Source of the DNA: Halorientalis marina
Lineage (GTDB): Archaea; Halobacteriota; Halobacteria; Halobacteriales; Haloarculaceae
DNA length: 64,000 bases
Assembly: GCF_023028345.1 (NCBI RefSeq)
Contig: NZ_CP095487.1
Coordinates: 3,534,001-3,598,000 of the forward strand
Reading direction: 5' to 3'
Position numbers and translations under genes: made by a program. The first letter of the stretch is position 1. Each line of letters begins with the position of its first letter. The notes beneath the pieces are model-generated. The model was not told the DNA's origin. It was given only the letters and a program-made list of their open reading frames with translations, and made no database searches. Positions 1 to 64,000 of this stretch are shown here, piece by piece.

Positions 1-834
1 GATGGGCGTCAGCGTCGACTCCGTGACCGATTCCTGGACCGCCAGGTTCTCCGGGGGGACGGGGTCTTCGAGCCACCACACGTCGTACTCCTCGATGGCG
101 GCCGCGAGCCGCTTGGCCGAGCTCGCGGAGAACGTCCAGTGGCAGTCGAAGGCCACGTCCGCGCGGTCCCGCACGCGTTCGGTGACGCGCTCGACGATCT
201 CGGCCTTGTGTCGGATCTCGCCGGGCCGGAGGTGGCGGTTCGCGCGGTCCTTCTCGTGGCCGGAGGGGACGTCGAGGTCGAACTTCAGGGCGTCGTAGCC
301 GAGTTCCTCGACGACGCGTTCGGCCTCGTCCGCGCAGGCTTCGGGGTCGGCCTCGGCCTCGGTGTGACAGTCGCAGTAGACGCGCATCTCGTCGCGGTAC
401 TTCCCGCCGAGCAGCTGGTAGGCGGGGACCTCGAGCAGTTTGCCCGCGAGGTCGTGGAGCGCGACCTCGATGCCGGAGATGGCGGTGACGGTGACGCCCT
501 CCACCGAACCCTCGCCGGACATCTTCTGGATCAGGTGTTCGTAGAGCCGGTCGATGTCGAGCGGGTTCTCGCCGACGACGAACGGCGTCATCCGCTCGAT
601 GAGTTCGGGGACCCCCGCACCCCAGTAGGCCTCGCCGGTACCGACCACGCCGGCGTCGGTGTAGACCCGCACGAGCGTCCACGGGAAGTTCCCGTCGACC
701 ATCGTCGTCTGCACGTCCGTGATCTCGACGTCGCGGGGCCCGCGGTCCGCCCCGAGTCCCATCGCCGACGACGACAGATCGCGCATCGTGTACTCCGCGT
801 TCGGGTCCGTCAACCCCGCGTAGTCCCTGCTCAT
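1..834 (-). CDS. Enolase-superfamily (mandelate racemase / sugar-acid dehydratase) protein, 3' end cut by the window
   Basis: This is a member of the enolase superfamily, mandelate racemase/muconate lactonizing branch. Such enzymes abstract the proton alpha to a carboxylate, most often dehydrating a sugar acid with Mg2+. The visible 278 residues give the N-terminal capping domain (about 35-150) and the start of the barrel. ALKFDLD near 183-188 is in the position of the catalytic lysine strand. D230-C-H232 and E256 in WWLEDPVP look like metal ligands; a D-x-H signature is typical of galactonate/mannonate dehydratase-type members. The C-terminal third lies outside the window. The ATG at 834 is supported by a TATA-like GTTTTAG centred near 861, 27 nt upstream, suggesting a leaderless mRNA. 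The family is clear; the substrate is inference, and xylonate, gluconate or galactonate are all possible. Confidence 0.85.
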   Translation of the reverse strand, partial: MSRDYAGLTDPNAEYTMRDLSSSAMGLGADRGPRDVEITDVQTTMVDGNFPWTLVRVYTDAGVVGTGEAYWGAGVPELIERMTPFVVGENPLDIDRLYEHLIQKMSGEGSVEGVTVTAISGIEVALHDLAGKLLEVPAYQLLGGKYRDEMRVYCDCHTEAEADPEACADEAERVVEELGYDALKFDLDVPSGHEKDRANRHLRPGEIRHKAEIVERVTERVRDRADVAFDCHWTFSASSAKRLAAAIEEYDVWWLEDPVPPENLAVQESVTESTLTPI

Positions 835-951
835 ACGCCGTCCTTGCCGTCCAGCGACTAAAACGTGAGTGTTTACTCGAATAAGAGTTGTATTTCGCCT
901 GCCGCCGCAGCGACGGCGGGCGGCCGGTGGCGCCCGGGAGGCGTCCCCCGC

Positions 952-2469
952 TCAGTAGACGGCGTCGCGGATCTCGTCGTCGAGGTCCTCGAACTGGTCG
1001 AGGTAGGCCTCGCGCTCGGCGCGCAGGTCCGCGAGTGCCTCCTCGTGGTCGTCGAGGTTCGCAGCCACGTCGAAGTCGGTCACGTCCATCCCGGGCACCT
1101 CGCCGGGGACGGTGAGGCCGGTGGCCTCGTCGTGGGTCCACTCGACGGTCCCGCGAGCGATCTCGCGCAGGAGCGTCACGGTGTCCTCGACGCCCACGTC
1201 GCGGCCGCCGACGGAGCCGGTGTTGAGGACGTAACACTCGACGTCGAGGTCGGCGATGAGGTCGCGGAAGCGGTTGCCCTCCGCGCCCTCCGGGCCGACG
1301 ATGAAGGGGTTGGTGCCGACGACGCGGATGGACTCCCCGGCCTTCGAGGGGTCGCCCGCGCTGGTCTGGACGGACTCGCCGAGCATGAACGCGACCGCAC
1401 CCTGTGCGGGGTCGAGCCTGGCGACCGGCGGCATCGCCGGGTTCCGGGTGATGAAGAAGACCTGATCCACGTCCGGGAGGTCGATCTCCTCGCCCGCGGA
1501 GGAGAGTTCGGAGCGCTGGATGACCGCGCGACCGTTCGAGGTGTGGCGGTCGGAGTCGAAATCGACCGTGCCGTCGTCGGCCACGTCGACGTTCTCCAGC
1601 ACCGCGGACTCGTCGGTCGCGGCGCCGTGGAGCTGTGGTTGCTCGCTCTCGTCGAGGCCGATGGTCTTGATGTACAGCCCCTGGCCCTCGCTGCCGGCGA
1701 CGGTGCCGTCGGGCAGGAGCGCACACACGTCGTCCTGGCGCATGGTCGCATCCTCGGGGTCGTCCAGCCGGAGGCCGTGGGCCGTCAGCGTGGACTTGCC
1801 GGTGCCCGAGAGGCCGAGGAACAGCTGGCCGACGGTGTCGAGGTCGTCCTCGCCGTCCGCGCCGCGCTGGAGGCGGACGCGCTTGCTGCCGGCGTGGAGG
1901 CCGAGTCCGCCCTGCCGTTTCGCGTCGAGCATGAACAGGCGGAGGAACGACTTCTTGGCCTCGCCGGTGTAGTCCGAGCCGAGGACGGCGGTAAAGCCCT
2001 CGTCGGGGAGGACGCGGATGGCCGTCTCGTCGGCGTCGGGCACCTGGACGGTGTAGAAGTCGGGCTCGCGGTCGCCCCGGACGGGCTCGAACAGTTTGGC
2101 CCAGGCCAGCGCGATGCGGCCGTACTCCTTCGGGACGTAGTAGCGACAGACGTACGAGGCGTCCTCGTGGCGCCCCATCTGCCGGTCGAGACAGACCATC
2201 TCGGTCTCCTCGGTCGCTGTCACGGCGTCGGCGACGTGGGCGTAGTCCGCGTCGTCGAACTCGTGGTCGACGGCGTTGCGCGTGCGGTCGGCGCTTCGCG
2301 AGCGGTAGTCGCTGACGTACGACGGGGACCCGAACTCGGTCGTCGTCTCGAAGTGACTGGAGAACTCCCGGAGCTGGTCGAGCGACGGATCGTAGATGAC
2401 GTTGTCGGCAGTCTCCGGGTCGGGCAGGGCCGACACCGGTTTCTGGACTGTCATCCCGGACTCTGACAT
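952..2469 (-). CDS. pckA: Phosphoenolpyruvate carboxykinase (ATP)
   Basis: ATP-dependent PEP carboxykinase converts oxaloacetate and ATP to PEP, CO2 and ADP, the entry step of gluconeogenesis in the cytoplasm. The 505-residue length fits the family. The kinase P-loop GLSGTGKST is at 219-227 and the metal-binding aspartates are in RQDDVCA at 244-250. A longer reading to 2523 exists, but I start at ATG 2469. A TATA-like TATTAAAT centred near 2500 lies about 31 nt upstream, so the start would sit at or just after the transcript start, and the longer reading would begin upstream of the promoter. It is transcribed alone. The neighbouring putative sugar-acid dehydratase suits a role in carbon flow between C3/C4 acids and sugars. 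Confidence 0.95.
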   Translation of the reverse strand: MSESGMTVQKPVSALPDPETADNVIYDPSLDQLREFSSHFETTTEFGSPSYVSDYRSRSADRTRNAVDHEFDDADYAHVADAVTATEETEMVCLDRQMGRHEDASYVCRYYVPKEYGRIALAWAKLFEPVRGDREPDFYTVQVPDADETAIRVLPDEGFTAVLGSDYTGEAKKSFLRLFMLDAKRQGGLGLHAGSKRVRLQRGADGEDDLDTVGQLFLGLSGTGKSTLTAHGLRLDDPEDATMRQDDVCALLPDGTVAGSEGQGLYIKTIGLDESEQPQLHGAATDESAVLENVDVADDGTVDFDSDRHTSNGRAVIQRSELSSAGEEIDLPDVDQVFFITRNPAMPPVARLDPAQGAVAFMLGESVQTSAGDPSKAGESIRVVGTNPFIVGPEGAEGNRFRDLIADLDVECYVLNTGSVGGRDVGVEDTVTLLREIARGTVEWTHDEATGLTVPGEVPGMDVTDFDVAANLDDHEEALADLRAEREAYLDQFEDLDDEIRDAVY

Positions 2470-2676
2470 CGTACCCGAACGATAGTGCAGGAGTGATTTA
2501 ATACTTTCAGAGTCGTCGCGCACTGACAGGACGTTCCGTGGGGCGTGCTAGAGCGACCCGGGCACCGCCGGACTGCGGGGGACAGCCGCGAGTATCGGGC
2601 GGGCTGGAACCGGACTCGGGTCTGTCGCCGCCGGTCCCGCCGGTCACGAGGGTGAAACCGAGCGTCACAGGGTCGC
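2470..2676. other. Intergenic region upstream of pckA
   Basis: This stretch holds the pckA TATA element (about 2496-2505, read on the minus strand). Beyond it I see no recognisable gene or RNA. Longer open frames crossing it have the arginine- and proline-rich composition of non-coding G+C-rich sequence. Confidence 0.5.
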
Positions 2677-2844
2677 TCAGGAGAGGTCGGGGACCAGCGG
2701 CGCGTCGGCCTCCGCGAGTACTTCCTCGATCCCGGCCGTGTTCTCGCGCGCCCGCCCGCCGTCGGGCTGGACGCGTCGCGTGGGCAGTTCCGGAACCATC
2801 GGGTCCATTCGTCCGTCCGCGTCAATCGGAGGCCGTTCGATCAT
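2677..2844 (-). CDS. Small conserved peptide, copy A of a tandem duplicate
   Basis: A 55-residue peptide of unrecognised family. It is about two thirds identical to the peptide encoded at 3008-3172. Both carry DADGRMDPMVPE, then PTRRVQ, then DGGR, and both end in DAPLVPDLS. I see no cysteines, signal peptide or membrane segment. I place the start at ATG 2844 because the homology begins there. An in-frame GTG at 2874, 23 nt from the TATA-like GTTTTATG (2893-2900), would add ten residues and could be a leaderless start. The conservation of two neighbouring copies on the same strand is the main evidence that it is coding. Function is unknown; a regulatory peptide or a modified-peptide precursor is conceivable but nothing nearby looks like a maturase. 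Confidence 0.65.
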   Translation of the reverse strand: MIERPPIDADGRMDPMVPELPTRRVQPDGGRARENTAGIEEVLAEADAPLVPDLS

Positions 2845-2903
2845 GTGTATCCCGGACGCGTCGTCCGTACTCACCCCTCCGGCTCGGTCCTACATAAAAC
2901 ATA

Positions 2904-2923
2904 ATGGTCGAACATGATGTTTG
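2904..2923. promoter_or_regulatory. Palindromic upstream element, copy A
   Basis: The 20-bp sequence ATGGTCGAACATGATGTTTG occurs here and again, identical, at 3215-3234. It contains the perfect palindrome AACAT-G-ATGTT (2911-2921). The palindrome centre is about 19 nt upstream of the minus-strand TATA-like element (centre near 2897) of peptide gene A. That position suits an activator site or another regulator site. The regulator is not identifiable here. Confidence 0.6.
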
Positions 2924-3007
2924 TGAGTTGCTACCACGCTGACGGGCGACTCGGTCGGCCGAAAGCGGCGGCTACCGGGCGTGAGTGCGAGAAAAGTCGG
3001 GTCTCAC

Positions 3008-3172
3008 TCAGGAGAGGTCGGGGACCAGCGGGGCGTCGACCTCGTCTACGAGTTTCGCCGCGGACGACTCGTCGCGGATGCGTCCACCGTCGGTCTGGAC
3101 GCGTCGCGTGGGCATCTCCGGAACCATCGGATCCATTCGTCCGTCGGCGTCTGTCGCAGGTCGGTCGGTCAT
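3008..3172 (-). CDS. Small conserved peptide, copy B of a tandem duplicate
   Basis: A 54-residue peptide, paralogous to 2677-2844, with the same conserved blocks DADGRMDPMVPE, PTRRVQ, DGGR and the C-terminus DAPLVPDLS. The middle (about 32-45) is variable and one residue shorter. ATG 3172 is the only in-frame start, because stop codons lie immediately upstream. A TATA-like GTTTATATTC is centred near 3207, giving a leader of roughly 10 nt. The 20-bp element at 3215-3234 sits upstream with almost the same spacing as in copy A. So the duplication, or selection, kept both the peptide and its control region. Function is unknown. Confidence 0.65.
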   Translation of the reverse strand: MTDRPATDADGRMDPMVPEMPTRRVQTDGGRIRDESSAAKLVDEVDAPLVPDLS

Positions 3173-3214
3173 CTGCTCTCACGACTACCTGTGGCACGGG
3201 CGAATATAAACTTC

Positions 3215-3234
3215 ATGGTCGAACATGATGTTTG
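3215..3234. promoter_or_regulatory. Palindromic upstream element, copy B, between divergent genes
   Basis: Exact second copy of the 20-bp element at 2904-2923, with palindrome AACATGATGTT at 3222-3232. It lies about 20 nt upstream of the TATA element of peptide B (minus strand). It also overlaps the possible start codons (3225, 3228) of the plus-strand zinc protein. A bound regulator could therefore act on both directions. This is inference from position only. Confidence 0.6.
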
Positions 3235-3527
3235 GCAGTGACTGTCACACGTGCGGCGACGGACCGAAGGCCGTGGCGGGCCAAGCGTGGGTGATGGACC
3301 TCGGGACGCCCCTGCGCCTCGGTGGAACGCACTACCTGACGGCGGTGTCGGTCGGCCGCGATCCGGACGACGAGACGGTCTGGGACTGTCCGGTCTGTGG
3401 CGGCCACGGCTACGCGGACGAGTGGCACCTCGTCGCCTCCGTCCGCGACACGGCGACCAGTCGGACGGCGACGTACCGGTACTGTGACGATGCGTGCCTC
3501 CGGGGCTGGCTCCGGACAGCGGTCTGA
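3228..3527 (+). CDS. Small cysteine-rich (zinc-binding?) protein
   Basis: A protein of about 99 residues, family not recognised. It has a CxxC near the N-terminus (CHTC), a central CPVCGGHGYADEWH and a C-terminal YCDDACL. That pattern suggests one or two zinc-binding sites of treble-clef or small CPxCG type. It diverges from peptide gene B and its N-terminus lies on the shared palindrome. The start is uncertain: tandem ATGs at 3225 and 3228 follow a TATA-like AATATAAAC by only about 20 nt, and ATG 3294 is an alternative that would drop the first CxxC. In copy A of the duplicated control region the same ATGATG is present, but the following frame does not continue as a similar protein. Confidence 0.55.
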   Translation: MFGSDCHTCGDGPKAVAGQAWVMDLGTPLRLGGTHYLTAVSVGRDPDDETVWDCPVCGGHGYADEWHLVASVRDTATSRTATYRYCDDACLRGWLRTAV

Positions 3528-3667
3528 GGACTCGACCGCGGCCGACGGTATCCCGTCTGTGGGGGCGTGGAGGCCCCGGCGCCGCCGACGGAGCGGCCGT
3601 CGGGGTCGTTCCGACGATCCGAGAACCGGCCCCCGGTATTTACTACCGTGGCGCGCAAGCGGGGGGT

Positions 3668-4885
3668 ATGCTCTCGTTCAGCGATTCCGAGACGGCAGAG
3701 AAACTCCAGTCACGCGCCCGCGACCTCATGGAGGAGGTCGTGCTGCCCAAAGAGCGTGAACTGGCCGGTGGAATGACGGTCTCCGACGGTACCGTCGCCG
3801 ACCTCCGCGAGAAAGCCCGCGAGTACGGCGTCTACGCGCCCCAGATCGAGGAGGAGTACGGCGGCATGGGCCACGACTTCCGCGACGCCCTGCCGGTCTT
3901 CGAGGAGGCCGGCCGGTCGCTTCTGGGTGCCATGACGATGCGCGTCGACGCCCCCGACGAGGGGAACATGCACCTGCTCGAACTGCAGGGCACCGAACTC
4001 CAGAAAGAGCAGTACCTCGAACCGCTCGTGAAAGGCGAGATTCGCTCGGGCTTCTCGATGACCGAGCCGATGCAGGGCGCCGGCTCCGACCCGAAGATGA
4101 TCGAGACCACCGCCGAGAAAGACGGCGACGAGTGGGTCATCGACGGCCACAAGTGGTACACCACGCAGGGCGTCGAGGCCGACGTGCTCCTCGTGTTCGC
4201 CCGCACCGACATGGACGCCCACCCCTACGAGGGCTGTTCCGTCTTCATCGTCCCGAAGGAGGCCAGCGGCGTCGAAATCGTCCGGAACATCCCCCACCTC
4301 GGCAGCGAGGTGACCGGGAAGGGCCACGCCGAAATCAAGTACAACGACGTCCGCGTGCCCGAGGAGCACCTGCTCGGCGAGGAGGGCAAGGGGTTCAAAC
4401 ACGTCCAGGAACGGCTCGGCCCCGCGCGGCTGACTCACTGTATGCGCTTCTCGGGGATGGCCGAGCGCTCGCTGAACATCGCGGAGGCGTACATGAGCGA
4501 ACGCGACGGCTTCGGCTCGAAGATGGCGGACAAACAGGGACCGCGCCACAGGATCGCCGAACACCACACGCGGCTGGCGGCCGCGCGCTCGCTCATCCGG
4601 CAGGCCGCCGACCAGATCGCCGCCGGCAACGAGGCCCGCATCGAGGTCTCGATGGCGAAGGTGTTCGCCGCGAACGTCACCCAGCAGGCCATCGACGACG
4701 CGCTCCAGTTCACGGGCGCCAACGGCATGACCAAGGACCTGCCCATCGCGGACTTCTACGAGACCGTCCGGCAGTTCCGTATCGTCGACGGCGCCGACGA
4801 GGTCCACAAACGCACCATCGCCCGTGAGGCCTTCGCCGACGTGGACGAGGCCGAACTCGAACCCGTCGTCCGCTACGAGAAGTGA
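3668..4885 (+). CDS. Acyl-CoA dehydrogenase family protein (first of two)
   Basis: FAD-dependent acyl-CoA dehydrogenase, 405 residues, which inserts an alpha-beta double bond into an acyl-CoA thioester. The sequence shows the middle-domain motif FSMTEP, the glycine-rich HKWYTTQG strand, and a C-terminal helical domain ending in the family block around TGANGMTKDLPIADFYETVR and VDGADEVHKRTIAREAF. Longer readings start as far back as 3494, but ATG 3668 lies about 25 nt after a TATA-like GTATTTACTA (near 3638-3647). The region before it lacks coding character. It is not in an obvious operon; a zinc-ribbon gene and a cyclase-type hydrolase follow on the same strand. Substrate unknown. It differs clearly from the second acyl-CoA dehydrogenase at 32703. 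Confidence 0.9.
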   Translation: MLSFSDSETAEKLQSRARDLMEEVVLPKERELAGGMTVSDGTVADLREKAREYGVYAPQIEEEYGGMGHDFRDALPVFEEAGRSLLGAMTMRVDAPDEGNMHLLELQGTELQKEQYLEPLVKGEIRSGFSMTEPMQGAGSDPKMIETTAEKDGDEWVIDGHKWYTTQGVEADVLLVFARTDMDAHPYEGCSVFIVPKEASGVEIVRNIPHLGSEVTGKGHAEIKYNDVRVPEEHLLGEEGKGFKHVQERLGPARLTHCMRFSGMAERSLNIAEAYMSERDGFGSKMADKQGPRHRIAEHHTRLAAARSLIRQAADQIAAGNEARIEVSMAKVFAANVTQQAIDDALQFTGANGMTKDLPIADFYETVRQFRIVDGADEVHKRTIAREAFADVDEAELEPVVRYEK

Positions 4886-4937
4886 GCGGCCGGCGGAGCC
4901 GGGTGATCCGCCCGGGCACGCAAAGACTATGTCCGTG

Positions 4938-4956
4938 TGCGTGTCAAAAACACGCA
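4938..4956 (+). promoter_or_regulatory. Perfect 7-bp inverted repeat ending on a start codon
   Basis: TGCGTGT, then the 5-nt loop CAAAA, then ACACGCA. The last A is the A of ATG 4956. It could be an operator, an RNA hairpin that limits initiation, or a terminator for the acyl-CoA dehydrogenase upstream. If translation started at ATG 4929 it would be coding. Confidence 0.4.
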
Positions 4957-5114
4957 TGGACCGTGAGACAGCGGCCCTGACGCGAACGCGATGTCTGAAC
5001 TGCGGGTTCGAGACCGAGCCCGACAGCGGGAAGTGGGAGACGGCGGACCATCCGACGCTGGGAACGCTCACGAAATGCCCGGAGTGTGGGAGCACGGACA
5101 CGGCGGCGCTCTGA
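4956..5114 (+). CDS. Tiny zinc-ribbon protein
   Basis: A 52-residue protein with two CxxC knuckles, C13-x2-C16 and C41-x2-C44 (CPECGSTD). This is the usual pattern of a rubredoxin-like zinc ribbon and of the many very small CPxCG-type proteins of haloarchaea. There is no other domain. An ATG at 4929 would add nine residues. I prefer 4956 because the first conserved segment follows it directly, but the perfect hairpin just before it is unusual. The gene lies 70 bp after the acyl-CoA dehydrogenase and 40 bp before the cyclase gene, so co-transcription is possible. Function unknown; such proteins are commonly regulators or metal-binding adaptors. Confidence 0.65.
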   Translation: MDRETAALTRTRCLNCGFETEPDSGKWETADHPTLGTLTKCPECGSTDTAAL

Positions 5115-5154
5115 CCCCCGGAAGTTTTCTTGCGCCGTCGCCCGGAGTTCACGT

Positions 5155-5829
5155 ATGACCAGCGAGTGGGTCGACCTCACCCAGCCCTTCGACGAGAACG
5201 CCCCTCACTCCGCGGCACTGCCGGCCCCGGAGTTCGAGACGCTCCACGACGTGGCCGAGGAGGGCGTCAACGCACAGTGGCTCGGCACCCCGACCCACGT
5301 CGGCACCCACGTCGACGCCCCCAGACACATGGTCGACGGCGGCGCGACCATCGACGACCTCCCGCTGTCGCGGTTCGCCGGCGAAGGCGTCGTCCTCGAC
5401 GTGCGCCGCGACGAACCGGAACCGATCTCCGTCACCGACATCGAGGCCGCCGAACGGGAGACGAGCGCCGCCGGCGTCCGCCCCGACGACATCGTCGTCC
5501 TCCGGACCGGCTGGGGGGACCGTTACGGAGCGGACGGCTACGAGCGGTACCCGTGGCTCGCCGACGACGTGGGCGAGTGGTTGCTGGAGCGGGGAATCAA
5601 ACTGCTCGCGGTCGACACGCCCAGCCCCGACCGACCCCGGGCGATGCGGCCCGACGGCTGGGACGCGTATCCGATCCACCGGGCACTGCTCCCCGCGGGC
5701 GTCCCCATCGCCGAACACCTCTCGATTCCGGCGGCACTGACGGGGACGCGACCGGAGGTGTTCGGCTTCCCGCTCCGGCTCCGGGGCGGCGACGGCGCGC
5801 CCGCGCGGTTCGTCGCGCGACCGGACTGA
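5155..5829 (+). CDS. Cyclase family protein (kynurenine formamidase-like metal hydrolase)
   Basis: A 224-residue member of the cyclase family (PF04199), which includes arylformamidase/kynurenine formamidase and isatin hydrolase. The metal-binding signature HxGTHxDxPxH is exact: H48, G50, T51, H52, D54, P56, H58 in THVGTHVDAPRH. The C-terminal half contains IAEHLSIPAAL, typical of the family. ATG 5155 is chosen because longer frames lie in the tail of the previous gene. No tryptophan-degradation genes are adjacent, so the substrate cannot be assigned. The Fe-type alcohol dehydrogenase follows on the same strand with its own promoter-like region. Family assignment is strong and the reaction is inferred. 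Confidence 0.85.
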   Translation: MTSEWVDLTQPFDENAPHSAALPAPEFETLHDVAEEGVNAQWLGTPTHVGTHVDAPRHMVDGGATIDDLPLSRFAGEGVVLDVRRDEPEPISVTDIEAAERETSAAGVRPDDIVVLRTGWGDRYGADGYERYPWLADDVGEWLLERGIKLLAVDTPSPDRPRAMRPDGWDAYPIHRALLPAGVPIAEHLSIPAALTGTRPEVFGFPLRLRGGDGAPARFVARPD

Positions 5830-5893
5830 GCTTCCGTCAGCGAACCGACCGATGGGGGGAACCTTTGAGTATCGGGTCGTGCGTAGGCCCCGC

Positions 5894-5980
5894 ATGGTCG
5901 AGACGACCGGAACCCCCCCGCGACAGTGCGCGCTCGAACGACGACCACGCCCCCACGGCCCGCGGGAGGTGGCGGCGTGA
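5894..5980 (+). CDS. Possible leader ORF overlapping the next gene's start
   Basis: A 28-codon frame from ATG 5894 to TGA 5980. A TATA-like TTGAGTAT (about 5866-5873) lies 20-28 nt upstream, so the ATG could be at the 5' end of a leaderless mRNA. Its stop overlaps the GTG start of the dehydrogenase in the sequence GTGA (5977-5980). A GGAGGT (5965-5970) inside this ORF is well placed for reinitiation. The peptide is rich in Pro and Arg and has no recognisable domain, so its role would be coupling rather than the product. Confidence 0.35.
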   Translation: MVETTGTPPRQCALERRPRPHGPREVAA

Positions 5981-7293
5981 GCTACGACCGCTCGGTGTCG
6001 GCCGAGCCCCACGACCCCCTGCCGGAGTCCGTCTGGGCGGTGCAGATGCCCGCCCTCCGCTTCGGCCGCGGGGCCGCCGACGAACTCGACCACCAGTTCC
6101 GCGACATGGGCGTCGAACCCGGTGCCGACGGCCTGCTCGTCACCGACGAGACGCTGGTCGACCTGGGCCACGCCGCGCGCGTCCACGAGACCCTCAGCGA
6201 GGCCGGCTTCACGATCGACCGCTACACCGACGTGGAGCGAGAACCCTCCGTCGCGGCCATCGAGGACTGCGTGTCCGTCGTCCGCGACGAGCAGGGCTCC
6301 GACGGCTACGACTTCTACGTCGGCCTCGGCGGCGGCAGCGTCATGGACACCGCGAAGGCGACCCGCGCGATCATCGCCAACGGCGGCGGCCCCCTCGATT
6401 ACATCGCGGAGCCGACCGGTGACGGCCAGCCGCTCGAAGAGAGCGGCCCGCCGCTCGTCCTCCTGCCCACGACCGCGGGGACCGGCGCCGAAATCTCGCC
6501 GCTCGCCATTCTCTCCGTCGAGGAGAAGAACATCAAGGAGGGCATCTCCAGCGACCACGTCCGGGCCGACGCCGCGGTGCTCGACCCGACGCTGACGACG
6601 ACGCTTCCGGCCGACCTCACCGCCAAGACGGCGATGGACGCGCTCGGCCACGCCATCGAGGGGTACACCACCCACTCGTACGACTCGCTCCTCCGGCCGA
6701 GCGAGGCCGCCGACCGCCCGGTCTACGGCGGCCGCACGCCCTTTACCGAGATGTTCTCGGAGAAGGCCATCCGCCTGCTCTCGGGTAGCGTCCGGCAGGC
6801 GGTCCACAACGGCGACGACCTCGAAGCCCGCTCGAACATGCTGCTCGGGGCGCTGTTCGGCGCCATCGCCGGCCTGACCGCCGGCGCGAACCTCTGTCAC
6901 GCGATGGCCTACCCCGTCGGCAACCGCTATCACACCTTCCACGGCGAGACCATCGCCGCGCTCACGCCCGCGAGCACCATCGGCTACAACGCCGGGAGCG
7001 ACCCCGACCGCTACGAGCGCATCGCCGAACTGTTCGGTATCGACACGACCGGGATGCAGGCCCACGAGGCCGCCGACGCGCTCAAGGCCGAGTACATCCA
7101 GTTACAGCAGGACCTGAACGCACTGCCCAGTGGCCTCCACGAACTCGCGGGCATCACCGAGGACGACGTGCGCCCGCTGGCCGAACAGACCGTCGAGACG
7201 CAGGCGCGGCTCCTGCGCGCGAACCCCCGCCCCGTCACCGCCGACGACGTGGAGGACGTCTTCCGGGACGCCCTGCACAACTGGGAGGCCTAG
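5977..7293 (+). CDS. Iron-containing alcohol dehydrogenase (hydroxyacid-oxoacid transhydrogenase-like)
   Basis: Group III (Fe-type) alcohol dehydrogenase, 438 residues, which reduces or oxidises alcohols, aldehydes or hydroxy acids with NAD(P). Seen: the dinucleotide loop GGGSVMDTAK (118-127), PTTAGTGAE (165-173), and metal-site histidines in DALGHAIEGY (221-230), NLCHAMAYPVG and YHTFHGE. The length and the insert around 235-260 resemble hydroxyacid-oxoacid transhydrogenase and maleylacetate reductase relatives. I start at GTG 5977 because GGAGGT lies 6 nt upstream. An in-frame GTG at 5926 would add 17 low-complexity residues. It probably needs translation coupling with the small ORF at 5894. 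The stop shares CTAG with the convergent zinc-finger gene. Substrate not assignable. Confidence 0.88.
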   Translation: MSYDRSVSAEPHDPLPESVWAVQMPALRFGRGAADELDHQFRDMGVEPGADGLLVTDETLVDLGHAARVHETLSEAGFTIDRYTDVEREPSVAAIEDCVSVVRDEQGSDGYDFYVGLGGGSVMDTAKATRAIIANGGGPLDYIAEPTGDGQPLEESGPPLVLLPTTAGTGAEISPLAILSVEEKNIKEGISSDHVRADAAVLDPTLTTTLPADLTAKTAMDALGHAIEGYTTHSYDSLLRPSEAADRPVYGGRTPFTEMFSEKAIRLLSGSVRQAVHNGDDLEARSNMLLGALFGAIAGLTAGANLCHAMAYPVGNRYHTFHGETIAALTPASTIGYNAGSDPDRYERIAELFGIDTTGMQAHEAADALKAEYIQLQQDLNALPSGLHELAGITEDDVRPLAEQTVETQARLLRANPRPVTADDVEDVFRDALHNWEA

Positions 7294-7457
7294 AACTCCA
7301 CCACGTCGAGCGCGGGGTCCTCGGCCTCGGGACACCCGAACTCCCGGTGGTACGACAGGCACGCCTCGTGGAACGACCGCCCGCAGTCCGGGCACTCGAC
7401 GAACCCACCGCGCTCGAACCGCCCGGTACATTCGTGACATTTGGTAGCGCGTGCCAT
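7290..7457 (-). CDS. Tiny RING/PHD-like binuclear zinc-finger protein
   Basis: A 55-residue protein in which eight zinc ligands can be lined up: C7, C10, C22, C25, H30, C33, H37, C42 (CHEC, CPDCGRSFHEAC, YHREFGC). This C4HCHC order resembles the prokaryotic RING-type fingers and PHD/RING folds. The remainder is a short acidic tail. ATG 7457 lies about 31 nt after a TATA-like GCTTTTAC on the minus strand (near 7484-7492), suggesting a leaderless mRNA. It converges on the alcohol dehydrogenase, and the two stop codons overlap in CTAG (7290-7293). Whether it acts in ubiquitin-like (SAMP) chemistry, in protein interaction or in nucleic acid binding cannot be read from the sequence. Confidence 0.75.
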   Translation of the reverse strand: MARATKCHECTGRFERGGFVECPDCGRSFHEACLSYHREFGCPEAEDPALDVVEF

Positions 7458-7581
7458 AGATGTAGAGTTCGTCGGTTGGGCGGTAAAAGCGTTTCGCGGC
7501 CGGCAGCGAAGCCGCACCGACGGCGGTGGCAAGTGATGGGCAAAAGAGAGAAACGGCGGCGAAGCGGGTCGTAGTCGGGGA

Positions 7582-9270
7582 CTACTCCAGGCCCTCGCGT
7601 TCGCGGAGGGGTTTCCGGCGGACCTTTCCGGTGGCGGTCTTCGGGAGGTCGTCGACGAACTCGATCTCGCGGGGGTACTCGTACTTCGCCAGCCGGTCGC
7701 GGACGTGCTGGCGGATGGACTCCCGGAGGTCGTCGTCGGCTCCGAGACCCGACGCGACCACGACGAAGGCCTTCGGGACCTGCCCGCGCTCGTCGTCGGG
7801 GACACCGATGACGGCGGCGTCGGCGACGGCCTCGTGACCCGCGACGCTGTCCTCGACCTCCTCCGGACCGATCCGGTAGCCCGCCGAGATGATGACGTCG
7901 TCCTTCCGGCTCTTGAACGCGACGTAGCCGTCCTCGTCCATCGTCCCGAGGTCCTCCGTCAGCAGCCAGCCGTTCTGCACCTTCCGCTCGGTCTTCTCGG
8001 GCTTGTTCCAGTACTCCACGAAACAGACGGGATTACCCTCGTAGCGCAGGGCGATCTCGCCGACCTCGCCGGGATCGACCGTCGGCTCGGCGGTGTCCGG
8101 GTCGACGATAGTCACCTCGTGGCCGGGGCCGGCGCGCCCGATGTACCCCTCCCGGAACTCGGTGAGTGCGGTGCAGTCCCCGACGAGCATGTTGGCCTCG
8201 GTCTGGCCGTAGCCCTCGTGGACCGCGGTCCCGCCGAAGGTGTCCTGTGCCCAGTCGACGATGGACTGGCCGAGCGACTCGCCGCCGCTGGCGATGGTCC
8301 GCAGCGAGTCGGCGTCGAAGCGGTCGGTGTCTTCGACCTGCATCATCATCCGCAGGGCCGTCGGCGGGGCGAAGAAGTTCGTCACGTCGTAGGTCTCGAC
8401 GATCCGGAAGGCCTCCTCGGGGTCGAACTGCCCGCCGTCGTAGGCCACCACCGGCCGGCCGTAGTAGAGGCCGGGGAAGACCACGTCGAACAGGGAGGCG
8501 ATCCAGGCCCACTCCGCCGGCGTCCAGAACACGTCCGTCTCCGCCATCCGCATATTGCCGAAGGTAGTGACGAAAAGCGGGAGGTGGCCGAGCAACATCC
8601 GGTGGGCGTGGCGCACCCCCTTCGGGTCGCCGGTCGTCCCCGAGGTGTAGATGAAGATGGCGTCGTCCTCGGCGGCGGTCTCGACTGGCTCGAACGTCGG
8701 ATCGTGGTCCGCGATGGCGTCCCAGAGGTCGGCCTCGCCAGCCCCGGTGTCGGGGTCGTCGACGCCGACGGTCAGGACGGTATCCAGCCCCGGCAGCGAG
8801 TCGCGTGCCTCCCGGACGTTCTCGATATTGGACGCGTCGACGACGGCCGCCACCGCGTCGCAGTCGCTCAGTCGGTACGCGACGGCGTCGGGGCCAAACA
8901 GCGTCGACAGCGGCACCGACACCGCGCCGAGTTTCCAGGCCGCGAGGTGGCCGAACACCGTCTCCGGGCACTGGGGCGCGTTCACGCCCACGCGGTCGCC
9001 CCGCTCGACCCCCTGCTCGCGGAGGTAGTTCGCCAGCCGATTCGTCACGTCGCGGGTCTCCGCGAAGGTGTAGGTCTCGCTCGTCCCGTCGTCGGCCTCG
9101 GCGTACAGCGCCACGCGCTCGTCGTCCGTCTCGGCCCACCGGTCACAGCAGTAGACGGCCATGTTGAACCGCTCGGGCACCTCCCACTCGAACGCCTCCC
9201 GCAACCCCTCGTAGCTGTCCCAGTCGTCCTCGTAGAAGTGGTACGCGTCCAGGCGTTCTCCTCGTGACAT
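7582..9270 (-). CDS. AMP-forming acyl-CoA synthetase
   Basis: ANL-superfamily acyl-CoA synthetase, 562 residues, which activates a carboxylic acid with ATP and CoA through an acyl-AMP intermediate. The phosphate loop YTSGTTGDPKG is at 208-218, EGYGQTEAN forms the adenine/acyl pocket motif, and the C-terminal domain ends in PKTATGKVRRK with the adenylation lysine at about 549. It most resembles the medium-chain branch. ATG 9270 is the only good start. The divergent MBL hydrolase and hotdog thioesterase follow within 100 bp on the other strand. The set could therefore control the balance of free acids and CoA thioesters. Confidence 0.9.
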   Translation of the reverse strand: MSRGERLDAYHFYEDDWDSYEGLREAFEWEVPERFNMAVYCCDRWAETDDERVALYAEADDGTSETYTFAETRDVTNRLANYLREQGVERGDRVGVNAPQCPETVFGHLAAWKLGAVSVPLSTLFGPDAVAYRLSDCDAVAAVVDASNIENVREARDSLPGLDTVLTVGVDDPDTGAGEADLWDAIADHDPTFEPVETAAEDDAIFIYTSGTTGDPKGVRHAHRMLLGHLPLFVTTFGNMRMAETDVFWTPAEWAWIASLFDVVFPGLYYGRPVVAYDGGQFDPEEAFRIVETYDVTNFFAPPTALRMMMQVEDTDRFDADSLRTIASGGESLGQSIVDWAQDTFGGTAVHEGYGQTEANMLVGDCTALTEFREGYIGRAGPGHEVTIVDPDTAEPTVDPGEVGEIALRYEGNPVCFVEYWNKPEKTERKVQNGWLLTEDLGTMDEDGYVAFKSRKDDVIISAGYRIGPEEVEDSVAGHEAVADAAVIGVPDDERGQVPKAFVVVASGLGADDDLRESIRQHVRDRLAKYEYPREIEFVDDLPKTATGKVRRKPLREREGLE

Positions 9271-9356
9271 TCCCGTACACGTTCACCGGACCGGCACAAA
9301 AAGATGGCTGGCGGCCGCGGAGCAATCTTTAACAGCCGACCGCCCGGGGAGCGTGC

Positions 9357-10160
9357 ATGGTCGACGCTACCGTCACCCTGGTCGACCGGGGGACGATCCG
9401 CGCGGACGTGAACAACATGCTCGAAGGGTTCGTGATGGGGTCGGCGGCCGACCCCAACCCCGACATCCGGATGGGCGAGGGCCCGGTCTACAACCTCGTC
9501 ATCGATCACCCCGAGGCCACGATTCTCTGGGACACCGGCTCCCACCCCGACTGCGGCGACGGCCACTGGCCCGATGAACTGTACGCCGCCTTCGAGCACT
9601 TCGACGCCGACGAGCACGCCCTCCCCGACGCCCTGGACGAGGCCGGCTACGCCCTCTCCGACATCGACGCCGTCGTCCAGACCCACCTCCACCTCGACCA
9701 CGCCGGCGGCCTCCACAACTTCGCCGGCACCGACACCCCCGTCTACGTCCACGAGAAAGAGCTGAAATACGCCTACTACTCCGCGAACACGACCGAGGGC
9801 TCGGCCGCCTACGTCGCCGGCGACTTCGACCACGACCTGAACTGGCAGGTCGTCCACGGCGAGACCGAGACCCACTTCGAGGACCTCCAGTTCCTCCGGC
9901 TGGCCGGCCACACGCCCGGCCTGCTCGGGACGAAACTCGACGTCGACGGCTACGGGACGGTCGTGTTCGCCGGCGATCAGGCCTACGTCCGCGCGAACTA
10001 CCACGACGAACACCCGATGGGCGGCGGCCTGCTCTGGAGCAAGCGCCACTGGGAGGACAGCCTCCGGCGCGTGAAGGAGATCGAGCGAACCGAGAACGCG
10101 GCGGTCTACTGCGGGCACGACGGCGACGACGTGGCCGAACTCCGTGACGGTCTTCCCTGA
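9357..10160 (+). CDS. MBL-fold metallohydrolase (AHL-lactonase-like family)
   Basis: Metallo-beta-lactamase-fold hydrolase, 267 residues. The dinuclear metal motif HxHxDH is exact, THLHLDHAGG with H110, H112, D114, H115. Further ligands are probably in LAGHTPG (His) and FAGDQAY (Asp). The overall layout matches the N-acyl-homoserine-lactone lactonase group, but the group is broad and includes general lactonases and esterases. ATG 9357 follows the divergent acyl-CoA synthetase promoter region. The hotdog thioesterase gene starts 18 bp after the stop, so the two are likely an operon. A role in acyl or lactone hydrolysis is inferred; quorum quenching is only a possibility. Confidence 0.85.
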   Translation: MVDATVTLVDRGTIRADVNNMLEGFVMGSAADPNPDIRMGEGPVYNLVIDHPEATILWDTGSHPDCGDGHWPDELYAAFEHFDADEHALPDALDEAGYALSDIDAVVQTHLHLDHAGGLHNFAGTDTPVYVHEKELKYAYYSANTTEGSAAYVAGDFDHDLNWQVVHGETETHFEDLQFLRLAGHTPGLLGTKLDVDGYGTVVFAGDQAYVRANYHDEHPMGGGLLWSKRHWEDSLRRVKEIERTENAAVYCGHDGDDVAELRDGLP

Positions 10161-10178
10161 CCGGGTCCAGAGACGGGT

Positions 10179-10613
10179 ATGCCCGACGACGAGCACTTCC
10201 GCAAACTCGAACGGATGTACCACGAGGCGCCGGTCGCCGACACCATCGAGAGCGACCTGACGGTCCGGGACGGCGAGGCCGAAATCGTCGTCCCCGTCGA
10301 CGAATCCTACCACCACGCGCTCGGCGGCGTCCACGGCGCGCTCTACTTCAAGGCGCTCGACGACGCGGCCTTCTTCGCCGCGAACTCGCTAATCGAGGAC
10401 TACTTCGTTCTCACGACGGACTTCGACCTCTACCTCGAACGGCCGGTCTCGACCGGCGAAATCAGAGCCGTCGGCGAGGTGTTCAACGACAACCCCAACC
10501 AGTTGCTCGCGGGCGCGGTCGCGTACGACGGCGAGGGCAACGAGATCGCCCGCGGGACCGGCTCGTTCCACTGCAGCGAGAAGGAGCTCACTCCCGAGAT
10601 CGGCTACGAGTAG
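10179..10613 (+). CDS. PaaI-type hotdog thioesterase
   Basis: A 144-residue hotdog-fold protein of the PaaI thioesterase family, predicted to hydrolyse acyl-CoA thioesters. The family core is visible as YHHALGGVHGALYFKALDDAAFFAAN (about 46-71). Here the HGG-like turn and the acidic residue at the start of the long helix form the active site between subunits. It begins 18 bp after the MBL hydrolase stop and ends 4 bp before the convergent zinc-ribbon gene. With the acyl-CoA synthetase and MBL hydrolase nearby, it may return CoA from a dead-end acyl intermediate; that pathway link is inference. Confidence 0.85.
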   Translation: MPDDEHFRKLERMYHEAPVADTIESDLTVRDGEAEIVVPVDESYHHALGGVHGALYFKALDDAAFFAANSLIEDYFVLTTDFDLYLERPVSTGEIRAVGEVFNDNPNQLLAGAVAYDGEGNEIARGTGSFHCSEKELTPEIGYE

Positions 10614-10617
10614 GCCG

Positions 10618-10755
10618 TCAGTCCGCGACGATCTCGGAACTCCCGCAGGCTGGACAGTTCAACCGTTCCCGGTCGAGCGGCTGTGAGCAGAACCCGCAAC
10701 GGTACGTTCGTGTGCCGGTCGCGAACTTGTCTTTGAGCTGGTCGGTGAGTCCCAT
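10618..10755 (-). CDS. Tiny zinc-ribbon (rubrerythrin-like domain) protein
   Basis: A 45-residue protein with C20-x2-C23 and C34-x2-C37 (CGFC, CPACGSSE), a single zinc ribbon. The opening MGLTDQLKDKF and basic spacer match a haloarchaeal family of very small rubrerythrin-like proteins. The ATG at 10755 lies 23 nt downstream of a TATA-like GTATAA (10775-10780), supporting a leaderless start; longer upstream readings are not needed. A perfect inverted repeat sits just upstream of the TATA. Function unknown. Confidence 0.75.
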   Translation of the reverse strand: MGLTDQLKDKFATGTRTYRCGFCSQPLDRERLNCPACGSSEIVAD

Positions 10756-10784
10756 CGTTCGTTTCTGTTCCGGGTTATACGACA

Positions 10785-10798
10785 GTTGTGCCCACAAC
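10785..10798. promoter_or_regulatory. Palindrome upstream of the zinc-ribbon promoter
   Basis: GTTGTG-CC-CACAAC, a perfect 6-bp inverted repeat. It lies directly upstream (about 14 nt from centre to centre) of the TATA-like element of the 45-residue zinc-ribbon gene, overlapping the expected BRE side. It is a candidate operator; no second copy was found with the same spacing. Confidence 0.4.
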
Positions 10799-10952
10799 AT
10801 CATAAATTCTCCGGCGTCTGTCCCAGTTTGCGACGACTTCTGATTAATATGTTCGAAAATGTCGCTTCTGGGCCGTTCATACGGACACCTTCGGCTGTAT
10901 AGATGTACGAGCGTTGTGTTTAGAGAGAGGTGTAATCGGCCGAGAGAGCCTC

Positions 10953-11234
10953 TCAATTGTCGGTTCCCGAGATTACCCAGTGGTCGTCGTCCTGACGTTC
11001 GAGGATCGCCGGCGCCCGGAGTTTGGCGATGTATCCTGTCGGCTGTCGGACCGTCTCGTGGTCGACGCGCACCCGGACGAGGTTCCCGGTCACCTGTGCC
11101 GAGGGGGGTTTCTGGGCCGCGCCACAGTCGTAGATGGTGAGCAGTTCGTTCCCGTCGCCCGCCTCGCCGACGACGACGTGTGCGTGCTGGGGGAGTCGCC
11201 AGGCGTCGGCCCCGGCCTCGGGTAATCGGTTCAT
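10953..11234 (-). CDS. Hypothetical haloarchaeal protein, 93 residues
   Basis: Not recognised as a named family. The 93-residue product is a soluble, probably beta-rich domain with no cysteine cluster, signal or membrane segment. Two starting scenarios are possible. A TTAAG element near 11261 is 27 nt upstream, giving a leaderless ATG 11234. Alternatively, transcription starts near 11300 from the repeated promoter element (11324-11348), with an 18-codon leader ORF overlapping the ATG. A GGAGGT abuts the ATG with no spacer, which is atypical for ordinary ribosome binding but allows reinitiation. If the repeated element is functional it shares control with the glycine-rich gene at 12502. Confidence 0.7.
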   Translation of the reverse strand: MNRLPEAGADAWRLPQHAHVVVGEAGDGNELLTIYDCGAAQKPPSAQVTGNLVRVRVDHETVRQPTGYIAKLRAPAILERQDDDHWVISGTDN

Positions 11235-11287
11235 ACCTCCGGTTGGGACCCGGACGGCTTAACGACGCGGGCAGCGGTGTCACCCAT
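11231..11287 (-). CDS. Possible 18-codon leader ORF coupled to the 93-residue gene
   Basis: ATG 11287 to TGA 11231; the stop overlaps the next start as ATGA (11234-11231). It lies 40 nt downstream of the TATA-like part of the repeated element at 11324-11348. It is supported only by position and by similar arrangements at 5894 and 63300. Confidence 0.25.
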   Translation of the reverse strand: MGDTAARVVKPSGSQPEV

Positions 11288-11323
11288 CGTGCCGGTCGCA
11301 TCTGGGCCCACACCCGACCGTTC

Positions 11324-11348
11324 TTTAAGTAGTTCTGGTCACAAGGTG
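11324..11348. repeat. 25-bp inverted promoter-like element, left copy
   Basis: A 25-bp sequence found again in inverted orientation at 12354-12378 with one mismatch (24 of 25). Read outward (minus strand) it begins CACCTTGTGACCAGAAC and ends in the TATA-like ACTTAAA. An ATG lies at 11301, 26 nt beyond the TATA centre. The element therefore looks like a regulator site plus TATA pointing away from the RNA polymerase epsilon gene. Because CTTAAA is near-symmetric, an inward promoter cannot be excluded. Confidence 0.7.
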
Positions 11349-11364
11349 TAGCTACGAGCGGAGT

Positions 11365-11462
11365 CGGTCGCCGGATTCTGGCGACCGGAACGCCGATTGG
11401 CGAGCGACGCGTCCGCCAGCCGTGCGGTCACAGGGCGTCGTGTCAGCGCGCCGGGGACTGAC
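11365..11462 (+). other. Hairpin-rich intergenic segment upstream of the RNA polymerase epsilon gene
   Basis: Four consecutive potential hairpins on the plus strand. They are CGGTCGCC/GGCGACCG (11365-11387, 8-bp stem, 7-nt loop), CGCC-GATT-GGCG (11391-11402), CGACGC/GCGTCG enclosing CCGC/GCGG (11405-11440), and GTCAG/CTGAC (11442-11462). This could be a small RNA or control region. In sequence this G+C-rich some pairing is expected by chance, so I treat it as unproven. Confidence 0.35.
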
Positions 11463-11500
11463 CCACACCTTGAATTGTCTCGATACCCGAGTGGCGAGTA

Positions 11501-12280
11501 ATGGTGGGCGACGGGTCACGGATCGCCGACGGAGTCGGGTACGGGGATAGCACCCACGCCGACCGCCGGGACCGCGAGCGGCACCCGTACGCCAGCGAGC
11601 GAACGGAGGAGTGGCTCTCGACGGACCCGGGGTCGGGGACGCTGGACCGCGCGGCGGCCCGCCGGGACACGGTGACGCGCCGCTGGGACGTGGTGACGCC
11701 GAGCGCGACCCGGATCGGCCGCCCCGAGGGTCCCGACGGTGACGTGTCCGAGAACCTCCGGCGGCTCCACGACGAACAGCACCCGGCCATGCAGGGCCAC
11801 AGCGAGCGGATGCACGAACTCGACAAGGCCCGAATCACGCAGGCACTCTGTAACTACCTCGACCTGACGCCGTGGGAGCGGGACCGCGCGCTTGGCATCG
11901 TCACCGAGATCGACCTCACGGCCTTCGGCAGCCAGCGGGCCATCCCGAAGGTGGCACTGGTCGTCATCCGGCACGTCGTCGACGCCGAGCGGCGCGCCCG
12001 CCTCGGCCTCGACGACCAGGAGTGGCTCGGGGACCAGCCGCCCGAGCGGTTCGAGGACCTGTACGACCGCTTCGAGTCGATCAAGGACGAACGCCGCTTC
12101 CGGCGACTGCTCGGCCGGTACGACCTCACCAAGACGAACGTCAATCGCCTCCAGCACGTGCTCGAAGACCAGCTGGCCGAACACGACCTCGAAGGCGCCG
12201 TCTTCGGCCGCTCGCCTTACCGCGACCCCAACCTCCCTGTCGTCGGGCGGGCCGGCGACGCGTCCCCGAGCGACGACTGA
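11501..12280 (+). CDS. DNA-directed RNA polymerase subunit epsilon (haloarchaeal)
   Basis: A 259-residue haloarchaeal protein annotated in the group as RNA polymerase subunit epsilon. The family core is recognisable: SATRIGRPEG, then LRRLHDEQHPAMQGHSER, ITQALCNYLDLTPWERDR and FGSQRAIPKVALVVIRHVVD (about 70-160), followed by a C-terminal ERDLEG-like segment and RDPNLP. Here the N-terminus is long and charged (about 1-65). It would act with the transcription apparatus, but its exact role is not established. ATG 11501 follows TTGAATTG (near 11470) by about 27 nt, suggesting a leaderless mRNA independent of the repeats. The gene lies between the two inverted 25-bp elements. Confidence 0.8.
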   Translation: MVGDGSRIADGVGYGDSTHADRRDRERHPYASERTEEWLSTDPGSGTLDRAAARRDTVTRRWDVVTPSATRIGRPEGPDGDVSENLRRLHDEQHPAMQGHSERMHELDKARITQALCNYLDLTPWERDRALGIVTEIDLTAFGSQRAIPKVALVVIRHVVDAERRARLGLDDQEWLGDQPPERFEDLYDRFESIKDERRFRRLLGRYDLTKTNVNRLQHVLEDQLAEHDLEGAVFGRSPYRDPNLPVVGRAGDASPSDD

Positions 12281-12315
12281 CGACGCCGGCGCTGGCGCTT
12301 CGAGCGTGGTTTCCC

Positions 12316-12335
12316 GCGCCGAAAACGGGCGGCGC
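12316..12335. terminator. Hairpin after the epsilon subunit gene
   Basis: GCGCCG, 8-nt loop, CGGCGC, 36 bp after the stop codon. It has no T-tract behind it, so termination is only inferred from position. Confidence 0.3.
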
Positions 12336-12353
12336 AGACTCCGTCTATATCCC

Positions 12354-12378
12354 CACCTTGTGACCAGAACCACTTAAA
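12354..12378. repeat. 25-bp inverted promoter-like element, right copy
   Basis: The inverted partner of 11324-11348, 24 of 25 positions identical. Read on the plus strand it is CACCTTGTGACCAGAAC followed by CACTTAAA; the TATA-like part is centred near 12374. A GTG at 12403 lies 29 nt downstream, and the ATG of the glycine-rich gene is at 12502. Both copies therefore point outward. The flanks show no target-site duplication, which argues against a transposon. Confidence 0.7.
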
Positions 12379-12501
12379 CAATCGGCGGGGCCCCAGCGGC
12401 GGGTGAACCGGTCCGGGTCGTCGCGGGGCTGCCGTCCCGGCCGGACCACGGTTCACCGTCTGCAGCGTGGGCCTCAAGTGGACTCCGCCCGACACTCGGG
12501 T

Positions 12502-12855
12502 ATGGGTCGAACACCTCTACTCGCGGAACCGTTCCTGGACGACGACGAGGACGTGAACCGTGTCCAGCGGTTCGCCGGCGCGGGTGCCCGGGCCGGGGCG
12601 CGGCTCGGCGCGGTCGGCGGCCCGGTCGGCGCCGGCGTCGGAGCCGGCTTCGGCAGCGCCGCCGGCTACCTGGTCGGGTACGGCCTCACCGGCGTCGGTC
12701 CGGCGGAGCAGTTGGACGAGGGCGTGAGCCACAGCCACGTGGACGGCGACGAGGCCATGGACGGCGGCGAGCCGAACGCTACACACGATTCGGGCGGTGG
12801 CGACCACGGACACGACGACGGGCCGATCACCATCGACGTGACCGACGAGGGCTGA
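12502..12855 (+). CDS. Glycine-zipper-like small protein
   Basis: A 117-residue protein. An acidic N-terminus (about 1-20) is followed by an Ala/Gly repeat rich in GxxxG spacings, about 25-70 (GAVGGPVGAGVGAGFGSAAG), and then an acidic His-rich tail (SHSHVDGD, GDHGHDDG). Glycine zippers often pack helices in membranes or oligomers, and the tail could bind metal. ATG 12502 is preferred because residues before it look non-coding. However, GTG 12403 is in frame and sits 29 nt after the TATA of the right-hand repeat, so a 150-residue leaderless form is possible. It ends one base before the convergent reductase stop. Confidence 0.65.
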   Translation: MGRTPLLAEPFLDDDEDVNRVQRFAGAGARAGARLGAVGGPVGAGVGAGFGSAAGYLVGYGLTGVGPAEQLDEGVSHSHVDGDEAMDGGEPNATHDSGGGDHGHDDGPITIDVTDEG

Positions 12856-13593
12856 CTACCGTTCGGGGAGTCGGCCGCCGTCGACGGCGACGTTCTGGCC
12901 GCTGATGTAGCTCGCGGCCTCACTGCAGAAAAAGAGCAGCGGTGCAGCCACGTCCTCGAACGCGGCGGCCCGGCCGCGTGGGTAGTCGGACACGTCGGAG
13001 ACGGTGTTCTCGACCGCGAACGGTGAGACGGCGTTGGCCGTGATTCCGTCGTCCTGGGTGTCGGCGGCGAGCATCCGCGTGAACATCAACACGCCGGTCT
13101 TAGCCACGAAGTAGGGGAGGTTGACGGGGTGGGCGTGCATCCGGTCGCTGTCCGCGAAGCCGATATTGACGATTCGGCCCCAGCCCGCTTCGCGCATCCC
13201 CGTGAGCGCCCGGCGAGCACAGAGCACCGTCCCGTAGAACGTGCTCTCGACGACGGTGCGCCAGGACGACCACTCGATCTCTTCCCAGTGGCGGGCGTCG
13301 AAGTCACCGACGTTGTTAACCAGTACGTCGACGGTGCCGAGGTCGGCCTCGGCCGCCGCGAACAGGTCGTCGACCGCGTCGGGGTCGGTCACGTCGCCCT
13401 GGACGGTCGTCGCCGCCACGCCGTGCCCGCGGGCGTCCGTGGCCGTCTCCGCGGCCGCGTCGGCGCTTTCGTTGTAGTGGACCGCTACGTCCGCGCCACA
13501 GGCAGCCAGCGAGAGCAACAGTTCGCGACCCACGCGCGTCGCACTCCCGGTGACCAGCGCCGTCCGTCCGTCCAGGTCGGGTGTCCCGTCCAT
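12856..13593 (-). CDS. Short-chain dehydrogenase/reductase (pteridine-reductase-like motif)
   Basis: Classical SDR, 245 residues, NAD(P)-dependent oxidoreductase. The cofactor motif is TGSATRVG at 15-22. A TGxxxRxG form is the one seen in pteridine reductases, unlike the usual TGxxxGIG. NNVG is at 93-96, the catalytic Tyr161-x3-Lys165 is in YFVAK, and the likely serine is S149. The C-terminal YISGQNVAVDGG is standard. Dihydropteridine or FabG-like reduction are both possible. It stands alone, with the photolyase gene transcribed in the same direction upstream. Pterin chemistry would suit a photolyase antenna cofactor, but that link is speculation. Confidence 0.85.
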   Translation of the reverse strand: MDGTPDLDGRTALVTGSATRVGRELLLSLAACGADVAVHYNESADAAAETATDARGHGVAATTVQGDVTDPDAVDDLFAAAEADLGTVDVLVNNVGDFDARHWEEIEWSSWRTVVESTFYGTVLCARRALTGMREAGWGRIVNIGFADSDRMHAHPVNLPYFVAKTGVLMFTRMLAADTQDDGITANAVSPFAVENTVSDVSDYPRGRAAAFEDVAAPLLFFCSEAASYISGQNVAVDGGRLPER

Positions 13594-13681
13594 ACCCGTC
13601 GTTAGGGCGTGACAGTCTTGAATCCACGCGACCGTGACCCGGGACGGCCAGTGGCCGTCAGTCGGCGGCGTCGGCCGCCGC

Positions 13682-15067
13682 TCACCGTTTCCCGAGCGCC
13701 TCCTCGAAGACTCGCTGTGCCCGTTCGTATCCCTCGTTGCGGCCGACGATGGGGTCGGGGTAGTCGGGCGCGAGGTCGGCGCGCTCGGCGGCCGGGAGCG
13801 TCGGCCAGTCCACCACGGTGTCGGTCGGCACGTCCCGCAGTTCGGGGACGTACTCCCGGACGAACGTCGCGCCGTCGTCGTACCTCGCCAGCTGACTCAC
13901 GGGGTCGAAGATACGGACGTCCACGGAGTCGGTCCCCGTCGAGGCGATCCACTGCCAGTTGCCGTGGTTCGCGGCGTAATCGTGGTCTACGAGCTGTTTG
14001 GTGAAGTAACGAGCGCCCTTCCGCCAGTCGACGAGCAGGTGCTTGGTGAGAAAGCTCGCCACGACCTGCCGCGGGCGGTTGTGGACGTACCCCTCCTGAT
14101 TCAGCTGGCGCATCCCGGCGTCGACGAGCGGGTAGCCAGTCTCGCCCGCTTTCCAGGCCGCGAAGTCCGCCTCGTCGTCCCGCCACGCGATATCGTCGGG
14201 GAAGGACTTGTAGTTCGCGACGGGGAGGTCGCGGTTGTAGTACAGCAGGTGATAGTTCTGCTCCCGCCAGGAGAGTTCGTAGCGATACTTGTCGACGTTC
14301 CGGCGTTCGTCGCCGTCGACGGCCTCGTAGACGTCGGAGGCCGCCTGCCACACCGCCCGGACGCCGATCATCCCCGCGGCGAGGTACGGCGACAGCCGGG
14401 AGACGGCCTGTGTCGGCTTCTCGACCGCCAGCGCGAGGTCGTCGCGGGTGTCGGCGTAGCTGTAGATACCATCGTCGCAGAAGCGGTCGAGTCGCTCGCG
14501 CGCGGGGTCGTATCCCGCCGCCGGCAGGTCGATGTCGGCCTCGCCCGGCGGGACGCCGGCGTCGTCGGCGACGCTCGCAAGCGCGCCGGCGTCCGGTTCC
14601 GGGTGCGGGGCCGGTTTCTCGACCGCCTGCCAGTCGTCGTAGAACCGGCTGTGGTTCGGATACTCGGGGTCGAGGCGGCCGGGGTCGACCAGTACGAGGT
14701 CGGTCCGGGCGTCGGTGTCGACCCCCTCGCGGGCCAGAGCGGTCTCGACCGCCCGCCGACGGTTGCGCCGCGCCGCGCGGTAGTGGTCGTTGAAGTGAAC
14801 CGCGTCGGCGTCGTACTCCTCGACGAGGGCGGGCAGGACCTCGGCGGGGTCGCCCGCGCGGACGACGAGGTCGCTCCCCAGTTCGCGGTAGCGCCGTCGC
14901 AGGGCGCGAACGCCGGTCATCCAGAAGGCCCGCTGTCGCGGGCCGACGGTCGCGAACAGGTCGCCGTCGAGGACGAAGACCGGGACGACGGTGTCCGTCC
15001 GTGCCGCCGCTGCCAGGCCGGCGTTGTCCCGCGTCCGGAGGTCCCGTCGGTGCCAGAACAGGCGCAT
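13682..15067 (-). CDS. phr: Deoxyribodipyrimidine photo-lyase
   Basis: Cryptochrome/photolyase family protein of 461 residues that repairs cyclobutane pyrimidine dimers in DNA using blue light and reduced FAD. The N-terminal antenna domain opens MRLFWHRRDLRTRDN. The FAD-binding helical domain carries LSPYLAAGMIG, ELSWREQNYH, TGYPLVDAGMRQL and the HNRPRQVVASFLTKHLLVDWR block, then NWQWIASTGTDS. These are the class I signatures. The true start is ATG 15067; 25 nt upstream is a TATA-like CACTATACG (about 15088-15096), so a leaderless mRNA is likely. Strong sunlight exposure of haloarchaea explains its presence. It is not in an operon. Confidence 0.93.
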   Translation of the reverse strand: MRLFWHRRDLRTRDNAGLAAAARTDTVVPVFVLDGDLFATVGPRQRAFWMTGVRALRRRYRELGSDLVVRAGDPAEVLPALVEEYDADAVHFNDHYRAARRNRRRAVETALAREGVDTDARTDLVLVDPGRLDPEYPNHSRFYDDWQAVEKPAPHPEPDAGALASVADDAGVPPGEADIDLPAAGYDPARERLDRFCDDGIYSYADTRDDLALAVEKPTQAVSRLSPYLAAGMIGVRAVWQAASDVYEAVDGDERRNVDKYRYELSWREQNYHLLYYNRDLPVANYKSFPDDIAWRDDEADFAAWKAGETGYPLVDAGMRQLNQEGYVHNRPRQVVASFLTKHLLVDWRKGARYFTKQLVDHDYAANHGNWQWIASTGTDSVDVRIFDPVSQLARYDDGATFVREYVPELRDVPTDTVVDWPTLPAAERADLAPDYPDPIVGRNEGYERAQRVFEEALGKR

Positions 15068-15475
15068 ACGCGTGCCAGGGACTACAGCGTATAGTGACTG
15101 TCGGGCGAAAAGCGGTGTGGGAACGGGTCCGGTGCAGCCGGGTACGGAACTGCACCGGTCGGGATCGGACACCCGGACGAGCCACCTGCACGTCGTGTCC
15201 GCACCGTGGGCCGTCCTCGACCGCGCGGCCCCAGTGTCGGACCCCGCACTCGACACTGTCACGATGACGCGCATAAACCCTGACCCTCGTTCAAAAACGA
15301 CGCGCTCGCACCGGCAAACGTTGCCCGAACACTACCGAACGTAACGGCCCCTTTCCACGCACGGCCCGGTCGCCACGTGCTCGGCCGTATCCATCACCCC
15401 GCCTGCATCGAATTACCTTCGTGGGATGTTTTGGGTAACCGCGGTCTCATCGGCCCGGGGGCCGGTAAAGCGCAC
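15068..15475. other. 408-bp intergenic region
   Basis: It contains the photolyase promoter (TATA near 15090) and, at 15451-15464, the hairpin CGGCCC-GG-GGGCCG just beyond the stop of the alpha-hydroxy-acid oxidase gene, a possible terminator. I see no gene or RNA in the rest, although the A+T content is higher around 15265-15345. Confidence 0.5.
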
Positions 15476-16669
15476 TTACTCGGCCGGCCCCAGCGTCGAT
15501 TCGTGGCGGACGGCGTCGCGCCCGACTTCGGAGACGGCGTCGTGGCCGGCCAGCCCCATCGTGAGATCGAACTCCGCGACGAAGTTCTCGAGGTACGTGG
15601 CGACGCCATCGGCACCGCCGACGGCCAGTGCGTACGCGTACGGCCGCCCGAGGAGGACGGCGTCGGCGCCCAGCGCAACGGATTTGAACGCGTCGGCGGC
15701 ACGGCGGACGCCGCTGTCGAGCGTGATGTCGGCCTCGTCGCCCACCTCGTCGACGATCTCGGGCAGTGCCTCGACGGCCGTGATGGAGCCGTCGACCTGG
15801 CGGCCGCCGTGGGTGGAGACGCCCACGCCGTCGGCGCCGTGCTGGACCGCCAGCCGTGCGTCCTCCGGATGTAGAACGCCCTTGATGAACACCGGGAGGT
15901 CCGTGTTGTCGTGGACGAACTGGAGGTCCTCCCACGTCAGACTGGAGTCGCCGAAGATGTCGAGGAAGTGTTCGACGGCCGCCTCCGGGTCGTCCTCCGG
16001 GGGCTCGTCGAGCTGGGCGCGGAACTCCGGGTCGGAAAAGTAGTTGCCCACGCCTTCGCCTTCGAGGAACGGGTAGTAGCCCCGCTCGATGAGCCGTTCC
16101 CGCCAGCCGAGGATGGGGGCGTCGACGGTGACGACGATGCCGTCGTAGCCCGCCGCCTCGGCGCGGTCGAGGAAGCTCTTGGCGATGGCGTCCGACGAGG
16201 ACCAGTAGAACTGGAAGAACTTCGGCGTGTCACCCAGCGCCTCGGCCACGTCCTCCATCGGCGTCGAGGACAGCGAGCTCAGACAGAGCGGGACGTTCAG
16301 TTCGGCCGCGCCCTCGGCGGTGCCGATCTCCGCCTCGTCGTGGAGGAGCGTCTGGACGCCGAGCGGCGTCAACACGACGGGCACGTCGAGTTCGGTGCCC
16401 ATGAGCTTCGTCGAGAGGTCGCGGGTCTCGACGCCGCGCAACATCCGGGGGACGACCCGCCACTGCGAGAAGTCCGTCCCGCGGTCGAAGGTCTCGTCGC
16501 TCCCGGCGCCGCCGTGGACGTAGGCGACGCCCGCCTCGCTCATCGCCTCGTGGGCCGCCTCACGGAGGTCCTCGTAGGACACCGGGAAGTCGGTCGTTTC
16601 GCCCTCGAGCATTCCCTCGCGGTACACCTCGTTGACCCGCTGTGCGCCGAACCGCTCGCTGTCGACCAT
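15476..16669 (-). CDS. FMN-dependent alpha-hydroxy-acid oxidase, paralog 1
   Basis: A member of the FMN-dependent alpha-hydroxy-acid dehydrogenase family (lactate 2-monooxygenase / L-lactate oxidase / glycolate oxidase type), 397 residues. It oxidises an L-2-hydroxy acid to the 2-oxo acid. Visible are the FMN-site strand VVLTPLGVQ (98-106), the lysine in FIKGVLHPEDA (K263), the active-site histidine H287 in STHGGRQ and arginine R290, then the phosphate-binding LDSGVRRAAD and LLGRPYAYAL. The usual SNHG is STHG here. The TATA-like CCATATTG near 16695 is 26 nt from ATG 16669. A paralog lies at 17916-19133. Substrate uncertain. Confidence 0.88.
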   Translation of the reverse strand: MVDSERFGAQRVNEVYREGMLEGETTDFPVSYEDLREAAHEAMSEAGVAYVHGGAGSDETFDRGTDFSQWRVVPRMLRGVETRDLSTKLMGTELDVPVVLTPLGVQTLLHDEAEIGTAEGAAELNVPLCLSSLSSTPMEDVAEALGDTPKFFQFYWSSSDAIAKSFLDRAEAAGYDGIVVTVDAPILGWRERLIERGYYPFLEGEGVGNYFSDPEFRAQLDEPPEDDPEAAVEHFLDIFGDSSLTWEDLQFVHDNTDLPVFIKGVLHPEDARLAVQHGADGVGVSTHGGRQVDGSITAVEALPEIVDEVGDEADITLDSGVRRAADAFKSVALGADAVLLGRPYAYALAVGGADGVATYLENFVAEFDLTMGLAGHDAVSEVGRDAVRHESTLGPAE

Positions 16670-16797
16670 ATCCCATGCTGGGAGTACGGAACAATATGGG
16701 TTGTGTCACGAAGCGGGCGTCGGCGAGGGGCGACCCCGCACGCCGTTCGGCCGCGCCGCGCCACCGCTCATATACCGTTCCGGGCCGACGAGGGACC

Positions 16798-17415
16798 ATG
16801 GCTCGCATCGACTACGCCGACCCCGAGGACCTGCCCGCCGAGAAGCGCCACCTGCTCGACTCGATGGCGAACGAGGACGGCGGTGGCGACGACGACGAAC
16901 CCGGGAGTGACGACGGCGGTGACAGCGGCGCCGCCCACGACCTGCGGAGCGACCGCCTGAACGTCTACCGCCTGCTCGGGCGCAATCCCGCCATCCTGGC
17001 GGGCTTCCGGGAGTACCTCGGGACCGTCTGGACGGCGGCCGGCCTCACGCCCCACGAGCGGGAACTGGTGATCCTCGCGACGGCCCGGGCGACCGACTCG
17101 CGCTACGAGTGGCACCAGCACGTCCGGGTCGCACTGGACGAGGGTCTGCGTGTCGAAACGATCCTCGCCGTCGCCCGCGGTGAACCGGACCGGCTCTCCC
17201 CCGAGGGCGCGGCGCTCGTCGACTACGTGACCGCGTTCGTCGCCGGCGCCGTCGACGACGACGCCCACGACCGCCTCGCCACGCACTTCGACGAGCCGAC
17301 GGTCCTCGGCGTCGGGGCGCTCGCCGGCAACTACCTGGGGTTAGCACACGTCTTCGACGCCCTCGACGTCGACCTCGAAACCGAGTTCGTCGGCTGGGAC
17401 CTGGCGAACCTCTGA
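16798..17415 (+). CDS. Carboxymuconolactone decarboxylase (AhpD-like) family protein
   Basis: A 205-residue CMD-fold helical protein. The diagnostic region is LTPHERELVILATARATDSRYEWHQHVRVALDEGL, where Glu and His form the core pocket. It lacks the CxxC pair of true AhpD peroxidase partners. A low-complexity acidic insert (Glu/Asp/Gly, about 25-45) is a halophilic addition. ATG 16798 lies 25 nt after CATATACC (16770-16777). It is divergent from paralog 1 of the hydroxy-acid oxidases and convergent with the DUF4177 gene. Members may be decarboxylases, reductase-linked enzymes or unknown; a role beside hydroxy-acid oxidation is inferred only from location. Confidence 0.8.
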   Translation: MARIDYADPEDLPAEKRHLLDSMANEDGGGDDDEPGSDDGGDSGAAHDLRSDRLNVYRLLGRNPAILAGFREYLGTVWTAAGLTPHERELVILATARATDSRYEWHQHVRVALDEGLRVETILAVARGEPDRLSPEGAALVDYVTAFVAGAVDDDAHDRLATHFDEPTVLGVGALAGNYLGLAHVFDALDVDLETEFVGWDLANL

Positions 17416-17711
17416 GGGCCGAACTGGGAGTGGCATGATACACCATACCGAAGACGGTTGTGTCATCGGCCCCATCGTTCGGGTGGACTTCCACGCATCC
17501 GCCGACCCGGGCCGGTACGGGTTTTTACCTCTCCACCTACCCGGCCCCTGCGACGTGCTGTCCGCGGGTGCTGGTGGTCCGGTCCGTTCCGGCCGCGGTC
17601 TCGACCCACCGCGTCCGGCTTCAGTGTGCGACCGTACCCCCGGGAACCGGTGCGGTCGCACCGTACCGAGTCGCCGGTCCGGCTCGCGTCCGGACCGCGC
17701 GCTCGAACGTC
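17416..17711. other. 296-bp spacer between convergent genes
   Basis: No coding pattern, inverted promoter or RNA is apparent. A T-rich GTTTTTACC at about 17520-17528 could serve transcription termination for the upstream plus-strand gene. Confidence 0.35.
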
Positions 17712-17882
17712 TCAGACCGCGCGCTCGAACACCAGTCCGACGGTCGTCCCGTCGCGTTCGAGCGTCTCGCTCAACCGCCAGCCCTCGCTCGCGTACTCGT
17801 TGACGACGGCGTCGAAGTCGCCCACGTCGCGGCCCTGCGGGTCCGTCTCGTGTGTCGTGTAGACGTACTGCTGGTCGGACAT
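17712..17882 (-). CDS. DUF4177-type small protein
   Basis: A 56-residue protein matching the pattern of DUF4177: YVYTTHE at the start, then a helix VVNEYASEGWRLSETL, then a hydrophobic strand TTVGLVFER. Function of the family is unknown. ATG 17882 is 26 nt downstream of a TATA-like GGCTTTTCC (about 17905-17912), and the stop is TGA at 17712-17714. It sits just downstream of the second hydroxy-acid oxidase, on the same strand, 33 bp after its stop, but the promoter-like element suggests it can be transcribed separately. Confidence 0.7.
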   Translation of the reverse strand: MSDQQYVYTTHETDPQGRDVGDFDAVVNEYASEGWRLSETLERDGTTVGLVFERAV

Positions 17883-17915
17883 ACCGGAACGAGGGACGCC
17901 GGACGGAAAAGCCCA

Positions 17916-19133
17916 CTACCGGTCCAGCGCCGTCGGGTCCGCGAACAGCCGTCGCTCGTCGACCACGAACTCGCGGTCGATGTCGGCGACGGCGGTCCGG
18001 CCCGTCAGCCCCATCGTGAGGTCCAGATCGGCGAGGACGTTCTCACAGACCGCCTCGACGCCGTTTGCCCCGTCGACGGCCAGCCCGTAGACGTACGGCC
18101 GGCCGAGACAGACCGCGTCCGCGCCGAGCGCGACCGCGACCAGCGCCTCCGCGCCGCGGCGGATGCCCGAGTCGAAGAGCACGTCCGCGCCGGTGTCCTC
18201 GAGCGCCGCGGCGACCGCCGGGAGCGCCTCCAGCGCCGAGACCGCGCCGTCGACCTGCCGGCCGCCGTGGTTCGAGACGATCACGCCGTCCGCGCCGTGG
18301 TCGACTGCCCGCCGGGCGTCGTCGGGGTGGAGCAGCCCCTTCACCACGATGGGGAGGTCGGTCTGCTCGCGGAGCCAGTCGAGGTCGTCCCACGTCAGCG
18401 AGGGGTCGCCGAAGGCGTCGAGGAACGTCTGGATGGCGCCGAACTCGTTGTCCTCGGGCGGCTGGTCCAGCAACTCGCGGAAGGCGTCGTCGGTGAAGTA
18501 GTTCGCGACGCCCTTGCCGTCCAGTTGCGGGACGTAGCCCTTCTGGAGGTCCCGCTCCTTCCAGCCCGGGACCGGCGTGTCGACGGTGACGACGACGGCG
18601 TCGTAGCCCGCCGCCTCGGCGCGGTCGAGGAAGCTCTCGGCGACCGACCGCTCCGACGACCAGTACAGCTGGAACCACTTCGGCGTCTCCCCCAGTTCCT
18701 CGGCCACGTCCTCCATCGTCTCCGAGGAGACCGACGAGAGGACCATCGGCACGCCGGCCTCGCGGGCGCCCTCGGCGGTCGCCAGTTCCGCGTCCTCGTG
18801 GGCGATGGACTGGATGCCGATGGGCGCGAGCATGAGCGGGACCGGGAGCTCCTGCCCGCAGACCTCGACGGAGAGGTCCCGCTCGCTCACGTCCCGGAGG
18901 AACCGGGGGACGATCCGCCAGCGGTCGAAGGCCCGGCGGTTGCGGCCCACGGTGTTTTCCCCGCCCGCGCCGCCGGCGACGTAGTCCGCCGCCGTGTCGT
19001 CCATGACTTCGAGGGCCGCCTCCTCCAGGGCCTCGAAACTGATGGGCACGTCCGGCTCCACGCCGGCCGCACCGTTGACGAAGATCTCGCGCTGGCGCCG
19101 TTCCCCGACGTTGCCGTCCTCGGCATCGCTCAT
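17916..19133 (-). CDS. FMN-dependent alpha-hydroxy-acid oxidase, paralog 2
   Basis: Second FMN-dependent alpha-hydroxy-acid dehydrogenase, 405 residues, clearly homologous to 15476-16669 along the whole length. It has the canonical SNHGGRQ active-site motif (287-293, His289), LMLAPIGIQ for flavin contact, VVKGLLHPDDA and LFDSGIRRGAE, LGRPYVYGL. I start at ATG 19133 (MSDAEDG): GCTTTTTGTG near 19161 is 28 nt upstream. The nine extra upstream codons have no support. Two copies within 4 kb suggest different substrates or conditions. Lactate and related hydroxy acids are usual for the family, but the specific acid is not assignable. Confidence 0.88.
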   Translation of the reverse strand: MSDAEDGNVGERRQREIFVNGAAGVEPDVPISFEALEEAALEVMDDTAADYVAGGAGGENTVGRNRRAFDRWRIVPRFLRDVSERDLSVEVCGQELPVPLMLAPIGIQSIAHEDAELATAEGAREAGVPMVLSSVSSETMEDVAEELGETPKWFQLYWSSERSVAESFLDRAEAAGYDAVVVTVDTPVPGWKERDLQKGYVPQLDGKGVANYFTDDAFRELLDQPPEDNEFGAIQTFLDAFGDPSLTWDDLDWLREQTDLPIVVKGLLHPDDARRAVDHGADGVIVSNHGGRQVDGAVSALEALPAVAAALEDTGADVLFDSGIRRGAEALVAVALGADAVCLGRPYVYGLAVDGANGVEAVCENVLADLDLTMGLTGRTAVADIDREFVVDERRLFADPTALDR

Positions 19134-19207
19134 GTGCGTCCGTGAGGACCCGTCCCACAAAAAGCCAGAGGCGGACGGCGGCCGGGACCCACGAGGTGGC
19201 GCCCGGA

Positions 19208-20026
19208 TCAGACGTCACCGGCACGGAACCGCCGGTAGCCAAGCGCCAGCGGCCCGAGCGCCCACACGAGGAGGATCACGGCTCCCATCCACCAGCCGAC
19301 GTACAGCGGCGCGTCGGGGGCGATGTACTGGCTCGCCGCCTCGATGTCGAACCCGAGTCGGAGGAGCCGGTAGTAGGCTTCCCCGGGCTGGAGCAGGCGA
19401 AAGAGCAGCGCCCAGTCCGGGAGGTTCTGCAGCACCTGGACCTCCCCGCGGTGGAGAAGGACCATGATCAGCGAGTGAAAACTCCCGTAGAACGAGACGA
19501 GAAAGAGGTACGCGCCGACGGCGGCCATCGTGAGCCGGCGGTCGGTGAAGTCGGCGGCCGAGAGCGCGACCGCGACGCCGACGAACGCGGCTCCATAGAG
19601 CGCCGTCGCGAGCAGGAACCACGGGAACACCAGCGCGCCGTCGGTCCCGTAGCGGACGGCGGCGACGACGCTCGCGACGGTCAGGACGGCGAGCGTCGGC
19701 ACGAGCAACACGACGGTCCGGCCGACGAAGGTGCCGGCGATGACGTCCCGGCGGCTGTGGGGCAGCGAGAGGGTGAGAAAGAGGGCGCCGCTGTCGCGGT
19801 CGGCCGCGACCGACTTGTACCCCAGCAGCAGGGCGATGATAGGCACGAGGCTCACGACCGCCTGCGCCTGCCGGTCGAGGAAGGCGACGAACGTCGGGTC
19901 CCCCACGAAGCCGTGAGCGAACGCGTAGCCGACGAACAGCAGCGCCAGCAGGGCGGTGAGCACCCACGCCGCCCGCGACCGGGCGGCGTCGGCGACGTTC
20001 TTCCGCGCGATGGTGCGCCAGCTCAC
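19208..20026 (-). CDS. ABC-2 type transporter permease, second subunit
   Basis: A 272-residue membrane protein, third gene of an ABC operon. About six hydrophobic segments are visible (near 20-37, 55-70, 102-127, 134-158, 168-190, 245-263). The cytoplasmic loop ALFLTLSLPHSRRDVIAGTFVGR after segment two is the conserved feature of ABC-2/PF12679 permeases, and the same block occurs in the neighbouring permease. Its ATG overlaps the stop of the upstream permease by 4 bp (20023-20026), so translation is coupled. The transporter is probably an exporter. Substrate unknown; copper, drug and lipid exporters all have this arrangement. Confidence 0.85.
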   Translation of the reverse strand: MSWRTIARKNVADAARSRAAWVLTALLALLFVGYAFAHGFVGDPTFVAFLDRQAQAVVSLVPIIALLLGYKSVAADRDSGALFLTLSLPHSRRDVIAGTFVGRTVVLLVPTLAVLTVASVVAAVRYGTDGALVFPWFLLATALYGAAFVGVAVALSAADFTDRRLTMAAVGAYLFLVSFYGSFHSLIMVLLHRGEVQVLQNLPDWALLFRLLQPGEAYYRLLRLGFDIEAASQYIAPDAPLYVGWWMGAVILLVWALGPLALGYRRFRAGDV

Positions 20027-20832
20027 GCCAGATCACTCCCGGCGAAGCGACGGAAGGCCAGTTCCATCGGGACCACGACCCAGGCGGCGAGCAGGACGAG
20101 CGCGACCCACGGCCCGAGATACCAGGGCCCGTCGACGCTCGCGCTCGGGTCGACGAGGCCGGTCGTCGCCCGCTCGAAGGCGTTACCCGGCGTGAGCCCC
20201 GTCACGAACCGCACCGGTGCGGGCAGGTCGCCGTCGACGGCACCGACCGTGTTCAGCCCGAGTTCGAGCACTTCGACGGCCGGGTCCCAGACGAGGACGA
20301 ACAGGAAAAAGAGGGTGAACGCGAGCACCAGCGCGCGTCGTCTGGTGGCGACGGTGAAGGAGACGGCGATGCCCAGTCCGGTCCAGATCGCGCCGAAGAC
20401 GACCGACAGGCAGACGAAGAGGACGAACCGCGGGAGCGCGAGCTCGCCGAAGGGGTAGACGACGAGCCAGCCGGCGACGACCATCGCGGCGACGACGGTC
20501 GCGGCCACGAGCCCGACCCGGCTAACTGCGGTGCCGAGAAGGAGGTCCCGGCGGCTGTGGGGCAGAGAGAGCGACAGCCGGATCGCCCCGGACTCGCGGT
20601 CGGTGACGACGGCGTTGTACCCGAGCAGGAGCCCCACGAGCGGGACGACGGTGGTGAGCCAGCCGACGGCGAAGCCGCCGAAGCGGGCGGTCGTGTACGG
20701 CGGCGTCCCCGCCAGCGGGTACATGTAGCCCGCGAGGACGATCACGAAGGCGAGCAGGCCGAGCAGGAGCCGCACCGAACGCTCGCCGACGGTCGTCCGG
20801 CCGTCGTGGCGTGCGACGACCGACCACGTCAT
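20023..20832 (-). CDS. ABC-2 type transporter permease, first subunit
   Basis: A 269-residue permease with about six membrane segments. The cytoplasmic loop AIRLSLSLPHSRRDLLLGTAVSR parallels that in the next gene, so the two arose by duplication and form a heterodimer. The stop overlaps the next start by 4 bp, and its own start overlaps the ATP-binding gene stop by 4 bp (20829-20832). The complete unit is ATPase, permease, permease, transcribed leftward from the single promoter before 21740. Confidence 0.85.
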   Translation of the reverse strand: MTWSVVARHDGRTTVGERSVRLLLGLLAFVIVLAGYMYPLAGTPPYTTARFGGFAVGWLTTVVPLVGLLLGYNAVVTDRESGAIRLSLSLPHSRRDLLLGTAVSRVGLVAATVVAAMVVAGWLVVYPFGELALPRFVLFVCLSVVFGAIWTGLGIAVSFTVATRRRALVLAFTLFFLFVLVWDPAVEVLELGLNTVGAVDGDLPAPVRFVTGLTPGNAFERATTGLVDPSASVDGPWYLGPWVALVLLAAWVVVPMELAFRRFAGSDLA

Positions 20833-21740
20833 CGCCCGCCCCCGGTGTACTCGACGAACATGTCCTCCAGGGAGGCCTCCTCGGTGCGGAAGTTCACCAC
20901 CTCGACGCCGGCGTCCCGGAGCGCGACGAGGATGTCCATCTTCGCGTCGTTCGTGCAGGTCACCTCGATGGTCGGGCCGTCCTCGGCGACGGCGGTCTCG
21001 ACCCCCTCGATCCGCCGAATCTTCGACAGCGTCCCGTTCTCCAGCCGATCCGGTTCGATGACGAGTTTGGTCCCGCCGCCGAGCGACTCCCGCAGGCCCT
21101 GGATGGTGTCGACGGCGACGAGTTCGCCCGCCTGGAGGATGCCCACGCGGTCACAGACCGCCTCGACCTGTTCGAGGATGTGCGAGGAGAAAAAGACCGT
21201 CGCGCCGCGGTCGTTTTCCTCCTTGAGGATGCGGCGCATCTCCGCGGCACCGTTGGGGTCCAGCCCGGTCGTCGGCTCGTCCAGCAGGAGGAGGTCAGGC
21301 TGGCCGGCCAGCGCCATCCCGAGGATCAGCCGCTGGGCCATCCCCTTCGAGTAGCCGCCGGCCTTCCGGTCGGCGACGGCGGCGATACCGACCCGATCCA
21401 GTATCTCCATCGGGTCGTCGTCGGCCCCCTTCGACCGGATGGCGTACTCGACGTGCTGGCGGCCGGTGAGCCGATCGAACACCGAATACCCCTCCGGGAG
21501 GACGCCGATGTGCTCCCGGACCGCGACGCTCTCGCGCTGGCAGTCCCGGCCGAAGATCTCGACCGACCCCGAGGACGGTTTCGCGAAGTCGAGCAGGATG
21601 TTCAGGAACGTCGACTTCCCGGCCCCGTTGGGCCCGAGGAAGCCGAAGGTCTCCCCCTCCGCGACCGAGAGGTCGACACGGTCCAGCGCGTGGACCGCGC
21701 CGTACCGCTTCGATACGCCCGTGGCGTCGATAGCCGTCAT
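20829..21740 (-). CDS. ABC transporter ATP-binding protein
   Basis: The ATPase of the ABC exporter, 303 residues. Walker A is GPNGAGKST (36-44), followed by the Q-loop, the signature GYSKGMAQRL, Walker B LLLLDEPTTGLDPNG and the switch histidine in FFSSHI. The C-terminal 90 residues are the extension common in CcmA/NatA-like exporters. I choose ATG 21740 because the TATA-like TTTATGTAG (centre near 21767) is 27 nt upstream. A GTG at 21749 gives only three more residues and is too close. The gene heads the three-gene operon. Confidence 0.92.
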   Translation of the reverse strand: MTAIDATGVSKRYGAVHALDRVDLSVAEGETFGFLGPNGAGKSTFLNILLDFAKPSSGSVEIFGRDCQRESVAVREHIGVLPEGYSVFDRLTGRQHVEYAIRSKGADDDPMEILDRVGIAAVADRKAGGYSKGMAQRLILGMALAGQPDLLLLDEPTTGLDPNGAAEMRRILKEENDRGATVFFSSHILEQVEAVCDRVGILQAGELVAVDTIQGLRESLGGGTKLVIEPDRLENGTLSKIRRIEGVETAVAEDGPTIEVTCTNDAKMDILVALRDAGVEVVNFRTEEASLEDMFVEYTGGGR

Positions 21741-21967
21741 ACCCGTCACTCGTCGGGGCGGCTACATAAACCGGACAGCGGGGTTTCCCGGCCGGACACG
21801 CCCCCGAAGATTCATGTACGTCCGACCGCTGTCCACCGGTTTCCCCCCCGGGCGACCGCCGCAGTCCGGTCCCGACTTCTGTACATATTTATATATTGGG
21901 GGAGAGGTTCCGGGTCGGAATCCGCCGGTTCCGTTTTATTCCGGTGTGGGCAGGAGGTGCGAGCGGA

Positions 21968-23134
21968 ATGGTCCCCGACACCCTTCGCACTGCCACGGTG
22001 GCGGTGCTTTTCAGCGCGCTGGTCGTTTTCTCCGGTATCGGCACCGGAGCGGCGGCCATCGCCGACGGATCGACGGATGCGGAACAGCACGCAACGACGC
22101 CCGCGGACGCGACAGACGGCGCGGCCGACGACGACGCGAACGACTCGGCACCGCCCGCCGGTGGCGAGGTCGTCGAGCGCTTCCGGGAGCGTCTCGGCTC
22201 GCTAGAGACGGCCGTGATGACCGTCGAGACGAACGTGACGGTCGACGGGGATCGGACGACGTCCACCGAGCAGCGGACGTGGGTCGACTACGAGAACGAC
22301 CGGCTCCGGAGCGAGACCGAGACCGACCGGACCGAGACCATCACCGTCCGTAACGAGAGCTGGACGGTGACCTACGACGTGGAGAACGAACGGGTCCATC
22401 GGTTCGAGAACGACGGCGAGGCCGGCCCGCGGACGACCGTCGACCGACTGCTCAACGGTAGCGACCTCGGCTACGAGGGCCGCGAGCGTCTCGACGGCGA
22501 GGCGACCTACCGACTGAGCGTCGAGCCGACGAACACGGGCTCGATGTCCGGGTCCGTCGACGCGACCGTCTGGGTCGACACGGAGACGTACTTTCCCGAG
22601 GCGGCCCACGTCGAGACCGACAGCGAGAGCTTCGACTACGAGATGGACGCCCAGTTCCGGAACGTCACGCTGAACGCCTCCATCCCAGCGGACCGGTTCA
22701 CCATCGACGTTCCCGAGGACGCCGAGGTACCTGACTACTCGACGCCGGAGCGAACGACCTACGACTCGCTGTCGGCCCTCCGGAACGGGACGAACCGCTC
22801 GGTCCCCGACCCGGACGTGCCCGCGGCGTTCGACTTCGAGGAGGGGACCGTCGTCGAGGGTGACGACTACCACGCGATCACACTCCGGTACACCGACGGC
22901 GACGAGCGTCTCCACGTCTCGAAACGGCCCGCCATCGACTACGACTACGGCGAGAGCGACAGGTACGAGGCGGCCTCGGTCGGCAACCACACCGCCTACT
23001 ACACCGAGTTCGAGTACAACGAGACCACCACGTCGGTCCTCGTGCTCCCCTGTGCGGACACCACGTACAGCCTCTTCGGCGACCTCTCGAGAGAGGAGAG
23101 CGTCGACCTGGCCGAATCGCTGGCCTGCGAGTGA
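21968..23134 (+). CDS. Secreted LolA-like protein
   Basis: A 388-residue extracytoplasmic protein. It has a Sec-type signal peptide (about 1-30, ending near GTGAAAIA) and no lipobox cysteine. A low-complexity acidic linker (about 31-65) follows. Two related halves follow, with LolA-like beta features: ETAVMTVETNVTVDGDR ... TWVDYENDRLRSET, TVWVDTETYFPEAAHVE ... FRNVTLNASIPADRFTIDVPEDAEV, typical of LolA/DUF4292-like folds. Several N-x-S/T sequons suit S-layer-type glycosylation. ATG 21968 is 8 nt after GGAGGTG (21953-21959); TATA-like sequences occur at about 21886-21899 and 21931-21941. In archaea this fold is not tied to outer membrane lipid transport, so the role is unknown. Confidence 0.75.
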   Translation: MVPDTLRTATVAVLFSALVVFSGIGTGAAAIADGSTDAEQHATTPADATDGAADDDANDSAPPAGGEVVERFRERLGSLETAVMTVETNVTVDGDRTTSTEQRTWVDYENDRLRSETETDRTETITVRNESWTVTYDVENERVHRFENDGEAGPRTTVDRLLNGSDLGYEGRERLDGEATYRLSVEPTNTGSMSGSVDATVWVDTETYFPEAAHVETDSESFDYEMDAQFRNVTLNASIPADRFTIDVPEDAEVPDYSTPERTTYDSLSALRNGTNRSVPDPDVPAAFDFEEGTVVEGDDYHAITLRYTDGDERLHVSKRPAIDYDYGESDRYEAASVGNHTAYYTEFEYNETTTSVLVLPCADTTYSLFGDLSREESVDLAESLACE

Positions 23135-23173
23135 CTGCCGCGCGGTAGCCGCCCCACCGCGCCACCCCGCCAC

Positions 23174-24013
23174 TTACTCCACCAGGTCGTCGAACAGCCC
23201 CCCCAGTCGCTCGCGCGCGGCGTCGTCGATGCCGCCCTGCGGGAGCGTCAGCGGCGAGACGCTGATCCGGTCGTCGAGCAGTGCCTGCCGGTCGGTCCCC
23301 TCGTCGTCGGGCAGGTCGCCGCTGACCATCTCCGCCCACAGGGGGTTGTGGATGCTGAACCGGCCGTCCGCGAGGTCGGCGTGCATATCGTAGCGGTCGG
23401 TCGGGGCCGTGACCGCCACGCCCGCGAGCGGGCGCTCCGGCCGCGGGACGTTGACGTTCAGGTAGTCGGCCGTCCCGAAGGCGTCGCCCTCGACGGCGCG
23501 GGCGACCGCCTCGCGCCCGACCCGGGCGGCCCGCTCGAAGTCCGCCGGGGCGAGATTCTCGCGGTCCATCCCGAGGACGTCCATCGAGACGGCGACGCCG
23601 GGGACGCCCAGCGAGGCCGCTTCCCACGCGGCGCTGGCGGTGCCCGACCGCGGGAGGACGTGGACGCCGAGGTTCGCGCCGGCGTTACAGCCGGCGACGA
23701 CGATGTCGGGGTCGAACGCGCCGACGCCGAGGATGACACAGTCACAGGGCGTCCCGTGGACGGCGTAGCCGAGGTCGTGCTCCTCGTGGGGAATCTCCAC
23801 CGTGAACGGGTCGGCGTCGCCCTCGCCCAGTCCCGTGGCGCCGCCGCCGTCCCGGTCCGGTCCCATCCGGCCGTAGGAGAGGCCGCGGCCGACGGCGCTC
23901 TGGTTCGTGGCCGGCGCGACCACGGTCACGTCGCCCAGGTCGGCGAGCGCGTCGGCGAGCGCCCGCAGGCCGGGCGCGTCGATGCCGTCGTCGTTGGTGA
24001 GCAGTATCTTCAC
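23174..24013 (-). CDS. surE: 5'/3'-nucleotidase SurE
   Basis: SurE phosphatase, 279 residues, which dephosphorylates nucleoside 5'- and 3'-monophosphates and some polyphosphates. Metal ligands are in the N-terminal NDDG (7-10) and in VVAGCNAGANLG, with SAVGRGLS for phosphate binding. The start is GTG 24013, with a purine-rich GGGAGGGA about 10 nt upstream. The protein has a glycine/aspartate-rich insert at about 50-70. The gene converges on the secreted LolA-like gene and is transcribed alone. Confidence 0.93.
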   Translation of the reverse strand: MKILLTNDDGIDAPGLRALADALADLGDVTVVAPATNQSAVGRGLSYGRMGPDRDGGGATGLGEGDADPFTVEIPHEEHDLGYAVHGTPCDCVILGVGAFDPDIVVAGCNAGANLGVHVLPRSGTASAAWEAASLGVPGVAVSMDVLGMDRENLAPADFERAARVGREAVARAVEGDAFGTADYLNVNVPRPERPLAGVAVTAPTDRYDMHADLADGRFSIHNPLWAEMVSGDLPDDEGTDRQALLDDRISVSPLTLPQGGIDDAARERLGGLFDDLVE

Positions 24014-24147
24014 CGGTCGGTCCCTCCCGTGTCGGCCGCGATCCGTCGAGTGCCCGTCATCGTCGGTGGGACGGAGCGCCGGCGGGATAAGTGGTGCTAC
24101 CGCGCCCCGGACGGACGGTTGATGCCCGTCGAGGCCTTACGAGGGCC

Positions 24148-24546
24148 ATGTCCGACGACTATCCCGTGGCGGACCTGCCGACCCCGGACCCGACGTACGG
24201 GCCCGGGGACGCTGTTGCGCTCCAGTTGGACGCGCTCGCCACCAACGACGAGCCGCGGGCGAACGCGGGCGTGCTGACGGCCTACAACTTCGCCTCGCCG
24301 GCGAACCGGCGGGCGACCGGGCCGCGGGACCGCTTCGTCCGCATGGTCGAGTCATCGCAGTACAGTCCGCTGATCGACCACGAGGAGGCGGTCCGTGGCC
24401 CCGTCGAGCGCGAGGGCAACGCCGCGACCCAGCGCGTGACCGTCACCGGCGAGGGCCGGACCGTGACCTACGAGTTCGGCGTCTCGCTGCAGGCGACCGG
24501 CGCGTTTCCGGACTGCTGGCAGACCGACCGCGTCGTCGTGGTCTAG
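24148..24546 (+). CDS. DUF4864-like protein
   Basis: A 132-residue soluble protein with the features of DUF4864: an N-terminal VALQLDALATND helix, then AYNFASPANRRATGPRDRFVRMVESSQYSPLIDHE, and a beta-rich end. No catalytic residues can be pointed to. The start is ATG 24148. The CTAG at the stop is shared with the convergent gene at 24543. Divergent surE lies 134 bp away. The fold is probably NTF2-like, but this is inference. Confidence 0.65.
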   Translation: MSDDYPVADLPTPDPTYGPGDAVALQLDALATNDEPRANAGVLTAYNFASPANRRATGPRDRFVRMVESSQYSPLIDHEEAVRGPVEREGNAATQRVTVTGEGRTVTYEFGVSLQATGAFPDCWQTDRVVVV

Positions 24547-25193
24547 AGGCCGTAGGGGTCGAAATCGGGCCTGGTGTCGGCGCCGCGCGGACAGTCGTAG
24601 GCCTCGCGGAAGCGGTCGGGGAGGGCCACGGCGTCGTCGGTGAACAGCAGGGCAACGCCGTAGGGGGCCGAGTACGCCTCCGCGTCCGGCGGGTCGGGGT
24701 CGAGAAAGAGCGCCTCGGCGGCCGGCTCGCCCATCTCCGGCAGGTCCATCAGGAGCGATTCGAGCGGGAGGAGGCCGGTCAGGACGTTCGGGACGAACGC
24801 GCCCTCGGGGAGGTGTGCGCGGGGCTGGACACAGCAGACCCCGACCGCAGTCCCGTCCTCCCGCAGGACCACACACGTCGGCTCCTCGGTGCCGGGCGTC
24901 CAGAGGTCCCGGGCGGCCTCGGGCGGCGTCACGTCGGTCGCGAAGGCCATGTCCACGCGGTCGCGTCGGTCGAGGTCGGTCAGCCGCCAGGGTTCGTCCT
25001 CCCGCCCGGGGTCGCCGGTCAGCGTCGCCGCGACCAGATCGCCGGTCCGGAGGTCGTCGACCGCCGGCTGGAGGGCGTCGTAGCCGGACTGGTAGACGGT
25101 GTACAGCGTCGGCGTGTCGACGGCCTGGAAGTTGTAGTGTGGCACGGAGTCGACGACGCGGTAGACGCGAAAGCGGCCGGACCGGTCTGTCAT
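24543..25193 (-). CDS. Conserved haloarchaeal protein of unknown function, 216 residues
   Basis: A soluble 216-residue protein that I recognise only as the kind conserved in haloarchaea. The first part (about 1-65) is beta-rich (FRVYRVVDSVPHYNFQAV, DLVAATLTGDP). The remainder has MDLPEMGEPAAEALFLDPDPP and a C-terminal GVALLFTDDAVALPDRFREAYDCPRG. No active-site motif, signal or membrane segment is seen. Its stop overlaps the stop of the convergent DUF4864 gene by 4 bp. The zinc alcohol dehydrogenase starts 110 bp upstream, divergently. Confidence 0.65.
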   Translation of the reverse strand: MTDRSGRFRVYRVVDSVPHYNFQAVDTPTLYTVYQSGYDALQPAVDDLRTGDLVAATLTGDPGREDEPWRLTDLDRRDRVDMAFATDVTPPEAARDLWTPGTEEPTCVVLREDGTAVGVCCVQPRAHLPEGAFVPNVLTGLLPLESLLMDLPEMGEPAAEALFLDPDPPDAEAYSAPYGVALLFTDDAVALPDRFREAYDCPRGADTRPDFDPYGL

Positions 25194-25302
25194 ACGATGG
25201 CTCGGGGCCGAACCGTCCTGTAGCCACCGGTCGTGGTACCGCTCGTGACCCGTCGGGCCGCCGACACACAGGCTTTTGCGACCGTCGGCCGTCTAGGAAA
25301 CG

Positions 25303-26319
25303 ATGTCAGAGACCATGCGTGCAGCGGTGGTACCGGAAGCCGGCGGCGAGTTCGAGGTCGTCGAGCGCGACGTGCCCGACCCCGGACCGACGGAAGTTCG
25401 GGTCGCGGTCGAGGCCTGTGGCATCTGCCACAGCGACGAGTTCGTCAAGGAAGGGACCTATCCGGGCGTGAGCTATCCCCGGATTCCCGGCCACGAGATC
25501 GCGGGCCGGATCGACGCCGTCGGCGCGGACGTGACCGCCTGGAGCGAGGGCGACCGCGTCGGTGCCGGCTGGCACGGCGGCCACTGTTTCACCTGTGATC
25601 CCTGCCGCCGCGGTAACTTCCTCGGGTGTGAGAACGGCGAGATCACCGGCCTCACCTTCGACGGCGGCTACGCCGAGTACGCGACCGTCCCCGCGGAGGC
25701 GCTGGCGGCCATCCCGGACGACCTGGACGCCGTCGACGCCGCGCCCCTGCTCTGTGCCGGGATCACCACCTACAACGCCCTGCGCAACAGCGACGCGCGG
25801 GCTGGCGACCTCGTCGCCGTCCTCGGGATCGGCGGGCTCGGTCACCTCGGCGTCCAGTACGCCCACGCCGCCGGCTTCGAGACGGTCGCGATCTCGCGCA
25901 GTCCCGACAAGGAACCGCTGGCCCGCGACCTCGGCGCGGACCACTTCGTGAACGCCGCCGACACCGACCCCGCCGAGGAGTTACAGGCCCTCGGCGGCGC
26001 GCAGGTCGTCCTCACGACCGCACCCGCGAGCGACGCCGTCGCGTCGGTCGTCGAGGGGATCGGCACCGACGGATCGGTGATCGTCGTCGGCGTCCCCGGC
26101 GAGCAGGTGCCGGTGAACACACAGCATCTCGTCGGGACCCGCGGCGCCGTCGAGGGCTGGGGGTCGGGCCACGCCCGCGACTCACAGGACACCCTGGAGT
26201 TCAGCGCGCTCCGTGACGTGACCCCCGAGATCGAGCGGTTCCCGCTCGAAGACGTGGCCGAGGCCTACGACCGCATGATAGAGAACGAGGCGCGGTTCCG
26301 CGTGGTTCTGGAGCCGTAG
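25303..26319 (+). CDS. Zinc-dependent alcohol dehydrogenase
   Basis: Medium-chain (MDR) alcohol dehydrogenase, 338 residues, NAD(P)-dependent. Catalytic zinc ligands are C42 in CGICHSD, H64 and E65 in GHE, and a later cysteine (LLCAGIT). The structural zinc site has C95, C98, C101 and C109 (CFTCDPCRRGNFLGC). The coenzyme fold has VLGIGGLGHLG. Start ATG 25303 is 28 nt after a TATA-like GGCTTTTGCG. The size and motif spacing match CAD-like/AdhP-like enzymes. A 67-residue membrane protein gene follows 40 bp downstream on the same strand. Confidence 0.92.
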   Translation: MSETMRAAVVPEAGGEFEVVERDVPDPGPTEVRVAVEACGICHSDEFVKEGTYPGVSYPRIPGHEIAGRIDAVGADVTAWSEGDRVGAGWHGGHCFTCDPCRRGNFLGCENGEITGLTFDGGYAEYATVPAEALAAIPDDLDAVDAAPLLCAGITTYNALRNSDARAGDLVAVLGIGGLGHLGVQYAHAAGFETVAISRSPDKEPLARDLGADHFVNAADTDPAEELQALGGAQVVLTTAPASDAVASVVEGIGTDGSVIVVGVPGEQVPVNTQHLVGTRGAVEGWGSGHARDSQDTLEFSALRDVTPEIERFPLEDVAEAYDRMIENEARFRVVLEP

Positions 26320-26359
26320 CGCCGCCGCGCCTTTGTCCCTGCCGTCCCTGTCCGTGCCC

Positions 26360-26563
26360 GTGAGCCGACCGTACGGACCGGACGGTGACCGCGACCCGCC
26401 GGAGTGGGAGGTGTGGGCGTTCGCGCTCTCGTTTTTCGGCATGGCGCTGGCGGCGGCGGTCTACGCCCCGGGGCCGCTCTGGAAGGTCACGGCCACCGGC
26501 GTCTTCCTCGCGCTCGGCGTCGCCGTCGTCGAGGGGACGCGGGAAGACGGGGACGGCACGTGA
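26360..26563 (+). CDS. Small two-helix membrane protein
   Basis: A 67-residue protein with two hydrophobic segments, about 17-37 (VWAFALSFFGMALAAAVYA) and 40-58 (LWKVTATGVFLALGVAVVEG), and a charged tail. It starts at GTG 26360; a TTG at 26333 would add nine residues. It may be co-transcribed with the zinc alcohol dehydrogenase. Function unknown; it converges with another membrane gene. Confidence 0.6.
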   Translation: MSRPYGPDGDRDPPEWEVWAFALSFFGMALAAAVYAPGPLWKVTATGVFLALGVAVVEGTREDGDGT

Positions 26564-26564
26564 C

Positions 26565-26954
26565 TCAGCCGGCGAGCAGGTAGCTCCCGAGCGTCAGCAC
26601 CGCGGCACCGGCGACGCCGACGGCCGCGTACACCGGTGCCGTCGCGAGCATCGGGCCGAGCGTGCCGACGAGCGCGAGAACGACGGCGTAGCCGACGAGG
26701 AGGGCCGCCGACAGCCCTGCGCCGCGGCGGTGGCCGCCCCAGAGGGCGACCCCGAGCGTGACCGCGGGCGGGACCAGCGGGTAGAGCGCCCGCCGGAAGA
26801 TGCCGGTCTGTCCGTTCCCGAGGACGAGGTCGAGATCGAAGAGCACCCCGAGGACGACCACCAGGCCGACGAGGTTGACGCTGGTCAGCCAGGCACGCTC
26901 GTAGCGGGAGGGGGCGCGGGCGAGGCGTGCCCGCACGCGGTCGAGTGTGGACAC
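26565..26954 (-). CDS. Small membrane protein downstream of a binding lipoprotein
   Basis: A 129-residue protein with four hydrophobic segments, about 26-44, 55-72, 78-97 and 105-127, after a basic N-terminus (TLDRVRARLARAPSRYER). GTG 26954 is the best start: the frame is closed to other starts nearby, and the segment before it lacks coding bias. It begins 31 bp after the stop of the binding lipoprotein on the same strand, so the two are probably one operon. No ABC permease or ATPase motif is present. Function not recognised. Confidence 0.6.
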   Translation of the reverse strand: MSTLDRVRARLARAPSRYERAWLTSVNLVGLVVVLGVLFDLDLVLGNGQTGIFRRALYPLVPPAVTLGVALWGGHRRGAGLSAALLVGYAVVLALVGTLGPMLATAPVYAAVGVAGAAVLTLGSYLLAG

Positions 26955-26985
26955 GACGAGAGACAGGGCCGCGTGGCCGGTAGGC

Positions 26986-28419
26986 TTACCGGTAGTCGCC
27001 GAGTTCGCACTCGCTGGCCGGCGACTCGGAACAGGCGTACGCGACCGAGGAGCCGTCGACGGTCTCGGCGATCTCGACCGGTGCGGGCCCCGAGTCGGGT
27101 TCCTGCCCGCGGAGGACGTACACGCTCCGGATCGACTGGTGGTCACAGGCACGCGAGAGCGCCCTGCCGAGGCCGGTGTTCGCGTAACTGTTGCCCTCCA
27201 GTTCGCGGATGACCTCGGGCGGGTAGAAGGTCCCCGCGCGTTCGACGGCGGCGGAGTACCGCATCGTCGCCGCGTAGGCCAGTCTTGCCGCCGACGAGGG
27301 GGGCTGGTCGTACGCTGCACGGAACCGTTCGGTGAACGCGTTCGAGAATCGCTCGTCGCGGGTCCAGTGCCAATCGGCGGTGCCGTAGACACCGTCGATA
27401 GCGGACCCGGCGGTCTCGAGGAAGGTCCGGTCTATCAACGGGACCGCCAGCGTCGTGTCCGTGGCGAGCCCCATCTCGGTGGCTCGCCGGAGGACCTGCG
27501 CACCGCGATTCCCGAACTGCCCGAGGACCAGCACGTCGGTCTCGTTCTGTGGGATGGACTCGAGGAACGTAGTGTAGTCCTCGGTGCCGAGCGGCGTCGA
27601 GACGGTCTCGCCCGTCGTCCAGCCGCGGCCCTCGAACTGCCGGCGCACCGACTCCTGAACCGACTGCCCGTAGGCGTAGTCCGGGTAGAGGACCGAGAAG
27701 GTCCCGTCCTCGCCGAGTTCGTCGGTGAGCGTGGTCGCCAGCGCCGAGGCGCCCATCGACACCGTGTGCATCTCGCGGAAGCCGTACCTGGCACACTGCT
27801 CGCCGGTCAGGACCGGCGACTGCGTGAGCGCGGCCATGTACTGGACGCGCTCCTGCTGACAGACCTCCTGGATCGTGAACGCCGCTGCCGTCGACGCGCC
27901 GCCCGAGACGAGAAGCGCCTCGTCCCGGTCGATGAGTTCGGCCGCGGCCTGCCGGGCCTCGGCGGGGTCGGTCGCCGTGTCCCGCACGACCCCCTCGACG
28001 GTGTACCCGAGCACGCCGTCGCCCGAGAGGTCCGTCCAACTGTCGGCCCAGCCGCCCCCCTCGTTGAGGTGCTGGACCGCGAGTTCGTACCCCCGGCGTT
28101 CGGCCTCGCCGAGCGCGCTGAACGGCCCCGAGACCGGCACCGTGAAGCCGTACGTCACGGAGTCGCCCTCGACGGGGTAGTTCCCGAGCGGCGGGAAGTC
28201 ATCGCCGCCTCGCTCGGCGGGCACCGTCGTGGTCGCGGTCGTCGCCGTCGGTTCCGGGGTCGTCTCGTCGGTCTCGATCTGGTCCGGGTCGTCCGCCTCC
28301 GTCTCGGCCCCGCCGTCGCCGCCACAGCCCGCGAGTCCCGCGCCGAATGCGGACCCGGCGGCCGCGAGGACGCGCCGTCGCGAGCGGCCGCGATCCGGCT
28401 CCTCGTCAGTCTCGTTCAT
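26986..28419 (-). CDS. ABC-type branched-chain (LivK-like) substrate-binding lipoprotein
   Basis: A 477-residue periplasmic-binding-protein type I (Leu/Ile/Val-binding family). The N-terminus carries a twin-arginine signal with RRR at 14-16 and a lipobox ending at C32 (AGLAGC), so it is a Tat-exported membrane-anchored lipoprotein. A Thr/Pro/Asp-rich linker follows (about 33-80). The binding domain covers GFTVPVSGPFSALGEAERRGYELAV, VSGGASTAAAF and DYAYGQSVQ. ATG 28419 follows TTTAAGTATC by about 27 nt with GAGGTGGTGAT in between. No permease or ATPase genes accompany it, so it is an orphan sensor or works with a transporter elsewhere. Ligand unknown. Confidence 0.85.
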   Translation of the reverse strand: MNETDEEPDRGRSRRRVLAAAGSAFGAGLAGCGGDGGAETEADDPDQIETDETTPEPTATTATTTVPAERGGDDFPPLGNYPVEGDSVTYGFTVPVSGPFSALGEAERRGYELAVQHLNEGGGWADSWTDLSGDGVLGYTVEGVVRDTATDPAEARQAAAELIDRDEALLVSGGASTAAAFTIQEVCQQERVQYMAALTQSPVLTGEQCARYGFREMHTVSMGASALATTLTDELGEDGTFSVLYPDYAYGQSVQESVRRQFEGRGWTTGETVSTPLGTEDYTTFLESIPQNETDVLVLGQFGNRGAQVLRRATEMGLATDTTLAVPLIDRTFLETAGSAIDGVYGTADWHWTRDERFSNAFTERFRAAYDQPPSSAARLAYAATMRYSAAVERAGTFYPPEVIRELEGNSYANTGLGRALSRACDHQSIRSVYVLRGQEPDSGPAPVEIAETVDGSSVAYACSESPASECELGDYR

Positions 28420-28519
28420 ATCACCACCTCTCGCCCCGCTGATACTTAAAGCTCGCCGCCGGACCGCGACCGGCGGCGACCATAGCAAGGCTTTCGCCCG
28501 TCGCGCCCAACTGGCTCAC

Positions 28520-29197
28520 ATGAGTTCAATCACGGCGGGGCGAACGCTCGACGCCGACGGCCAGCCCATCGACGGGACGGGGTTCACCGTCGACGCCGAC
28601 GGCCCCATCGCCGACCTCCTCCGCGAGCGCGAGGGGCCCCTGACCTCCCACCCGACCCGGCCGTCGTGGGGGACGCTCCCGACGCCGGCCGACGGCGGCG
28701 ATGGGATGACCGCACTCAGCGTCCTCGGTCCCGGCTACGCGGGCCCGCCGGAGCACTACCACGAGGTCAGCACCGAGCGCTTCGAAGTCGAGCACGGGAC
28801 GGTCGCCTTCGACCTCGACGGGACCGAAAAGCGCGTCTCGGCCGGCGGGTCACTGACCGTGCCCACGGGGACCGTCCACGGCTTCCGCTGTCCCGAGGGC
28901 GGGATGGCGGCGATGCGCACCGAGATCGCGCCCCCGGGCCGCATCGGGCACGTCCTCCCGACGTTCGGCGGCCTCGCACACGACCCGTCGGTCGACGCCG
29001 ACGACCGGTTCCAGCAGGCCGCGCTCCTGAAGCGACTGGAGGGCGACACCGTCTTCACGGAGACGGACCCGCGTATCGCGAAGCCGCTGGTCGACGCGCT
29101 CGCGCCGGTCGCGCGCCTGCGGGGTTATCGCGGCGGCTACGCCAAGTACAGCCAGCCCGCCTTCTGGGAGCGCCACGTCGAACAGCCCGACCTCTAG
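28520..29197 (+). CDS. Cupin domain protein
   Basis: A 225-residue protein with one cupin barrel, about 70-140: PPEHYHEVSTERFEVEHGTVAFDLDG is motif 1 with histidines and glutamate, and LTVPTGTVHGF is motif 2. These would bind a metal. The N-terminal portion (about 1-65) is a separate segment of unknown role, and the C-terminal helical part (DRFQQAALLKRLEGD) is not typical. Start ATG 28520. A small membrane protein gene begins 29 bp downstream with its own TATA element, so co-transcription is uncertain. Substrate unknown. Confidence 0.75.
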   Translation: MSSITAGRTLDADGQPIDGTGFTVDADGPIADLLREREGPLTSHPTRPSWGTLPTPADGGDGMTALSVLGPGYAGPPEHYHEVSTERFEVEHGTVAFDLDGTEKRVSAGGSLTVPTGTVHGFRCPEGGMAAMRTEIAPPGRIGHVLPTFGGLAHDPSVDADDRFQQAALLKRLEGDTVFTETDPRIAKPLVDALAPVARLRGYRGGYAKYSQPAFWERHVEQPDL

Positions 29198-29226
29198 CTT
29201 TTGTCACCGGCGGCCCTATCGGGGGT

Positions 29227-29586
29227 ATGCTCGGCGATCCGTGGCCGGAGGAACCGGACGACCCCTTCGAGGAGTACGCGCGACCGTTCCCCGAGTACGG
29301 GGAGCCGTCGCCGCCGCGCCACGCCGCCCGGATCGCGGCCCGGCAGTCGGGCGACGGGTCGACGACACCGCGCCAGCGCGCCGTCCAGACCGCCTACGTC
29401 GCCCTCCTGCCGCTCGTCCGGATCGGCATCTTCGCGCTCGCCTTCGGCGTGCTGTTGCTCGTCTTTCGCGGGCCCGGGCCGTCCGCGCGCTTTCTCACCA
29501 TCCTTGGCGTCCTCAGCTGTCTCTACGGCGGGTATCGCTACCTGGTCTACCGGCAGGTGCTGACCGCGGCCGACCGCGAGCGCTGA
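29227..29586 (+). CDS. Small membrane protein
   Basis: A 119-residue protein with an acidic/proline-rich N-terminal half (DPFEEYARPFPEYGEP) and two C-terminal membrane segments, about 66-84 (VRIGIFALAFGVLLLVF) and 92-110. ATG 29227 is 26 nt after AGCTTTTGTC (29197-29206), supporting a leaderless start. Unrecognised function. Confidence 0.6.
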   Translation: MLGDPWPEEPDDPFEEYARPFPEYGEPSPPRHAARIAARQSGDGSTTPRQRAVQTAYVALLPLVRIGIFALAFGVLLLVFRGPGPSARFLTILGVLSCLYGGYRYLVYRQVLTAADRER

Positions 29587-29631
29587 GACCACGCCAAGAG
29601 CCAAGGCCTCCGGGCCGGTACGGCGGGGTAG

Positions 29632-30381
29632 ATGGACGCGGACCTGGCCTTCGAGGAGGCCTTCGATATCGAGCGGGAACTGCGCGCCGTCGAGCGCGAT
29701 CTCGCCGAGCAGCGACGGGCGGCGCGCGAGGAGCTGACCGAGGCCTTCCGCACGGCCAACGCCGAGACGCTCCACGACGCCGCCGAGCGGACCTACCCGC
29801 TCTCGACGCCCGAGAAGGAAGCCGTGCGGCGGGACTCGGTCGGGCCGGCGACGCTGTTCCCCGAACGCGAGGCCGACTACCGCGACCTCGCGGCCGACCA
29901 GCGCCGCGCCCGCCGGGAACTCGCGGCCTTCCACCGCGACGCCTTCGCCGCGCTCGGGGCGGCCGAGTCCTACGAACAGCGCCTCACCGAGACGCCCGAC
30001 GATCTCGACGACCCGTACCTGGCCGCGCGGCTCCGGGACGGCGACGACGTGGTCGTCCTGCGGGTCGACAACCCCACCACCGAGGGGTACGCCTACCACG
30101 CCGCCGACGAGTACCCGCCGGCGGACGTGGAGAACGCCCTCCGGCTGTTCGAGACCATCGACGAGATCGCCGTCGACCGCATCGGCTTCCTGACCCACGA
30201 CAACGCACTGCTCGACCACGGTGCCATCGACGGCGACGCCGACGAGGACCGCATCCGGGCCGCGCTCCGCGTCGAGATCCTCGACGCGCTCGAATCGCTC
30301 GACTACGAGTACGTCGAGCGCGAGGACAGCCCGCTTCTGACCTACGTCGAGACGGTCGACGAGCACGGCCTCGCGGACTGA
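29632..30381 (+). CDS. Coiled-coil protein of unknown function, 249 residues
   Basis: A cytosolic protein. Residues 1-45 and 85-115 form charged helices likely to coil (ERELRAVERDLAEQRRAAREELTEAF; ADQRRARRELAAFHRDAFAAL). The C-terminal part (about 130-249) is a mixed domain with DDVVVLRVDNPTTEGYAYHAAD and GFLTHDNALLDHG, plus a long acidic helix. No catalytic motif is recognised. It is followed 130 bp later by a tiny membrane protein. Function not assignable. Confidence 0.6.
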   Translation: MDADLAFEEAFDIERELRAVERDLAEQRRAAREELTEAFRTANAETLHDAAERTYPLSTPEKEAVRRDSVGPATLFPEREADYRDLAADQRRARRELAAFHRDAFAALGAAESYEQRLTETPDDLDDPYLAARLRDGDDVVVLRVDNPTTEGYAYHAADEYPPADVENALRLFETIDEIAVDRIGFLTHDNALLDHGAIDGDADEDRIRAALRVEILDALESLDYEYVEREDSPLLTYVETVDEHGLAD

Positions 30382-30510
30382 ACGCGGTGCGACGGTCCCG
30401 GGCCGTACACCGCGAGTGCGAGGTCCCGGGCCGTACACCGTGAGGCGGCGGTTCCGGACCGTCCTCCGCGGGCACCGCGTTCATGCCCGTCGATTCCCTA
30501 CCAGCCACCG

Positions 30511-30690
30511 ATGACGCTCTCGACGGCGCGGCGACGGGCGTACAGTTTCGGGGCGCTGACCGGCGCGTTCTCGGCGGTGGCGGTACTCGCACGCAGGGAC
30601 GGACGGCGTGGGGCGTCGCTGGCGACCGCCGTCCTCGCGCTCGTCTGCGGTGCGCTCGCGGTCGGCTTCGAGGAGCGGGCCCAGGACTGA
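30511..30690 (+). CDS. Tiny membrane protein, 59 residues
   Basis: ATG 30511 to TGA 30690. A basic start (TARRRA) is followed by two hydrophobic stretches, about 12-26 (SFGALTGAFSAVAVL) and 36-52 (LATAVLALVCGALAVGF), and the acidic end EERAQD. Codon use is typical for the window. It precedes the NAD-binding protein by 37 bp. Role unknown. Confidence 0.5.
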   Translation: MTLSTARRRAYSFGALTGAFSAVAVLARRDGRRGASLATAVLALVCGALAVGFEERAQD

Positions 30691-30727
30691 GCGGACCGGT
30701 CTTGTGGCTGGCGGCCCAACGACGGGT

Positions 30728-31474
30728 ATGGAATCATCCGAAGTCGACACCGTGTTCGTCGCAGGCGCGAGCGGGGGGACCGGGCGGGAACTGCTCCGAC
30801 TGCTGGGGCCGCGCGTCCCGACCGTCCGGGCGCTGACGCGCTCGCCGGAGAACGAGCGGGCGCTCCGGGCCGCGGGCGCGGACGAGGTGGTCGTCGACGA
30901 CCTGCTGGCCCCGTCGGACCTGCCGGGTGCCCTCGACGGCGTCGACGCCGTCGTGAGCGCGGTCGGGTCGAGCGTGACCGACGTGCGCTCGGCGGGGCCG
31001 TTCGTCGACGGCGAGGGCGCACAGGCGTTGCTCGACGCGGCGGTCGAGACGGGCGTCGAGGCGTTCGTCATGGAGTCGGCGCTGGGCGTGGGCGACGAGC
31101 CCGCGAGTCCGCTGGCGGCGGCGTTCGACCTGTTCATCGGCCCGGTGCAGCGGGCGAAAGCCGAGACTGAGGCCGCCGTCCGGGACGCCCCGCTCAGACA
31201 CACGATCCTCAGGCCGGGGATACTGACCGACGGCGCACGGACCGACGACGTGACCGTGGCCGAGCCGGGCGCGAAACTGTGGGGCGCGGTCGCCCGGGCG
31301 GACGTGGCTCGGCTGCTGGCCGCGGCGCCGGTGACGGAGGCGGCCGCGGACGCCACCTTCGAGGTCGTCGCGACGCCGGCGTTCCCCGACCGGGCGCTCG
31401 CCGTCGACTGGCGGCTCCCGGGCCGCGAGGGGACTCACGAGGGCGCGGTCCCGGTCACGGTCGCGGAGGACTGA
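30728..31474 (+). CDS. Atypical SDR / NAD(P)-binding protein (NmrA-like)
   Basis: A 248-residue Rossmann protein of the atypical SDR type: VFVAGASGGTGRELLRLLG (8-27) is the dinucleotide loop with a GxxGxxG-like pattern, AVVSAVGS follows, and HTILRPGIL is typical. It lacks the classical YxxxK, so catalysis is uncertain and it may be a redox sensor or an isomerase/reductase. ATG 30728 lies 38 bp from the small membrane gene. The SGNH hydrolase gene follows with a single base between stop and start. The two are therefore probably co-translated. Confidence 0.8.
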   Translation: MESSEVDTVFVAGASGGTGRELLRLLGPRVPTVRALTRSPENERALRAAGADEVVVDDLLAPSDLPGALDGVDAVVSAVGSSVTDVRSAGPFVDGEGAQALLDAAVETGVEAFVMESALGVGDEPASPLAAAFDLFIGPVQRAKAETEAAVRDAPLRHTILRPGILTDGARTDDVTVAEPGAKLWGAVARADVARLLAAAPVTEAAADATFEVVATPAFPDRALAVDWRLPGREGTHEGAVPVTVAED

Positions 31475-31475
31475 G

Positions 31476-32054
31476 ATGGTCGAGCGGGTGCTCGTGCTGG
31501 GCGACAGCGTGCCCGCCGGCGAGCGGACCGACGCGACGCGTTGGCCCGACCGGCTCCCGGGGCTCGTGTCGGCGCTGCCCGCGGGGGCGGTTCGCGTCCA
31601 CGGCGGGATGGGGACGGCGCTGGTCGACCTCGTGGACGAGGTCGAGGCGACGCTCGCCGGTGCGGACGGCGGGACCGTCGTCCTCGTCCACGCGGGCCAC
31701 AACGACGCCCAGGTGAGCGGCGAGGAGCCACGGGTCAAAGAAGCAGCCTTCCGCGAGGAGGCGGCTGCCCTCGACGGCGCGCTCGCGGCCCAGCCGGGCG
31801 TGGCGCGCCACGCGTTCGTCGGCCTCGTGCCGCTGCTCCCGCTCGACGAACGGGGGAGCGTGCCGTTCGGCGACGAGCAGCCGGCGCGGTCGCTGCGGTA
31901 CGACGACCTGCTGGCCGCGGCCGTGGAGACGCACCTGTCCGTGGCGCGGCCGGTCGCGGCGTGGCACGACCGGACGGCGGACGGCGTCCACTCGAACGGG
32001 GCGGGACACGCGGCGGTCGCCGAGCGGGCGGCGGCCTGGCTCAGGCGAACGTGA
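31476..32054 (+). CDS. SGNH/GDSL-type hydrolase
   Basis: A 192-residue SGNH-fold esterase. Block I is VLGDSVPAG (8-15) with nucleophile S11. HAGHNDA supplies the Asn/oxyanion region, and DGVHSNGAGH carries the catalytic Asp and His. No signal peptide is present, so it acts in the cytosol. It starts one base after the stop of the Rossmann protein and overlaps the convergent HELGH membrane protein by 14 bp at its end. Substrate unknown; carbohydrate or acyl esters are typical. Confidence 0.8.
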   Translation: MVERVLVLGDSVPAGERTDATRWPDRLPGLVSALPAGAVRVHGGMGTALVDLVDEVEATLAGADGGTVVLVHAGHNDAQVSGEEPRVKEAAFREEAAALDGALAAQPGVARHAFVGLVPLLPLDERGSVPFGDEQPARSLRYDDLLAAAVETHLSVARPVAAWHDRTADGVHSNGAGHAAVAERAAAWLRRT

Positions 32055-32607
32055 CGACGGCGACGACCAGGACGGTGACGACCGTCAGCATGTCGGAGGC
32101 GGTCGTCTCCCACCCGGCGACGGTGACGAGGAAGCCCCCGCTTTCCCTGACCTCGTCGGGGCTGGCCGCTACCGCGAGGTCGCCGGCCGAGAGCGTCGCC
32201 CAGTAGGAACACAGGAGGAAGACGGCGACCGCGGCCGGGCGTGGGAGGGGGACTGCGACCCGAAGAACGGCGGCGAGCCCCACGTACAGCGGGAGGGGCG
32301 CGACGGCGACAAGTCGGATCAGCCACGACGGCGTCGCGGCGTCGATGTCGGCGTCGAACCGCCCCAGCGGGCGCCCGCGCCCCTCCCACTCCGGGAGGAG
32401 CGTGACGCTGAACGGGAGCCGAGCGAGCGCGGCCGGGAGCGCGTGCCCGAGTTCGTGGGGCAGGACCCCGGCCGCGACGACGGCGCGACCGAGACGGCGG
32501 TGGAATCGGCGCTCGGAGCGGTCCACCTCCGAACCGAGGGTCGGGAGCGACAAAACCCCACCGTCACGACCGAAACCGCCCGACAGCTCTGGGATGTTGC
32601 CCGACAC
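32041..32607 (-). CDS. HELGH-motif membrane protein (possible metalloprotease-like)
   Basis: A membrane protein of up to 188 residues with HELGH (H51, E52, H55) followed by hydrophobic segments at about 93-117, 124-143 and 165-187. An HExxH ahead of membrane helices recalls intramembrane zinc proteases (M50) or the DUF3267 family. A conserved third ligand motif is not obvious. The start is uncertain: GTG 32607 is the first available and lies only about 10 nt after a TATA-like GTTAAAAC, so a start a few codons downstream is possible. Overlaps the SGNH hydrolase stop. Confidence 0.6.
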   Translation of the reverse strand: MSGNIPELSGGFGRDGGVLSLPTLGSEVDRSERRFHRRLGRAVVAAGVLPHELGHALPAALARLPFSVTLLPEWEGRGRPLGRFDADIDAATPSWLIRLVAVAPLPLYVGLAAVLRVAVPLPRPAAVAVFLLCSYWATLSAGDLAVAASPDEVRESGGFLVTVAGWETTASDMLTVVTVLVVAVVTFA

Positions 32608-32702
32608 GACCGTTTTAACAGCAAATGACAGTCGTCAGATGAACCTAACACCGTTTGCTAGTTGGCGGAATTTACTTTACAGTGAAGTCCTAAAGACGGG
32701 AT

Positions 32703-33842
32703 ATGTCGTTCCAGCTGTCCAACGAACAACGCGCGATCAAGGAGGCCGTCCGGGAGTTCGCCGAGGACGAGATCGAGCCGGTCGCTCGGGAACACGACGA
32801 GAACAAGGAGTATCCCGAGGAGATCCGGCGGAAGGCCGCCGAGTACGACTTCGTCGCGCCGAACATCCCGACGGAGTACGGCGGTGCCGGGATGGAACTC
32901 GGGTCGTCGATCCTCGTGACCGAGGAACTCTGGCGGGCCGACCCCGGCATCGGGAGCGCGGTCGGCTCGGCCGGGTTCGGGACGGACATGCTCGTCAAGT
33001 ACGGCGACGAGTGGATGAAAGAGGAGTACCTGCCGGCCATCGCGGCCGGCGACTCCGCGTCCTGTTCGATGATCTCCGAGCCCGCCCACGGCTCGAACGT
33101 CGCCGGCATCGAGACCCACGCGGAGCAGGACGGCCACGAGTACGTCATCAACGGCAGCAAGATGTGGATCACGAACGGGACGGTCGCGGACGTCGGCGTC
33201 TGCATGACGAAAACCGACCCCGGGGAGGGCCACGCCGGCATCACCGCCTTCCTCGTCCCGATGGACACCGAGGGCGTCAAGACCGAGAAGATCAACAACA
33301 AGCTCGGCATCCGCGCCTCGGACCTCGCGGAGGTCATCCTCGACGACGTCCGCGTCCCGGCGGACAACATCATCGGCGAGAAGAACAAAGGCTTCTACCA
33401 GCTCATGGACTTCTTCGCCTCCGGCCGGACGAGCGTCGCCGCCCAGGCCGTCGGCGCCGCCCAGGGCGCGCTCGACGCCGCCACGGAGTACGCCGGCGAG
33501 CGCGAGCAGTTCGACCAGAAGATCGGCGAGTTCCAGGCCATCCAGCACAAGCTCGCGGAGATGGCGACCGACGTCGAGGCCGCCCGCTCGCTGACCTACC
33601 GCGCCGCCACCCACGTCGAGGAGGGCGACGACCAGACCGCCGCGAAGTACGCCAGCATGGCGAAGCTGTTCGCCTCCGAGCGCGCCGTCGAGGTCGCCGA
33701 CGAGGGCCTGCAGGTCCACGGCGGGGCCGGCTACGTCACCGACCACGCCGCCGAGCGGTACTACCGCGACGCCCGCATCACGAAGATCTACGAGGGCACG
33801 AGCGAGATCCAGAAGAACATCATCGCCGACCGCCTGCTGTAG
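32703..33842 (+). CDS. Acyl-CoA dehydrogenase (second of two)
   Basis: A 379-residue acyl-CoA dehydrogenase of the normal short/medium-chain type. MSFQLSNEQRAIKEAVREF opens the helical domain, SCSMISEPAHGSNVAG and YVINGSKMWITNG form the FAD-binding middle, and REQFDQKIGEFQAIQHKLAEM with HGGAGYVTDHAAERYYRDAR and KIYEGTSEIQKNIIADRLL form the end. The glutamate in YEGTSEIQ is the position of the catalytic base in many family members. ATG 32703 is 27 nt after TTTACTTTAC (about 32670-32682). Single gene. It acts in beta-oxidation or amino-acid catabolism with ETF. Confidence 0.93.
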   Translation: MSFQLSNEQRAIKEAVREFAEDEIEPVAREHDENKEYPEEIRRKAAEYDFVAPNIPTEYGGAGMELGSSILVTEELWRADPGIGSAVGSAGFGTDMLVKYGDEWMKEEYLPAIAAGDSASCSMISEPAHGSNVAGIETHAEQDGHEYVINGSKMWITNGTVADVGVCMTKTDPGEGHAGITAFLVPMDTEGVKTEKINNKLGIRASDLAEVILDDVRVPADNIIGEKNKGFYQLMDFFASGRTSVAAQAVGAAQGALDAATEYAGEREQFDQKIGEFQAIQHKLAEMATDVEAARSLTYRAATHVEEGDDQTAAKYASMAKLFASERAVEVADEGLQVHGGAGYVTDHAAERYYRDARITKIYEGTSEIQKNIIADRLL

Positions 33843-33988
33843 GCGGTCGACGCCCGGGGGTTCGGCTCGCCGGACCCGACCCGAAACCGGGGGCGCCACT
33901 CGCCGGAGGCGGCGCGCCACCGATACCGGGGCGCCGCCGCGCGGCGCGGGGCCGCGTTCCTTTTGTCGTCGGCCGCCTAGCGACGGCT

Positions 33989-34501
33989 GTGAACCGCGCG
34001 AACCTCGGTCCCGTCGCCCCCGACGCCGCCGTCTTCGGGGCCTGCCGGCCCGGCCACCTCGGCGGCGACGTGGACGCGTGGACGGCCGCACTCGCCGACC
34101 GCGGTGTCGACACCGTCTGCTGTCTCCTCTCGGCGGGCGAAGCCTCGCGCTGGAAGCTCCCTGACCGCTACGCCGACGCCTTCGAGACGGCCCACGTCCC
34201 GATCCGCGACCGTCACCTCCCGAGTCCCGACCGGCTCCGGCGGGCGCTCGAACGGCTCGACGCCGCGACCGCCGACGGGGGCCGGGCCGCCGTCCACTGC
34301 AACGCGGGTCTCGGGCGGACCGGCGTCGTCGCCGCCGCGTGGCTCGTCCACGACCGCGGGCTGGCACCGGCGGATGCCGTCACGGCCGTCGAGAACGCGC
34401 CCGTCCCCCGCGCCCCGCGGGAGGCCGTCCGGGACGGGAACGCGACCGAGGCGGACCTGCTGGACCTGCTCGCTCGCGTAGGCACCCACGGTAAACGGTA
34501 A
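33989..34501 (+). CDS. Dual-specificity / tyrosine protein phosphatase
   Basis: A 170-residue cysteine phosphatase. The signature is HCNAGLGRTG, with nucleophile C104 and phosphate-binding R110. The general-acid loop may be DRHLPSPDR around 74-82. Size and form are like archaeal dual-specificity phosphatases. It starts at GTG 33989, about 28 nt after a T-rich CCTTTTGTC. A second MBL hydrolase gene begins 25 bp after the stop. Substrate could be phosphotyrosine/serine proteins or small phosphates. Confidence 0.85.
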   Translation: MNRANLGPVAPDAAVFGACRPGHLGGDVDAWTAALADRGVDTVCCLLSAGEASRWKLPDRYADAFETAHVPIRDRHLPSPDRLRRALERLDAATADGGRAAVHCNAGLGRTGVVAAAWLVHDRGLAPADAVTAVENAPVPRAPREAVRDGNATEADLLDLLARVGTHGKR

Positions 34502-34526
34502 CACGCTCCGTTACGTAGCCGTGGGC

Positions 34527-35198
34527 ATGGAACTCACGCCAGGGGTACACGCGCTGACCGAGACGGTCGAGCGGGGCGACCGGACGGTCACGATCCACCC
34601 CGCCGTGGTGGAGACGCCGACGGGCCTCCTGCTCGTCGACGCCGGGTACGCGGGCGAGCTCGACCAGCTCGACGCGGCACTCCAGGACGCTGGCCTCGGC
34701 CTCGACGACGTGCGGGCGGTGCTCGTCACCCACCAGGACGGCGACCACGCCGGCGCGCTCCGGGAGGTCGTGGACCGCACCGGCGCGGTCGTCTACGCCC
34801 ACGCGAACTGCGCACCCTACCTCGACGGCCGGAAAGAGCCGATCAAGTCCTCGGAGGGCGAGCGCTACCCGCCGGTCGAGGTGGACGTGGAACTGGTCGA
34901 CGGCGTCAGCTTCCGGACCGACGCCGGCCCGATGGACGCCGTATTCACGCCGGGCCACGCCCCCGGCCACGTCTCCCTGTACTTCCCCGACGCGGACCTC
35001 CTGCTGGCCGCCGACGCCCTGACCGCCGACGAGGAGGGGCTGGCCGGTCCGAGCGAGCAGTTCACGCCGGAGATGGACCGCGCGCTCGACTCCGCCGCGC
35101 GGCTGGCCGATCGGGGCATCGAGCGGGTCCTCTGTTACCACGGCGGGTTCGTCGAGGCCGACAGCGACCGTATCCGGGAGATCGCCTCTCGTCGCTGA
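34527..35198 (+). CDS. MBL-fold metallohydrolase
   Basis: A 223-residue MBL hydrolase. The metal motif is H69-Q-D71-G-D73-H74 (THQDGDHAG), where the second His of HxHxDH is replaced by Asp, as in a large MBL subgroup. Downstream ligands are in TPGHAPGHVS, AADALT and CYHGG. ATG 34527 is preferred to a GTG six bases earlier. It follows the tyrosine phosphatase closely on the same strand. Activity may be thiolesterase or glyoxalase-like; not assignable. Confidence 0.85.
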   Translation: MELTPGVHALTETVERGDRTVTIHPAVVETPTGLLLVDAGYAGELDQLDAALQDAGLGLDDVRAVLVTHQDGDHAGALREVVDRTGAVVYAHANCAPYLDGRKEPIKSSEGERYPPVEVDVELVDGVSFRTDAGPMDAVFTPGHAPGHVSLYFPDADLLLAADALTADEEGLAGPSEQFTPEMDRALDSAARLADRGIERVLCYHGGFVEADSDRIREIASRR

Positions 35199-35284
35199 CT
35201 ATTGTGTACGTGTCTCAATACAGACCGCTATACCGGTCATAGCAGTCGTTTTTCGCGCACCGTGTGCCCTGCCGTACGAACGCG

Positions 35285-36118
35285 ATGGACGAGTCGCGCC
35301 GCCACTCGACGCCGTCGTATCGAACGGACGACCGAACGGACGGTGGGGCGGGGTGGACGCGGCGGGGACTGCTCGGCACTCTCGGCGCGGGGGTGGCCCT
35401 CGCCGGGTGTGTCGCCAGGGGTCGCTCCGGCGGCGGCGAAGAACCCATACAGCGGGCGTTCACCGTCCCGGCCGAGCAGGGGCACGAGAGGGTCGGCGTC
35501 GACGTGCCCGCAGGGCGGTACCGCCGCGCCCGGAGCGCGACCCACTCGTTCGCCGCGGCGATGGCCGCCGCCCGCGGGTGGGACGTGCTCGACCGGCTGG
35601 CGGCCCGCATCCGCCGGCTCGCGGCGAGCCGCGGGGCCGGACTCCGCGCGGTGCAGGCCCTGACCGCCGGAATCGACTACGCGACCGACCGGGAATCGAC
35701 CGGACGACTGGAGTACGTCCGCTTCCCCGCGGAGACGCTCGTCGACGGCGAGGGGGACTGCGACGACAAGGCCGTCCTCCTGGCCGGCCTGCTCGCCGCC
35801 GACGCGTTCGACTGCCGGACGGCACTGCTCATGCCGGAGGGGCACTGCGCGACGCTCGTGGCCCGGGCGGACCTCCCGGCGGAGCTGCTCGCGTCCGACC
35901 CGCTGACGGTGGCTCTCGGCGGGACCGAGTTCGTGTACGTCGAGGCCGTCGAGGCCGTCTCGCCCGGGCGAACGGCACGCGAGTACGGGACGCGACCGCG
36001 GCTGGCCGCCTTCACCGACCGCTGGCACGTCCTCGACGCCCGCGCCGTCGCGGCGGCCGCCAGCGACGAACTGGGCCGGCGCCTCGGGAACGCACTCCCC
36101 GTCGACCGCGGGGGGTAG
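35285..36118 (+). CDS. Transglutaminase-like cysteine-peptidase-fold lipoprotein
   Basis: A 277-residue exported protein. The Tat signal has TRRGLLG (Arg26-Arg27), with a lipobox cysteine at 42 (ALAGC), so it is lipid-anchored outside the cell. The transglutaminase-like core has GEGDCDDKAVLLAGLL with C159 and EGHCATLV with H187. An Asp/Glu for the triad is probably in FVYVEAVE. In bacteria such domains are usually peptidases or bind partners. ATG 35285 is chosen because the signal begins there. It converges on the DUF35 gene across the hairpin-rich spacer. Confidence 0.75.
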   Translation: MDESRRHSTPSYRTDDRTDGGAGWTRRGLLGTLGAGVALAGCVARGRSGGGEEPIQRAFTVPAEQGHERVGVDVPAGRYRRARSATHSFAAAMAAARGWDVLDRLAARIRRLAASRGAGLRAVQALTAGIDYATDRESTGRLEYVRFPAETLVDGEGDCDDKAVLLAGLLAADAFDCRTALLMPEGHCATLVARADLPAELLASDPLTVALGGTEFVYVEAVEAVSPGRTAREYGTRPRLAAFTDRWHVLDARAVAAAASDELGRRLGNALPVDRGG

Positions 36119-36328
36119 AATCAACACTGATAATTCGAGGGGTGCTTTTATTACCCTCGACCGGTCAATAACTGATACGGCACGCAACGTGCCGCTACCC
36201 CCCACCCCCACCCCCCGTCGCCGGGTCATCCCCCACCCCGACCCGGCGACACATTCTCACTCTCTCAGTTCCCGAGCAGTTGGTGTGGTAGGACAGACCG
36301 GCGAAACCGACGAGCCGAGCGACTGTAC
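36119..36328. terminator. Convergent spacer with hairpins and a G-quadruplex-like tract
   Basis: T-rich GCTTTTATT (36147-36155) would suit termination of the plus-strand lipoprotein gene. A perfect hairpin CGGCACG-CAA-CGTGCCG follows at 36178-36194. A second perfect inverted repeat has 11-bp arms GTCGCCGGGTC / GACCCGGCGAC at 36217-36250, with a C-rich 12-nt loop. Between and within them are C-tracts (about 36198-36216 and 36230-36239), so the minus strand has five or more G-runs of four to six bases, a potential G-quadruplex. This is probably a bidirectional terminator or an insulating element. Confidence 0.6.
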
Positions 36329-36745
36329 TCACTCGCCCGGGCGGAACTTGAAGCCGTAGCGGACGACGCCTTCCTGTTCGTAGATGCGGCGGACGACGGC
36401 ACGAACGCGGTCGCCGCGCTCGACCGTCTCCGGGTCACAGTCGGTCAACATCCCGGGCACGCGCACGCCCTCGTCGAGTTCGACGATGACGGTCCCGATG
36501 GGACCCTCCCGGTCGATGAGGTCGCCGAATTCCGGCGGCGCGCCGCCCGTGATGACCGTCCGCGTGACCACCTCGCCGGTCCCCTCGGGCTCGAACTCCG
36601 TGAACCCGTCCGTTGCGTTACACGCCGCACAGGCACCCTCCGCGGGGAAGTTGGCCGCGCCACACTCCTCGCATTCACCGAGAACGAGTCGGTAGCGGCC
36701 GTCGAGGTTCCGCCACCACGTCGGGGCGCTCAGGTACGCCCCCAT
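36329..36745 (-). CDS. DUF35 Zn-ribbon/OB-fold acyl-CoA-associated protein
   Basis: A 138-residue DUF35 protein. The rubredoxin-like zinc ribbon has C25, C28, C39 and C42 (CEECGAANFPAEGACAAC), followed by an OB fold (GEVVTRTVITGG...IGTVIVELDEGVRVPG). In archaea and bacteria, proteins of this kind bridge a thiolase to a partner ketoacyl synthase and bind CoA. The ATG overlaps the TGA of the previous gene in ATGA (36745), so it is the third gene of the operon thiolase, HMG-CoA-synthase-like, DUF35. Confidence 0.88.
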   Translation of the reverse strand: MGAYLSAPTWWRNLDGRYRLVLGECEECGAANFPAEGACAACNATDGFTEFEPEGTGEVVTRTVITGGAPPEFGDLIDREGPIGTVIVELDEGVRVPGMLTDCDPETVERGDRVRAVVRRIYEQEGVVRYGFKFRPGE

Positions 36746-37701
36746 CAGTGGTCACCCCCCTCGGAGATCACGTAGCCACGCTTGCGCGCGTACTCGGCGT
36801 AGGTCACTTGCTCGGTCTCGCGGTCCCAGTCGGCCGCGAGCGTGCCGGAGACGGTCAGCGCGTCCGCGCTCGCGCCGTCGCCGTAGCCAACGACAGTCAC
36901 CGACGAGGCACCGTCCGCCCACGCCGCACACAGGCCGAACAGCGGGCTCGCCGCGCCCGTGTCGCCCAGTTCGTCCGCGGCCTGCACCACCTCGGCGTCG
37001 GCGTCGATACCGCTCGTCGCGCGGTAGGGGAGTTTCCCGTCCGGGGCGGTCGGCGCGACGACCTCGCCGACCGAATCGAGGCGGTCGACCGCGCCCGCCA
37101 CGACGCTGGCGTAGGCGTCCCGTTCGTAGGCCGTCGCGTCGTAGGCGTCGACGGTGTCGGAACCGCGTTCCCGGAAGCGCGTCCCCGCGAACTCCCGAGT
37201 GTAGTGGGCGGTCTCCTCGACCGAGGCCGGGCCGTCGTCGGCCAGGACGAGCGCGACGGCGCCCGCGCCGGCGGCGTGGCCGAGCGCGTCGTCCGGGTCA
37301 CCGCGGGGGGCGTCCGCCGCGACGGCCAGCGCCGGGCCGTCCATCCGCGCGGCGTCGACGACCGCCCGCGTCCCCGCCCGCGTCGACTGGGTGTGGACGC
37401 TCGTCTCGACGCCGCGACCGAGTCCGAGGATTTCCGCGACCCGCGCGGCCACGTCGCCCTCGTCGACCGGCGGCGTCGTCGACCCGACCGCCAGCCCCGC
37501 GATCTCGTCGCGGTCGACCGGGCCGCCGGCCAGCGCGTCACGGGCCGCCGCGACCGCCATCGTCACGCTGTCTTCGTCGGCGGCGGGGACTGCCTTCTCG
37601 GAGACCCCGGCAGCGTCGAAGGAGCCGAACGCCTCGGCGAATTCGTCGGCGGTGATCCGGAACCGGGGCGCGTAGGCCCCGGCGGCGGCGATCCCCGTCA
37701 C
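36745..37701 (-). CDS. HMG-CoA-synthase-like protein lacking the usual active-site cysteine
   Basis: A 318-residue thiolase-fold protein of the HMG-CoA synthase / KAS III group. DSVTMAVAAARDAL and IAGLAVGSTTPP match archaeal HMG-CoA synthases, but the position of the catalytic Cys reads VHTQSTRAGTRA (102-113). The usual ACYAG-type cysteine is absent. So condensation by a Cys nucleophile is unlikely. The protein may be a structural partner in a thiolase/DUF35 complex or use another chemistry. GTG 37701 is chosen because GTGA overlaps the thiolase stop (37698-37701); a GTG at 37707 would add two residues. Confidence 0.8.
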   Translation of the reverse strand: MTGIAAAGAYAPRFRITADEFAEAFGSFDAAGVSEKAVPAADEDSVTMAVAAARDALAGGPVDRDEIAGLAVGSTTPPVDEGDVAARVAEILGLGRGVETSVHTQSTRAGTRAVVDAARMDGPALAVAADAPRGDPDDALGHAAGAGAVALVLADDGPASVEETAHYTREFAGTRFRERGSDTVDAYDATAYERDAYASVVAGAVDRLDSVGEVVAPTAPDGKLPYRATSGIDADAEVVQAADELGDTGAASPLFGLCAAWADGASSVTVVGYGDGASADALTVSGTLAADWDRETEQVTYAEYARKRGYVISEGGDH

Positions 37702-38867
37702 GCCCACCCCTCCTCGAAGACGTGGACGGTGACGGCCCCGCCCGAGCCACCCACGTTGTGCGCCAGCCCGCGACCGAGGCCGTCGACCTGCCTATCACCC
37801 GCCTCGCCGCGGAGTTGCTTGAACACCTCGACGACCTGGCCGGTCCCCGTCGCGCCGATGGGGTGGCCCTTCGATTTCAGGCCGCCGGAGAGATTGACCG
37901 GGCGCTCGCCGTCGGGCTCCGTCGCGCCGCTCTCGATGTACTCGCCGGCCGCGCCCTTTTCACAGAAGCCCAGGTCCTCGTAGGCCAGCAGTTCCGCGAT
38001 GGAGAAGCAGTCGTGGACCTCCGCGAACTCGATGTCGTCGGGTTCGACGCCCGCGTCCTCGTAGGCCTCCTCGGCGGCGTCCCCGGTCGCCGGGATGCCC
38101 GTCAGCGTGGGCCGCTGGAACAGGCCGACGCGGCCGCTGGCCTGGCCCGCGCCCGTGACCTGCACCGGGTCGTCGGTGAGTGCCTCGGCGGCCTCGCGGG
38201 AGGCGAGGATGGCGACGCTCGCGCCGTCGGAGGTGGGACAGCAGTCGTAGAGGTTGAGCGGGTCGGCGACGACGGTCGCGTCCATCGCGTCCTCCAGTGA
38301 ACACTCGAATCCCAGTTGTGCGTGGGGGTTTTCCGCCCCGTTGCCGTGGTTCTTGACCGCCACGCGGGAGAGTTGCTCGCGCGTGGTCCCGTGCTCGGCC
38401 ATGTGTGCGTCGGCCATCTGGGCGTAGACGCCGGCGAAGGTGGTGCCGGCCATCCGCTCCCACTCGGTCTCGCCGGAGACGCCCAGCCAGTAGCGGGTGC
38501 GGTCGCCGCTCATGTCGGTCATGACCTCGAAGCCGCCGGCGACGGCGATGTCGGCGACGCCGGCCCGGATGGCGATGACGGCCTGCCGGAGCGCCGTGCC
38601 GCTGGCGGCACAGGCGTTCTCGACGCGGGTGCAGGCCGCGCCGTCGAGGCCGGCGTACTCCGTGACGGCCGGGCCGGGCAGGCCTAACTGGCGGCCGCCG
38701 ACGCCGAGCGTGCCGACGTAGGCCTCGTCGACCTCGGTGCGGTCGAACGCGCCGTCGACCGAGTCGGCCGCCCGGTCGAAGGCCGATTTGAACAGTGATC
38801 GGTAGGATTCCCGCGGGAACGACCCGAAGTCGGTCTGGGCCGCGCCCACGACGTAGGCCTCGCGCAT
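37698..38867 (-). CDS. Thiolase family acetyl-CoA acyltransferase (SCPx-like)
   Basis: A 389-residue thiolase of the archaeal/SCP-x type. The first Cys is C86 (VENACAASG), VHDCFS holds a histidine pair, GGLKSKGHPIGATG is the GHP block, and HNVGGSGG ends the active site. It cleaves or forms 3-oxoacyl-CoA. ATG 38867 is 27 nt after the TATA-like CCTTTTATTC (near 38890-38900). The HMG-CoA-synthase-like and DUF35 genes follow with overlapping starts, forming a three-gene operon. By analogy, archaeal thiolase, DUF35 and HMG-CoA synthase assemble into a complex that channels acetoacetyl-CoA. Here the partner lacks its cysteine, so a degradative or different role is possible. Confidence 0.9.
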   Translation of the reverse strand: MREAYVVGAAQTDFGSFPRESYRSLFKSAFDRAADSVDGAFDRTEVDEAYVGTLGVGGRQLGLPGPAVTEYAGLDGAACTRVENACAASGTALRQAVIAIRAGVADIAVAGGFEVMTDMSGDRTRYWLGVSGETEWERMAGTTFAGVYAQMADAHMAEHGTTREQLSRVAVKNHGNGAENPHAQLGFECSLEDAMDATVVADPLNLYDCCPTSDGASVAILASREAAEALTDDPVQVTGAGQASGRVGLFQRPTLTGIPATGDAAEEAYEDAGVEPDDIEFAEVHDCFSIAELLAYEDLGFCEKGAAGEYIESGATEPDGERPVNLSGGLKSKGHPIGATGTGQVVEVFKQLRGEAGDRQVDGLGRGLAHNVGGSGGAVTVHVFEEGWA

Positions 38868-38963
38868 ACTCGTCTCTCGCCCGAACCGGGAATAAAAGGT
38901 TTCCCTCGTCCCGTCAACGCCCGACGCGTTCGCTCGCTCCGTCGCCGCGCTCGGTCGCCGGTA

Positions 38964-40493
38964 TCAGTTCGACTGCCAGTCGACGCTCCCCTCGAAGGCA
39001 TCCCCAGCACCGAGGACGGTCGCGTCGTCGAACCGCTCGCCGACGAACATCAGCCCGACGGGAAGTCCGTCAGCGGTGCCACAGGGAACCGACAGCGCCG
39101 GGTGGCCGGTCACGTCGAACGGCGCGGTGTTGTGGAGCATGCTCAGCGCCCGCTCGATGACCTCCAGCCGGGAGAGGTGCTCGCGGTGTTCGTGTGCGGT
39201 CTGTGGCGTCGTCGGCATCGCCAGCACGTCCACGTCGGCGAGCGCCTCGTCGTACCGGTCGGCGAGCTTCCGGCCCAGGTTCTGGGCCTTCGCGTAGTAG
39301 TGGCTCCGGTACTCGTCGGCGAGGTACTGCCCGAGGACGAGCGTGAGTTTCAGCGTGCTCAGGTAGTCGTCGGCGTTGGCCCGCCGCGACCGACCGAACG
39401 CGTCCATGAACGCCGTGTCGTAGTGGCCCTTGCCGTAGTGGCCGATGCCGTCGGCGTCGATCGTCGCCGCCGTCCCCTCGATCGCGATCCCGTTCCAAAT
39501 GGGCAGGCCGTCGAGGTGCATCGGGACCGAGACCTCCGTCACGTCGGCCCCCGCGTCCGCGAACGCGTCGAGGGCCTCGCGGACCGTCTCGTCGACGCCC
39601 GGTTCGCTCTCCTCGTGGCCGAACCCCTCCATCACGATGCCGACGGTCAGGTCCGACGGATCGTTCCCCAGCGCGGCCTCGTACTCCTGTGTCGGCGTCG
39701 CGCCCTGGCGCGGATCGAGCCCGTCGGCCCCGGCGATGGCGTCCAGCACGCGCGCACAGTCCTCGACGGAGGTACCCATCGGCCCCGTGTGGTCGAACGA
39801 GCGGCCGAGCCCGGCGATACCGGTGTAGGGCACCAGGCCGTGTGTCGGTTTGTGGCCGACGCCCCCGCTCCAGGACGCCGGGATGCGGACGGAGCCGCCC
39901 TGGTCGCCGCCGATGGCAACGTCGACGTCGCCGTTCACGACGGCGGCGATGGAGCCGCTCGAGGACCCCCCGGCGATGTAGTCGTCGTCCCGGGGGTTCA
40001 ACACGGGACCGGTCGCGGAGAGTTCGCCGCTCCCCGAGAAGGCCATGTCCTCCATGTTCGTTTTCCCGGTGATCGTCGCGCCGGCGTCGAGCAGGCGGGT
40101 CACGACCGTCGCGTCCTCGCGCGGGACGTACCCCTCGAACATCTTCGAGCCACAGGTCATCTCGACCCCCGCGACGGCGACGTTGTCCTTCAGCCCGACC
40201 TCGTAGCCGGCGAGCGGTCCCGAGTCCGCCCCCGTCACCTCGCATTTCCTGACAAAGGCGTTCAGCGGGTCCTCCTCCCGGTCCGGACGGTGGCCCGGGT
40301 CGCGGTCGGTGTACTCGCTGGAGCGCTCGGGCGGCGCAATCTCGTCGAGTCGTTCGTACCCCTCGAGCGTCCCGGCGATGGCCTCGGCGAAGTCGGCGAC
40401 CTCCTCGTCGGACAGCGACATGTGGTGTTTCGCGGCCTTCTCCCTGATCTCCTCCGGCGTCGGCGGTCGAATGTTCGGTGGGACTTCCGACAT
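38964..40493 (-). CDS. Amidase (amidase-signature family)
   Basis: A 509-residue amidase-signature hydrolase. The Ser-cisSer-Lys triad is visible: catalytic K102 in GLKDNVA, the cis-Ser in GGSSSGS (175-181), and nucleophile S201 in DQGGSVRIPA. It hydrolyses amide bonds of unknown substrates; it is not a GatA because the window has no GatB/C, but a GatA-like sequence cannot be ruled out from context alone. ATG 40493 follows a TATA-like CATAACGATTACC by about 29 nt. Divergent to it is the amidohydrolase/DUF59 pair. Confidence 0.88.
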   Translation of the reverse strand: MSEVPPNIRPPTPEEIREKAAKHHMSLSDEEVADFAEAIAGTLEGYERLDEIAPPERSSEYTDRDPGHRPDREEDPLNAFVRKCEVTGADSGPLAGYEVGLKDNVAVAGVEMTCGSKMFEGYVPREDATVVTRLLDAGATITGKTNMEDMAFSGSGELSATGPVLNPRDDDYIAGGSSSGSIAAVVNGDVDVAIGGDQGGSVRIPASWSGGVGHKPTHGLVPYTGIAGLGRSFDHTGPMGTSVEDCARVLDAIAGADGLDPRQGATPTQEYEAALGNDPSDLTVGIVMEGFGHEESEPGVDETVREALDAFADAGADVTEVSVPMHLDGLPIWNGIAIEGTAATIDADGIGHYGKGHYDTAFMDAFGRSRRANADDYLSTLKLTLVLGQYLADEYRSHYYAKAQNLGRKLADRYDEALADVDVLAMPTTPQTAHEHREHLSRLEVIERALSMLHNTAPFDVTGHPALSVPCGTADGLPVGLMFVGERFDDATVLGAGDAFEGSVDWQSN

Positions 40494-40655
40494 GACCACA
40501 CGATACGGGGGCGATGAGGTAATCGTTATGGTACCACGTGCCACGGTACTGCCCCCCGGTTCACCGGTAACTATTTGTAAATCGTCCCCATCTTTGCATG
40601 GGCATCGTTACCAACAAACACGACCCGCGACTCGACAGACGACACCCGACACACG

Positions 40656-41753
40656 ATGATAGACCTCGACGAGACCTTCATCATCGACGCGGTGGTTCAC
40701 GCGTACAACCTCGCGCCGTCGAACTACCGGAACGAACAGCACGCACAGGGCATCACCGAGATGATATACGGGACGGTCGACGCGGCGTCCCCGCCGGGCT
40801 ATCGCGTGACCCGCGACGGCTACATCCGGGACTGGACCGTCGAGGAGACCGCGAACATGCTCTTCCTGGAGAGCAACACGGACCTGGCGACGTTCCAGTC
40901 GCTCCCGCTGTACGCCTTCCACGACGGACTGACGGGCAACGACAAGGCCATCGAGGCCGACGAGGAGTACGGCGAGCGGTTCATCCCCTTCGCCAACGTC
41001 GACCCGCTCCGGGACGGCTGGGAGGACTCCCTGGAGGAGCAGGTCGACGCCCTCGACCCCGTGGGACTGAAGCTCTACCCCTCACACTGGGGCGAGGACT
41101 TCCACGAGGGCTGGCGGATGGACGACGAGGACGTGGCCTACCCCGTCTTCGAGAAGGCGAAGGACCTCGGCCTGGACCTCATCGAGGTGCACAAGGCCAT
41201 CCCGTTCGGGCCGGTTCCGCGGGACCCCTACCACCCCGGCGACGTCGACGACGCGTGTGCGAACTTCCCGGAGCTTGACTTCGGCATCGTCCACGGCGGC
41301 CTCGCGTTCACCGAGGAGACCGCCTGGCAGATGGCGCGGTTCCCGAACCTCCACATCAACATGGAGACGCTGGGCGTGCAACTGGCCGCGAACGAACGAG
41401 CCTTCGCCGAGACGCTGGCGAAGATCGTCTCCATCGGCGGCGAGGCCGTTCTCGACCGGATGTACTGGGGGTCGGCCGCGATGGCCTACCACCCACAGCC
41501 CGAGCTGGAGGCGCTCCGGGACTTCAGCTGGCCCGAGGACATCAGCCAGCGCGGTATCGAGTTCGGCCCGATGCCCGAGATCACCGACGAGCACAAGCGG
41601 AACATGCTCGGCCGCAACTACGCCGACCTCGTGGGCATCGACATCGACGAGGCACGCGAAGCCATCGCCGACGACGACTTCAGCAAAGAGGTCTCGGAGC
41701 AGGGCCTGGCCGACGCCTTCTCGCGGACGAACGCCGCCGCGGAGGTGTACTGA
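40656..41753 (+). CDS. Amidohydrolase family protein (amidohydrolase 2 type)
   Basis: A 365-residue TIM-barrel amidohydrolase. Metal site residues appear as DAVVHAYN (H15), LKLYPSHWG, IEVHKAIPFG and GIVHGG. It lacks the N-terminal HxH of classical amidohydrolases, like the ACMSD/decarboxylase branch. The next gene, a DUF59 protein, starts with GTG 41755 directly after the stop. As I recall, bacterial binuclear-iron propane/acetone-type monooxygenase clusters contain a similar amidohydrolase plus a DUF59 gene. No monooxygenase is in this window. The reaction is unknown. Confidence 0.8.
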   Translation: MIDLDETFIIDAVVHAYNLAPSNYRNEQHAQGITEMIYGTVDAASPPGYRVTRDGYIRDWTVEETANMLFLESNTDLATFQSLPLYAFHDGLTGNDKAIEADEEYGERFIPFANVDPLRDGWEDSLEEQVDALDPVGLKLYPSHWGEDFHEGWRMDDEDVAYPVFEKAKDLGLDLIEVHKAIPFGPVPRDPYHPGDVDDACANFPELDFGIVHGGLAFTEETAWQMARFPNLHINMETLGVQLAANERAFAETLAKIVSIGGEAVLDRMYWGSAAMAYHPQPELEALRDFSWPEDISQRGIEFGPMPEITDEHKRNMLGRNYADLVGIDIDEAREAIADDDFSKEVSEQGLADAFSRTNAAAEVY

Positions 41754-41754
41754 C

Positions 41755-42156
41755 GTGGCCGGGGAACCGTCGCCGCTCGCCGTCCGCGAGCGACTCGACG
41801 AGATCGTCGACCCCTGTAGCGAGGCCCGAGGTACCGACATCAGCATCGTCGAGATGGGGTTGCTGAAGGCCATCGAGGTCGAGGACGGGTCGGTTCATAT
41901 CGACCTGCGCATCACGTCGCCGTCGTGTATGATGGTCGGCTACTTCATCGAGCAGGCCCAGGAGCGGGTCGGCTCGCTGGACGGCGTCGAGGAGGTGACG
42001 CTCGCGACGGACGCGGGCATGGACTGGCGCGAGGAGATGATGGCCGACTCGGCGAAGGAGCGGCGACGCGAACACCAGCAGGCACTCGCAGACCGCTACC
42101 AGCAGGAACGGGGCGGCGACGCCCCCGCGCCGGCCATCCCGCTCGCCGACGAGTGA
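41755..42156 (+). CDS. DUF59 / MIP18-PaaD-like iron-sulfur assembly domain protein
   Basis: A 133-residue protein whose N-terminal domain (about 10-90) is DUF59: VRERLDEIVDPCSEARGTDISIVEMGLLKAIEVEDGSVHIDLRITSPSCMMVGYFIEQ. The conserved DPC and TSPSC cysteines are present. Family members help insert Fe-S clusters or metals into target enzymes. The C-terminal 40 residues are a charged, glutamine-rich helix. GTG 41755 follows the amidohydrolase stop by one base, indicating coupling. The amidohydrolase, or an enzyme elsewhere, may be its client. Confidence 0.8.
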   Translation: MAGEPSPLAVRERLDEIVDPCSEARGTDISIVEMGLLKAIEVEDGSVHIDLRITSPSCMMVGYFIEQAQERVGSLDGVEEVTLATDAGMDWREEMMADSAKERRREHQQALADRYQQERGGDAPAPAIPLADE

Positions 42157-42198
42157 CGCGGGGCGGGGAGTCCCGTAGTACCGTCGTCGTCCCCTGAC

Positions 42199-43449
42199 TC
42201 ACACCGGGAGCCGCCAGCCGGCGACGACCGCCGCGAGACAGCCGACCGCGAGCACCGCCAGCCCGGGCGCGTACGAGCCGCTGAGTCCGAACAGCGACCC
42301 GATGAGGAACGGGCCGAGGAAGCCGCCGAGTTCGCCGACGGCGAACACGAGTCCGACGGCGGTGCCGGTCCGGGCTGGCCCCACGTCCTCCAGTTCCGCG
42401 GGAATCAGCCGCACCAGCGGCGAGAGGCCGCCGACGCCGACACCGACGACGAGCGCGCCAAGGACGGCACCGGCGAAGGGGACACCAGGGACCGCGAGCG
42501 CCGTCATCCCGAGCGCACAGACCCCGCCACAGGCCGCGACGACGCCCCCGCGGTCGCCCAGTCGGTCCGACAGCGGCGGCACCGCGAGCGTCCCGACGGC
42601 CTCTGCCGCGACGAATCCCGTCGTCACCGTCGCCGCGAGCGTCGCCCCCGTGCCGCGGGCCTCGAGCACCGTCGCCAGCCAGTTCTGGAGGCCGTGAACC
42701 ACGAGCAGGTAGACGACGCCGACGACCACCAGCAGCCGCATCCCGCGGCTCCCGAACACGAACCCGAGGTTCCGCCGGAGCGACGCCAGTCCCGTCACCG
42801 TCGCCGCCCCCGCCTCGCCGCCCCCGTCGGCGGCAGCAGCGGCGGCTTCGGCGTCGGCCACCCGGAGCGCGTCGAGGGGTACCAGTCGGACGACGACCAG
42901 CCAGAGGACGGCGTAGCCGAGAACGACCAGCCCGGACAGCGAGAAGACCGGGCGCCAGCCGCCCAGCAGCGGCCCGAGTACCCCCTTCCCGATGCTGAAC
43001 GCCGCCGCGATGCCCGCGAACGAGCCGAGCACGTAGATCGAGGAGGGGAGGCCGGCCTCGTCGGTGGGGAACAGTTCGGAGACGAGTTTCGGGAGGCCGA
43101 AGGTGATGGTCGTCGCGCCGAGGCCGACGACGACGGTGAGCGCGAGCATGGCCGGGAACCCGGTCGCGCCGGCCCGCCCGACCTGTGCCCCGCCGAACAG
43201 GAGCATCCCGCCGCCGATGGCGCGGTAGGGGCCGATTCGGTCGGTGAGATACCCGGCGAAGAGGGCGACGGGGACGTACGTGAGCGGGACGGCGCCGGTC
43301 AGGAGGCCGGCCTGCGTGGGCGACAGCGACAGCGCGGCGACGATTTCGGTGAGGAAGGCCGCCACCGAGAACCAGACGAACATCAGGCAGGTGTAGGCGA
43401 GCGACCCCAGTCCGAGGAGGGCGTACCGGAGCGGGGTCCTGTCGGTCAC
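42199..43449 (-). CDS. MFS transporter
   Basis: A 416-residue major facilitator superfamily transporter with about 12 membrane segments. The family loop between segments two and three is GYLTDRIGPYRAIGG, with its echo DRLGDRGGVVAACGG in the second half. An Ala-rich cytosolic loop (about 205-230) separates the halves. Start GTG 43449 is used because it opens the first hydrophobic segment at the usual distance; a TATA-like GAATAAAAG near 43532 would give a leader of about 58 nt. ACAA-N6-TTGT (43503-43516) lies near the expected transcript start. The substrate is unknown. Convergent with the amidohydrolase/DUF59 pair. Confidence 0.85.
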   Translation of the reverse strand: MTDRTPLRYALLGLGSLAYTCLMFVWFSVAAFLTEIVAALSLSPTQAGLLTGAVPLTYVPVALFAGYLTDRIGPYRAIGGGMLLFGGAQVGRAGATGFPAMLALTVVVGLGATTITFGLPKLVSELFPTDEAGLPSSIYVLGSFAGIAAAFSIGKGVLGPLLGGWRPVFSLSGLVVLGYAVLWLVVVRLVPLDALRVADAEAAAAAADGGGEAGAATVTGLASLRRNLGFVFGSRGMRLLVVVGVVYLLVVHGLQNWLATVLEARGTGATLAATVTTGFVAAEAVGTLAVPPLSDRLGDRGGVVAACGGVCALGMTALAVPGVPFAGAVLGALVVGVGVGGLSPLVRLIPAELEDVGPARTGTAVGLVFAVGELGGFLGPFLIGSLFGLSGSYAPGLAVLAVGCLAAVVAGWRLPV

Positions 43450-43560
43450 GGACGAGGGTCCCCGCGCGAGGCGAATGAGCGTTTCGTGTCGCCCCGGTCG
43501 GTACAATCGACGTTGTAGTCTCCGTGAAGGCTTTTATTCCAGGTTCCGACCGTCGAAACG

Positions 43561-43579
43561 CCGACAGCCGCCCTGTCGG
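43561..43579 (+). promoter_or_regulatory. Perfect hairpin at a predicted transcript 5' end
   Basis: CCGACAG-CCGCC-CTGTCGG, 7-bp arms. It starts about 25 nt after the plus-strand TATA-like CTTTTATTCC (43531-43540), so an mRNA would begin with it. It lies 10 nt before the ATG of the 32-residue ORF. Confidence 0.45.
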
Positions 43580-43589
43580 TGTGGTCCCC

Positions 43590-43688
43590 ATGACGACCGA
43601 CACAGCCTCGACGGACGGCGACGTCGCCGACCGGATTCGCAGACAGCGCGTCCGGAAACGGCGTCGCGACGAACAGAACGCCGACTAG
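43590..43688 (+). CDS. Possible 32-residue basic peptide
   Basis: ATG 43590 to TAG 43688. The peptide is acidic then very basic, with DRIRRQRVRKRRRDEQ at 14-29. It has a plausible promoter and a 5' hairpin. Coding is not proven; no related sequence is in the window. Confidence 0.35.
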   Translation: MTTDTASTDGDVADRIRRQRVRKRRRDEQNAD

Positions 43689-43758
43689 CCCCCCGCTTCT
43701 GGGGTGGGGCCCCCGTTCCGGCGACGACGGTTTGTCGGTCGCGCCCCTAGCGCGTGTG

Positions 43759-44673
43759 ATGGCACGACCACCGGAGGAACGGGCCGGCGTCGCCGACGCC
43801 GACCTCGACGGGACGACCGCCCTCGTGACGGGATCGACCAGCGGCATCGGACGGGAGACCGCGCTCGCGCTGGGCCGACTCGGCGCCGACGTGATCGTCC
43901 ACGGCCGGGACGCCGAGGCTGGCGAGGCCGTCGTCGCGGACCTCGACGCGACGGGGGCGGACGCGCAGTTCGTCCGCGCGGACTTCGCCGACGTGACCGC
44001 CGTCCGCGACCTCGCCACGACCGTTCGCGAGTCCGTCGACGACCTCGACCACCTCCTGAACAACGCCGGCGGCTTCTTCCGGGAGGGGCGACTGACCGAC
44101 AGCGGCGTGGAGTACACCTTCCACGTCAACCACCTCGCACCGTACCTTCTGACGGCCGAGTTACTCGACGTCGTCCCCGAGGGCGGGCGAATCGTCACCA
44201 CTGCCTCGGAGGCCCACCGGGGCGGGAGTCTCGACCTCGACGCCGTCGCGTCGGTCGACTCCTACTCCGGCCTGTCCGCGTACAACCGCTCGAAGCTCGC
44301 GAACGTCCTGTTCACGCGGGAACTGGACCGCCGGCTCGAAGCGACGGGGCGCGACGTGACGGCCAACGCCGTCCACCCCGGCGCGATTCCCGGCTCCGAT
44401 TTCGCGCGCTTTCTCCCCGGACCGGTCGCGAGCGCGCTGAAACTGTTCGAGGCCATCCCACTCGTGACGAGCGTCGAAGACGGCGCCGCGGCCCTGCTCA
44501 ACGCCGCCGTCGCCCCGGACCTGGACGGCGTCTCCGGCCGCTACTTCGCGAAACAACGGTCGAAGACCCCTTCGGGCACCGCCCGCGACCCCGAGCTGGC
44601 GCGGGCGCTCTGGGAACGGAGCGCCGACCTGCTCGATATCGAGGACCCACTCGCCGACGCCGTCGGGGACTGA
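43759..44673 (+). CDS. Short-chain dehydrogenase (retinol-dehydrogenase-like)
   Basis: A 304-residue classical/extended SDR: TGSTSGIGRETALAL for NAD(P), NNAGGF, the catalytic Ser/Tyr/Lys in TTASEAHRGG and YNRSKLAN, and HPGAIPGSDFAR. This pattern is typical of the RDH11-14/WW-oxidoreductase-like branch. It starts at ATG 43759 (MARPPEERAG). It is convergent with the 142-residue hypothetical. Substrate unknown; probably a ketone or aldehyde. Confidence 0.88.
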   Translation: MARPPEERAGVADADLDGTTALVTGSTSGIGRETALALGRLGADVIVHGRDAEAGEAVVADLDATGADAQFVRADFADVTAVRDLATTVRESVDDLDHLLNNAGGFFREGRLTDSGVEYTFHVNHLAPYLLTAELLDVVPEGGRIVTTASEAHRGGSLDLDAVASVDSYSGLSAYNRSKLANVLFTRELDRRLEATGRDVTANAVHPGAIPGSDFARFLPGPVASALKLFEAIPLVTSVEDGAAALLNAAVAPDLDGVSGRYFAKQRSKTPSGTARDPELARALWERSADLLDIEDPLADAVGD

Positions 44674-44679
44674 GTCACT

Positions 44680-45108
44680 CTATCGGCCGGCCAGTTCGGA
44701 GAGCGTGGCCGCCGCCCGAAGGTCCGCGACCGTACAGTACCACGCCCCGCGGACGCCGGAGCGGTCGTTCTCGACCGGCGAATCGAGGGGGACGAGCTCG
44801 CCGAGTTCGAAGACGACGACCGTCTCGGCGTCGGAGACGGGGTCGACGAGCGCCGCCCAGTCCGCCCCGGTCATCGGTCCCGACTCGCCGCGGGACTGCT
44901 CGACGCGATCGGTGACGGGCGCGAAGTGGGTGATCGCCGAGACCGGTGCCGTCCGGTAGAACGCCACGTAGTCGAAGGCCTCGCGGGTGCGGTCGTAGCC
45001 CCGCGGCGCGGGGTAAACCCCCTCGCGGCACCGCTCGAAGGTATCGGGTCGGGTAGCGACGACACAGACGCGGGCGTCGCCGGGTGCGTCGGCGGCGGAG
45101 CGGTCCAT
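44680..45108 (-). CDS. Hypothetical protein, 142 residues
   Basis: Soluble, with an opening strand VCVVATRPDTF, then a mixed FDYVAFYRTAPVSAITHFAPVTDRV and ETVVVFELGELVPLDSPV, which look like the strands of a small alpha/beta barrel-like fold (EVE/PUA-like is possible). No catalytic motif. Start ATG 45108 is 26 nt after a GGATTTGCC. Unrecognised family. Confidence 0.6.
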   Translation of the reverse strand: MDRSAADAPGDARVCVVATRPDTFERCREGVYPAPRGYDRTREAFDYVAFYRTAPVSAITHFAPVTDRVEQSRGESGPMTGADWAALVDPVSDAETVVVFELGELVPLDSPVENDRSGVRGAWYCTVADLRAAATLSELAGR

Positions 45109-45188
45109 GTGTGAGCGAGGGGCGCGGGCGGCAAATCCCCTCCGTCGCCGACCGCAGGGTTCGTATCGGTCCCGCCCGTGGCGTGTGT

Positions 45189-45953
45189 ATGAGTCAGGAC
45201 GGCGGTCACCGAGAACGTGCGGTCGCGGCGCTGGCGGCCCGGGACTTCGAGCGCGCGGGCGACGCCTACACCCGTGCGGGGCGGCGCGCCCTCGCCGACC
45301 CGCGCGAGGGACAGGACCCCTTCGAGCCGGACGAGAAAGGGTGGGTCGGGCGCGGCCTCCAGTCCCTCGTCGTCGCCGGGGTCTGTTACCGCGTCGCCGA
45401 CCGCGACGGCCGGGCGACCCGCCGGGGCGTCGAGGGCGTCGCCGTCACCCGCGACCTGGAGACCGGGCTCGACCGGCCGGTCCAGCACGCCTGTCTGCGG
45501 GAGGTCGTCGCGGACTTCCGGACCGTCGCGGGGATGGACGGCGCGAGCGAGGCCTACGACGCCGCCGCCGCGGCCTACGAGTCGGCGGGCGAGGGGATCG
45601 ACGATCCGCAGTACTGGGGGACGACGCCGCTGTTCGAGGCCGCCGCCGCGCCGCTCGAGCAGGTCGCCCGTGGCCCCGCGAACGGCGAGATCGCGGTCAA
45701 GTGGGAGGACCTCCACGGCTCGGACCCGAGCGACCCCGGCGCCTTCCTCGCCCACCGGGCACGGTACAAGCGCCAGCGGTTCCCGGGTCTCGTCGAGCGG
45801 GTCGTCGCCGACGGCCTGCTCGCCGCGCCCCGTGGCACGACCGAGTACGACACCGACCACCACCGCTGTCCGGACTGCGGGTCGACGGACGTGAACTGGG
45901 TCGCGGACAGCACGCTCTGTCTACGGTGTTCGCGGCCGACCGACCCGCAGTGA
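45189..45953 (+). CDS. Helical repeat protein with C-terminal zinc ribbon
   Basis: A 254-residue cytosolic protein. The N-terminal half has helical hairpins resembling TPR units (RAVAALAARDFERAGDAYTRAGR; MDGASEAYDAAAAAYESAGEG), so it may bind proteins. The end is a zinc ribbon: CPDCGSTDVNWVADSTLCLRC, four cysteines. Start ATG 45189. A HTH-10 regulator gene follows in the same direction after 50 bp. Function not recognised. Confidence 0.65.
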   Translation: MSQDGGHRERAVAALAARDFERAGDAYTRAGRRALADPREGQDPFEPDEKGWVGRGLQSLVVAGVCYRVADRDGRATRRGVEGVAVTRDLETGLDRPVQHACLREVVADFRTVAGMDGASEAYDAAAAAYESAGEGIDDPQYWGTTPLFEAAAAPLEQVARGPANGEIAVKWEDLHGSDPSDPGAFLAHRARYKRQRFPGLVERVVADGLLAAPRGTTEYDTDHHRCPDCGSTDVNWVADSTLCLRCSRPTDPQ

Positions 45954-46006
45954 CGAACGCCGACCGTGGACCGTGAGCCCTTTCCGTGGCGAAACCAACA
46001 CGAACG

Positions 46007-46675
46007 ATGATGAAAGACGGGGTGCGTGCCCGGCTGGCGGTACGCGTGTCGGCCGGCTGTCCGGTGGCGTCGCTCTCGACGGCGGACGCGGACGCGTCGG
46101 CACCGATGGTCCGGGACGTGACCTGGACGCGGGCGACGGACGGGCAGGTCACGGAGGAGTTCCGGATTCCGACGGCAGTCGCGGAGGCGTGTCCGGACGC
46201 GCTCGCCGACGCGGAGCCGGTGTTGACGGTCGGTGACGACCGCGTCTATCAGTTCACCCGCGACGCCGGCGAGGCGTGTGCCTGTGAGGTCGTCGAGCGA
46301 CTCGACTGTCCCGTGGCGGAGGTGACCGCCGACGACGGGGAACTCCTGCTCACGCTGCATCTGCCGGATGTCGGCCGACTCCGGGACGTCGTCGGCGAAC
46401 TCGAAGGCGTAGCGGCGGACGTCGAGGTGCGGTATCTCGTCCGCGCGGACGCCGCGGACGACGGGGGGCGCGATCCGGCGGTCGTCGACCGCGGCCGGCT
46501 GACCGACCGTCAACGCGAAGTGCTGGAGACCGCCTACCGGCTCGGGTACTTCGAGTACCGGGGCGGTGCGAACGCGAGCGCGGTCGCCGACGAACTCGGC
46601 ATCAACAACTCCACCTTCGCCGAACACCTCTCGAACGCCCAGTCGAAGCTCCTCGCCGACCTCCTCGTGAGGTAG
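46007..46675 (+). CDS. HTH-10 (bacterio-opsin activator type) transcriptional regulator
   Basis: A 222-residue regulator. The C-terminal HTH-10 domain is clear: LTDRQREVLETAYRLGYFEYRGGANASAVADELGINNSTFAEHLSNAQSKLL (about 165-216). The N-terminal domain (about 1-150) is the sensory part typical of short members of the family. Start is ATG 46007 (or 46010), about 27 nt after CCCTTTCC. Haloarchaea have many such regulators, and targets are not evident. The following membrane protein gene with an internal repeat starts 66 bp later. Confidence 0.88.
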   Translation: MMKDGVRARLAVRVSAGCPVASLSTADADASAPMVRDVTWTRATDGQVTEEFRIPTAVAEACPDALADAEPVLTVGDDRVYQFTRDAGEACACEVVERLDCPVAEVTADDGELLLTLHLPDVGRLRDVVGELEGVAADVEVRYLVRADAADDGGRDPAVVDRGRLTDRQREVLETAYRLGYFEYRGGANASAVADELGINNSTFAEHLSNAQSKLLADLLVR

Positions 46676-46740
46676 GTAGGGTCGAGAACCGCACTATTAC
46701 GCCCCGGGCACATCCGGCCACCGGCCACAGGTACGGGTGC

Positions 46741-47730
46741 ATGAGACGGTTCGCTCGGAGCGGCGCGCTCGCCGCGCTCGGTGGCGCATCGGCCGTGATG
46801 ATCGGCGGCGCAGCACTCGGCCTCCCGCCGTCCGACACGGGCACGTCGACGCTGTTTTCGCTCCTCGTGACGGCGCCCGGGCTGGTCATCGTCGGCGTCG
46901 TCACGGCTATCGAGACCGAGGCGGTGTTCGAAGCGGAGGCCAGTTGGGGAGTCGAGACGGCCGACGCCGCGACGGTGGCCGCCGTGACTCTGGGCGCAGC
47001 GACGACCCGACTGGCGGCCGTGGAACTGGCGCTCGGCGCCGTGGTCGCGGCCGCGGCCGTCGGCCTGCTCGCGGCGTGGCTGACCCCCGGGTACGCCGCC
47101 CCGGTCTACTGCGGGGCCTTCGTCGGGATGGCGTCGCCGGCGCTGTTCGCGAACCCCCTTGCGGTCACCGTGGCCGGCGTCGTCGCGGGCGTCGTCTTCG
47201 TGGCTGCCGACGGCGTGTTCACCGGCTACGGCGGGAAACTGGGGACGACCGCTTTCGTCGGCTGTAGCGCCGTCGCCGTCCCGCTCGCGGCCAGCGGCGG
47301 CACCGGAACGGTCGTCGCGCCGCCGACGGCCGCCGGGTTCGTCCCCGCCGGTGTCGTGGGTGCGGTCGCGACGTTCGTCGTGAGCGGCCGCCTCGACCGC
47401 GGCGCGGTGGAAGCGTCCGCGCTCGTCGGTCTCGCCGGTGGCCTCCTGTGTCCCCTCCTTTTCGGGGCCGGCGAGGCGCTGGCGGCCGTCGTGTTCTGTG
47501 CCTCCTTCGCCGGAATGGTCCACCCGCGCCGACTCCCCACGGCGTGGCTCGTGGCCCTCGCCGGCGCGTGCTGTGGGCTCCTCGTCGCCGCGACCGGGAC
47601 CGTCTTCGTCGGTGCCGGCGGCAAACTCGGCACCATCGCGTTCACCGCCTGCCTCCTCGTCCGCGGCCTCCGCCTCGCCGGGCAGGCAGTCCCGGGCTGG
47701 CTCCCGGTCGCGGCCCGGGCCGAGTCATAA
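46741..47730 (+). CDS. Multi-pass membrane protein with internal duplication
   Basis: A 329-residue, very hydrophobic protein with about nine membrane segments. Two segments are homologous: about 123-175 (YCGAFVGMASP ... GGKLGTTAFVGC) and about 252-304 (FCASFAGMVHP ... GGKLGTIAFTAC). The GGKLGT motif sits at 164-169 and 293-298, each ending a helix hairpin. This repeat architecture suggests a transporter or channel with two-fold pseudo-symmetry. No family is recognised. It may be co-transcribed with the HTH-10 gene. Start ATG 46741. Confidence 0.7.
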   Translation: MRRFARSGALAALGGASAVMIGGAALGLPPSDTGTSTLFSLLVTAPGLVIVGVVTAIETEAVFEAEASWGVETADAATVAAVTLGAATTRLAAVELALGAVVAAAAVGLLAAWLTPGYAAPVYCGAFVGMASPALFANPLAVTVAGVVAGVVFVAADGVFTGYGGKLGTTAFVGCSAVAVPLAASGGTGTVVAPPTAAGFVPAGVVGAVATFVVSGRLDRGAVEASALVGLAGGLLCPLLFGAGEALAAVVFCASFAGMVHPRRLPTAWLVALAGACCGLLVAATGTVFVGAGGKLGTIAFTACLLVRGLRLAGQAVPGWLPVAARAES

Positions 47731-47791
47731 ACCCCCCGTAGATTGCGGGGTGCGGACATGCATAATGAACAATAATGTATAATTGCGCCCC

Positions 47792-47947
47792 ATGTCACGG
47801 ACTCAACGCAGCACGGAGACGGAACCGCGACGAAAGCAGGCCGACCGGAAGGCCGTGATCGCGCACCTGCTCGCCCGCCGCCGGCGTCGCCGCCGCCGCC
47901 GACGGCGGACCGGCCGGCGGTCGGTTCGGAGCGTGCGTCGACGCTGA
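47792..47947 (+). CDS. Possible arginine-rich 51-residue peptide
   Basis: ATG 47792 to TGA 47947. After a mixed N-terminus the peptide has eleven consecutive arginines (about 29-39), and it ends RRSVRSVRRR. A TATA-like GCATAATG lies about 27 nt upstream. Runs of CGN codons can arise by chance in G+C-rich DNA, so coding is uncertain. If real it would bind nucleic acid. Confidence 0.35.
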   Translation: MSRTQRSTETEPRRKQADRKAVIAHLLARRRRRRRRRRRTGRRSVRSVRRR

Positions 47948-48211
47948 ACGGACGCGTCTCTTTTCGACCGAGCGAGTGAGACGGAGAGGGTGGTCCGGAT
48001 GGACCGTCCTGACAGAAGAGAGGGGATCCGGGGGGTGTGTCGTCGGCATGGACGGTTGGTGTGCCAGCGGACCTGTCACGTGGCACCCGTCACGCTCCCG
48101 GTCGGTGGGGCCGGGGGTCCGTTGCAGGCGGTCGGACGTGGTGTGCCACGCGCCGACGACAGTACGGGGTACGGGACGGCGGGGGAAGTGCGCCGGCCAG
48201 AATAGTACGGT

Positions 48212-49249
48212 CTACAGGGCGTACGCCACTCGTTCGCCCGTGTCCAGCCCGTTCGCCAGCGCCGCGTGCAGGCGCGCCTCGCCGGCCACCCAGTCGCCGA
48301 GACAGTAGAGATCGTGGTCCTCGGCCGACTGGACCGGTCCGTGCAGGACCCCCTCGTCGGGCAGGGCGTACCGCCAGCCCTGATGGTCGGACCAGACGGG
48401 GTCCGCCAGCCGGTCGTCGCCCACGATATCGGCGGCGTGGGCGGCGAGGTCGGCGACGTTGTCCGCGGGGTCGGCGTCGTAGCGGGCGGTCGACCACGCC
48501 GGACTGGCCTGGACGACCAGCAACGACTCGCCGTCGGGGACGTGGCCCGGCTTGCACTCCTCGCGGGAAATCCAGCCGACCTCGTGAGCGTCGTCGGTGT
48601 TCACCAGGGCGTAGTAGGACCGATCTACCTCGAACTCGTAGTGCAGAACGGCGGTCCAGATGCTCCGGTAGGGAACGTCCGCGACCGCGTCGAGGAGGGC
48701 GTCGCGAGCGTCGGCCGCCCACTCGGCGTCCCGGAGCAACTCGGCGGTCTGTGGCGCCGGCGGATTCAACAGGAGCGCGTCGAAGGGACCGTACGCCTCG
48801 CCGTCACTGTCGACGCAGGTCCACGCCCCGTCGCCGCGGCGGAGCGTCTCCACACGGGTCCGTCGGTGGACGGTCGCGTCCGTCCGACCGAAGAGCCGCT
48901 TGGCGATCTGGGTGAGGCCCCGTCGGTAGGACCACTTGTGGTCGTCGGCGTCCCGGCCCGGCGACACCGCGCCGTCGCCATCGAAGGTGTAGACCGGGTC
49001 GGTCACGTCCACCAGCCCCTCGTCGTCCAGCTGTTCGGTTACGAGGTCGACGACGCGCTCGTCGTCGGATTTCAGGTAGTTCGCGCCGTAGTCGTAGGTG
49101 AGGTCCGCGTGACGACGGGTGGCCGCGCGGCCACAGACGCCGCCGGACTTCTCGAGGACCGTCACGTCCGCGTCCGGGACCGTCTCCTCGAGGACGAAGG
49201 TCGCGGCCGCGCTCGCCGCGCCGGCGCCGACGATTCCGATTTCGGGCAT
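48212..49249 (-). CDS. FAD-dependent amine-oxidase-like oxidoreductase
   Basis: A 345-residue flavoprotein. The N-terminal dinucleotide motif is PEIGIVGAGAASAAATFVLEE, with VTVLEKSGGVCGRAATRR continuing it as in amine-oxidase and renalase-like proteins. The C-terminus has YCLGDWVAGEARLHAALANGLDTG, the flavin-binding tail. It lacks a signal. ATG 49249 lies 28 nt after a TATA-like GCGTTTAGGG (about 49273-49282). Possible roles include NAD(P)H isomer repair (renalase-like) or desaturation; not established. Confidence 0.85.
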   Translation of the reverse strand: MPEIGIVGAGAASAAATFVLEETVPDADVTVLEKSGGVCGRAATRRHADLTYDYGANYLKSDDERVVDLVTEQLDDEGLVDVTDPVYTFDGDGAVSPGRDADDHKWSYRRGLTQIAKRLFGRTDATVHRRTRVETLRRGDGAWTCVDSDGEAYGPFDALLLNPPAPQTAELLRDAEWAADARDALLDAVADVPYRSIWTAVLHYEFEVDRSYYALVNTDDAHEVGWISREECKPGHVPDGESLLVVQASPAWSTARYDADPADNVADLAAHAADIVGDDRLADPVWSDHQGWRYALPDEGVLHGPVQSAEDHDLYCLGDWVAGEARLHAALANGLDTGERVAYAL

Positions 49250-49255
49250 AACCAC

Positions 49256-49706
49256 CCCTAGGGTCCGGAGTCCCTAAACGCCCGGTGTCCCGGCGAAGCA
49301 GGCGACCGACAGCGCCGCGGCCCCCTGGCCACCCGACGGCGACCGGACGGCACGGACACGGAAACGCCGGATAGCCACGCCGGCTACTCGGTCGCGGCGC
49401 GGTAGCGCGTGCGTTTCGACAGCGGGTGCGAGAGGCTCCGCTCGGTGAAGAACTCGGGGCCGTCGGCGTCGGTGTAGATGCCCATAACCCCCACGACCGG
49501 CGAGAGGCGCCCCCACGCCATCGTATCGAAGCGGTTCGGCCGACTTCGGTTCTGTCCAGGGTGGCTGTGGACGGTCGTTGGCCTCGCCGTCGACCGCCGC
49601 CCCGCAGGAGCGGTTGGAGCCGCGTCGAACGGTGTCACGACGCCGTATCGCCCGACATAACGCACCCCGGTTTTACAACGTGTCATCGCACAGTCGCGAG
49701 CCGGTA
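49256..49706. other. Region without confident genes
   Basis: On the minus strand at 49384-49521 there is a short frame (45 residues, start ATG 49521), without a family. The A+T-richer part near 49660-49680 contains a TATA-like GGTTTTACAAC (49669-49678) pointing toward 49707. I see no RNA. Confidence 0.4.
49384..49521 (-). CDS. Possible small protein, 45 residues
   Basis: A frame with GIYTDADGPEFFTERSLSHP. No domain, no strong promoter. ATG 49485 is an alternative start. Low confidence. Confidence 0.25.
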   Translation of the reverse strand: MAWGRLSPVVGVMGIYTDADGPEFFTERSLSHPLSKRTRYRAATE

Positions 49707-49929
49707 ATGCAGCGAGACACGGGGCTGCTGGGCATCGAGGTCGGGGCGGGCGCGTCGGTCGATGATCAACCGCGTGAAGACCGACCTGACCGATGCCGGT
49801 GTGGTCGACATCGAGAAACAGTCCGGCCACGTGGGCCGCCCCCGGCAGATACTCACCCTCCCGCCGAACCTGGCAGGCCGGTCCCGTGCAGCCCTGCTCG
49901 ACGCGGTACGCGACGCGCTTTCGGACTGA
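49707..49929 (+). pseudogene. Remnant of a winged-helix DNA-binding protein
   Basis: From ATG 49762 a 55-residue frame reads INRVKTDLTDAGVVDIEKQ, then GRPRQILTLP and LLDAVRDALSD. This is the recognition helix and wing part of a winged-helix regulator. The expected N-terminal helices appear in another frame from ATG 49707 (RDTGLLGIEVGAGASVDD), which the TATA element at 49669-49678 would drive. A frame change near 49755-49765 therefore seems to separate the two. This could be a broken gene, a short real regulator beginning at 49762, or frameshifting; the first is most likely. Confidence 0.45.
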
Positions 49930-49997
49930 CCGACGCCCGTCTTCAGTTCCCGAGAACGGGCGTTCGGTTGAAACGTGTCCAACCCCTCCGTCCGAGT

Positions 49998-50795
49998 ATG
50001 TACCCGCTTCAGGGATCCGCGACCGATCCCGCCGTGCTGACAGTCGCCCAGTTGCTGGGCTACGTGCTGATCGCCGTCGCGGCCGCGAGCCTCCTGTGGT
50101 ATCTCAGACGGTTCGCCCGCCGCATCATCGCCACCCCGTACCGCTCGCAGTGGCGCTACCTGGCCGTCGGGATCGGCGCCGCCGCCGTCTACGGCGTCGC
50201 CGGGCTCGCGGAGACCGCCGGCGTCGCCCCCGCGGCCGCCTTCCGCCGGGGCGCGACGCTGTTCGTCTTCCTGTTCAGCGCCATCGGCGTCCGGGCCGTC
50301 CACCGCTCGGTCGGCGGGCGCTCGCTCGTGCCCGACGAGGTGCTCCGGTGGCTCGGCCCGCTGGTGGTCGCCGGGTTCGTCGGCGCCTGGTGGGGGCTGT
50401 TCCTGCTCTCCAGCGGGCCGGCGGTCGCCGCGCTCGAACTCGCCGGACTCGCCCTCGCGACCGGCTACACCCTCTATCACGCCGTCGGCACCGTCCGCGT
50501 CGAGGAGGGGACGAGTATCGCCGCCGTGACCCGGCAGTTCGTCCCGGCACTGCTGGCGCTCGCGGTCGTCGCCATCGCCGACCACGCCGCCGCGCTGGCG
50601 GTCGGTCCCGCCGCCGTCAGTGAGGCCGTCGCACTCGTCGGAACGGTACTGGCCGGTGCGTTCCTCTTTACCACCGCCATCGCGATCCGTCAGCAGGGCG
50701 GCGAGGTCGACCGCCTCTACGACCCGACGACCTGGCGGGGCGGCCGCGCCGACACGGACCGCCCGGAGCGCGCGGAGCGCGAGGCCGGGGACTAG
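49998..50795 (+). CDS. Seven-segment membrane protein
   Basis: A 265-residue protein with seven hydrophobic segments (about 15-36, 51-69, 75-94, 112-134, 140-158, 176-196, 203-226). The polar C-terminal tail (RLYDPTTWRGG, RPERAEREAGD) lies inside. Seven segments recall rhodopsin or the DUF of haloarchaeal sensors, but no retinal lysine motif is visible. Start ATG 49998. Its stop shares CTAG with the convergent ABM gene. Unknown function. Confidence 0.65.
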   Translation: MYPLQGSATDPAVLTVAQLLGYVLIAVAAASLLWYLRRFARRIIATPYRSQWRYLAVGIGAAAVYGVAGLAETAGVAPAAAFRRGATLFVFLFSAIGVRAVHRSVGGRSLVPDEVLRWLGPLVVAGFVGAWWGLFLLSSGPAVAALELAGLALATGYTLYHAVGTVRVEEGTSIAAVTRQFVPALLALAVVAIADHAAALAVGPAAVSEAVALVGTVLAGAFLFTTAIAIRQQGGEVDRLYDPTTWRGGRADTDRPERAEREAGD

Positions 50796-51097
50796 AGGTC
50801 CAGTTCCGTCGCCGAGTCCACGTCGAACCGGGTGATCTCCGGTTCGCCGGCGAGGTACTCCGGCAGGGCTGCCTCGAACGCCTCGAAGTGGTCAGTCTGG
50901 GTGTGCGCGACGAAGGCGTCCTCGCTCTCGTACTGCTCGAAGAAACGGACGACGTTCGGGTCGGTCAGATCCGTCGTGGCCCGGTAGTCGATCATGCCGT
51001 CTTCCGCCTGTGACTGTTCGACGAGGTCCGCGATCTGATCGAGGGCCTCGTCACGCTTCTCGGGGTCGAGTGGGAACGCCGCGTGGACAACGAGCAT
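50792..51097 (-). CDS. Antibiotic biosynthesis monooxygenase (ABM) domain protein
   Basis: A 101-residue ABM-fold ferredoxin-like protein. MLVVHAAFPLDPEKRDEAL opens, then MIDYRATTDLTDPNVVRFFEQYESEDAFVAHTQTDHFEAF is the family signature. Members are quinol monooxygenase-like or scavenge small compounds; many bind no metal. Start 51097 is 27 nt after GGCTTTTTGAG. Overlaps the stop of the seven-segment gene by 4 bp. Confidence 0.8.
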   Translation of the reverse strand: MLVVHAAFPLDPEKRDEALDQIADLVEQSQAEDGMIDYRATTDLTDPNVVRFFEQYESEDAFVAHTQTDHFEAFEAALPEYLAGEPEITRFDVDSATELDL

Positions 51098-51136
51098 CGT
51101 ACTCCACCGTCGCGGCCCCCGCTCAAAAAGCCCCCG

Positions 51137-51853
51137 TCACGTCGGCGCGTCGGCGTCCTCCTCCGTGTAGTCCGGCCGCTCGGCGTACTCGATGGGGTCT
51201 TCGACGCCGAGTCGCTGGAACGCCTGGAGCCGGAACGCACAGGCGTCACAGGTCCCACAGGCTGGCGCTTCGGCCCTGTAGCAACTCCACGTGATTTCGT
51301 AGGGCACGCCCAGTTCCAGCCCCCGCTCGGCGATGTCGGTCTTCGAGTGCTCGACGAACGGCGCGACGAGGTCGATGTCAGTGTCGGGTTTCGTCCCGGC
51401 GTCGATCACGCCCTGAAACGCCTCGAAGAACGCCGGCCTGCAGTCCGGATACCCTGAGAAGTCCTCGCTGTGTGCGCCGATGAACACGGCCCCGCAGTCG
51501 TTTGCCTCCGCGTAGGAGACGGCCATCGACAGCAGGTTCGCGTTTCGGAAGGGGACGTACGACGTGGGGACCTCCTCGCCGTCGAGGTCGGCGTCCGCGA
51601 CCGCGATGTCGTCGTCGGTGAGGCTGGAGGCACCGATGGCCGCGAGGTGGCGGGTCTCGACGTGGCGGAAGTCCGCGGCGTCGACCTCGGCGGCCAGCGC
51701 CTCGGCGCATTCCCGTTCCCTGTCCTCCGTCTCCTGGCCGTAGGAGGTGTGGAGCAGGTACGGCTCGTACCCCCGCTCCATCGCCTCGTAGACGGCCGTC
51801 GCGCTGTCCATCCCGCCCGATACCAGAATCACTGCGCCGTCCGTGTCGGTCAT
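51137..51853 (-). CDS. queC: 7-cyano-7-deazaguanine synthase QueC
   Basis: QueC, 238 residues, converts 7-carboxy-7-deazaguanine with ATP and ammonia to preQ0. The PP-loop is SGGMDS (12-17). The zinc site is in CYRAEAPACGTCDACAF near the C-terminus. In archaea preQ0 is inserted in tRNA at position 15 and becomes archaeosine. It lies after queE on the same strand with a 27-bp gap, so it is the last gene of the queD-queE-queC operon. Confidence 0.95.
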   Translation of the reverse strand: MTDTDGAVILVSGGMDSATAVYEAMERGYEPYLLHTSYGQETEDRERECAEALAAEVDAADFRHVETRHLAAIGASSLTDDDIAVADADLDGEEVPTSYVPFRNANLLSMAVSYAEANDCGAVFIGAHSEDFSGYPDCRPAFFEAFQGVIDAGTKPDTDIDLVAPFVEHSKTDIAERGLELGVPYEITWSCYRAEAPACGTCDACAFRLQAFQRLGVEDPIEYAERPDYTEEDADAPT

Positions 51854-51880
51854 TGGTGTTCGTGTCGTCTCCGCATCGTT

Positions 51881-52699
51881 TCAGGTGCCCGGTGCGTCGT
51901 TCCAGAGGTCGACGTGGAGCCGCGGCGTGTACCGGTAGCCGTACTCCATCGCCAGTTCGGCGACCGTCTCGCGGGTCTCGTCCAGTTCCGCCCGGGTGGT
52001 GCCCTCGGGCATCAGGAGGACGTCGGAATCCGGGACCGTCGCCGTCGTCGCCGCTCGGACGCGCTCGACGAGTCGCTCGATCTCCGGCATGTCCTCGGAA
52101 CCGGTGACGACGAACTTCAGCTGGCTCTCGTAGTCGTCGACCAGCGCCGCGAGCGCGCCCACGTCGATCCGCCGCTGTTCGTGGCGCTCGGCCCACTCGC
52201 CCTCGCCGCTCGGGTCCCGCTCGGCCGTCGGCGTGCTGCTGGCGAGTTTCGGGCTGATGCTGGCGAGGTCGATGTGCGCGTCGCGGTGGATGGTGCCGTT
52301 GGTCTCGACGGTGGTGTGGTAGCCGGCCGCACTCAGGCGGTCGAGCAGGGTCACGCTTTCCTCGTGGATCATCGGCTCCCCGCCGGTGAGGACGACGTGG
52401 TCGGCCCGCTCGTGGGACTCGACCTCGGCGACGATTTCGTCGATTCCCATCCAGGCGTGGGTCGGCTCCCAGGAGGTGTGATAGGAGTCACAGAACCAAC
52501 AGCGGAGGTTACAGCCGCTCGTGCGGACGAAGACGGTCGGGACGCCCGCGAGCGTTCCCTCGCCCTGCAGCGAGTAGAACAGTTCGTTGATCGGCAGGGC
52601 GTGCTCGGCGTCCACCGGTGCGTCCCCGGCCCGCTCGTCGTCGACCGCGTCGGCCCCCTCGTCAGCGAACACGTCGTCGCGGTCCGCGTTGACCGGCAT
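51881..52699 (-). CDS. queE: 7-carboxy-7-deazaguanine synthase QueE
   Basis: Radical-SAM enzyme, 272 residues, which rearranges 6-carboxytetrahydropterin to 7-carboxy-7-deazaguanine. The cluster motif is C63-x3-C67-x2-C70 (CNLRCWFC), VLTGGEP is the SAM-binding GGE, and KLASS and VLLMPEG follow. The N-terminal 30 residues are an acidic extension. ATG 52699 overlaps the queD stop in ATGA, so translation is coupled. Confidence 0.95.
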   Translation of the reverse strand: MPVNADRDDVFADEGADAVDDERAGDAPVDAEHALPINELFYSLQGEGTLAGVPTVFVRTSGCNLRCWFCDSYHTSWEPTHAWMGIDEIVAEVESHERADHVVLTGGEPMIHEESVTLLDRLSAAGYHTTVETNGTIHRDAHIDLASISPKLASSTPTAERDPSGEGEWAERHEQRRIDVGALAALVDDYESQLKFVVTGSEDMPEIERLVERVRAATTATVPDSDVLLMPEGTTRAELDETRETVAELAMEYGYRYTPRLHVDLWNDAPGT

Positions 52700-53160
52700 C
52701 AGTAGGTGGCACAGAGTTCGGCGGTTTCGCTCACTTCGACCGAGACGGTCGAGACGGTGTCCGGGAACCGCTCCCGCATGCGCTCCTCGAGGACGACCGC
52801 CATCACCTCCGCCGTCGGCGGGTGGTCGAGGACGACCACGCTCTCGCCGTCGCCGCTCGCCTCGAACGCCTCGACGAGGGGGTCGCCCGCCTCCAGCAGG
52901 AACCGATGGTCCCACTCGTCTATTACCTGGGTAATATCACCTTTGTCGACGACCCACCCCTCCTCGGTGAGTTCTCCCGTCACCTCGACGCTGATCTCGT
53001 AGTTGTGTCCGTGAGGGCGCGAACACTTCCCGTCGTGGTGCAGAAGCCGGTGCCCGGTGCTGATTCTGATCGGCCGGTCGCGGCCGACGTGGAGGGTCCG
53101 CTCCCCCGCCTCCGCGAGGGCGTCACCGCGTCGGCGCTCCGCCGTCCCACTCGTGGTCAT
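52699..53160 (-). CDS. queD: 6-carboxytetrahydropterin synthase QueD
   Basis: A 153-residue QueD/PTPS-family enzyme that makes 6-carboxy-5,6,7,8-tetrahydropterin from dihydroneopterin triphosphate. Zinc ligands are H37, H50 and H52, and the catalytic Cys is C46 (HHDGKCSRPHGHNY). It is the first gene of queD-queE-queC. ATG 53160 lies about 26 nt after GAATTAAGTATTC (53180-53192), a likely leaderless promoter. The operon supplies preQ0 for archaeosine. Confidence 0.93.
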   Translation of the reverse strand: MTTSGTAERRRGDALAEAGERTLHVGRDRPIRISTGHRLLHHDGKCSRPHGHNYEISVEVTGELTEEGWVVDKGDITQVIDEWDHRFLLEAGDPLVEAFEASGDGESVVVLDHPPTAEVMAVVLEERMRERFPDTVSTVSVEVSETAELCATY

Positions 53161-53255
53161 ACTCGGGGATTATTCAGCGAATACTTAATTCCGTCGGGCG
53201 CGCCTCGCGGCCGGGCGGCGGGTCGTTTTTGTCTCCGCGGGCCCTGTCGTGTCGT

Positions 53256-53456
53256 ATGTGCTTCGGACTGGCACCCGGATTCATCGTCGAAGAGGACCTC
53301 GAAGCGACGCTCGAAGACGCGCTGGCGGCACAGGAAGGTGGCGAGGATAGCGACGCGGCCGCGCCGTCGTTCGCCGAGGACGAGCCCGCGGACGGGACCG
53401 CGCTCACGGGCGACGCTGCGCGGGGACCGGGCCGACACGGCGGCGGGCCGAACTGA
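53256..53456 (+). CDS. Small acidic protein, 66 residues
   Basis: Opens with CFGLAPGFIVEEDLEATLEDALAAQE and has an acidic low-complexity end. It has no domain I can name. ATG 53256 is 28 nt after GTTTTTGTC, so the start is supported. The gene lies between the queD promoter and the convergent operon at 53467. Unknown role. Confidence 0.5.
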   Translation: MCFGLAPGFIVEEDLEATLEDALAAQEGGEDSDAAAPSFAEDEPADGTALTGDAARGPGRHGGGPN

Positions 53457-53466
53457 GCCCTCGGCG

Positions 53467-53886
53467 TCAGTAGACGATCAGGTCGTGAGTCCACGTCGAG
53501 AGGGCGTCGGGATCGGGGTGGACGAGCGCCCGCTCGTCGACACCGTCCGGGAACGGGCGCTCGGGAGGACCGGGCGGCCACCGCCACGGAAGCAGTCGCG
53601 CCAGGAGTCCCGGCCGGCGTTCGAGTTCGATCTCCCAGACGTCCTCGCCGACCCGGCGCGCCTCGAAGCCGGGCACCGTCGCCGTCTCCCGCGTGAACAC
53701 GGGTTCGGTGAGCGGCCGCAGGTCGTCGCCCGGCCCCTCGACGGCGACGACCTCGCGACACTCCAGCCGGCCGTCGGCGTGGGTGCAGTAGTGGCCCTCG
53801 ACCGGCGGCGGGTCGTCGGGGAAACCGAACTCGTAGCGGTAGCGGGGACGGGTGTACTCGTAGGCGATGGTGACGGGGCGGGCCAT
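53467..53886 (-). CDS. Hypothetical protein, third gene of an AbrB/nuclease-like operon
   Basis: A 139-residue soluble protein: IAYEYTRPRYRYEFGFPDD at the start, VFTRETATVPGFEARRVGEDVWEIELERRPGLL in the middle, and a proline-rich tail. Mostly beta. It starts one base from the end of the PD-(D/E)XK-like gene, on the same strand, so it is probably translated with it. Not recognised. It could be an immunity or accessory protein if the operon is a defence unit; that is conjecture. Confidence 0.55.
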   Translation of the reverse strand: MARPVTIAYEYTRPRYRYEFGFPDDPPPVEGHYCTHADGRLECREVVAVEGPGDDLRPLTEPVFTRETATVPGFEARRVGEDVWEIELERRPGLLARLLPWRWPPGPPERPFPDGVDERALVHPDPDALSTWTHDLIVY

Positions 53887-53887
53887 C

Positions 53888-55144
53888 TCAGCGGTACCGG
53901 TCGAGGGGGTCCCGGAGCGCCCACTCGTCGGTCGTCGGGTCGAGGTTCGACGGCTCGGTCCCGCTCTCGGTCAGCAGGCCCGCGTGGTACAGCATCGTCT
54001 TCAGCTGAAAGACCGTCGGGGAGTGGTACACGTCGCCGTCGGCGAGCGCGTCGGGCCGGAGGTCCCCCTCGTCGTCGAGGACGCGGTTCCGCGCGTCGTC
54101 GGTCCCGCGGACGAACAGTTCGACCGTGAACGTCGGGCGGGTGGCGTGGCAGTGGGTGACGAGGTCGACGAGCGACGGGGCGGGCGTGCCGTCGTCGTGC
54201 ATCGTCTGGAGCGCCGCGACGAGGAGCCCGGTGGCGGGGTAGGCGTAGACGACGCGGCGGGCGAGTTGGCCCCACCGCGGCGCGAGGTCGGCGAAGCGCT
54301 GCCGTGAGCGCTTCCAGTCGGCGAAAGCGTCGAGGGCGGCGTCGACCGAGCCGTACTCCCGGAGGGCGAAGCGGACGACCTCCTCGCCGAGCGGGCGCAG
54401 CGTCGTCCGGTCGGGGTCGACGGCGATCAGATCGAGGAAGGCCGCGCCCGTCCGGGCCGCGTCGGTGGCTTTGACGACGCGCTCCCCGAGGACCGCCGCG
54501 GTGTCGTCGTCGTGGTACAGCGCGAGCGGGTAGGCGAGGTAGTTCTTCGGATGGTTGAGGCCGAAGCTCGCGTCCGCGACGCCCTGCGTGCTGGCCTGGA
54601 ACCGGATCGCCGCGGCCTCGTCGGCCGTCCGGTTGCCGACGACGCGTGGGGTCACGACGGCGTCGACGCCGCCGTCGCGCTCGACCGCGAGGACGCCGAC
54701 GTTCAGTTCCCGGGCGAGCGTGCGGTCGGCGCCCGTGAGGGCGGTCGCGGGAGCGGCGAGATACGACGCGTTCGCCTCGTGCAGGCGGTCGTAGGCCTGG
54801 ACGATGCCCCGCTCCGTGTCGACCGTTCCATCGGTAGTGTGTCCTTTCGCCTCGACGACGACCAGCGGCGAGGCGTCGCCGACGCGGTCGACGGCCAGCA
54901 GGTCGGGGGCGAGCGAGCGGACGCCGACGAGGTCGGGGTAGCCGCTGCCGACCCGGACGTGGTTGAACGGGGCGAGCGCCGCGCGGACCGACTCGGGGAC
55001 CGGTTCGCCGGGGAGCCACTCGTCGGTCGCGAACTGCGTGTCCGCGACCGCGTAGGCCCCCGACTCGTCCGTCTCCGGGAAGAGCCGGCGCTTCGCGTGT
55101 GCGAGTACCTGTGGTTCCGGCAGCGTCGTGGCCGCGGCGGTCAT
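53888..55144 (-). CDS. PD-(D/E)XK nuclease-like protein of unknown function
   Basis: A 418-residue protein with a PD-(D/E)XK-like core: APDLL (P80, D81), then 16 residues later VVVEAKG (E98, K100), as in restriction-endonuclease folds. A second PD at 70-71 is also near. The following helix YDRLHEANASYLAAP fits the fold. The C-terminal 230 residues are helical and unassigned, containing RFALREYGSVDAALDAFADWK and LARRVVYAYPATGLLVAALQTM. A small AbrB-like protein gene precedes it by 40 bp and a 139-residue gene follows at once, forming a three-gene unit. A DNA-defence or repair role is plausible but not shown. Confidence 0.6.
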   Translation of the reverse strand: MTAAATTLPEPQVLAHAKRRLFPETDESGAYAVADTQFATDEWLPGEPVPESVRAALAPFNHVRVGSGYPDLVGVRSLAPDLLAVDRVGDASPLVVVEAKGHTTDGTVDTERGIVQAYDRLHEANASYLAAPATALTGADRTLARELNVGVLAVERDGGVDAVVTPRVVGNRTADEAAAIRFQASTQGVADASFGLNHPKNYLAYPLALYHDDDTAAVLGERVVKATDAARTGAAFLDLIAVDPDRTTLRPLGEEVVRFALREYGSVDAALDAFADWKRSRQRFADLAPRWGQLARRVVYAYPATGLLVAALQTMHDDGTPAPSLVDLVTHCHATRPTFTVELFVRGTDDARNRVLDDEGDLRPDALADGDVYHSPTVFQLKTMLYHAGLLTESGTEPSNLDPTTDEWALRDPLDRYR

Positions 55145-55184
55145 GGGCGCCCTTCAGGCGGCGGGGAAAAGAGCGTTCGCCCCG

Positions 55185-55343
55185 TCACTCCTCGACGATA
55201 TCGAGGAGGAGGCGGCCGCCGTCGGTCACGTCCCAGCGCACGGTGTCGCCCGGTTCGAGCGCGAGTTCCTCGCGGAACGTCGCCGGAATCTCGACGGTGT
55301 AGTCCGCCCCCACCACGGTCACGGTGTCGGTGTCCTCGGTCAT
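55185..55343 (-). CDS. AbrB/SpoVT-type DNA-binding protein
   Basis: A 52-residue swapped-hairpin protein: VTVVGADYTVEIPATFREELALEPGDTVRWDV is the AbrB/MazE fold pattern (start-of-strand IPATFR and LEPGDTV). ATG 55343 is about 25 nt after GTTGATAG; stop TGA at 55185. In archaea such proteins are antitoxins or regulators of the operon. It is the first gene before the PD-(D/E)XK-like gene. Confidence 0.8.
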   Translation of the reverse strand: MTEDTDTVTVVGADYTVEIPATFREELALEPGDTVRWDVTDGGRLLLDIVEE

Positions 55344-55615
55344 CACGAACCACGTGCGTCCGTGCCACTATCAACCCGGCGACCGTCGAGGTCGACGACT
55401 CGAGCGAGCAGTGGGACCTGGTGTACCAACCCCGTTACATCTGCCAGCGGGAGTGTCGGCCGGCAGTCCGGACGGCCCCCGAGTCGGTCGGACATCGGAA
55501 AGCGCCGACGTACCGGGGTCGCCTGCGCGCGGGTGGCACACAGCCACCCGGAAAACATACGTGTTTTTATACAAATCCGGCATTCTTATCACCTTTCCGA
55601 GGGTCAGTAGGAAGT

Positions 55616-57256
55616 ATGGCGTCAGAGAATCACACACAAGAGGGTGCGCTGGTGGACTGGTACGCGACTCGGATCGGGAAGCCAGCGACGAACGGGGAGG
55701 CGTACGGGTACTGGCTGTTCGCGCTCGGGTTGTTGCTGGGGATCGTCGGGGTGGTGCTGACGCTCGTCAGTCCGCCGGCCTCGGCCGGTCGGGAGGCGAG
55801 TATCGTCGCGGGCGGGACGGGGCTGGTCCTGCTCATCACCGGGCCGATCGTACGGTTACCGCTCCAGAAGATGGCGACGTATCTCGCGTACGTGGGGGTC
55901 GCCATCTGTGGCATCTCGCTGGTCTGGTTCGCGATGGTGTACCCGGACGGGTGGAACGTCAACACGGGGAGTCCGACCGTGATGGGGCTGTACGCCGGCG
56001 GGCTGGCGGTCATCGGTATCGCCGGCTTCATCATCCCGCTGGCGACCGACCGGGCCGACATCGAGGCCCTCCAGCAGTCCCTGTCGGACACGAAAGCCGA
56101 CGAGGAAGACCTCGCACGCCGCGTCGACGACCTGCTCGCGACGCTCTCTGACACCGCCGCCGACGAGGAAGATCTCGCACGCCGCGTCACCGAACTCGAG
56201 TCGGAACTCGGCGATACCGCGGCAGACGAGGCCGACCTCCAGCGGCGCGTCACCGAACTCCGGGGGATGCTCGCCGACACCGCCGCCGACGAAGAGGACC
56301 TCGCGGCGCGGCTCGACCGACTCCACGAGAGCCAGGCCCGCTTCGAGACCTACGAGGATTCGGCCGGCGAGTACCGCTGGCGACTCCGCCACCGCAACGG
56401 CAACATCGTCGCCACCAGCGGCGAGGGCTACACCCGCTACCACAACGCACAGAAGGGCATGGCGAGCGTCCGCCGCAACGCGCTCGGGGCCGAGGTCATG
56501 CGCATTGAGAGCGAGGACGACCTCGCCGACGAGGAGGCGTTCGAGCCGGCCGTCGAGGCCGAGAGCCAGGCGACGGTCGAGGTCTACGAGGACAAGGGCG
56601 GCGACTACCGCTGGCGACTCCGCCACGACAACGGCGAGATCATCGGCGACGGCAGTCAGGGCTACAGCAGCAAGAGTAACGCCAAACGCGCCGTCGAACG
56701 GATGCGCGAGCTGGTCGGCCCGGCCGACTACCTCCGGTTCGACCCGACCGCCTTCGAGATCTACCAGGACGCGGCCGGCGGGTGGCGCTGGCGGCTCGTC
56801 CACCGGAACGGCAACATCCTCGCCGACTCCGGCGAGGGGTACACCCGCCGCAACGACGCCAACCGCGCCGTCGACCGCATCCGCGACCGCATCGACGACT
56901 ACGAGTTCGAGGTCTTCGAGGACAACGCCGGCGAGTACCGCTGGCGGCTGGTCGCCAGCAACGACGAGATCGTCGCCGACTCCGGCGAGGGCTACACGGA
57001 GCGAAGCGAGGCCGAGAACGCCGTCGACCGCGTCCAGGAGTACGCGCCCGACGCCCGCCGGCTGGAGGTCGGCCGCGCCGCCTTCGAGGTCTACGAGGAC
57101 AAAGGCGGCGAGTACCGCTGGCGACTCCGCCACCAGAACGGCAACATCCTCGCCGACTCCGGCGAGGGCTACACGGAGCGGACGAGCGCCTACGACGGCA
57201 TCGAGAGCGTGAAACGCAACGCGCCCAACGCCGACCTCGACGAGTCGGGCGCCTGA
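55616..57256 (+). CDS. Membrane protein with coiled-coil stalk and five DUF1508 (YegP-like) domains
   Basis: A 546-residue protein. Residues 31-51, 62-80, 87-107 and 122-141 are membrane segments. Residues 157-240 are four tandem 21-residue repeats (consensus SDTAADEEDLARRVTELE), a three-heptad coiled coil. Then come five DUF1508 repeats: about 243-289, 321-366, 380-425, 431-476, 490-536, each with YEDxxGEYRWRLRHxNGxI and DSGEGYT. In YegP/HVO_2922-like proteins this domain forms a small alpha/beta fold dimer of unknown function. The arrangement places five copies on a stalk, presumably in the cytosol. ATG 55616, TATA-like TTTTTATAC near 55563-55571. No operon. Confidence 0.85.
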   Translation: MASENHTQEGALVDWYATRIGKPATNGEAYGYWLFALGLLLGIVGVVLTLVSPPASAGREASIVAGGTGLVLLITGPIVRLPLQKMATYLAYVGVAICGISLVWFAMVYPDGWNVNTGSPTVMGLYAGGLAVIGIAGFIIPLATDRADIEALQQSLSDTKADEEDLARRVDDLLATLSDTAADEEDLARRVTELESELGDTAADEADLQRRVTELRGMLADTAADEEDLAARLDRLHESQARFETYEDSAGEYRWRLRHRNGNIVATSGEGYTRYHNAQKGMASVRRNALGAEVMRIESEDDLADEEAFEPAVEAESQATVEVYEDKGGDYRWRLRHDNGEIIGDGSQGYSSKSNAKRAVERMRELVGPADYLRFDPTAFEIYQDAAGGWRWRLVHRNGNILADSGEGYTRRNDANRAVDRIRDRIDDYEFEVFEDNAGEYRWRLVASNDEIVADSGEGYTERSEAENAVDRVQEYAPDARRLEVGRAAFEVYEDKGGEYRWRLRHQNGNILADSGEGYTERTSAYDGIESVKRNAPNADLDESGA

Positions 57257-57320
57257 CCCCGCCGCCGTCGCCGGCCCGCACTACCGGGACCCCTATTTTC
57301 CTGGCGTCCCTGTCGGGAGT

Positions 57321-57941
57321 ATGGACAGACGCGAGGTCCGCGAGGCGTGGGACGAGATCTCCGAGACGTACGCTCGCAATCGTGACCCGACGGGGAGCGA
57401 CGCCGACCTGATCGACGACCTGCTCGCCGCCCTGCCCGCCGATCCGGTCGTCCTCGACGTGGGCTGTGGCGACGGCGCCCGCACGCTGGCGAATCTCCCC
57501 GCCGACAGCGTCGGCGTCGACGTCTCCCGGTCGGGGCTGGCACTCGCCCGCGAGACCGTCCCCGACGCCCGCCTCGTCCAGGCCGACATGGTCTCCCTGC
57601 CGCTCGCCGCCGACAGCGTCGACGGGATCACCGCCTATCACGCCGTCTTCCACGTCGATAGAACGGACCACCCGGCCGTCTACCGCGAGTTCGCCCGCGT
57701 CCTCCGGCCCGGTGGGACGCTGCTGATGACCCTCTCCGGCGGCCGCTTCGAGACCGTCCGCCGCGGCTGGATGGGCGGCCGGATGTTCTTCTCCGCGCCC
57801 GGCCGTGACCGCACGCTCGACCAGCTCGACGCGGCCGGCTTCACGAACGTCCGCACCGAGACCGTGAGCGACCCGCTGGGCAGCAGCGCGGAGTTCGTCT
57901 TCGCCGACCTGCCCGGCGACGCAGGCGGGCGGACCTCGTAG
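57321..57941 (+). CDS. Class I SAM-dependent methyltransferase
   Basis: A 206-residue methyltransferase. Motif I is VLDVGCGDG (44-52), then VGVDVSRSGL, and the post-I motif VQADMVSLPLAADSVDGITAYHAVFHV. The ending RVLRPGGTLLMT is typical. It resembles UbiE/Methyltransf_11 and the tRNA methyltransferase Trm9-like group; substrate not assigned. ATG 57321 lies 27 nt after TATTTTCC. It is convergent with the phosphatase-fold gene. Confidence 0.88.
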   Translation: MDRREVREAWDEISETYARNRDPTGSDADLIDDLLAALPADPVVLDVGCGDGARTLANLPADSVGVDVSRSGLALARETVPDARLVQADMVSLPLAADSVDGITAYHAVFHVDRTDHPAVYREFARVLRPGGTLLMTLSGGRFETVRRGWMGGRMFFSAPGRDRTLDQLDAAGFTNVRTETVSDPLGSSAEFVFADLPGDAGGRTS

Positions 57942-57982
57942 GGCACCATCGCGACCCGGAAGGAAAATCCGCGGCCGGCCCG

Positions 57983-58837
57983 CTACCGGACTTCGAGCCA
58001 CGGCACCTCGACCAGCGGCGGGATGTGGGTCTCGATGTGGTGTTCCCAGACGCCGTCCTCGCCGAAGGCCTCGCCGTGGTCGGCCGTCACGACGACCCGG
58101 CCGTCGAGTTCGGCCACCAGGTCGGCGATTGACTCGATCACGATGCGGAGGTTCTCCTCGTACAGTTCCAGCGCCGCGTCTCGCGTGCCGTTTCGGACCA
58201 GTTCCGTGGGGTCGAGTTCGAGCCAGAGGCCGGCTTTCTGGGCGAGTTCGCTCCCCTCCAGCAGGGTCTCGACTTTCGGTCGGACGGTGTCGCCGACCGA
58301 GAGGAAGCCACCGTCGTCGTCGTCGTCGGCGGCCTCGTCTTGCTTCCGGATACCCTTCTGGATGCGTTTGAGCTTCTGTCCTTTCCCGCGGGCGAGGTAG
58401 GGGGCGTGGGGCTGCATATAGTGCAGAACCGTCCGCTCGGCCCGCTCGACGGCAGCGCGGTTGGCCCGGAACGCTTCCGTGATCCCCTCGGGTGGGACCG
58501 TCCCGAGGTCGTCGTCCCACCCCGACTTCCACACGTCGAAGACGTCGCTGATGTGCTGTGACGCCGCCCACTCGTAGTCACAGCTGGCGCCCCACTTGAG
58601 TTCGTTCAGCGGGATACCCAGATCGTTGATGAACGGATTGCCGGAGAAGTACGCGATATCGTGCTCGTCGGTGAACGTCCGGTAGGCCCACTCGGGTGTC
58701 GACGAGCCGTTGCTCCGTCGCTTCTCGAGTTCGCCGTCGAGATATTCGTCGTAGACCTCGCTAAACACGTCGTAGCGACACGCGTCGAGCACCAGACAAT
58801 AGTCCCACTCGGACTCGAGGAAGCGCTGGTCCTGCAT
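57983..58837 (-). CDS. Alkaline-phosphatase/sulfatase-fold protein
   Basis: A 284-residue member of the alkaline phosphatase superfamily as found in haloarchaea. WDYCLVLDACRYDVF (11-25) gives the N-terminal metal aspartates, and VVVTADHGEAFGEDGVWEHHIETHIPPLVEVPW (about 247-279) holds the usual Asp-His and His ligands. The nucleophile Ser/Thr of the usual family is not obvious; the DACRYD element is seen in proteins near glycosylation clusters. A charged DDDDDGG insert occurs at about 172-178. ATG 58837. May release phosphate or sulphate from surface polymers. Confidence 0.75.
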   Translation of the reverse strand: MQDQRFLESEWDYCLVLDACRYDVFSEVYDEYLDGELEKRRSNGSSTPEWAYRTFTDEHDIAYFSGNPFINDLGIPLNELKWGASCDYEWAASQHISDVFDVWKSGWDDDLGTVPPEGITEAFRANRAAVERAERTVLHYMQPHAPYLARGKGQKLKRIQKGIRKQDEAADDDDDGGFLSVGDTVRPKVETLLEGSELAQKAGLWLELDPTELVRNGTRDAALELYEENLRIVIESIADLVAELDGRVVVTADHGEAFGEDGVWEHHIETHIPPLVEVPWLEVR

Positions 58838-58948
58838 CGATTACGCTCCCCTTACAGACCGTTCTACGTATTTTTACTGATTCCTTTACGCAGGGAAACG
58901 GCGAGTCCGTGCCTCGGCGCTCCGGCTTCGCGGCCGTCACGGCCCGCA

Positions 58949-59608
58949 TCAGTCGCTGTCTTCGCGGAACCGGCCCCACACGACGAGCGCGCTCGTCGCG
59001 ACGACGAGCAGTTGCAGGCCGGAGTTCACGACCGGGAACACGCGTTCGACGTTCTCCGGCTCCGCGCCGCGGGACGGGTCGACGCCGGTCCAGTAGAACC
59101 GCGACTGGGTCGTCCCACCACCGGAGCCGCCTGCGACCGGCTCGGGCTGGAGGTCGACGAACGTCTGGACCACCCCCCGCGTCGAGGACAGCCGGACGTG
59201 CCCGGAGAACGTGTAGAACTGGTCGACGACGGGATAGAACAGGTTCGTTCCGTTGGTCACGAGGTCGGGGATGATGCCCGCACCGACGAACGCGAGGACT
59301 GCGACCGCACCGACCCGGCGGGCGTGGTCGCCGAACAGCCGCGCGAGCATCGAGCCCTCGCGACGGAGGTCGAGGGCGACGAGCGCGGCGAGGACGGCCG
59401 CGGCGACGAGCGAGTGCAACAGCGCGCGGTGGACACCCGGCAGGACCAGCGAGGCGAACGTATCGAGGTCCGGGAGCGCGGTCGCGACGAGGACCGCGGC
59501 GACGCTCCGTCGGCCGAAGGCCGGCCCGAGCAGGCCAACGGCCAGAAAGCCCGCGAACGCGAGGTGGACCAGTTCCGACGGCACGACCGGACGAACGGGC
59601 GCTGTCAC
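58949..59608 (-). CDS. Membrane-bound metal-dependent hydrolase (YdjM-type)
   Basis: A 219-residue membrane protein resembling PF04307 (YdjM, LexA-regulated membrane hydrolase). Potential metal residues: H15 (ELVHLAFAGF), LPDLDTF (D47, D49) and HRALLHSL (H60, H65). Three to five hydrophobic segments are visible. GTG 59608. It lies with the phosphatase-fold gene on the same strand, 111 bp upstream. Substrate unknown. Confidence 0.7.
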   Translation of the reverse strand: MTAPVRPVVPSELVHLAFAGFLAVGLLGPAFGRRSVAAVLVATALPDLDTFASLVLPGVHRALLHSLVAAAVLAALVALDLRREGSMLARLFGDHARRVGAVAVLAFVGAGIIPDLVTNGTNLFYPVVDQFYTFSGHVRLSSTRGVVQTFVDLQPEPVAGGSGGGTTQSRFYWTGVDPSRGAEPENVERVFPVVNSGLQLLVVATSALVVWGRFREDSD

Positions 59609-59756
59609 CTTCTGTGTGACGCCGGCAGGGGTGACGACACGGCACCGGAGTCGAGCCGTCGGTCGCGGCCCGGGCCGGCCGGTGTCGGTCCGCTGCCCCG
59701 TCCAGCACGGCCAGAGACACCCCGGGGAAGATTAATGTGGTATTCGCCAACATATT

Positions 59757-60497
59757 ATGTGGATGGGACTTCTCAATCGTATCGGCATCGGATCGGCCGA
59801 GGTCGACACGATACTCGACACGGAGACGGTACAGCCCGGCGACAGCATTCCGGCGCGAATCGAAATCGAGGGCGGGTCGGACGACCAGACGGTCGACGAC
59901 ATCGAACTCGCCGTGATGACGCGGTACGAGGTCGAGACCGACGAGGGGACGTCCTACCGGAACGTCGCCATCACCGAGACGGAGTTGACGAACGGCTTCA
60001 CCATCGAAGCCGGCGAAGAGCGGACGATGGACGCCGGCGAAATCCGGGTTCCGGAGACCACACCGCCGACACTCGGGAAGACGAAAGTCTGGGTCCAGAC
60101 GGGGCTCGACATCGACTGGTCGGTCGACCCGACCGACAAGGACGTCCTCGACGTCAGACCGGGGCCGTACCTGTCGGCGCTGACCGAGGCCGTCGAGGGA
60201 CTCGGCTTCCGGCTCAGCGAGGTCGAGACGGTCAAGGCGTCGGGGTTCGGTCCCCACGAGTTCGCACAGGAGTTCGAGTACCGGCCCACGAGCGGGAGTC
60301 GCTACGCCAGTGAACTCGACGAGATCGAACTGTTCCCGGTCCGGCAATCGGATTCGCTCTCCGTGGTCGTGGAGGTGGACAAGGCCGGCATGTCACTGCT
60401 GGGGAGCGACGAGAGTCACCACCGGCTGAAGATCGATACGACCGACCCCGACCACATCGCCGGTCAGATCAGCCGCCTCATCGACGAACAGTTGTAG
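59757..60497 (+). CDS. Sporulation-control-protein-like SpoOM (Spo0M/arrestin-fold)
   Basis: A 246-residue protein with LLNRIGIGSAEVDTILDTETVQPGDSIPARIEIEGG at the start, the pattern of SpoOM (PF07070). The mid part RLSEVETVKASG and C-terminal FPVRQSDSLSVVVEVDKAG, HHRLKIDTTDP also match. The arrestin-like beta-sandwich binds other proteins; in haloarchaea its role is unknown. ATG 59757 lies 25 nt after GATTAATGTG (59730-59739), so a leaderless start, with another ATG two codons later. Confidence 0.85.
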   Translation: MWMGLLNRIGIGSAEVDTILDTETVQPGDSIPARIEIEGGSDDQTVDDIELAVMTRYEVETDEGTSYRNVAITETELTNGFTIEAGEERTMDAGEIRVPETTPPTLGKTKVWVQTGLDIDWSVDPTDKDVLDVRPGPYLSALTEAVEGLGFRLSEVETVKASGFGPHEFAQEFEYRPTSGSRYASELDEIELFPVRQSDSLSVVVEVDKAGMSLLGSDESHHRLKIDTTDPDHIAGQISRLIDEQL

Positions 60498-60564
60498 GGC
60501 GGCGTCACGGCGTCACACTGAGCACGCGTCAGATTCATATCCGGGCCGCGGAAACCACCCCGAA

Positions 60565-61794
60565 GTGTCCCCAGACGAGTCGGTCGGGACGGCGAGCGCC
60601 GCGGCACCGGCCGTCACGAGTACCCGCGCTCGCCTCGCCCTGCTGGCCGGCGCGAGCCTCCTGTCGGTGTCGTTGGGCGCCTACGAACTCGTCCCGGCGA
60701 GCGTCACGCCGCTAATCCGCGACTCGCTGTCCGTCGGTCCCTCGGCGGCCGGCCTCGTCGTCGGCGTCATGTTCGGTACCGCCGTCCTGGCGAGCCTCCC
60801 CGCCGGGGTCGTCCTCGACCGGACGAACTCCCGGTGGGCGCTGGTCGCCGCCGTTGCCCTGTTCGTCGTCGCAGGCGCGTGGGGCTGGCAGGCCGCCACG
60901 AACGGCGCGTATCTCTCCCTGCTCGGCTCGCGCGTCCTCGGCGGAATCGCCTACGTCGTCGTCTGGAACGCGAGCATCGACGTGGTCGGTCGGTCGTTCA
61001 CCGCGGACCGGCAGGCGACGGCCGTCGCCACCTTCACCGCCAGCGGTCCCGTCGGCTTCGCCATCGGCCAGGGGACCGGCCCGCTCGTCGCCGACGCCGT
61101 CGGCTGGCCGGCCATCTTCCCCGCCTACACCCTGCTGGCCGTCGTCGGGCTGGCGCTGTTCTGGCTCCCCAGCCGCGGAGCCGGCCGCACCGAGGGCGAA
61201 CCGGCGGCGACCGGGGCCGCTCTCCGACGCGTCGTCACGAACCGCGGCGTCGTACTCGTCGCCCTGCTGGGCTTTCTCGCCTACGGACTCTATCTCTTCG
61301 TCAACAGCTGGGCACCCTCCTACCTCACCGAGGAGGTGAAACTGGGGCTGGCTCTCAGCGGGGCTCTGTCCGCGCTCTTCCCCGCGGTCGGCGTCCTCTC
61401 GCGGATCACCGGCGGGGTCCTCTCGGACCGGCTGTTCGGCGGCCGCCGCCGTCCCATCGTCCTCGCGGCCTTCCTCGTCGCGACGCCGTTCGTCGCCGGC
61501 TTCGCGACCATCAGGCTCGTTCCCGTGCTCGTCGGCGCGCTGCTGATCGCCGGGTTCGCCATCCAGCTCTGTCTCGGGCTCGTGTTCGCGTACGTCCGCG
61601 AACTGGTCGCGCCCGAGGTCGCCGCCACGGCCGTCGCCTTCCTGACGAGCGTCGGGCTCGCCGGCGCGTTCGTCGCCCCCATCGCCGGCGGCGCACTCAT
61701 CGACGCCGCCGGCTACACCCTCGCGTTCGCCGTCGCCGGCGCCGCCGGCCTCGTCGGCGTCGTCCTGGCCTGGTTCGCGCCCGAGCCGAAATGA
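60565..61794 (+). CDS. MFS transporter (second)
   Basis: A 409-residue MFS transporter with 12 predicted segments. Loop 2-3 is GVVLDRTNSRWAL and the second half has GGVLSDRLFGGRRRPIV. The N-terminus before the first segment is short and Ala/Thr-rich. GTG 60565 is 28 nt after TTCATATCCG (60532-60541), favouring a leaderless GTG start. It is convergent with the HAD gene with no overlap. It belongs to the general drug/metabolite or anion exporter group; substrate unknown. Confidence 0.88.
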   Translation: MSPDESVGTASAAAPAVTSTRARLALLAGASLLSVSLGAYELVPASVTPLIRDSLSVGPSAAGLVVGVMFGTAVLASLPAGVVLDRTNSRWALVAAVALFVVAGAWGWQAATNGAYLSLLGSRVLGGIAYVVVWNASIDVVGRSFTADRQATAVATFTASGPVGFAIGQGTGPLVADAVGWPAIFPAYTLLAVVGLALFWLPSRGAGRTEGEPAATGAALRRVVTNRGVVLVALLGFLAYGLYLFVNSWAPSYLTEEVKLGLALSGALSALFPAVGVLSRITGGVLSDRLFGGRRRPIVLAAFLVATPFVAGFATIRLVPVLVGALLIAGFAIQLCLGLVFAYVRELVAPEVAATAVAFLTSVGLAGAFVAPIAGGALIDAAGYTLAFAVAGAAGLVGVVLAWFAPEPK

Positions 61795-61795
61795 G

Positions 61796-62485
61796 TCACG
61801 CGCCGAGTCGGTCGCAGAACGCCGCCAGGGAGTCCACCGTGAGCGACGGGTCGGGCCCGAACGAGGGCCACAGGTCGTCGCCGCGGGCGAGGAAGACCCC
61901 CTGCATCCCGGCGTGCATCGCCCCCTGGACGTCCATCCAGTGGGCGGTGACGTGTGCGATCCGCTCGGGGGGCGTGTCGACCCGCTCCGCGGCGTGCTCG
62001 TACAGTTCCGCGGCGGGCTTGAGCGTCCGCACGTCGTCGGCGCTGACGAGTTCGCCGACGCTGTCCCCGATGCCCGTGGACTCGACGAGCGACGCCAGCA
62101 TCTCCGGGTTCCCGTTCGAGCAGATCGAGGGCTCGTAGCCGGCCGCCGCCAGCCGCTCGAAGCACCGGGCCACGTCCGCGAAGGGGTCCAGGTCGTGGTA
62201 CACCGCGGTCCGCTCTCGCGGGTCCACGTCGTCGAGGGCGACGCCCTCCGCACGGAGCGCGTCCCGGAGGGCGTCGACGTGCAGGTCGAAGTACGTCGCG
62301 TACTGGTCGAGGTCGTTCGCGACGACCGAGTAAAACAGCGCCCGCTCGCGCCAGTCCCTGGCGACGGCCTCGGGGTCGGCCACGAGGTCCGTCACCGCTT
62401 GCGCCGCGGCAGTCGTGTCCACGAGCGTCCCGTATGAGTCGAACAGGACCGTCTCCACCCGGTCGGTATCGAACGCGTCCGTCAT
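61796..62485 (-). CDS. HAD-superfamily hydrolase (haloacid-dehalogenase type II-like)
   Basis: A 229-residue HAD-like hydrolase. The nucleophile is D16 in LFDSYGTLVD. SNGNPEM is motif II, the lysine in LKPAAELYEHAAER is motif III, and HVTAHWMDVQGAMHAGMQGVFLAR is the type II dehalogenase end. It may dehalogenate 2-haloacids or act as a phosphatase. ATG 62485 lies 27 nt after CGCTTTGTGG. Solitary gene. Confidence 0.85.
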   Translation of the reverse strand: MTDAFDTDRVETVLFDSYGTLVDTTAAAQAVTDLVADPEAVARDWRERALFYSVVANDLDQYATYFDLHVDALRDALRAEGVALDDVDPRERTAVYHDLDPFADVARCFERLAAAGYEPSICSNGNPEMLASLVESTGIGDSVGELVSADDVRTLKPAAELYEHAAERVDTPPERIAHVTAHWMDVQGAMHAGMQGVFLARGDDLWPSFGPDPSLTVDSLAAFCDRLGA

Positions 62486-62552
62486 ACCAGCAACCAGGAG
62501 ACGGACCCACAAAGCGTTCGCCCCGGCCCGCCCGCAACGGCGACGGCGCCTC

Positions 62553-63170
62553 TCAGGGCACCCGGAACACCCGCACCGTGTCGCGGTCGGTCGGCTCCCG
62601 GAGGAGCTGTGCCAGCCCGCGGTCGGTGAACACGTCCTTCCAGTTCCGGTGATAGAGCGGGAACTCGCCCTCGACGCGGCTCACGTCGACCTCGCCGCGG
62701 CCCCGCTGGGGGCTGTTGCCCTCGTTTTCCGCGGTCACGAGCAGGTCGTCCGTGACGCGGACCAGTTCGTCGAACACCCACTCGTCGTCGGGGTGGACGT
62801 GCTGGAGCGTCTCCACCGAGTAGACGACGTCGACGGCGTCGTCCGGGTACTCCGGCAGCAACTCTTCCAGCGCGCCGGTCCGGAAGGAGCCCTCCTCGGC
62901 CAGCCGAGGGTAGTGCTCGGCCATCACGTCGAAGGCGTCGTCGTTGATGTCGATGCCGGCGAGGTTCTCGAAGCCCTCGTCGAGCAGGTGCGCGAGGTGG
63001 CGCCCCGAGCCACAGCCGACTTCGAGGACGGCGGCCCCGGAGTCGGCGTAGTAGTCGAGGACGGTCGCGAGCGTCTCGCTGACCTCGTTGGGACCGATTT
63101 CGGCGTAGTACGACGGCGAGAACTTCCCGGCGCGTTCGGCCCAGCCGCGGCGGTTCTCCTCCGGCTCCAT
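62553..63170 (-). CDS. Class I SAM-dependent methyltransferase
   Basis: A 205-residue methyltransferase. Motif I is VLEVGCGSG (48-56), followed by LAGIDINDDAFDVM, then DAVDVVYSVETLQHVHPDDEWVFDELVRV. The C-terminus has a short GRGEVDVSRVEGEFPLYHRNWKDVF cap. The start is ATG 63170, supported by AGGCATTTCTCC about 28 nt upstream; a longer frame to 63287 is not needed. The substrate is not assigned. Confidence 0.85.
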   Translation of the reverse strand: MEPEENRRGWAERAGKFSPSYYAEIGPNEVSETLATVLDYYADSGAAVLEVGCGSGRHLAHLLDEGFENLAGIDINDDAFDVMAEHYPRLAEEGSFRTGALEELLPEYPDDAVDVVYSVETLQHVHPDDEWVFDELVRVTDDLLVTAENEGNSPQRGRGEVDVSRVEGEFPLYHRNWKDVFTDRGLAQLLREPTDRDTVRVFRVP

Positions 63171-63299
63171 ACCGTCGGCTCGGACGGCCAGGGAGAAATG
63201 CCTTCCCGATTCCGGTCGCCGGTCCACCGCGGACAGTGTCGCAGACTCTGAAACACTGCGGCCCGGGTTAAGTTCCGCCTGGACCAACTATCGGCCGAG

Positions 63300-63440
63300 A
63301 TGACACGACAGCCCTCCCACCGGATCGGACGATCCGGCCAGGTCAGACGGACGCACCGGGCCGCCCGAACAGTTCCGCTCGCCGGACGCCGCCCGTTCGA
63401 CGAGGCCCGCCCGGCGTCCCGCGGTGGTGAGCACGAATGA
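63300..63440 (+). CDS. Possible 46-residue leader ORF overlapping the S-layer-like gene
   Basis: ATG 63300 to TGA 63440. A TATA-like GGTTAAGTT (63268-63276) lies 28 nt upstream, so it could be leaderless. Its stop overlaps the next ATG in ATGA (63437-63440). A GGTGAG (63426-63431) inside it is well placed for the second start. The peptide is Arg-rich and has no domain. Confidence 0.35.
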   Translation: MTRQPSHRIGRSGQVRRTHRAARTVPLAGRRPFDEARPASRGGEHE

Positions 63441-64000
63441 GGCCGACCGGACGCCACGGCGTCGTCCTCCTTCTGGCCGGCCTGCTGGTCGGCGCGGCGG
63501 TCGTCCCGGGCACCGCGGCCGCGGTGGTCCGGGGGAGTCCCGACCTGCAGGTCTCCCTCTCCGACGACACGGTCACAGCCGGGGAGAACGGCCAGCTCGA
63601 ACTCACGCTGACCAACGAGGGCGACGTCGACGCCGGGTCAGCAGGGAACCCCGCGCTCGCCTCGCAGGTCACGACCGCGCGCGGCGTCGACGTGACCGTC
63701 GACGCGGGCGGCACGCCCATCTCGGTCGAGACCGACACCCGGAGCCTCGGTCGCCTCCAGCAGGGCGGCGAGGCACCGCTCGCGTACGGCCTCTCCGTCG
63801 ACGAGGACGCCACCCCCGGCACGTACACGCTCGACGTGACCGCGGAGTACCGGTACACCTCCTCCATCGCGGAGCGCAACGGCGCCCGTAATCACGAGAC
63901 CGAGACCCGACACTTCGAGGTCGAGGTCGAAATCGACGACCGCGCCCGGTTCGAGGTCGTCGACACCGACGCGGCCGTCCGGGTCGGCTCGACCGGGACC
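63437..64000 (+). CDS. Secreted S-layer-like / COG1361-type protein, 3' end cut by the window
   Basis: The visible 188 residues have a Sec signal peptide (about 1-29, VVLLLAGLLVGAAVVPGTAAA) followed by beta-rich adhesion-like domains: SLSDDTVTAGENGQLELTLTNEGDVDAG, then TPGTYTLDVTAEYRYTSS. This is the COG1361/CARDB-like pattern, in extracellular proteins where many such beta-sandwiches are strung. The remainder is outside the window, so repeats and the C-terminal anchor cannot be seen. The gene may be translationally coupled to the leader ORF at 63300. Confidence 0.75.
   Translation, partial: MRPTGRHGVVLLLAGLLVGAAVVPGTAAAVVRGSPDLQVSLSDDTVTAGENGQLELTLTNEGDVDAGSAGNPALASQVTTARGVDVTVDAGGTPISVETDTRSLGRLQQGGEAPLAYGLSVDEDATPGTYTLDVTAEYRYTSSIAERNGARNHETETRHFEVEVEIDDRARFEVVDTDAAVRVGSTGT

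Follow-up and report, generated by a model that had tools for sequence, protein, structure and literature searches.

The window, by which we mean the whole 64,000-nucleotide stretch of Halorientalis marina DNA that was analysed, contains two short codirectional genes whose products are 67% identical, and the features that concern us here are the following.

952–2469, minus strand: pckA, PEP carboxykinase (PEPCK_ATP; PF01293, E=3.6e-53)
2677–2844, minus strand: peptide gene 2, 55 aa, ATG start, from the ORF list, MIERPPIDADGRMDPMVPELPTRRVQPDGGRARENTAGIEEVLAEADAPLVPDLS
2894–2923, minus strand: promoter element of peptide gene 2, CAAACATCATGTTCGACCATTATGTTTTAT, which matches a matrix trained on aceA promoters
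2904–2923, no strand assigned: copy 1 of the identical 20-mer ATGGTCGAACATGATGTTTG
3008–3172, minus strand: peptide gene 1, 54 aa, ATG start, from the ORF list, MTDRPATDADGRMDPMVPEMPTRRVQTDGGRIRDESSAAKLVDEVDAPLVPDLS
3205–3234, minus strand: promoter element of peptide gene 1, CAAACATCATGTTCGACCATGAAGTTTATA, a pair of ATCATKA-like repeats at 10 bp spacing, followed by TATA
3215–3234, no strand assigned: copy 2 of the identical 20-mer ATGGTCGAACATGATGTTTG, holding the ATG of the divergent ORF
3225–3527, plus strand: divergent small Cys-rich protein, 100 aa, marginal DUF7576 match

The first-pass annotation had described two genes of 54–55 codons, about two thirds identical, each with an identical 20-bp block upstream, and both descriptions hold: the ORFs are present, and the exact 20-mer lies at both sites, its identity ending exactly at 20 bp on both sides. 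Both copies sit just upstream of a TATA box as minus-strand elements, and the second overlaps the start of the divergent gene, as had also been remarked, with a possible ATG at 3225. Each peptide contains two copies of P[LMIVT][VI]P[DE]x, namely DPMVPE(M/L) and DAPLVPDL, so that in peptide 1 the doubled PxVPx[LM] motif reads DPMVPEM plus DAPLVPDL; an AlphaFold2 (AF2) model of this peptide has no helix or strand and a pTM of 0.18, consistent with disorder.

What has not survived is the palindrome. The 4.75-Mb genome has three occurrences of AACATGATGTT, two in the window and the third within a methyltransferase-like ORF, and we discount this third copy as a regulatory site, its position inside coding sequence pointing to chance. 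The proposal that the control element is palindromic fails on the orthologues, which do not keep the palindrome and read AACGTAATGAAAG or AACAATCATTAAC in its place, and we have accordingly abandoned it as an operator. Judged from the sequences, the conserved unit is instead a 30-bp element, in which two ATCATKA-like repeats lie one helical turn apart and abut the TATA box. The orthologue segments that end in BRE/TATA read GTATCAGGATAAATCATGAAGGTTTAT, TAACGTAATGAAAGACCATGAGGTTTA and TTGACTAACAATCATTAACGTTTAAG, with AACATCATGTTCGACCATGAAGTTTATA as their counterpart in the window, and the core is repeated at 10 bp spacing in most of them. A phased direct repeat, which is moreover common to aceA, thus takes the place of the site for a palindrome-binding regulator that had been envisaged.

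There had been some concern that the element might be a common repeat with no bearing on promoters, and this has been allayed: it is tied to the peptide genes. Within the genus the strict promoter motif is found only upstream of family members, all nine ATCATGAAGGTTTA sites in the eight genomes preceding one (reversed control, 0), and the same holds for 11/11 ATCATKANNNTTTAAG sites in 20 Natronomonas-group genomes. A search of 391 genomes with ATCATKAAGGTTTA returned 19 sites, of which 10 belong to members from the window's family; seven others stand before a different conserved peptide gene, that of genus g57, and the remaining two are in g28. The g57 peptide aligns at the same motif, weakly, in profile comparison (probability 3.5%, E=0.012). 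The expectation that gene and palindrome would be conserved together is therefore half right, since the gene is conserved with its element and the palindrome itself is not kept. Taken across haloarchaea, the recurrence of gene family, element and their pairing goes beyond chance.

The peptides form a genuine haloarchaeal family that has gone unannotated. A whole-genome search with a single query found relatives in 8/8 Halorientalis genomes, at 2–3 per genome, and in two further genera of the family (the named matches being Halorientalis, Halorarius and Natronomonas), which answers the question of whether homologues exist in other genomes; a profile search of 391 haloarchaeal genomes revealed a wider spread, and single Halorientalis genomes had as many as five matches. 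Copies are dispersed, several to each Halorientalis genome. Full-length members have [DE]xMVPEMP near the N-terminus, a central DGG and a C-terminal [DE]APLVPDLS, so that one short motif, [DE]AP[LM]VP[DE][LM], is present twice around a variable linker; the C-terminus is the best conserved part and the middle varies. These motifs are kept across genera despite synonymous changes and 3-nt indels, and dN/dS within groups of family members is 0.18–0.50, which settles in the affirmative the earlier question of purifying selection. Searches of Pfam, NCBIfam and PHROG with the peptides gave nothing convincing (in Pfam none of 29 family members had a match of any substance), PDB sequences and phage and plasmid records likewise yielded no convincing relative, and Rfam had no match. 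Across haloarchaea the peptides are predicted to be disordered, at 40–190 aa, and the kinship of the short peptides of the window's family with longer ones elsewhere is proposed on the strength of motifs, promoter and context, not full-length similarity. As a side observation, H. salina (locus L080) has a family member duplicated in tandem, promoter included, the two near-identical copies lying about 1.3 kb from each other.

It is the longer members that connect the family to metabolism. The back-translated motif [DE]AP[LMI]VP[DE][LF] occurs at 86 sites in 74 of 391 genomes (reversed control, 8), and outside the window's family, among 36 loci (33 from this motif scan and three found through the promoter), aceA lies directly downstream of the peptide frame in 35; the lone exception is a motif match inside an 837-codon frame. 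Peptide stop and aceA start mostly overlap, by 1–4 nt, and malate synthase follows aceA at some of these loci. We take the aceA genes to be haloarchaeal isocitrate lyase, an identity recognised from sequence by knowledge of the family rather than by profile search (30 protein letters not shown). For the genome of the window, aceA maps to C1:3244507-3245517, some 290 kb from the peptide genes, and since adjacency is a property of other families, the window's family having separate genes, we have not made it a criterion for the family at large. Where aceA and peptide are unlinked, the peptide is present in more copies. Two genera combine a single DAPLVP motif with a heptad-repeat helix. A different short ORF lies between promoter and aceA in the Natronomonas group (for example, MSDSQPRFPETRSED...).

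The second connection is the promoter. In the window's family, AATATTATCATTATNNNTCATAACNNTTTT is upstream of aceA in all genera read except Halorientalis, where it was not found in the aceA upstream region, so that co-regulation of peptide and aceA is not demonstrated for the window's own genome. A position weight matrix built from 22 distinct aceA promoters and nothing else, with dinucleotide shuffles as the null, was significant on 30/45 peptide upstream regions at 0.01 and on 37/45 at 0.05; peptide upstreams scored +2.1, against a mean of -29.7 and a maximum of -15.8 for unrelated upstream regions of the window. Both window promoters match this matrix in register (p=1/301 each). The BRE/TATA portion of the element is partly generic; with the TATA part removed, the window promoters retained p=0.004 (gene 1) and p=0.008 (gene 2) against shuffles, and 32/42 peptide promoters were significant at 0.05. 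The motif ATTAHCATTATNNWTC has 53 sites in 80 genomes, with one in the control, and those read outside aceA (genomes G067, G117 and G118) each have a short peptide with APMVP or VPAVP behind them. At three loci in genomes of the Halorarius and Natronomonas groups (L310, L311 and L312) we also saw a short conserved peptide, MTRYTDETNTGAPMVPIKTDES...LEETVFSHRL, after an aceA-type element, with VPAVP in L310. The best aceA-matrix site of the window itself, at 47755 on the minus strand, is followed by no plausible gene and is probably a chance match; its surroundings are AT-rich and close to the 3' end of the ORF at 46741–47730 (plus strand).

The third connection is co-occurrence. The window's family is represented by 86 genomes; of those with the peptide 29/29 have aceA, and of those without it 7/57 (Fisher 1e-16, on related and thus non-independent genomes, with a similar pattern when counted by genus). 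The seven aceA-positive genomes in which no peptide was detected mean that the peptide is not indispensable. The regulon link between the peptides and aceA is, in our opinion, strong: family, purifying selection, promoter sharing, operon linkage and co-occurrence with aceA are all demonstrated.

We consider it moderately probable that these are co-regulated, trans-acting, bivalent disordered peptides of the acetate/glyoxylate-bypass regulon, which tune the isocitrate node; expression on acetate, protein binding, the identity of the partner and the direction of the effect are what we infer. One acetate-responsive regulator would act via the shared element, in which the paired ATCATKA-like repeats, spaced by one helical turn, immediately precede BRE/TATA, and would induce isocitrate lyase and the peptides jointly. 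Two [DE]AP[LM]VP[DE][LM] copies on a flexible, variable linker might then engage a symmetrical protein partner, candidates being isocitrate lyase, isocitrate dehydrogenase and the regulator of the element, and this engagement would tune flux at the node or feed back on that regulator. Bivalency is suggested because the motif is doubled and because DAPLVP is joined to a heptad-repeat helix in two genera, the helix beside a single DAPLVP suggesting another route to the same end. In other haloarchaeal families the peptide is the first gene of the aceA operon, and in the Haloarculaceae it has become a scattered set of genes standing alone, among them the tandem pair of the window.

A rather less probable alternative, which we nevertheless take seriously, is that the peptides act solely on the transcription factor of the shared element, as feedback inhibitor or co-activator, and not on an enzyme. 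The element does precede nearly all copies, and there are more copies where aceA and peptide are unlinked; however, no regulator gene is constant among the neighbours. Less likely again is that the peptide ORF is a cis-acting leader of aceA, working by translational coupling or attenuation, with the stand-alone copies as relics that have kept their promoter: the 1–4 nt overlap of peptide stop and aceA start in many genomes is just what such a leader might have, but the Haloarculaceae copies are multiple and far from aceA, have kept their motifs across genera and are under purifying selection. Very improbable, we think, is that the genes encode secreted signals or the precursors of RiPPs, working with a regulator of the pheromone type, which is close to what the first-pass annotation had in mind when it wrote of a dosage- or signal-controlled system. 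Small multi-copy genes with one promoter type would fit; against this, the peptide sequences contain no hydrophobic or signal segment, the C-terminus is most conserved and the middle variable, which is not the pattern of a variable core, inspection of the genes beside the copies turned up no recognisable maturase or exporter, and there is the linkage to aceA. Peptides with an element of their own are supported, and the signalling role, for want of secretion features, is not. That the ORFs, short and without annotation match, are spurious frames in GC-rich DNA behind the conserved promoter of a non-coding RNA, for which the small hairpin in group A 5' regions might be quoted, is scarcely credible given amino-acid motifs that survive synonymous changes and 3-nt indels, a dN/dS of 0.18–0.50 and no Rfam match.

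If peptides that tune the isocitrate node are indeed what we have before us, then known regulators offer instructive comparisons. AceK is the isocitrate dehydrogenase kinase/phosphatase of E. coli, encoded with aceBA; like AceK, which controls the isocitrate branch point as the peptides are proposed to do, they are encoded in a glyoxylate-bypass operon, and unlike that large enzyme they are disordered and of 40–190 aa. A family that shares its control signal with isocitrate lyase points to a new control, exerted by small proteins, where central metabolism branches. A bolder version, which we offer as speculation that may well prove wrong, is that of a class-wide haloarchaeal control of the choice between TCA cycle and glyoxylate bypass, in which dosage-controlled bivalent disordered peptides, co-expressed with isocitrate lyase, fill in Archaea the role of phosphorylation by AceK in E. 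coli. CP12 and the GS-inactivating factors IF7/IF17 are small disordered metabolic regulators of cyanobacteria and plants, and the window-type peptides resemble them in being small and disordered, with a control linked to the pathway that they possibly tune; they differ in their motif, have no sequence similarity to them in the libraries searched, and their partner and effect are putative. Small proteins are reviewed in PMC7760959.

In the available portion of a study of Haloferax volcanii, growth on acetate requires aceA (PMC7746861); the isocitrate lyase gene of that glyoxylate bypass is the same as that downstream of the peptide, and the same portion is silent on any upstream peptide, promoter element or regulator for aceA. 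In haloarchaea the route is either the glyoxylate or the methylaspartate cycle (PMC5592240). The C(P)XCG micro-proteins, abundant small haloarchaeal proteins that excerpted reports present as cysteine-rich zinc-finger candidates (PMC10716476, PMC11241148), are likewise small and haloarchaeal, and the peptides, unlike them, are without such a cysteine motif. Open-licence literature searched for peptide strings and for HVO_1983-1985 held no description of peptide or element, and judged from this and the databases searched the family is previously undescribed. Its attraction is that it ties an unannotated small-protein family to a major decision of central metabolism in halophilic archaea, that of net growth on C2 compounds; it also puts forward a candidate cis-element of the acetate regulon and offers a concrete test of isocitrate flux control in Archaea without AceK, and it illustrates that very short disordered proteins can be traced class-wide by combining a short motif with a promoter.

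The neighbours are less informative. Those of the stand-alone copies (urease, ABC transporter, MinD-like ATPase, pckA) were considered as a clue to function and, since they are not constant, discarded as evidence. In the window pckA lies about 200 bp downstream of peptide gene 2, codirectional with it, and at some other Halorientalis loci it is a few kb from a group-B peptide; this gluconeogenic enzyme is possibly a mere neighbour, and its presence is circumstantial, consistent with gluconeogenesis from acetate. The divergent ORF at 3225–3527 matches DUF7576 with E=9.5e-6 and 25.8 bits, under the gathering cut-off of 27, and we found no evidence for its membership in the peptide system.

Some minor features of the 5' regions deserve recording. 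A small hairpin with a GNRA-like loop lies at 2845–2875, just before the start codon of peptide gene 2, and hairpins of the same type are present in group A 5' regions (L005-L010 and L053), for example, ACGGAC-GTGA-GTCCGT. The Natronomonas peptide promoters (L231-L238 and L128-L138) have an extra upstream inverted repeat, CGGCA-N5-TGCCG. In genus g57 (L119-L125 and L139-L146) the same promoter motif is followed by a conserved 8-codon mini-ORF, MQRV(V/A)LVC, and by the inverted repeat TCGTATGCTG...CAGCATACGA, both ahead of the peptide gene MSTSRRTT..DPVIPLQP..; mini-ORF and repeat together are possibly an attenuator-like leader.
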